From a virus: DNA of 20,350 nt. Shown in pieces: positions 1 through 20,350 of this stretch; position 1 is the first letter of the stretch; each line of letters opens with the position of its first letter. Below the pieces are notes generated by a model. The model made no database searches. It had not been told where the DNA came from and was given only the letters and a program-made list of their open reading frames with translations. Location: the IMG/VR virus record IMGVR_UViG_3300028895_000574, positions 1 to 20,350 of that record; one strand, 5' to 3'. The position numbers and the translations under genes were made by a program.

Positions 1-1
1 C

Positions 2-1321
2 CCTCGACTAAGGAAAGCGAATAAACGGATACGCAGAGTTGCTAATAGTAACGTACGGAGAGTAACTGCTCTTAGGCATCAAGCCGCAATGCTTAAAGCG
101 AATAAGAAGTTTATGCTTCTGATCGCGGGATATGCGTCTGGCAAAAGCCATACACTGCATTTATGTGTTATGTCCGATATTGCGCAGTATCCAGGGATTA
201 AAATATTAGTCTTGGCGCCATCATACGATTTGTTAAGACTAAACAACGTACCAGCACTACTAGAAATGCTGGATGAATGGGGATTAAAATACGTATTTAA
301 TAAATCTGAGTACATTATTCATGTTGCGAATGGTGCACAGATTATTTTACGTTCAATGGATAATCCTCAAAGAATCGTTGCTTTCGAAGTAGCCAGGAGC
401 TATATCGATGAAGCAGACGTTCCAACGCTGAATAGAATGGAAGAAGCTTGGAATAAGACTTTAGGCCGTACTCGACAGGTTATCTTTGATAGTCGTAATC
501 AAATGGTAACCAACCGAGTATGGGCCTTTAGTACACCAGAGGGTTATAAATTTTGTTATAAACGCTGGGTTAAACAAGGTGGACCTCAATATGGCATCGT
601 ACGAGCTAAAACAATGGATAATCCGTACATACCGTCGGATTTTGTCCAGTCTCTGCGAGACACCTATCCGGCGAATCTCATTGAAGCTTACCTTAATGGC
701 GAATTTGTTAATCTTACTAGTGGTGCTGTTTATTATGCTTTTGACAGATCGGTAAATCATTCTGACGAGACCATAATATCTACCGAGAACTATAAAGAAC
801 CATTATTTGTCGGTATGGATTTTAACGTTAATCATCAGGCGACTGTTGTTTATATTGAAAGAGTGGTTGACGGAAAGAAAGCGTACATCGCAGCTAAGGA
901 GTTTAAAGATTTGCGAGACACACCAGACACTATCGAGGCTCTTAAGAATGCCTTTGAAGGTCATAAGATTACGGTTTATCCAGATAATACTGGTAAAAGC
1001 GAGCATAGTACTGGTACAGGTGTTTCCGATCATTCCTTATTACGCGATGCGAAGTTTATTGTTAAGACTACGTCGACAAATCCATTAGTTAAGGACAGGG
1101 TTGCGACGTTAAATGGAGCATTCGAGAATGGGACGCTGTTTGTCAATACTAACGAATGCCCTGAATTTACTGAAGCTTTGGAACAACAAATTTACGATGT
1201 GTCGGGGCGCCCCGATAAAGCTTCTGGTCTTGACCATATTAATGATGCAGGTGGTTATCCTATTTGTTATTTGATGCCTCTTGTTAACAGAAAAGCTTAT
1301 TTGACTATGGTAGCAATGTAA
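2..1321 (+). CDS. terL: Terminase large subunit, 5' partial
   Basis: ATP-driven DNA packaging motor and headful or cos nuclease, docking on the portal. The frame is open to the window edge. The first ATG (position 89) lies inside a conserved-looking stretch, RHQAAMLKANKKF, so I take the true start to be upstream. Counting from position 2, Walker A is GYASGKS (about residues 43-49). A Walker B-like YIDEAD follows in the ATPase half, then a motif-III-like FSTPEG. The C-terminal nuclease half shows acidic residues expected of the RNase H fold: GMDFN, then YPDNTG, then DHINDAGGY. This layout fits the large-terminase family; the exact Pfam subgroup is not certain. The stop overlaps the portal start by one base (TAATG), so the two are translationally coupled. 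Small terminase is not in the window. Confidence 0.93.
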   Translation, partial: PRLRKANKRIRRVANSNVRRVTALRHQAAMLKANKKFMLLIAGYASGKSHTLHLCVMSDIAQYPGIKILVLAPSYDLLRLNNVPALLEMLDEWGLKYVFNKSEYIIHVANGAQIILRSMDNPQRIVAFEVARSYIDEADVPTLNRMEEAWNKTLGRTRQVIFDSRNQMVTNRVWAFSTPEGYKFCYKRWVKQGGPQYGIVRAKTMDNPYIPSDFVQSLRDTYPANLIEAYLNGEFVNLTSGAVYYAFDRSVNHSDETIISTENYKEPLFVGMDFNVNHQATVVYIERVVDGKKAYIAAKEFKDLRDTPDTIEALKNAFEGHKITVYPDNTGKSEHSTGTGVSDHSLLRDAKFIVKTTSTNPLVKDRVATLNGAFENGTLFVNTNECPEFTEALEQQIYDVSGRPDKASGLDHINDAGGYPICYLMPLVNRKAYLTMVAM

Positions 1322-2844
1322 TGGCTGTTTTGCCTGAAGAATTTAATATAGCTGAAGCGATTAATAGCGAATATTCACGCCATAGCTTCAAATGGACTAC
1401 TGTTCGTGATTCCTTAGCTGGTGAAGCTGCTATCAAAAAGGCTAACGAGAAATATTTACCTATGCCTTCTGCGATGCTTAAAGCTGAAGCACTCGCAACA
1501 AGTACACAAGGTTCTATAACACAAGATAATCCAAATTACCATACCAATCAACCATACGCAGCATACAAATCGCGTGCACGCTTCCCCGAACTCGCTGATG
1601 CCACGTTAAGAGGCATTATTGGCCTTATCCTTCGTAACCCCTCTGCTTATCATTCACTACCTGGTAGCTACATTGAGGAGAATGCCACTAAAGACGGCAA
1701 ATCTCTTAGAGAACTTGAACTGCAAATTGATACAGAAGTTATGGCGATGGGCCGTGCGGGTATTTTAGCTGATCCTGATGAATCAGATAACATGCCCAAA
1801 ATTGTTACTTACGCTCCAGAAGATGTTCTTAACTGGGAAACAAAAGGTACAGGCGAAGACATCGAAGTCACAAGTGTATTACTTCGCGACAACTCTGAGT
1901 CTAAAAACTTTTGGGAAACGCAGAGTAGTAAAGAAAAGCATTTACTTTTAATTATCAATGAAGATGGTCTATATGAAATTGGAGAATATGAAAATGGAAA
2001 GCTTATACGCTCTCGTATTCCTACTGTTTTAGGTAAAGCTTTAACTTATATTCCATTTGTATTTGTTGGTACAATGGATATTACCGCCGATGTAGATTCT
2101 GCTCCTCTTTGGCCATTATCAAATATATCAGTTTCTATTTACCAAGTAATCGCAGATCTTCGAAATGCTCAATTTATGTCATGTAATCCTATGCTAACTA
2201 TTTCTGGTGTCGACAAAGATGGTATACCGACGGCTGTTGGCTCAAGTATAGCACTTATTTTAGAAGCACATACAGCTAAAGCGTATTATCCTAAGACGGA
2301 TACTTCAGCTTTAGAACATGTTCGCTTATATATTCGTGATCTACAGACCGAAGCTATTCGTTTTGGAGCTAATTTGCTTGGTAATGACTCAACACAAGCA
2401 GAATCTGGTGAAGCTATACGTCTAAAGCAATCTATGTCTTCTGCGACAGTTGCTTCAGTAGTTGCAACTGTAGGAATTGGTCTTCAACGATTGCTTAATA
2501 TGATCGCAGAATGGCTCGGACGCAGTAAATCAGCTGAAGTTAAGGTGAATACCGAATTCTCTAGCTTCCAGATGACTGCAAATGAACAAATTGCGCTTGT
2601 GCAATCATGGCAAGCAGGTTTGTTGAGTACTGATACTGCTCTGGAAAACTTCAGAAAAGCTGGTATGCTTCAAGAAGGTGAAGATTCTGACGCAGAAATT
2701 GAACGTTTAAAGGAAGATACGTATCGTAAACAGCTACAAGCTGAGCAGGACGCTAAAAAACTTGATAAGGGACCAAAAGGAGCAAATAAAGACGGTAGTC
2801 TGAATTTACCTGAAGGGTCTGAACCAAATCCTGCGGTTTCGTAG
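1321..2844 (+). CDS. Portal protein (DUF4055-like)
   Basis: Forms the dodecameric DNA channel at one capsid vertex and is the docking site for terminase and the neck. The 507-residue length and the position directly after terL and before a scaffold fit a portal. The N-terminal part (YLPMPSAML, then YAAYKSRARF, then a hydrophobic LRGIIGLILRNP) resembles the DUF4055 group of phage portals as I know it. The middle is mixed alpha/beta. A helical segment around residues 340-400 contains QAESGEAIRLKQS, typical of portal wing/stem helices. The C-terminal tail is Lys/Gln/Gly-rich and low complexity. Start ATG shares one base with the terL stop and has no good Shine-Dalgarno, so translation is probably coupled. 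The family assignment is recall, not a search. Confidence 0.85.
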   Translation: MAVLPEEFNIAEAINSEYSRHSFKWTTVRDSLAGEAAIKKANEKYLPMPSAMLKAEALATSTQGSITQDNPNYHTNQPYAAYKSRARFPELADATLRGIIGLILRNPSAYHSLPGSYIEENATKDGKSLRELELQIDTEVMAMGRAGILADPDESDNMPKIVTYAPEDVLNWETKGTGEDIEVTSVLLRDNSESKNFWETQSSKEKHLLLIINEDGLYEIGEYENGKLIRSRIPTVLGKALTYIPFVFVGTMDITADVDSAPLWPLSNISVSIYQVIADLRNAQFMSCNPMLTISGVDKDGIPTAVGSSIALILEAHTAKAYYPKTDTSALEHVRLYIRDLQTEAIRFGANLLGNDSTQAESGEAIRLKQSMSSATVASVVATVGIGLQRLLNMIAEWLGRSKSAEVKVNTEFSSFQMTANEQIALVQSWQAGLLSTDTALENFRKAGMLQEGEDSDAEIERLKEDTYRKQLQAEQDAKKLDKGPKGANKDGSLNLPEGSEPNPAVS

Positions 2845-2875
2845 GGTTATTTACTATAATTAGGAGATTTAACTA

Positions 2876-3691
2876 ATGTTTAAAATGAAACACATCCTCA
2901 GTGAGGGTGAACCTGGTCAAGGCGGCGGTGCCGGCGGCGAAACTATCGAGCAATTGCAAGCTAAACTAGCTGAAATGCAGACAGCGATGTCTGAACAAAA
3001 TGATGAGATTGGTCGATTGCGTAAGCATAGCCAGAAACTTTTAGACGAAAAGAAGGTTCTTAAAACTAATTTGGACAAATTTGAAGGCATTGATCTTGAG
3101 TCAATGACTAAAATGATGGAGCAATTTGAGAACAATGAAGAAGCTCAATTGCTCGCAAATGGTAAATTTGATGATGTTATGAATCGTCGTACTGAAAAAA
3201 TGCGATTGAATTTCGAAAACAAAATCGAAGAACTTACAAATCAGAACACTGAATTGCAAAATGAACGTTCTGGTCTTCAAAATAAATACAATGACGCAGT
3301 GGTTAACAACTATTTGCGAGCGGCAGCTGAGCAAGCAAATGTTTTGCCTTCAGCTATAGATGATGTCCTCGCACGTGCGAAAGGCACTTTCAGTGTTCTA
3401 GATAATGGTGATCTTGAAGCTCGTGATAGTGATGGTAACCTTCGTACAGTAGGTAACAAACAGTTAACTCCTGAGTTGTTTGTAGATAGTTTGAAGGAAA
3501 CAGCTCCACATTACTGGCCTGCTAGTCAGTCTGGTGGTGCAAATGGCGGTGCCGGTGGCGGCGGCAAACAGGTGAATCCGTTTATTAAGGGTTCCAAGGA
3601 TTACAATATTACTGAACAAGCTCGTTTACGTAAGAGTGATCCACAATTAGCGCAACAATTCGCAGAAGAAGCTGCGGCTGCTGCCAGCTAA
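2876..3691 (+). CDS. Capsid scaffold protein
   Basis: Probably the internal scaffold guiding capsid assembly. The 271-residue protein lies between portal and major capsid genes. It begins with a short Gly-rich N terminus, followed by a long, charged, heptad-like coiled coil (about residues 22-140, rich in Glu, Lys, Gln, Asn). A small folded region follows (NYLRAAAEQANVLPSAIDDV, then FSVLDNGDLEARDSDGNLR). The protein ends in a Gly-rich linker and an acidic/Ala-rich tail. This layout is typical of scaffolds. Start ATG 2876 is set by AGGAG at 2862-2866 with nine bases spacing; an internal ATG at 2885 is too far from it. I see no protease motif, so no claim is made about cleavage. Confidence 0.75.
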   Translation: MFKMKHILSEGEPGQGGGAGGETIEQLQAKLAEMQTAMSEQNDEIGRLRKHSQKLLDEKKVLKTNLDKFEGIDLESMTKMMEQFENNEEAQLLANGKFDDVMNRRTEKMRLNFENKIEELTNQNTELQNERSGLQNKYNDAVVNNYLRAAAEQANVLPSAIDDVLARAKGTFSVLDNGDLEARDSDGNLRTVGNKQLTPELFVDSLKETAPHYWPASQSGGANGGAGGGGKQVNPFIKGSKDYNITEQARLRKSDPQLAQQFAEEAAAAAS

Positions 3692-3702
3692 TTTATTTAT
3701 CA

Positions 3703-3717
3703 GCTAGTTGTGCTAGC
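3703..3717 (+). terminator. Small stem-loop before the capsid gene
   Basis: GCTAG (3703-3707) and CTAGC (3713-3717) are perfect reverse complements around TTGTG. A T-G pair inside makes a six-pair stem. T-rich sequence follows (ACTTTTTACTTTTTATTG) but only after about eight bases, so it is a poor rho-independent terminator. A transcript-processing or attenuation role upstream of the highly expressed capsid gene is equally possible. Confidence 0.25.
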
Positions 3718-3756
3718 AATTAACTTTTTACTTTTTATTGATATGAGGAATATAAA

Positions 3757-4767
3757 ATGGCTGAAGTAAGACTAGCTGATGTCTATGAACCATTAACTTT
3801 TAACCAGGCAGTTCAAGAAGCTGCCATCGAACTGAATGCATTTGCGCAGTCAGGTGTTCTTATTGGCGATCAGCGTATCGACGCTATGGCTAATGTCGGC
3901 GGTTCAATTGGTGAACTACCTTTCTACCTGGGTATGACAAATGATGAGCCTAACTACTCATCTGATGATCCAGGTGTTACTAGTACTCCTGCTAAAATTA
4001 GTGGTGCCAAGCAGATCTTCCGTAAAGCTATGATGAACAAATCCTGGTCTACCATGGATCTGTCGCGTGAACTGGCTCTGTCTGATCCTTTGGCGGCTAT
4101 CACTGATCGTGTTGGTCAGTACTGGGCATCTGCCATTAATCGTCGTTGTATTCAGACTGCTATGGGTCTTTTGGCTGATAACTCTGCTAATGATGCTGGT
4201 GATATGATTTACTCTATCGCTACTGATGACGCAGCAGCTATCACCGACGCTGAGCGTATTTCTGCTGACGCAGTTATCGCAGCTGCTGGTACTATGGGTG
4301 ACCATGCCAAGACTCTGTCTGTTATCGCTATGCACTCTGTTGTTTATCAGCGTCTGCAGCGTCAAGATCTGATTGCATACATCCAGCCTTCAAACACTGA
4401 CATCCAGATTCCTACTTATCTAGGTTATCGTGTAGTTGTTGATGATGCTATGCCAGCTGTCGCCGGTACAAACCGTATTACTTACACAACTGTACTGTTC
4501 TCAATTGCTGCTCTGGCATTTGGTCAAGGTACTCCTGAAATGCCTTCAGAAATGGAACGTAAACCAGATTCTGGCAATGGTGGTGGTCAGGATATTCTGT
4601 ACTCTCGTCGTACTGATATCATCCATCCTCAGGGCTTCCAGTTTACTTCTGCCTCTGTTGCTGGTCAGTCACCAACTGAAGCTGAATTGGCTGGTGCTAC
4701 CAACTGGGATCGTGTATTTGCAGAACGTAAGAATGTCGGTATCGCATTCCTGCAGACCAACGGTTAA
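3757..4767 (+). CDS. Major capsid protein
   Basis: Main shell subunit, expected HK97 fold. It is 336 residues and directly follows the scaffold. Segments typical of HK97-type coats are visible: a regular helical stretch around residues 100-140, then AMHSVVYQRLQRQDL and a conserved-looking TYLGYRVVVDDAMP in the C-terminal half, followed by a beta strand TTVLFSIAALAFGQG. The start is supported by GAGGAA at 3745-3750. Codon use differs from its neighbours: CTG Leu and CGT Arg are preferred, the pattern of a highly expressed virion gene. No delta domain is obvious because a separate scaffold gene is present. Confidence 0.9.
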   Translation: MAEVRLADVYEPLTFNQAVQEAAIELNAFAQSGVLIGDQRIDAMANVGGSIGELPFYLGMTNDEPNYSSDDPGVTSTPAKISGAKQIFRKAMMNKSWSTMDLSRELALSDPLAAITDRVGQYWASAINRRCIQTAMGLLADNSANDAGDMIYSIATDDAAAITDAERISADAVIAAAGTMGDHAKTLSVIAMHSVVYQRLQRQDLIAYIQPSNTDIQIPTYLGYRVVVDDAMPAVAGTNRITYTTVLFSIAALAFGQGTPEMPSEMERKPDSGNGGGQDILYSRRTDIIHPQGFQFTSASVAGQSPTEAELAGATNWDRVFAERKNVGIAFLQTNG

Positions 4768-4795
4768 TATTTTTTAATCAGACAAGGATGTCGAA

Positions 4796-4822
4796 ATGGA
4801 AACATGGATGTTCCTTAACTGA
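4796..4822 (+). CDS. Possible 8-codon leader peptide
   Basis: An ATG at 4796 opens the reading frame METWMFLN, ending at TGA 4820-4822. It is preceded by AAGGA at 4784-4788 at seven bases spacing. Its stop overlaps the GAGGA ribosome site of the next gene, so a ribosome finishing here would reload onto that gene. It could be a coupling peptide or chance; nothing else supports it. Confidence 0.2.
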   Translation: METWMFLN

Positions 4823-4831
4823 GGATTGATT

Positions 4832-5080
4832 ATGTCTGAAACGAAACTAACTCCTGAGCAAGAAGCGGCTCGTAAGAAAGCAGAAGCTGGGCAGGGTGCT
4901 GGTAAAGCTCCCGAAGCAGCCAAAAAAGAGACTCCAGCTGTTAAGCAAGCTTCACTCGCCGATTGTCTTGCTCAAGATCGTAAGGCTCGTGAAGCTGAAC
5001 TAGCTCGCAAACGTGAAGAAGAAGCTGTTGAAGCTGAAGTTCGTAAGCGTGTGCTGGCTGAAATGAAAACAAAAGGTTAA
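4832..5080 (+). CDS. Small charged helical protein, unknown role
   Basis: Not recognised. It is 82 residues, almost entirely Ala, Glu, Lys and Arg, with predicted long helices (TPEQEAARKKAEAG, then AREAELARKREEEAVEAEV). One Cys is present and there are few hydrophobics. Such proteins after a capsid gene may be head-associated or assembly helpers, but that is inference from position only. I place the start at ATG 4832 because GAGGA (4821-4825) lies six bases upstream. The in-frame TTG at 4826 directly abuts the ribosome site and is too close. The stop codon lies inside a hairpin (see 5071-5089). Confidence 0.65.
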   Translation: MSETKLTPEQEAARKKAEAGQGAGKAPEAAKKETPAVKQASLADCLAQDRKAREAELARKREEEAVEAEVRKRVLAEMKTKG

Positions 5081-5089
5081 TAACCTTTT
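5071..5089 (+). terminator. AT-rich hairpin spanning a stop codon
   Basis: AAAAGGTT (5071-5078) pairs with AACCTTTT (5082-5089) around a three-base loop, followed by one more T. The stem has only two G-C pairs, so termination would be weak. The 3' arm (CCTTT, 5084-5088) can instead pair with AAAGG at 5094-5098, which is the ribosome site of the next gene. The two hairpins exclude each other. Confidence 0.3.
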
Positions 5090-5105
5090 TACCAAAGGAA
5101 CGATG

Positions 5106-5636
5106 ATGAGAAATTTTTTAGTTGTTTTATTTCTGATGCTGTTTACGGTTATTGCCGTAGCAGCTGAAGATTTTACTTTGTGGACAAACGAAGTTTTTAC
5201 TGCTCCACCTGAAGGTTGGGAAGGTACTATTGCTACTAGCGATACTGTATCGAACAACAATGGGTTGAATGGTCTTGAACTCATTATTGAATATGAAGCA
5301 TTAGCACCTGATGGTAAAGATGCTCCAGCTGATTATAAACTATCTGCTATTATCGAACAGCAAACTGGCACTCATTGGTACCCTGTTGCTTATCAATTTC
5401 GCCATATCAAAAGTTCTGAAACGCCGACAAAGCGGATCATTATTTTAGGACCTAATGTTCCTGATTTTAATGGTTCAGAAAATTTAATGTATGTTGGTGA
5501 TACTGCTATTGCTGCTCAAAGTTTTAACCCTGGGACACTGGGGGATAAATTTCGTGTTGTTTTAACAGTTGATAATACTGGTACAGCTGATCTTACTGGT
5601 TTTACAGTAACAGCATTTGGTAGGAAAACTGACTAA
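5106..5636 (+). CDS. Putative exported beta-sandwich protein
   Basis: Function unknown. About 176 residues. The N terminus looks like a Sec signal peptide: MRN, then an uninterrupted hydrophobic run FLVVLFLMLFTVIAV, then a small-residue cleavage region (VAA before EDF). The remainder is soluble and beta-rich, with no further membrane segment; the C terminus (FRVVLTVDNTGTADLTGFTV) reads like an Ig-type strand pair. A signal peptide is unusual in a virion assembly operon. The mature part could be periplasmic, or the segment could be an N-terminal membrane anchor. Two tandem ATGs (5103, 5106) exist. The second is preferred because AGGA at 5096-5099 sits six bases upstream of it, against three for the first. 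The stop overlaps the next start (TAATG). Confidence 0.75.
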   Translation: MRNFLVVLFLMLFTVIAVAAEDFTLWTNEVFTAPPEGWEGTIATSDTVSNNNGLNGLELIIEYEALAPDGKDAPADYKLSAIIEQQTGTHWYPVAYQFRHIKSSETPTKRIIILGPNVPDFNGSENLMYVGDTAIAAQSFNPGTLGDKFRVVLTVDNTGTADLTGFTVTAFGRKTD

Positions 5637-5845
5637 TGCAAAAAGTTTGGCGCCTAGACGGCACAGTTTTGTGTGATATTTCTGTTTGGATTAACGATTG
5701 TGAATCTGAAGAGGAAGCCATTCAACGCATATCTGAAGCCTCTAGCGCTGAATTTTTTAAAATTACGTCAATTAAGCATATTCATCCTCGTAAAGAAACG
5801 ATGACTATCCTTAAATCACGTGAATCAACTGGAGATAATCCGTAA
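5636..5845 (+). CDS. Small hypothetical protein
   Basis: Not recognised. It is 69 residues: an N-terminal beta hairpin-like stretch (MQKVWRLDGTVLCDISVWI), an acidic helix (ESEEEAIQRISEA), another strand, and a basic tail. It overlaps both neighbours by one base (TAATG at each end), and AGGA at 5622-5625 supports the start. The tight packing argues that it is a real gene of the same transcription unit, acting with the flanking virion-type proteins. Its length and lack of signal or membrane segment give no functional clue. Confidence 0.6.
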   Translation: MQKVWRLDGTVLCDISVWINDCESEEEAIQRISEASSAEFFKITSIKHIHPRKETMTILKSRESTGDNP

Positions 5846-7479
5846 TGACAGCTGTAGCTGTAGCCGCTGATAACCTTCGCGCTGATCCGATGGACACAAC
5901 TGTTAATACTGGAGGTATTGGTGGTGGTGCTGGTGAAGGTATTGAAACTGATGTATATTATCAGAATGACGCGGCTATATCTCGTAAAGTTACAGCGCAT
6001 GGATTTTTTTCTGATACTGGTGCTCAACGCGACATGACAGTAACAGGTCGCAAGACGTGGCTTGTTAAATGCGCAGTAACCAACTATGGTGGTGTTACAA
6101 ATTTAGAACTTAGATTGGGTACAGCAGCTGGTGTATACTGGCAGTATATTATAGCGAACAATACAACTAAGCTGTATCCCCCAAAAGGTGGATTCTTAAT
6201 TTTAGCCATTGATCCCAGTGCTGGCTATGAAGATTCTGCTGTTGGTGGCATGATTGTAGGGTCTAACAATGTTTTAGATTACTTTGGCATTTATTGCGAA
6301 TGTAGCACATCTAAAGCTGAAAACTTAGTAATGGATGCTATCGATATAGGTTATGGCTTATATCTTACTGGTGGTGATGGCGCTGATGCTGATGGTGTAT
6401 TCCAAGATTTTGTTGATAATGATGAAGGCGATTCAACAAACGGTCGCTTTGGTTACGTAACAACAAACGAAGGTGTACTTAACGTACTAGGTAAGTTAAT
6501 TATTGGCGCAACTTCAGCGAGTGGAGTTAGAACTGCGTCTGCTACGGTTTTTGTCGACGCTGGTCAAACTGTTGTATTTCCTGATAATATGGCTGCTGCT
6601 GGTTTTTCTGGCTTAGAGTTAGACTTAGGTAATGCAACAACTGATATTTCTTTAGCTGGTAATAGTTATGTTGGTCGTGGTAACACAACAACTACTGATA
6701 CTAGACCAACATTAGAAGTATTTGGAACATCTGGTGTAGCAAATGTTGGTGCACCATTTACTAACTTTGCTTCGTTCTTACTTACGTCAGCATGTAGCGG
6801 TGCAATGACCATTAAAGATTCCGGTCTTTGCACTGTCGCTGGCGCAGATATCGCAGGAACTTATATAGAAGGTTGCACTGCATCATCAGCTTTACTTTGG
6901 AATACAAATGCTGATCCAAATGGTGAGCTTGACAATCTTACCGCTATTATGGGTGGTACAAATAGTCATGTTATTGAATTAGGAAGTAATACTCCTTCTA
7001 CAATTACTTTGACTGGACATTCTTATACTGGGTATAATGCGACAACTGGTTCGAATTTAGTAGCAAATAGTGGTCCAACTGACGCAGCTATATACAACAA
7101 TTCTGGTAAAGCAATAACAATTAATATTACCAATGGTGCTTCTCCATCAGTGAGAAATGGCGTTGGCGCAACTACTACTGTTGTTACAGGTCAAATTACA
7201 TTAAGTGTAACAGTTTTAGATGATGTTACAGGTAATCCAATAGGAACAAATTGTAGAGTTCAATTGGTGAAATCTTCAAATAAAGCTGTATTACTTAACA
7301 AAGCTTGCGATGTAAACGGTATTGCAAGTGAACAAATTAGCTATGACGCCGATACTGACGTCGAAGGCTGGGCAAGAGAAATGAGTTTGTCGGGAACTGA
7401 TTACGTGCCAAAAGATATATCTGGGCAGTATACTAGCTCAGGTTTTTCAGTAACAGTAAGATTAGAGCCGATAACTTAG
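5845..7479 (+). CDS. Large beta-rich virion protein (beta-helix-like)
   Basis: 544 residues, probably a virion accessory or fibre-type structural protein; not confidently assigned to a named family. The N-terminal 60 residues are Gly/Ala-rich and flexible. A beta-sandwich-like region follows (TWLVKCAVTNYGGVTNLELR), then from about residue 175 a long run of short strands separated by Gly/Asn/Ser turns (for example GYGLYLTGGDGADADG, then GLELDLGNATTDISL). This suggests a beta-solenoid. The last about 95 residues (from TGQITLSVTVLDDVTGNPIG) read as an Ig- or carboxypeptidase-regulatory-like domain. The start is supported by GGAGA at 5831-5835. Low Lys/Arg and high Thr/Gly/Asn content fit an exposed virion surface protein. 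Head decoration, fibre or whisker are the alternatives. Confidence 0.7.
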   Translation: MTAVAVAADNLRADPMDTTVNTGGIGGGAGEGIETDVYYQNDAAISRKVTAHGFFSDTGAQRDMTVTGRKTWLVKCAVTNYGGVTNLELRLGTAAGVYWQYIIANNTTKLYPPKGGFLILAIDPSAGYEDSAVGGMIVGSNNVLDYFGIYCECSTSKAENLVMDAIDIGYGLYLTGGDGADADGVFQDFVDNDEGDSTNGRFGYVTTNEGVLNVLGKLIIGATSASGVRTASATVFVDAGQTVVFPDNMAAAGFSGLELDLGNATTDISLAGNSYVGRGNTTTTDTRPTLEVFGTSGVANVGAPFTNFASFLLTSACSGAMTIKDSGLCTVAGADIAGTYIEGCTASSALLWNTNADPNGELDNLTAIMGGTNSHVIELGSNTPSTITLTGHSYTGYNATTGSNLVANSGPTDAAIYNNSGKAITINITNGASPSVRNGVGATTTVVTGQITLSVTVLDDVTGNPIGTNCRVQLVKSSNKAVLLNKACDVNGIASEQISYDADTDVEGWAREMSLSGTDYVPKDISGQYTSSGFSVTVRLEPIT

Positions 7480-7490
7480 GAGATTAATTT

Positions 7491-9278
7491 ATGGCTATTT
7501 ATGACGTAGATGCTGATCGTACAACAGCGATTAATGCATTTTTGTCGGAGTACAGTATTTCTGCTGGCGGAGATATTCGACGCACCGGCTCAACACATAC
7601 TTTTCATGTCGCTTGGCTTAACTTGGCTTTACAGCATAAGGTATGGGATTTTAATACTGAAGCTGATGATCTGGTTAACTTGGCAAAGCCAAACCCAGCT
7701 ACTTCAGAAGCCTTGGGTACAATTATCACTTTGTTAGACCATACAACTGATTATAGTGTTAGATATAACATCGATGATCTCGCTGCTCGTGGTTTGTTTG
7801 GTGGTTCAGTTGAGCAGAAAGATGGGTCTGGTAACACAGAACGCTATTCTGGTTTGATTGTACTTGGATCGGTTAACAATACTGCTACTACCCTACAGAT
7901 TGTTCAGAACAATGCTCTTGTAACTGAATTCTGGGGTGCTGTATCTGCTGGCTTTAACCAAACTGATGGCTCCACTCTGCTACGTTGCTTGGTAAAAACT
8001 CGTGAGGGTGCGAGTGGATTTATTGATGGTTCTCGTGTAAACGTAAAAGCTACTCATTGGGGTGACTCTTACGCAATTTGGGAAACAACTCTTGGTCTTG
8101 GTGAGAAAGTTGCTGCGATTAACACCTTTGGTGATTCTCAGAATGATACGCTTGAAGCAACTGTTAATACTTGGGGTTCTATCGAAACTGGACTGCAAGG
8201 TATTGATCTGATTGATGTTGATGGCAATGGTGGTAAAGAATTCCTTGGTACTCTCAACTACACTGGTATAGGTAACGCAGATAAGAAATCACTGTATGAA
8301 CGCGTTAAGTCCATGTTTGCATATAATACGACAAATACCCCTTGGGGATTTGATGGTGATTTGTGGACTGCTCGTGTTTATGATTGCGATAATTTATCCG
8401 CTGGTTCTGGTACTTGGGTACAAGATGAAGAAGTAACTTGGGCATCTGGTTCTGGTACTTTAATGGGTGTTCGTAATACAGCTGGTGGCTCTAATACACG
8501 ACTTGTTCTTCACCTTGAGTCTGGAACTCCACCGATTTCAACAGATACCCTTACAGGTAACGGTGGTGCTACTCAAGATATGACTCAAGACGCTGCTGCT
8601 CTTGCTACCAGCGCAAACTGGATTGGTCAGTTCTATGGTTCTGCCTGGATTGCTGCGTTTGGTGTTGGTATTGATGCTGCTCAGTTAGAGTTCGGCGATT
8701 CTGTAACTTCTCTGGATAATGAATCTCCAACGGTACCGCAGAACGTGACTTTGACAGTTAATGTCGAAGTCGGTCTTGCTGGTGATACACCTCATGTCTT
8801 CTTGGCTGAGAAAGATCCCGTATTGAATGCTCCTGATTATAACAAGTATTCAGCGGCTGGCGGCGAGACTGCTGGTGACACTACCATTACGGTAGCGGCT
8901 ATTGATGCTGATGAGCCTGATACTGGTTTTGTTGGTGTACAACATGATGGCGATACATTTATTACATTCTATGAATATACCTCACGTACAGGAACAGTGT
9001 TCACACTTGGTGGTACGTTGAATGGTGGTACTTTGAATAGTAATATTGTTGCTGCTGATCCAATCCTTGTTGCATTTATGTATGAAGAAGCAACTGGTGG
9101 TGGTACTACTAAGACAGCGAGTAACACATTTGTATTTAATTCTGGTACTCGTGACTTTATTGGCTGGGTACGTCATGGTGATCTTTCAAATACACCTGAT
9201 AAACCTGTGCCAATAGCATTTAATGGTGTCGGTTCTAACAGTACTTCTGTAACAGTGGTTCTTGAAGATCAGACTTAA
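7491..9278 (+). CDS. Large structural protein, putative fibre or decoration
   Basis: 595 residues, unknown but virion-like. The N-terminal about 320 residues are mixed alpha/beta and contain repeated short beta segments (SGLIVLGSVNNTATTLQIVQ, then RVNVKATHWGDSYAIWETT). The region from about 305 to 370 (SGTWVQDEEVTWASGSGTLM, then LVLHLESGTPP) is a small beta domain I associate with uncharacterised phage structural proteins. The last about 180 residues are Thr/Val/Gly-rich strands suggesting Ig-like folds. A strong AGGAG (7478-7482) lies eight bases before the ATG, so expression is probably high. Codon use (CGT, CTG, GGT) is also closer to the capsid gene than to the small neighbouring genes, supporting an abundant virion component. 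Location in the particle is inferred only. Confidence 0.7.
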   Translation: MAIYDVDADRTTAINAFLSEYSISAGGDIRRTGSTHTFHVAWLNLALQHKVWDFNTEADDLVNLAKPNPATSEALGTIITLLDHTTDYSVRYNIDDLAARGLFGGSVEQKDGSGNTERYSGLIVLGSVNNTATTLQIVQNNALVTEFWGAVSAGFNQTDGSTLLRCLVKTREGASGFIDGSRVNVKATHWGDSYAIWETTLGLGEKVAAINTFGDSQNDTLEATVNTWGSIETGLQGIDLIDVDGNGGKEFLGTLNYTGIGNADKKSLYERVKSMFAYNTTNTPWGFDGDLWTARVYDCDNLSAGSGTWVQDEEVTWASGSGTLMGVRNTAGGSNTRLVLHLESGTPPISTDTLTGNGGATQDMTQDAAALATSANWIGQFYGSAWIAAFGVGIDAAQLEFGDSVTSLDNESPTVPQNVTLTVNVEVGLAGDTPHVFLAEKDPVLNAPDYNKYSAAGGETAGDTTITVAAIDADEPDTGFVGVQHDGDTFITFYEYTSRTGTVFTLGGTLNGGTLNSNIVAADPILVAFMYEEATGGGTTKTASNTFVFNSGTRDFIGWVRHGDLSNTPDKPVPIAFNGVGSNSTSVTVVLEDQT

Positions 9279-9283
9279 TAACT

Positions 9284-9832
9284 ATGTCCTACACCGTAGA
9301 CTGGTTGGCAAAAATAATTTCCATACCGGTGTCAGATTTGACGCTGGTATCGGGAACACGCTACAGGTTATCTATGATTGATTTCTTAACCGAGATCAGA
9401 AGATTGGAGGCTTCACCTGTGGATGGGCTATGGGCTGAACAAATATTAGAGCACGTTAATCCTCAAATCGACTTTGCTGGTGCTGATTATTTTGGTTTTG
9501 ATAAAATTGTTAATGGTTATCAAGTTCAATTTAATGCACCAGCAACTCGAGTTGATTTAGTTGGTTCTAATAACAACATCGCTGACGTTTTGATATCTAA
9601 TGGAATAACTGTTGTTCCGAGTAACTCAGCTGGTGGCCAGCGTATTTTAGACAGCAATGCTAATTTACCGCCTGAGCAAGAAGCTTTGATACAAGAGGTA
9701 CATGAAGCTCATTATAATAGGCGTAAACACGACGCAGTAAATGATACATTAACAATTTATGATACTGATAAAGTAACTCCTAAGAAAGTATTTGATACTA
9801 ATGCTGATCTTAGTGATATTACTCCACAATAA
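9284..9832 (+). CDS. Virion-associated protein, unknown role
   Basis: 182 residues. The N-terminal about 120 residues contain EIRRLEASPVDGLWAEQI and DKIVNGYQVQF, followed by RVDLVGSNNNIADVLI and SNSAGGQ. I recall this signature from phage structural proteins encoded beside fibres or heads, but I cannot name the family. The C-terminal part has a helix (PPEQEALIQEVHEAHYNRRK), then a strand pair TLTIYDTDKVTPKKVFD, a type of ending seen on trimeric phage proteins. No Shine-Dalgarno is visible before ATG 9284, and the upstream stop is only five bases away, so translation is probably by re-initiation from the 595-residue gene. Confidence 0.65.
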   Translation: MSYTVDWLAKIISIPVSDLTLVSGTRYRLSMIDFLTEIRRLEASPVDGLWAEQILEHVNPQIDFAGADYFGFDKIVNGYQVQFNAPATRVDLVGSNNNIADVLISNGITVVPSNSAGGQRILDSNANLPPEQEALIQEVHEAHYNRRKHDAVNDTLTIYDTDKVTPKKVFDTNADLSDITPQ

Positions 9833-9969
9833 TGTATACATTTGGTTTACGTAAAAAAGCATATGCGTTTAGCTTGAGGCCAGCTTATTGGGCGTTAAAT
9901 ATTTGGAAAAGTGTAATGGATGTTACACTTAAATTGAAGAGAATAATTGAAGTTACGTTGGAAAGATAA
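9832..9969 (+). CDS. Tiny 9-residue-repeat protein (45 aa)
   Basis: A 45-residue frame exactly fills the gap between two genes, with TAATG overlaps at both ends (9830-9834 and 9967-9971), which supports its being translated. It is built from about five units of nine (once ten) residues. Each opens hydrophobic, small-polar, hydrophobic and usually a basic residue (FGLR, FSLR, LNIW, VTLK, VTLE) and ends with a hydrophobic pair plus A/D/E. It is strongly basic (Lys/Arg-rich). The alternation suggests beta strands, possibly short solenoid-like turns or an oligomerising strap. Function unknown. It is too short for many gene finders, so it may be missing from annotations of relatives. Confidence 0.6.
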   Translation: MYTFGLRKKAYAFSLRPAYWALNIWKSVMDVTLKLKRIIEVTLER

Positions 9970-10151
9970 TGGAAATAATTAAAAACACGCTTAAGCTGAA
10001 CACTTCGATAAATACTGTTGCTTCTTCAGTAATAGCTATTAATACTTTTCAACGTTTAAACACGACTATGAATAGTTATTTGATTTCAGTTACAAAGCTC
10101 AATAACAAGTTAACAGTTAAAACAAAAATTAATTCGGATGAAGAATTATGA
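9969..10151 (+). CDS. Tiny 10-residue-repeat protein (60 aa)
   Basis: 60 residues with a strict period of ten: Asn at 15, 25, 35, 45 and 55, each preceded by a hydrophobic residue (I, I, M, L, I) and followed by T, T, S, N, S. A weaker twenty-residue alternation is also present (LNT at 10-12 and 30-32; SV at 20-21 and 40-41). It has no Cys, few charges until the acidic tail, and is rich in Thr/Asn/Ser. It overlaps its neighbours (TAATG before, ATGA after), so it is likely co-translated. The periodicity suggests a beta-solenoid-like or fibrous fold. It resembles the preceding 45-residue gene in design but not in residues. Function not known. Confidence 0.6.
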   Translation: MEIIKNTLKLNTSINTVASSVIAINTFQRLNTTMNSYLISVTKLNNKLTVKTKINSDEEL

Positions 10152-10486
10152 GTGATTGTAAAGTATATGTGGGAGATTATGGTACTAAGTTACTTATAAC
10201 TCTAACAGAATGTGATGGTGTAACACCTGTTCCACTCGGTACACCAGTCGCACAAGAAATTATTTTCATTAAACCAACTTTAGCTGATCCTAATGTTAAT
10301 GAACGTGTTGTTAAAACAAGCACGTTAGAAACTGACGGAGCGGACGGTAAAATTTATTATATTTTTGAAAACGGCTTTATTGACGTAGCTGGTAAGTACA
10401 AATACGAAGCAAATGTTCAGTTAGCTTCGGGTAAGTGGACTTCGACTAGTGGCGACTTTAAAGTAGTTGATCCTTTGGCGGTGTAA
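10148..10486 (+). CDS. Ig-like virion protein (BppU-N-type fold)
   Basis: 112 residues with alternating strands: KVYVGDYGTKLLITL, then AQEIIFIKPTLAD, KIYYIFENGFID, and a final GKYKYEANVQLASGKW followed by STSGDFKVVDP. This order, with a 'no-regulated Gly-Lys-Trp' ending strand pair, is the pattern of the Ig-like N-terminal domain of phage baseplate-upper (BppU) proteins, often encoded as a stand-alone small virion protein. It probably serves as an adaptor or decoration; the attachment site is unknown. It starts inside the previous stop (ATGA). The assignment is pattern recognition and moderate in strength. Confidence 0.55.
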   Translation: MSDCKVYVGDYGTKLLITLTECDGVTPVPLGTPVAQEIIFIKPTLADPNVNERVVKTSTLETDGADGKIYYIFENGFIDVAGKYKYEANVQLASGKWTSTSGDFKVVDPLAV

Positions 10487-10487
10487 T

Positions 10488-10916
10488 ATGGCTGTAGATA
10501 TTGACGTAGCAATAGCAGTAACTGATAGTTATTGCACATTAAATGAAGCTGATAGCTATCTTGAAAACAATACAGTTTGGAACGCTGCTTCTGATGAAGA
10601 TAAAGAAGAAGCTTTACTCGAAGCACGTTATCATATTGATATAACCTATGAATGCGATTTAGCTACTGAAACAGTTATACCAGATGCATTGAAATATGCG
10701 ACAGCTATTTTAGCAGCTGAAGCAATAGCAGATAGTGCTATTTTTAATTCATCTCCATCTGTTCAGAAAGAGCGCGTTAAAGCTGACTCAGTCGAAGCTG
10801 AAACAGAATATTTTACTGGAAGTAAAAGTCAACCAAAGAAAACAAAACAAGTTACGAGTATTCTTCAATCGATTTGTACTAAAATCGGTAGCTCAGTTTT
10901 TCTAGTTAGAGGTTAA
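10488..10916 (+). CDS. Head-tail adaptor (DnaT-like/neck connector)
   Basis: 142 residues. It has the layout of phage adaptor proteins: a start resembling SYCTLNEADSYL, then NTVWNAASDEDKEEALLEA, then a Tyr/Ala-rich helix DALKYATAILAAEAI, and a C-terminal Lys-rich tail. This family is sometimes annotated 'putative DnaT-like ssDNA-binding protein' but sits at the portal exit in siphoviruses. The neighbours fit: a closure protein, an HK97-gp10-like protein and a terminator follow. I choose ATG 10488, two bases after the upstream stop; a TTG frame start at 10467 is less likely because it would overlap the previous gene without need. Confidence 0.65.
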   Translation: MAVDIDVAIAVTDSYCTLNEADSYLENNTVWNAASDEDKEEALLEARYHIDITYECDLATETVIPDALKYATAILAAEAIADSAIFNSSPSVQKERVKADSVEAETEYFTGSKSQPKKTKQVTSILQSICTKIGSSVFLVRG

Positions 10917-10917
10917 C

Positions 10918-11277
10918 ATGGGTTTACAAGCTGAATTGCAAGCAAAGATAGGTAAAGCGTTTGATGAGAAATTATCAGATGCAGTTGCTTCTTTAACGCT
11001 TAGCCAAAAAGCTGTAACATTTAATCCAGTTGACAATACAACAAGTGAAGTTGTTACTAACATAGCTACTCGAGGCGTTGTTGGTGATTATGCTTTAGAA
11101 GAATTAAACGACACTAGTGTTAAGCCTACTGATGTTAAGATTACTGTTTTGCAAAATGAACTGTCAGTTGAACCTAAAATTGATGATATTGTGAATGATG
11201 GTGTTAATAATTATAAAATTATTAATATCAAAAAAGATCCAGCTAAAGTTATTTGGAAGCTACAATGCCGACGGTAA
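10918..11277 (+). CDS. Putative head closure / stopper protein
   Basis: 119 residues. A helical N-terminal third (LQAELQAKIGKAFDEKLSDA) is followed by a beta-barrel-like stretch (KAVTFNPVDNTTSEVV, then ATRGVVGDYALEEL, DVKITVLQNELSVEPKIDD, NYKIINIKKDPAKVIWKLQC). This barrel pattern is seen in head-closure (stopper) proteins that seal the connector after packaging. Position between the adaptor and the HK97-gp10-like gene agrees. AGAGG at 10908-10912 lies five bases before the ATG. The 3' end overlaps the next gene by 13 bases. Confidence 0.6.
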   Translation: MGLQAELQAKIGKAFDEKLSDAVASLTLSQKAVTFNPVDNTTSEVVTNIATRGVVGDYALEELNDTSVKPTDVKITVLQNELSVEPKIDDIVNDGVNNYKIINIKKDPAKVIWKLQCRR

Positions 11278-11630
11278 AAAGTTTTAATGACGTTGACAAG
11301 ATAGTTACAAACTTGATTGAAGTCAAGAAGCGTGACTTTATGCTTGGACTATGGAATGAACTGGTAGATAGAACGCCAGTTAAATCTGGTAAAGCTAGAG
11401 CAAGTTGGAAAATTTCTGTTGGTTTCGCTGCTACTAAAGAACTACCTGTAGGTACTTATGGCAGACCAAAAACACCTGACTTGACAAGATACAAGAGAAA
11501 TTACCAAAATTGGTATTTAACGAATTCAGCTCCATATATTAGCCGTTTGAATACAGGTTATTCTAAACAAGCTCCAGCTGGATTTATTAATTCAATTATT
11601 CAGAAACATGTAGCAAAGGCAAATGCATAA
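11265..11630 (+). CDS. HK97 gp10-like neck / tail completion protein
   Basis: 121 residues. The HK97-gp10-like pattern is clear: helix, then LVDRTPVKSGKARASWKIS, and later YLTNSAPYISRLNTGYSKQAPAGF, followed by a C-terminal helix. These proteins act in head-tail joining or tail completion. The ATG at 11265 lies inside the end of the preceding gene, giving coupled translation. A TTG-initiated extension at 11253 adds only four residues and is not needed. Its stop forms TAATG with the next gene. Confidence 0.8.
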   Translation: MPTVKSFNDVDKIVTNLIEVKKRDFMLGLWNELVDRTPVKSGKARASWKISVGFAATKELPVGTYGRPKTPDLTRYKRNYQNWYLTNSAPYISRLNTGYSKQAPAGFINSIIQKHVAKANA

Positions 11631-12022
11631 TGGCTGGTTGGGAAGGAATTAATAACGCGTTTACTACACGATTAAATACTAATTGGATAGAAACACCAAT
11701 TGCTTGGGATAATGTATCTTACGATCCTGTTGAAGGTAACGAATGGATCAGAGCTACATTGATTCCTTCAACAACACAAAATGCTGCTCTTGGTAAGGCA
11801 AAAAAGCATTTTGGAATTTTTTGGTTACAAATTTTTGTACCTTTGAATGGAGGTACAGGACGCGCATATGAATTAGCTGAAATGTTGGACGCTATTTTTA
11901 GTAATATGTCGTTTGATGAGGTTGTATGTTACGCCGCTGATATCACTCGTACAGGTGATGATGGAAATGGTTGGTTTCAACTTGATGTACGTGTTAATTT
12001 TTGGTCTTTTGAGAGGATATAA
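11630..12022 (+). CDS. Tail terminator (lambda gpU-like)
   Basis: 130 residues. It opens with a helix (WEGINNAFTTRLNTNW) and IAWDNVSYDP, then EWIRATLIPSTTQNAALGKA, IFWLQIFVPLNGGTGRAYEL and a helix, then the last strands. This is the order of DUF4128/gpU-like terminators, which cap the finished tail tube and bind the head neck. The next gene is the tail tube, the position expected for U before V in lambda-like phages. The start codon shares a base with the previous stop. Confidence 0.75.
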   Translation: MAGWEGINNAFTTRLNTNWIETPIAWDNVSYDPVEGNEWIRATLIPSTTQNAALGKAKKHFGIFWLQIFVPLNGGTGRAYELAEMLDAIFSNMSFDEVVCYAADITRTGDDGNGWFQLDVRVNFWSFERI

Positions 12023-12025
12023 AGA

Positions 12026-13207
12026 ATGTCTATTACTTCTACAAACTATGCAGACTTCTCCTATATTGAAGAAGTCGCAGCTGGCGTAACACCAGCTACT
12101 CCAGCGTTTCAGCGTCTACCTGTTGTTAATGTCGGTCTCGCTGATTCGCTTGGAACTTCGATGTCTGAAGTTATTCGATCAGATCGTCAAACTGACGACT
12201 TGGTTGTTGTTGATTCTGAAGTTGGTGGTGACAACAGTTATGAGCTGTCTTTCACTCCGTTTCTACCGTTGCTACAAGCTTTACTTCAGAATGGAGCAGG
12301 TACGACAGTTGCTATCGCAGCGGCTGATGATATTGTCGCAGATAATTCTGGATCGCAGTTCACATCGTCTACAACAGATTTTACAACTGAAAATTTGAAC
12401 GTTGGCGACTTTGTTCGTGTTTCTGGTTGTGTACTCGATACTGCTAATAACGGTGTTTATCGTGTTACAAGTGTTGCTGCTAATGCTTTGGGTGTATTTC
12501 CTGCGCCTGCTTCTGATCAAGCAGCTGAAGCTTCTGTCGATATGGATGGTCAAAATATTCGTAACGGCGCTGCAACTCCAAAATCTTATACTTTCAGAAA
12601 GCAACTGAATGCTCCTGGCGGTACAGATGCAATTTTCTACTATCGTGGTTGCATGATCAACTCAATGAGCTTCAATTTTGAAACTGGTTCAATTTTGAAC
12701 GGTTCAATGAATGTTGTTGGTTTGACTTCTGAAGGTACAGCAACAGCTATTGCTGATGAAACATTGACTGCGATTCAAGCTTACGATATTATGAACTCTG
12801 TAAGCTCAATTTCTTCAATCGATATTTCTGGTCTTCCAGCAACTACCGAATTTTCTAACCTTAATCTGACTATCAATAACCAGATTAATGCTGCAAAAGC
12901 AATCGGTACTCTTGGCGCGGTTGGTCTTGCTCCGTTTAGTCTGGATATTACTGGTGATCTTGAAATTTATTTTGAAGATACTACTGTTTACAACCTTTAC
13001 AAGAATGCAACTTCTTTCAGTGTTGCAATTACTTTGGTTGATGGTTCAGGAAATAACATTGTTGTTTATCTGCCAAAATGTAAATTTGAAGACCTGTCTG
13101 AGCCTGTCGAGGGTAAAGATAACTTCCTGATGGAATCTGGTTCTTTGAAAGCACTGCGTGATGAGACAACTGATATGATGGTTCAGTTTACTTTGATCCC
13201 AGCGTAA
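12026..13207 (+). CDS. Major tail tube protein
   Basis: 393 residues; it polymerises into hexameric rings forming the tail tube. The order of strands and loops suits a tube subunit: N-terminal arm, DNSYELSFTPFLPLLQALLQ, then an internal inserted beta domain (about residues 100-190, VGDFVRVSGCVLDTANNGVY) and a C-terminal half with INSMSFNFETGSILNGSMNV and VAITLVDGSGNNIVVYLPKC. The C terminus LIPA is reached at TAA 13205-13207. A strong GAGAGGA (12011-12017) lies eight bases before the ATG, fitting high output. The frame stays open for another 31 codons after the stop (see findings). Position between terminator and chaperone genes agrees. Confidence 0.8.
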   Translation: MSITSTNYADFSYIEEVAAGVTPATPAFQRLPVVNVGLADSLGTSMSEVIRSDRQTDDLVVVDSEVGGDNSYELSFTPFLPLLQALLQNGAGTTVAIAAADDIVADNSGSQFTSSTTDFTTENLNVGDFVRVSGCVLDTANNGVYRVTSVAANALGVFPAPASDQAAEASVDMDGQNIRNGAATPKSYTFRKQLNAPGGTDAIFYYRGCMINSMSFNFETGSILNGSMNVVGLTSEGTATAIADETLTAIQAYDIMNSVSSISSIDISGLPATTEFSNLNLTINNQINAAKAIGTLGAVGLAPFSLDITGDLEIYFEDTTVYNLYKNATSFSVAITLVDGSGNNIVVYLPKCKFEDLSEPVEGKDNFLMESGSLKALRDETTDMMVQFTLIPA

Positions 13208-13315
13208 CAACGGGTTCGGCCACTACATCTATATGCTTGTCACGACACTGAGCCGACAGTAAGCGTTGAGGATGTAACAACCCCTGGTTTAGTCGTGGAA
13301 TAAGAGGATAATTAA
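13208..13315 (+). other. 108-base leader with open in-frame extension
   Basis: This is the longest gap in the window. It is more GC-rich than its flanks. In the tail tube frame it remains open from 13208 to TAA 13301-13303, ending in a plausible coding string (EPTVSVEDVTTPGLVVE). The stop directly abuts the GAGGA site for the next gene. Complementary segments CACGAC (13241-13246) and GTCGTG (13292-13297) could also fold. No promoter or T-run terminator is evident. Confidence 0.35.
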
Positions 13316-13708
13316 ATGTCAAAATTACGAATTACTAAGATTGCCAAAACAGCTGAAGAGGGAAGATCTCTTGAGTACCGTGGTGTAACACTGAAAATCG
13401 CTCGTGCGAATAACACACAGTTTAAAGCTAAATTTCGTCAAGTTACTCGTCCTTACAAAGAAGAGATTGACAACGATACTATTGATCCACAATTGAGCGA
13501 AAAGTTGATGATTGAAACATTTGCGTCGACTATTCTTGTTGGTTGGGATAATTTTGTTGTTGATGGCGAAACTATTCCTTATTCAGTTGAAAACGCAATC
13601 GAATTGCTTACAAATGACGAAGATTGTCTTGAATTTGTAAACAAACAGTCAAGGGATATTAATAATTTCCTTGAGAACGAGGAAAAAGACTTAGCGGAAA
13701 AGTCTTAA
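13316..13708 (+). CDS. Tail assembly chaperone, G-like
   Basis: 130 residues; by analogy with lambda gpG it binds tape measure and helps recruit tube subunits. It is not part of the virion. The N terminus is a small beta sheet (LRITKIAKTAEEGRSLEYRG, then VTLKIARANN), then helices and KLMIETFASTILVGWDNFVV, a segment common in this family. The C terminus is acidic (NNFLENEEKDLAEKS). GAGGA at 13304-13308 is seven bases before the ATG. It lies between tail tube and tape measure, the canonical place. Its 3' end carries the -1 frameshift region that makes the G-T product. Confidence 0.8.
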   Translation: MSKLRITKIAKTAEEGRSLEYRGVTLKIARANNTQFKAKFRQVTRPYKEEIDNDTIDPQLSEKLMIETFASTILVGWDNFVVDGETIPYSVENAIELLTNDEDCLEFVNKQSRDINNFLENEEKDLAEKS

Positions 13709-14058
13709 AGCTTCTTAGATGGAACCTCGAGCACTCTAAACATGTTAAGTTCTATCAACGACTTGAAAAGAAAGGACAGTTAACGCCTTTAACAGAGTTA
13801 AGGTCATGGGAAAAAGATGAGTCAGTACTTTGGTATCTTGATACGTATAGTATGCTCGAGGGGTCTAAGGGGCAAAATGGTTTAATACCATTATCAGAAG
13901 TTTTAATTTTTACCCAACATATGGATTTGATTGGAACTAAAAAGGAATTTATAAACATTATCCAACAAATGGATAATACTGTAGCCAAGCATTTGAACGA
14001 GGTTTCAAAACGAGATGAGCGACGTAAAGGTAGGGCTAACGCTAGAAGACAGAGCTAA
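13316..14058 (+). CDS. G-T tail chaperone fusion by -1 frameshift
   Basis: The -1 frame relative to G is open from 13675 (after a TGA at 13672-13674) to TAA 14056-14058. It has no ATG, GTG or TTG until 13852, so its first part is only reachable by frameshifting from G. If the shift is at 13696-13702, the product is about 247 residues, join 13316..13702 and 13702..14058. The T part reads like this chaperone family: FYQRLEKKGQLTPLTELRSW, LWYLDTYSMLEG, GLIPLSEVLIF, then EFINIIQQMDNTVAKHLNEV and a basic tail. In lambda, gpGT bridges tube subunits to tape measure. The 3' end overlaps the tape measure gene by 44 bases. Confidence 0.8.
13681..13706 (+). promoter_or_regulatory. Programmed -1 frameshift region
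   Basis: The shift must occur between 13675 and about 13705, bounded by the -1 frame stop upstream and the G stop downstream. Two slippery candidates in zero-frame phase are G-GAA-AAA (13681-13687) and G-GAA-AAG (13696-13702), close to but not identical with lambda GGGAAAG. AAGACTT (13686-13692) and AAGTCTT (13700-13706) form a seven-pair stem with a seven-base loop between or over them. Confidence 0.6.
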
Positions 14059-17000
14059 ACCAAGTTTAGACAAGTTTAGAGAAAGTCTATCAGCTGCGCA
14101 AAAAGCTTTTAATGAACTTATTCGGATTCAAGATAAGTGGGCAAAAGAAGTTATGGGCCAACAAAAGAAGGCCCAGTCTACTATCAAAGAAACTTCATCA
14201 GCCGTTAATAAGCAAAGTAAAGAAGTCAAAAAACAATCAATCGCTGTCAGTTCGGCTAAAACAGCTTGGCGTGGTTTTACTTCAACGATTAAAGAAGCAG
14301 CTGGTGGTATGAATCTCGTTGAAGCAGCTGGAAGAGGGCTAGCATTAAAGCTTATTGATATTGCTAGCAACGTAATTCAAATCGGTGCTGGTATGGCTAA
14401 CTTAGCATCTGATATGCTTGGTTACCGAAATGCTTTGCAACTGGTTACAGGTTCTCAAGAAGAAGCTGAAAAGTCATTGTCTAAGGCAATTAATATTGCT
14501 AGAACCTTGCGTTTGGATATTAAAGCTGTTACTAAAGAGTATTCTAAGTTTATGAACTCAGTTACTCTAGCTGGTGTAGCCACATCAATAGCTGAAGACA
14601 TATTTATTAGCTTCGCAGGTGCTGCTCGTGTTCTTAACCTTGATGCTCACCGAACTTCTGGTATGTTTCTTGCGTTAGAGCAAATGGCATCTAAAGGTAC
14701 AGTGTCTATGGAAGAGCTGAGAAGACAGCTTGGTGACCATATTCCTGGTGCTTTGAACTTAGCAGCTGAGGCAATGGGTTATACCAAAAGTCAGCTTCGT
14801 GACTTTATCAAAGAAGTTTCAAGAGGTAATGTTGAAGCAGCCGAGTTACTTCCTAAAATGGCTAAGTTAATTGCTGGTCGTACTCAACCGTTGATCGCAA
14901 CAGCTTTGAAGAAATTCTCTTCGCAAGTTCAAAGCTTGATGAACGAATTTACCTTACTAAGCTGGACAATTGGTCAAGCGATTGCAACAGGTATTGGTCC
15001 ACTAATCGAGTCTATTACCGATTTACTTGTTTGGTTTAACGGCTTAATTGGTGCTTCAAGAGAGTCATCTACGAGGGTAGAACAATTTAAAGAAGTTATT
15101 TTGGACACTGATGCTGCGATTGCTTCGACAGCTTCAACAGTTAATGAACTCTCAGATAGCTTCACAATGCTTGCGTCGACAGATGCTACAGCTAATTTAA
15201 ACGCAGCTAAAGAAGAAGTTGAAGGATTGAATCTTGCAAGCATGGCTTTCTTAGGCATTATGAGTGGTCCAGCAACCTCTATTATGACGAAGCTAACTGC
15301 TTTGTGGGTTTCTTCGTTTGGTAAGCTGAAAACACTCTTGCAAGTTACTGCTACCTCACTCGCAGGTTTATTTGGTATGAGTGCTATTAAAGCTGCTTCA
15401 ATGTATGAGACAGCTATTATTAAATTGTATCTTGCCTTCGATAAAGCTTGGTTCTTTACTAAAAAGTTTTTTATGTTCTTCGCGGGTGGCCCTTGGAGAC
15501 TGCTTATCACTGGTACTATAGCCGCTGGTGCAGCTATTACTAATTTAGTAATGCAAGAAACTAAAGCAATTAAGAGTAATAATATTTACGAACAAGCTTT
15601 AGAAGATACTGCCGCTCAAGCTAAAGAATTTACTTCACAGTTACAAGATATGGCCGAGCAAATGTCTCAGTTAGGTCATACTGATTTAGCAGTAAGTTTA
15701 GAGCTTGAAAAGAATACACGCGATCAACTTCAAGACGCTAATAGTGAGCTTGAAAAAATGCGTGATAATGTTAAGGAAGTTAAAGCAAGCTTATGGAATC
15801 GTTTTGTTTGGAATGTTTTTGGTGTAATGACCGAAGATATGAAACAAGCTATTGAATATGGCATTGGGATTAATGAGGGTCAGAAACAACTAAATGAGAC
15901 TCTTAAAGATCGCGAGCCAACTGGACAAAAACTTCTTCAACAAGGCAAAGAACTCGCAGCTGCTTACACTGAGTTAGAAAAGAGCGCTAAAGAATTTGTG
16001 AAAGCAATTCCGCTTACTAAAATTAAGAATGAAATTGAACTTCTTAATCTTAGTGGTGTTGCTCTTGCTAAGCGTAAAGTTGAGCTTGATCGTAATATCG
16101 AAAAACAAAAGTTACTCGCCAAAGGTAAGCTTAAAACAGTGCAAGAGCAACAAGCTTTCGATAAATTAACTTCGAGTATTGTTGTCAATACTGGTGTACT
16201 CGCAGCTAACCGTATGGAGAAAAAACGCCATAAAGAATTTGTCGACGACGCCAAAGGCAATGCAGATAGCTTGAAGGCTTCTATTAAAGCAACTAAAGAA
16301 GAAATTGGCGTATTGGGATTGAAAAATGAAGCACTCGATCGCTATAACTTGCGCGTTAATATTACTAACAAAGCTATTGAACTTTCGAAACTTGTGACAG
16401 AAGCTAAAACACAATCAGAACGTGAAGCTATAGCAGTTCAAGCAGTTCTGTTAGCACAATATGCCGAAGGTGAAGCAAGACTAATTGATCTTAAGAAAGC
16501 AACTGGTGAATATCGTACTGAGTTTGAGAAAACGTTAGACAAAATGAAACCTTATCAGCGCGAGTTTGCTAAGCTTGATAAGCTATTTAAAGATGGTAGC
16601 ATTTCTGTTAGTGAGTATTCAAGACAGTTACAAACTCTTCGCACTCAATTTAACAAGCAGTTAACAATGGAAGGAGCAGAAAACGGATTAGCTGAATATA
16701 TACAAAAAGCTGGTGATACAGCACAAAATGTTAAAGAAACAGTAGTCAATGCTTTCAAAGCAATGGAAGATGCGATTGTTGATTTTGCGATGACCGGTAA
16801 GTTCAGTTTCTCAGACTTCGCTAATTCAATTATAAGCGATATGGTCAGAATCATGGCTAGAAAAGCAGCAACTAATCTTGCTAGTGCTGCGTTTGACTTC
16901 TTACCGTCATTGACCGCGTTTCTTCCATTTGCTAAAGGTGGATTCTTTGACGATGGCGTTCAAGCTTTTGCAAAAGGCGGTACTTTTACAAATAAAGTAG

Positions 17001-17299
17001 TTGACCAACCAACTATGTTTAAATTTGCTAAAGGTACTGGTCTTATGGGCGAAGCTGGACCAGAAGCAATTATGCCATTAACAAGAACAGCTGATGGCGA
17101 TCTTGGTGTTAGAACTGTAGGAGCTTCTAGTGTTGTTAATAATGTGAATGTAGTTGTTAATGTTGAAAACGGTAATTCCAATACTTCTTCTGAGTCAGAT
17201 AGTCAAGATGCTAGAGCACTTGGTGGAATTATTACTTCAAGAGTCAAGCAAACTATTATCGAAGAATTACGTCCTGGTGGATTACTTAACAAGGTATAA
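14015..17299 (+). CDS. Tape measure protein
   Basis: 1094 residues; sets tail length and is ejected ahead of the DNA. The N terminus is coiled coil (about 1-75). A tape-measure domain occupies about 120-330, with LDIKAVTKEYSKFMNSV near 167 and QMASKGTVSMEELRRQLGDH near 222. A hydrophobic, partly membrane-like region lies at about 420-512, including FFMFFAGGP followed by RLLITGTIAAGAAITNLVM, a candidate inner-membrane channel segment. Long helices with heptads follow (about 520-900). The C terminus has a lambda-gpH-like segment (AMEDAIVDFAMTGKFSFSDF, near 915) and KGG turns plus GLMGEAGPEAIMPL (about 972-1021), typical of tape measure C termini. The start overlaps the T frame by 44 bases. No clear Shine-Dalgarno is seen, so coupling to G-T translation is likely. 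Confidence 0.93.
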   Translation: MSDVKVGLTLEDRAKPSLDKFRESLSAAQKAFNELIRIQDKWAKEVMGQQKKAQSTIKETSSAVNKQSKEVKKQSIAVSSAKTAWRGFTSTIKEAAGGMNLVEAAGRGLALKLIDIASNVIQIGAGMANLASDMLGYRNALQLVTGSQEEAEKSLSKAINIARTLRLDIKAVTKEYSKFMNSVTLAGVATSIAEDIFISFAGAARVLNLDAHRTSGMFLALEQMASKGTVSMEELRRQLGDHIPGALNLAAEAMGYTKSQLRDFIKEVSRGNVEAAELLPKMAKLIAGRTQPLIATALKKFSSQVQSLMNEFTLLSWTIGQAIATGIGPLIESITDLLVWFNGLIGASRESSTRVEQFKEVILDTDAAIASTASTVNELSDSFTMLASTDATANLNAAKEEVEGLNLASMAFLGIMSGPATSIMTKLTALWVSSFGKLKTLLQVTATSLAGLFGMSAIKAASMYETAIIKLYLAFDKAWFFTKKFFMFFAGGPWRLLITGTIAAGAAITNLVMQETKAIKSNNIYEQALEDTAAQAKEFTSQLQDMAEQMSQLGHTDLAVSLELEKNTRDQLQDANSELEKMRDNVKEVKASLWNRFVWNVFGVMTEDMKQAIEYGIGINEGQKQLNETLKDREPTGQKLLQQGKELAAAYTELEKSAKEFVKAIPLTKIKNEIELLNLSGVALAKRKVELDRNIEKQKLLAKGKLKTVQEQQAFDKLTSSIVVNTGVLAANRMEKKRHKEFVDDAKGNADSLKASIKATKEEIGVLGLKNEALDRYNLRVNITNKAIELSKLVTEAKTQSEREAIAVQAVLLAQYAEGEARLIDLKKATGEYRTEFEKTLDKMKPYQREFAKLDKLFKDGSISVSEYSRQLQTLRTQFNKQLTMEGAENGLAEYIQKAGDTAQNVKETVVNAFKAMEDAIVDFAMTGKFSFSDFANSIISDMVRIMARKAATNLASAAFDFLPSLTAFLPFAKGGFFDDGVQAFAKGGTFTNKVVDQPTMFKFAKGTGLMGEAGPEAIMPLTRTADGDLGVRTVGASSVVNNVNVVVNVENGNSNTSSESDSQDARALGGIITSRVKQTIIEELRPGGLLNKV

Positions 17300-17301
17300 T
17301 C

Positions 17302-17637
17302 ATGGCAACATTTACTCATGTACCAAGCTATAACTCATCATTAGATGAAAGTCCGAATACTATCGACGCAGTTTTCGGAGATGGTTACGAACAGTCAACC
17401 TACGCAGGTATTAACAAGCATGCGCGCAAATTTAGCTTAGGCTTTAAAGATTTAGCGCAAACTGAAGCTAATAACATTATTAATTTTTTTAAAGATAACG
17501 ATACAGCCATTACACCGTTTGATTGGACTCCACCAGATGGTGTAGCAGGTAGGTTTAAGTGTAAAAGATATAGAACTAACTATGTTAGCTCCAATATTGT
17601 AACCGTAACTTGTGTCTTTGAAGAGGTATTCTGGTAA
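17302..17637 (+). CDS. Minor tail protein, lambda gpM family
   Basis: 111 residues, close to the length of lambda gpM. It carries the Phage_min_tail pattern: VFGDGYEQSTYAGINKHARK in the N-terminal third, then EANNIINFFKDNDTAITPFD with WTPPDG following, and a C-terminal KCKRYRTNY plus final strands. It is part of the distal tail tip, forming the ring to which L, K, I and J assemble. It begins two bases after the tape measure stop and ends in a TAATG overlap with the L-like gene. Confidence 0.88.
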   Translation: MATFTHVPSYNSSLDESPNTIDAVFGDGYEQSTYAGINKHARKFSLGFKDLAQTEANNIINFFKDNDTAITPFDWTPPDGVAGRFKCKRYRTNYVSSNIVTVTCVFEEVFW

Positions 17638-18326
17638 TGAGCATAGCAGAAGAAATCCAAAAACTATCGGCTGATACTATCGTTGAACTCTATGAGATTG
17701 ATGCCACAGCACTTGGTGATCAGATATACAGATTACACTCAGGCACCAATGAGCTAAATGGTGATCTGGTATGGCAAGGTAATACCTATTCTGCTTTCCC
17801 GGTCGAGGCTGAAGGCTTTGAGCTATCAACTGACGGCAAGATGCCCAGACCAAAGTTACGCGTGGCCAATGTCACTGGCTTATTTACTGGCTTGTTAAAA
17901 AGTTTCGATGATTTTATTGGAGTCAAGGTAGCCAGAAAGAGAACCTTCGTTAAATATCTCGACGCAGTAAACTTTATCGGTGGGGTCAATCCTACCGCTG
18001 ATGTTAATGTTTATTTCCCTGATGACGTTTATTACATCGACCGTAAGTCAGCCGAGAACAGAGTGTTGATTGAATTTGAATTAGCATCAGTGCTCGATCT
18101 TAACGGGGTTAAGCTACCGCGTCGCCAAATAATCCAAAACACTTGTCAATGGATATACAAATCTGGTGAGTGTGGTTACACTGGCACAAACTACTTTGAT
18201 ATTTATGATCAAGCTACCATTCAAGAAAATGATGTCTGTGGCAAACGTCTAAGTAGCTGCAAGCTACGTTTTGGCGATAATGCTGTGTTACCTTACGGGG
18301 CATTTGTTGGTGTGGGTAGAATCTGA
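17637..18326 (+). CDS. Minor tail protein, lambda gpL family (Fe-S)
   Basis: 229 residues. It keeps the four cysteines of the gpL family: Cys170, Cys179, Cys201 and Cys208 (C-x8-C and C-x6-C), the same spacing I recall for the lambda gpL cysteines that hold a [4Fe-4S] cluster. The C-terminal Cys domain contains ICQ-like NTCQWIYKSGECGYTG and ends LPYGAFVGVGRI. The N-terminal part is a beta fold (LYEIDATALGDQIYRLHSG, then LVWQGNTYSAFPVEAEGFEL). It lies in the tail tip with M, K and I. It marks the beginning of a more GC-rich block. Confidence 0.88.
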   Translation: MSIAEEIQKLSADTIVELYEIDATALGDQIYRLHSGTNELNGDLVWQGNTYSAFPVEAEGFELSTDGKMPRPKLRVANVTGLFTGLLKSFDDFIGVKVARKRTFVKYLDAVNFIGGVNPTADVNVYFPDDVYYIDRKSAENRVLIEFELASVLDLNGVKLPRRQIIQNTCQWIYKSGECGYTGTNYFDIYDQATIQENDVCGKRLSSCKLRFGDNAVLPYGAFVGVGRI

Positions 18327-19024
18327 TGGATGTTAAAGAACAAATACTAGAGCATGCTAAGCAAGAGTACCCGAATGAATGTTGCGGGGTAGTCATAATC
18401 TTCAAAGGCAAAGAACGCTACCATCCTTGTAAGAATCTAGCCACTGAAGCAGATGATAACTTTATCCTTTCGCCGGTTGATTATGCCGAGGCAGAAGACA
18501 AGGGTGAAATAATTAAGATCGTACATTCTCACCCAGCAAGTAATCCTGAGCCCTCACAAGCTGACTTAGTCGGTATCGAGCGATCAGGATTGCCGTGGGT
18601 GATTGTAAACCCCTTGACCGGATCGTTTACTGAGAGCGAGCCCAGCGGCTACCAAGCGCCTTTAATCGGTCGTCGTTTCGTTCATGGGGTGCTTGATTGC
18701 TATGCACTAATTAAAGACTATTACGAAACTATTTTAGAGATAGATATACCTGACTTTGATCGTGAGAACTACTGGTGGGAGAAAGGGCAGAATTTATATG
18801 TTGATAACTTTCAGAAGGCAGGCTTTCACCGAGTGGATGACTTACGCGAGCATGATGGTATAATAATTATGAGCGGATCATCTACCCCGAATCATGCTGG
18901 TGTATACATTGGTGATAATAAAATACTCCATCATGTACAACATCGATTAAGCAGCAGAGATGTTTATGGTGGGTACTGGTTGAAAAATACTTGGGCAGTT
19001 GTACGACACGAGATGTTTTTATGA
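18326..19024 (+). CDS. Tail tip protein K: JAMM + NlpC/P60 peptidase
   Basis: 232 residues with two hydrolase domains, as in lambda gpK. The JAMM (Mov34/MPN) part has Glu18, then HSHP (His67, His69), Ser77 and Asp80, a full zinc-site set. The NlpC/P60 part has Cys125 (GVLDCYALIKDYY) and His190 (PNHAGVYIGD), with a third polar residue likely near His202-203. Both active sites look intact. In phage tails this type of enzyme is thought to cut peptidoglycan or tail components during assembly or infection. Start overlaps the L-like stop (TGATG), and its stop overlaps I (ATGA). Confidence 0.92.
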   Translation: MDVKEQILEHAKQEYPNECCGVVIIFKGKERYHPCKNLATEADDNFILSPVDYAEAEDKGEIIKIVHSHPASNPEPSQADLVGIERSGLPWVIVNPLTGSFTESEPSGYQAPLIGRRFVHGVLDCYALIKDYYETILEIDIPDFDRENYWWEKGQNLYVDNFQKAGFHRVDDLREHDGIIIMSGSSTPNHAGVYIGDNKILHHVQHRLSSRDVYGGYWLKNTWAVVRHEMFL

Positions 19025-19629
19025 AGACAGTACGCCTATACGGCAACCTAGCAAAACGCTTCGGCAAAGAATTCAAGATAGATGTCAAAACACCTATCGA
19101 GGCAGTGCGCGCTTTATCAGTAATCATCCCGGGATTTAAACAGTACATGGCAAAGAATAAAGACATGTACACATTATTTACTGGCTATGATGATAGAGTG
19201 ATCACTCAGTATCATTTACCTTTTTCAGAAAAGACATTACGTATTGTACCCGTTGTCGCTGGCTCTGGTAGTGTAGGCAGGATTATTCTGGGTGTTGCCC
19301 TGATCTTTGTAGCTCCTTATCTGGGAGCGTATGCCAGTGGTCTTGGTCTAGGTGCTGCTGGTCCTTTAACATCGACTGGTATGTTTCTGATGAATGCTGC
19401 TACTAATCTTGGCTTTGCAATGATACTGGGCGGAATATCACAGCTGTTATTCTCGCCGCCATCTCAAGACAGCTATGAATATGCCGCTACTGAGAATAAA
19501 CCCTCTTTTGTATTTAGTGGGGCGATCAATACTACGGCGCAGGGTAATCCAGTACCAGTCGGATACGGCCAATTAAGAATTGGTTCTCAAGTCATCAGCG
19601 CAGGCTTAGAAGCCCAACAGGTAACCTAA
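19021..19629 (+). CDS. Tail assembly protein I
   Basis: 202 residues, lambda gpI type. The N-terminal ubiquitin-like half starts MKTVRLYGNLAKRFGKEF and includes EAVRALSVIIPGFKQY. A hydrophobic Gly/Ala-rich middle follows (IILGVALIFVAPYLGAYASG and GFAMILGGISQLLF), then a C-terminal tail with NKPSFVFSGAINTTAQGNPV and a GYGQLRIGSQVIS ending. Its role is assembly of the tip with J; it is thought not to remain in the mature virion. ATG 19021 lies in the ATGA overlap with K. The alternative in-frame TTG at 18991 would extend into K and is not favoured. Confidence 0.9.
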   Translation: MKTVRLYGNLAKRFGKEFKIDVKTPIEAVRALSVIIPGFKQYMAKNKDMYTLFTGYDDRVITQYHLPFSEKTLRIVPVVAGSGSVGRIILGVALIFVAPYLGAYASGLGLGAAGPLTSTGMFLMNAATNLGFAMILGGISQLLFSPPSQDSYEYAATENKPSFVFSGAINTTAQGNPVPVGYGQLRIGSQVISAGLEAQQVT

Positions 19630-19631
19630 TA

Positions 19632-20350
19632 ATGGAACATATAATCAAAGGCTCTGGTGGTGGTTGTTTTCATAAAGATACTTTAGTACAAACTAAAGAT
19701 GGCACTACTCCTATTGCCGACCTGAAGCCAGGAGACGAGGTCTGGGCGTTTGACGATACTGGTGAACTGTCTTTGCAAGAGGTGTTAGATACTATTGCTC
19801 ACGGCGATGATACGCTGTTCAAATACACCTTCTGGGGCGGTGGTGAGATCATTTGTACCAGCAATCACTGGGTGCTTAATCAGTATAATGCTTTTGTAGA
19901 AATTGGTACGCTATCTGCTGAAGATTGCATCATTGATGCTATCGGTCATCTACGACCAATCAAAGGCTTCGAGATTTATGAAGAGCATGCTCTGGTCTAT
20001 AACTTGACCGTGGCAAATCATCATACCTTTATTGCCAACGGGGTAAGGGTACACAACGGCGGCAAGGGTACTTTCAAAACCATCAAAGGCGCTGGCGGTG
20101 GTGGTGGTAGTAAATCATCCGGTGGTGCCGCCAGACCCGCGGTAGAAGATCCTGATACCTTACATTCTAATCAATATGCCAGAGTGATTGACCTATTATG
20201 TGAGGGTGAAATTGTCGGCTTGGTTGATGGCCTCAAGTCGGTTTACCTTGATGATACACCGGTTCAAAATGCTGACGACAGCATGAACTTTGCGGGGGTT
20301 ACTTTTGAGGAGCGACTCGGCACTCAAGCACAAACCTATATCCCGGGATT
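19632..20350 (+). CDS. Tail tip host-specificity protein J with Hint domain, 3' partial
   Basis: The gene runs off the window after about 239 codons. The recognisable J part begins around residue 180: YARVIDLLCEGEIVGLVDGL, then KSVYLDDTPVQN and FAGVTFEERLGTQ, matching lambda J's early segment. J contacts the host outer-membrane receptor and sits at the tail tip. Inserted before it is a Hint (intein-like) domain at residues 12-142. The N terminus is MEHIIKGSGGG. After the Hint come GGKGTFKT, IKGAGGGGGSK and a short linker. The start is ATG 19632, two bases after the I stop; no strong ribosome site is visible. Self-processing would separate the first 11 residues from J, or splice them. Confidence 0.9.
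   Translation, partial: MEHIIKGSGGGCFHKDTLVQTKDGTTPIADLKPGDEVWAFDDTGELSLQEVLDTIAHGDDTLFKYTFWGGGEIICTSNHWVLNQYNAFVEIGTLSAEDCIIDAIGHLRPIKGFEIYEEHALVYNLTVANHHTFIANGVRVHNGGKGTFKTIKGAGGGGGSKSSGGAARPAVEDPDTLHSNQYARVIDLLCEGEIVGLVDGLKSVYLDDTPVQNADDSMNFAGVTFEERLGTQAQTYIPG
19644..19664 (+). repeat. Left 21-bp direct repeat flanking Hint
   Basis: It begins ATCAAAGGC and ends GGTGGT, encoding IKGSGGG (residues 5-11), and abuts the Cys codon that starts the Hint domain. It matches the copy at 20082-20102 at 19 of 21 positions. Confidence 0.75.
19665..20057 (+). other. Intein-like Hint (BIL-type) domain inside J
   Basis: 131 residues, mini-intein size, no homing endonuclease insert. Block A begins at Cys12 (CFHKDTLV). 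A PGDEV motif follows at 33-37. Block B has Thr76-x2-His79 (ICTSNHWVL). Block F is VYNLTVANHHTFIANG (122-137). Block G ends His141-Asn142. All catalytic residues for N-terminal acyl shift and Asn cyclisation are present. The next residue is Gly143, not Cys/Ser/Thr, so standard splicing is not expected. That matches bacterial intein-like (BIL) domains, which can cleave or, in type A, sometimes ligate without the +1 nucleophile. Confidence 0.88.
20082..20102 (+). repeat. Right 21-bp direct repeat flanking Hint
   Basis: It encodes IKGAGGG (residues 151-157) and lies 24 bases after the Hint end. The offset from the left copy is 438 bases, exactly 146 codons, so loss between copies would be in frame. 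Confidence 0.75.

Follow-up and report, generated by a model that had tools for sequence, protein, structure and literature searches.

Inteins in phages are found mostly in enzymes, and cleavage of gpJ is not known to be part of tail hub assembly. For A-type BIL domains, attack of an amino group on the thioester is the proposed mechanism of splicing, and at the BUBL1 locus Ub-like modules precede the BILs. A-type BILs are defined by a terminal His-Asn pair and a variable, mostly non-nucleophilic +1 residue (PMC7765530, PMC7664689), and cleaved products predominate where a BIL domain has no nucleophile at +1 (PMC7664689). Here we describe a Hint domain that lies near the N terminus of a tail protein J. 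The domain itself is BIL-like and of an already known kind. We found no description in the open-access literature of a Hint fixed in the tail hub, of the motif on both of its sides or of the recurrence at gpI.

Results

The window, that is, the whole stretch of DNA analysed, is a 20,350-base IMG/VR fragment in which J is truncated at residue 239, the C-terminal part of the protein lying beyond the window. The J start is set at the ATG at 19,632, the earliest ATG, GTG or TTG past the preceding in-frame stop, and the frame is open to the contig end. PHROG_31 ('central tail fiber J') matches residues 141-239 with E 2.4e-31, in agreement with the sequence-only reading, which had put the Hint after a Gly-rich leader of 11 residues and ahead of the J body. 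The genes run in the order tape measure, short tail protein gene, L-like (17637), K-like (18326), I-like (18991) and J, which by sequence is the arrangement of a lambda-type tail. The stop of the gpI-like gene is 2 nt ahead of the J start; the TTG listed as the start of this gene may be too far upstream, the conserved match starting at residue 11. The hallmarks of a lambda-type gpJ, J hub domains with a gpI gene upstream, are thus both present. Features are listed in Table 1.

Table 1. Positions of the J gene features and neighbouring elements in the window, with the gpI-Hint reading frames of other records
Feature	Coordinates	Strand	Evidence or remark
gpI-like tail-tip gene, directly upstream of J	18991..19629	+	PHROG_32, E 1e-52
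J leader (N-extein) MEHIIKGSGGG, residues 1-11; copy 1 of motif hIxG[AS]GGG	19632..19664	+	Hint-free J proteins open with the same motif
A-type BIL-like Hint domain of 131 aa, from C12 through H141-N142	19665..20057	+	Profiles, fold, relatives
Cys12, first residue of the Hint and predicted nucleophile of the N-S acyl shift	19665..19667	+	Cys in 171/171 distinct relatives
Block B TSNH (T76-S77-N78-H79), the TxxH motif	19857..19868	+	No variation at T76, N78 or H79 across 64 aligned rows
Blocks F and G, YNLTVANHHTFIANGVRVHN; Asn142, predicted C-terminal cleavage residue	19995..20057	+	TIGR01443 at 122-142; HN in 171/171
C-extein start GGKGTFKTIKGAGGGG, +1 = Gly143; holds leader motif copy 2 (TIKGAGGGG)	20058..20105	+	
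Remaining Gly/Ser linker and start of J body (HDII region), ends with contig	20106..20348	+	PHROG_31, NF049904 lambda_TipJ
gpI-Hint ORFs: L306, L316, L376-L385			Mostly IMG isolate-genome records

Pfam PT-HINT (PF07591) matches residues 18-143 of J (E 1.7e-10, 41.7 bits against a cut-off of 27.7), and Pfam Hint, Hint_2 and Intein_splicing score slightly under their respective cut-offs. The NCBIfam intein models find an N-terminal region at 12-82 and a C-terminal region at 122-142. In an AlphaFold2 model based on 64 aligned relatives, ten-residue blocks over residues 11-140 have a mean pLDDT of 94-98, and residues 1-8 and 149-165 fall below 50; the window Hint is a confidently predicted Hint fold between flanks predicted to be disordered. 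Among solved structures, the fold comes closest to BIL2 of the Tetrahymena BUBL1 locus, C. thermocellum BIL4 and gp41-1, and the top PDB match of the family profile is C. thermocellum BIL4 (2lwy, E 2.1e-14). All features that characterise the Hint superfamily, namely the horseshoe beta fold, C1, the block B TxxH and the C-terminal blocks, are found in the domain. The complete motif set and the borders first read from the letters are borne out by the profiles, by the predicted fold and by C12, T76-H79 and H141-N142.

The whole window Hint, used as a single-sequence query against viral contigs, gave no matches. The family was reached with a query of the motif region (NHWVLNQ...GHLRPI), and the pattern NHWVLNQ was used in three collection scans; motif and profile searches together find Hint relatives in at least 578 stretches of IMG/VR. 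Because NHWVLNQ served as the search pattern, its invariance stems partly from selection of the sample. Six complete Hints that were reached through the J body alone all have C1, TxxH and HN, with TPNH and TGNH among their block B forms. Across the 171 distinct full-length Hints, Cys1 and the terminal His-Asn are present without exception, which excludes a chance occurrence of the motifs. The sequence-only reading had named loss of motif residues in close relatives as a reason to abandon it; the check revealed no such loss of Cys1 or HN.

Length is equally constant, at 129-131 aa in all but one of these copies, and 28 relatives aligned with the window Hint are 44-54% identical to it. The +1 residue is Ala in 150 of the 171, Gly in 18, Ser in 1, Thr in 1 and absent in 1, that is, Ala or Gly in 168/170. 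Gly occupies +2 in all 168 counted cases and -1 in 164 of 166 counted leaders. At 166 of 167 testable loci gpI is found immediately 5' of Hint-J, usually with a 4-base overlap.

Bacterial genome contigs yield five strong matches. Four are J-type loci; they include a termite Betaproteobacteria MAG and an Oxalobacter single-cell-type record (L204), the latter pointing to a possible host group. The fifth is a protein of a Flavobacterium MAG, with no J. This protein (L203) ends in a close Hint relative followed by GGKGKFKASK, similar to GGKGTFKTIK of the window. None of 50,697 named phage records contains the Hint-J family, an absence that is only mildly telling, given how seldom the family is encountered even in IMG/VR. 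A further set of large Rhodobacteraceae and Hyphomicrobiales proteins (L209-L226) has a distant Hint, with N and C halves in separate open frames in several. A split Hint at these loci (Rhodobacteraceae, Pseudovibrio and others) was considered and set aside: the frames read in L221, L225, L206 and L207 belong to large proteins of bacteria that carry a distant Hint but are not linked to a J.

Hint-free J relatives share the N terminus M..hIxG[AS]GGGGGKGGGG. The Hint interrupts the Gly run of this native leader, and hIxG[AS]GGG reappears right behind the domain. In 13 of 29 lineages the variable residue x is identical in the two motif copies, where shuffling gives 5.0; none of 20,000 shuffles reached the observed 13, although the test ignores phage kinship and so overstates significance. 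A recent DNA duplication of the leader is ruled out, as the copies use different synonymous codons. The second copy is missing behind the Hint in L048 and L297, and in these two precise excision and joining would produce a native leader (MAQKEIIGSGG-GGGGKGGG and MRQIQGSGGGG-GGGGGKDSG, respectively).

Calculated over 44 disjoint close pairs, the Hint has a dN/dS of 0.083 and the J body one of 0.175. The most constrained stretch is +1 to +4, at 0.023, and the leader shows 0.175, or 0.25 ahead of the Gly run. These low ratios indicate that the Hint, the residues after the cut and the leader are all maintained as protein. Retention of Cys1 would be useless if only Asn-driven cleavage counted, so thioester formation at the N-terminal end probably takes place.

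Presence of the Hint is patchy. The J bodies of L337 and L372 are 97% identical over 300 residues and only one of the two proteins has a Hint, which is therefore dispensable at that scale; J can work without it. The J-body tree requires at least 12 changes of Hint state, at least six of them forced by well-supported branches. Distances between Hints and between J bodies correlate (Mantel 0.76, with 0 of 1000 permutations as high), so the Hint is mostly inherited together with J.

Other Hints are found at the same junction. At L297:2479-3000, a different Hint subfamily of 152 aa is inserted at the identical J leader site, ahead of a J body near that of the window. In ten contigs, whose gpI proteins are all distinct, gpI has at its C terminus a Hint of a third family (GG[GT], then CPAPWVPI...HTY...SHN); this Hint follows GGG or GGT, has only a short tail after it, and the downstream J is Hint-free where inspected. 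This family has no Pfam match, yet its predicted structure is a Hint fold; Burkholderiales genomes contain only weak, distant matches to it. Placement of a Hint at the I/J junction has, judging from these unlike sequences, arisen more than once.

Further long tail-fibre-like proteins (L386, L387, L388 and L394) also have the CPAPWVPI Hint, at their C terminus or close to it, and a single record, the L378 phage (G004), has both a gpI-Hint and a second CPAPWVPI Hint in a tail-fibre-like protein. gpI and gpJ are joined in one chain by a Gly-rich linker without a Hint, clearly so in L321 and L325; L304 has I-like sequence upstream of J as well, and L354 has a long leader. No single I-Hint-J chain occurs in the sample examined.

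Discussion

We infer the cutting, its product, its timing and its purpose as follows. Once folded, the A-type BIL-like Hint near the N terminus of the J precursor would remove itself. Cys12 would convert the Gly11-Cys12 bond to a thioester, and Asn142 would cyclise, breaking the chain ahead of Gly143. The usual transesterification is impossible because the +1 residue is Gly (Ala in most relatives), and cleavage at both ends is therefore the expected main outcome. Mature J would start with GGKGTFKTIKGAGGGGG... at Gly143, with the leader motif placed as at the N terminus of Hint-free J, and the leader peptide MEHIIKGSGGG and a 14-kDa Hint would be released. Since the motif recurs behind the Hint, a J cut at Asn would keep a native-like N terminus. 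The likely purpose would be to delay or set the J N terminus, which lies where gpI and J meet in the tail hub, pending the folding of J or its encounter with partners. That the mature J N terminus is set by Hint self-processing, mainly cleavage at both ends, has in our estimate about an even chance of being correct. Given the same intact domain at one site in hundreds of uncultured phages, a cutting step probably belongs to the making of the tail tip in Hint-J phages. No report that Hint-J processing has been observed was found in the literature.

Some features count against cleavage. The leader is under protein-level selection and keeps the J motif, neither of which a discarded peptide would seem to need, and a simple cut in L048 and L297 would leave J without the motif. 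The J of close relatives, with bodies 97% identical, also works with no Hint at all.

The main rival is protein splicing, in which the Hint leaves and the leader is joined to J (MEHIIKGSGGG-GGKGTFKTIKGAGGGG...), probably through attack of the freed C-extein amino group on the thioester; mature J would keep its Met-initiated leader and one or two motif copies. Splicing would rebuild the exact native leader in L048 and L297 and is consistent with a leader that matches Hint-free orthologues (L347 MTQTKYVQGAGGG vs L198 MTQTKYVVGAGGG) and is under purifying selection, as well as with retention of both Cys1 and HN. The recurrence of the leader motif and the selection on it make splicing a more serious rival than the sequence-only reading had allowed. 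That reading favoured cleavage on account of the non-nucleophilic Gly143, an expectation that holds up: Ala or Gly stands at +1 in 168/170, and BILs without a +1 nucleophile chiefly cleave (PMC7664689). Furthermore, the duplicated motif of a spliced product has no counterpart among the Hint-free J proteins compared. We view splicing as possible, though doubtful.

The Hint might instead be a selfish or neutral insertion, resembling a mini-intein, that a permissive Gly-rich linker tolerates; it would persist through self-removal and have no role in the tail. Its patchy presence, with at least 12 state changes on the J tree and at least six of these forced, fits such an element, as do the 97% identical J bodies of L337 and L372 that differ in the Hint, and linkers accept insertions. 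At 129-131 aa, however, the domain has no endonuclease; the distance correlation (Mantel 0.76) indicates that it is largely inherited with J, selection on +1 to +4 is strong, and unrelated Hints sit at the same junction. We consider this explanation unlikely.

More broadly, the junction of gpI and J in lambda-like tail tips could be a recurrent site of Hint-driven joining or transfer, where a thioester at a Gly-rich stretch would attach the J leader or gpI covalently to another subunit during assembly, the Hint acting as an intein-like crosslinker or timer in the virion; we find this idea improbable. In its specific form, a nucleophile of a neighbour would take over the leader, or gpI itself in gpI-Hint phages, from the thioester, and the tail tip would thereby be crosslinked. 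Gly at -1 in 164/166 counted leaders, the BIL2 of the Tetrahymena BUBL1 locus among the structural neighbours, and the C-terminal Hint of gpI with GGG before it and only a short tail behind would all suit such a transfer. No acceptor has been identified, however, and inspection by eye of the gpI C termini of Hint-J phages revealed neither a partner motif nor any correlated feature, which leaves the transfer very improbable. An inactive Hint, never cut and built into the tail tip as a structural element, is scarcely credible, given catalytic ends that are absolutely conserved in 171 copies.

If the domain does cut itself, an autocatalytic step would be added to siphophage tail assembly in hundreds of environmental phages. 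The family would also be a natural source of Hint domains of 130 residues that function within Gly-rich linkers and accept Ala or Gly as the +1 residue. Compared with the initial reading, the analysis adds the leader motif behind the Hint, the tightest constraint at +1 to +4 and the Hints on gpI.

Comparison with known systems

The window J resembles lambda gpJ and PHROG_31 in its J body and in the L-K-I-J gene order; it differs from the known J proteins of named phages, which have no Hint of this family (0/50,697 records). The best viral structure match in BFVD is putative gp62 of an uncultured virus (A0A218MKA3), 41% identical over the Hint region. This is an unexplained entry for which no literature description was found, and it accords with the sequence-only reading, in which Hints occur in J-type proteins but lack an established role.

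Class 1 mini-inteins of phages (terminase, helicase, RNR; gp41-1) share the fold, with gp41-1 (6qaz) at TM 0.89 by target, and share splicing chemistry up to the thioester, as predicted for Hint-J. Unlike them, Hint-J has no Cys, Ser or Thr at +1 and lies outside an enzyme active site. Identity to phage inteins is about 25-34% over the full domain, and the Intein_splicing model stays slightly under its cut-off. The PT-HINT of polymorphic toxins is similar to the window Hint, which scores above the Pfam cut-off, and is likewise predicted to cut itself. In those proteins a toxin domain is found downstream, whereas Hint-J has a J body downstream in every full-length case inspected.

The A-type BILs are nearest. 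C. thermocellum BIL4 (2lwy), the best PDB sequence match of the family and the second-best kind by fold, shares with Hint-J the fold, Cys1, TxxH, the block F pattern 'YN.xV...HT[FY]', HN and a non-nucleophilic +1. Hint-J thus has the HN end, the non-nucleophilic +1 and, as its nearest sequence, a known A-type BIL. BILs have been described in hypervariable, non-conserved bacterial proteins; Hint-J departs from that location, which is a descriptive trait and not a chemical one, and is found instead at a constant position in a hub protein of the virion that is itself conserved. Also unlike BILs, it sits within a motif that recurs on both of its sides, and its +1 to +4 residues are constrained.
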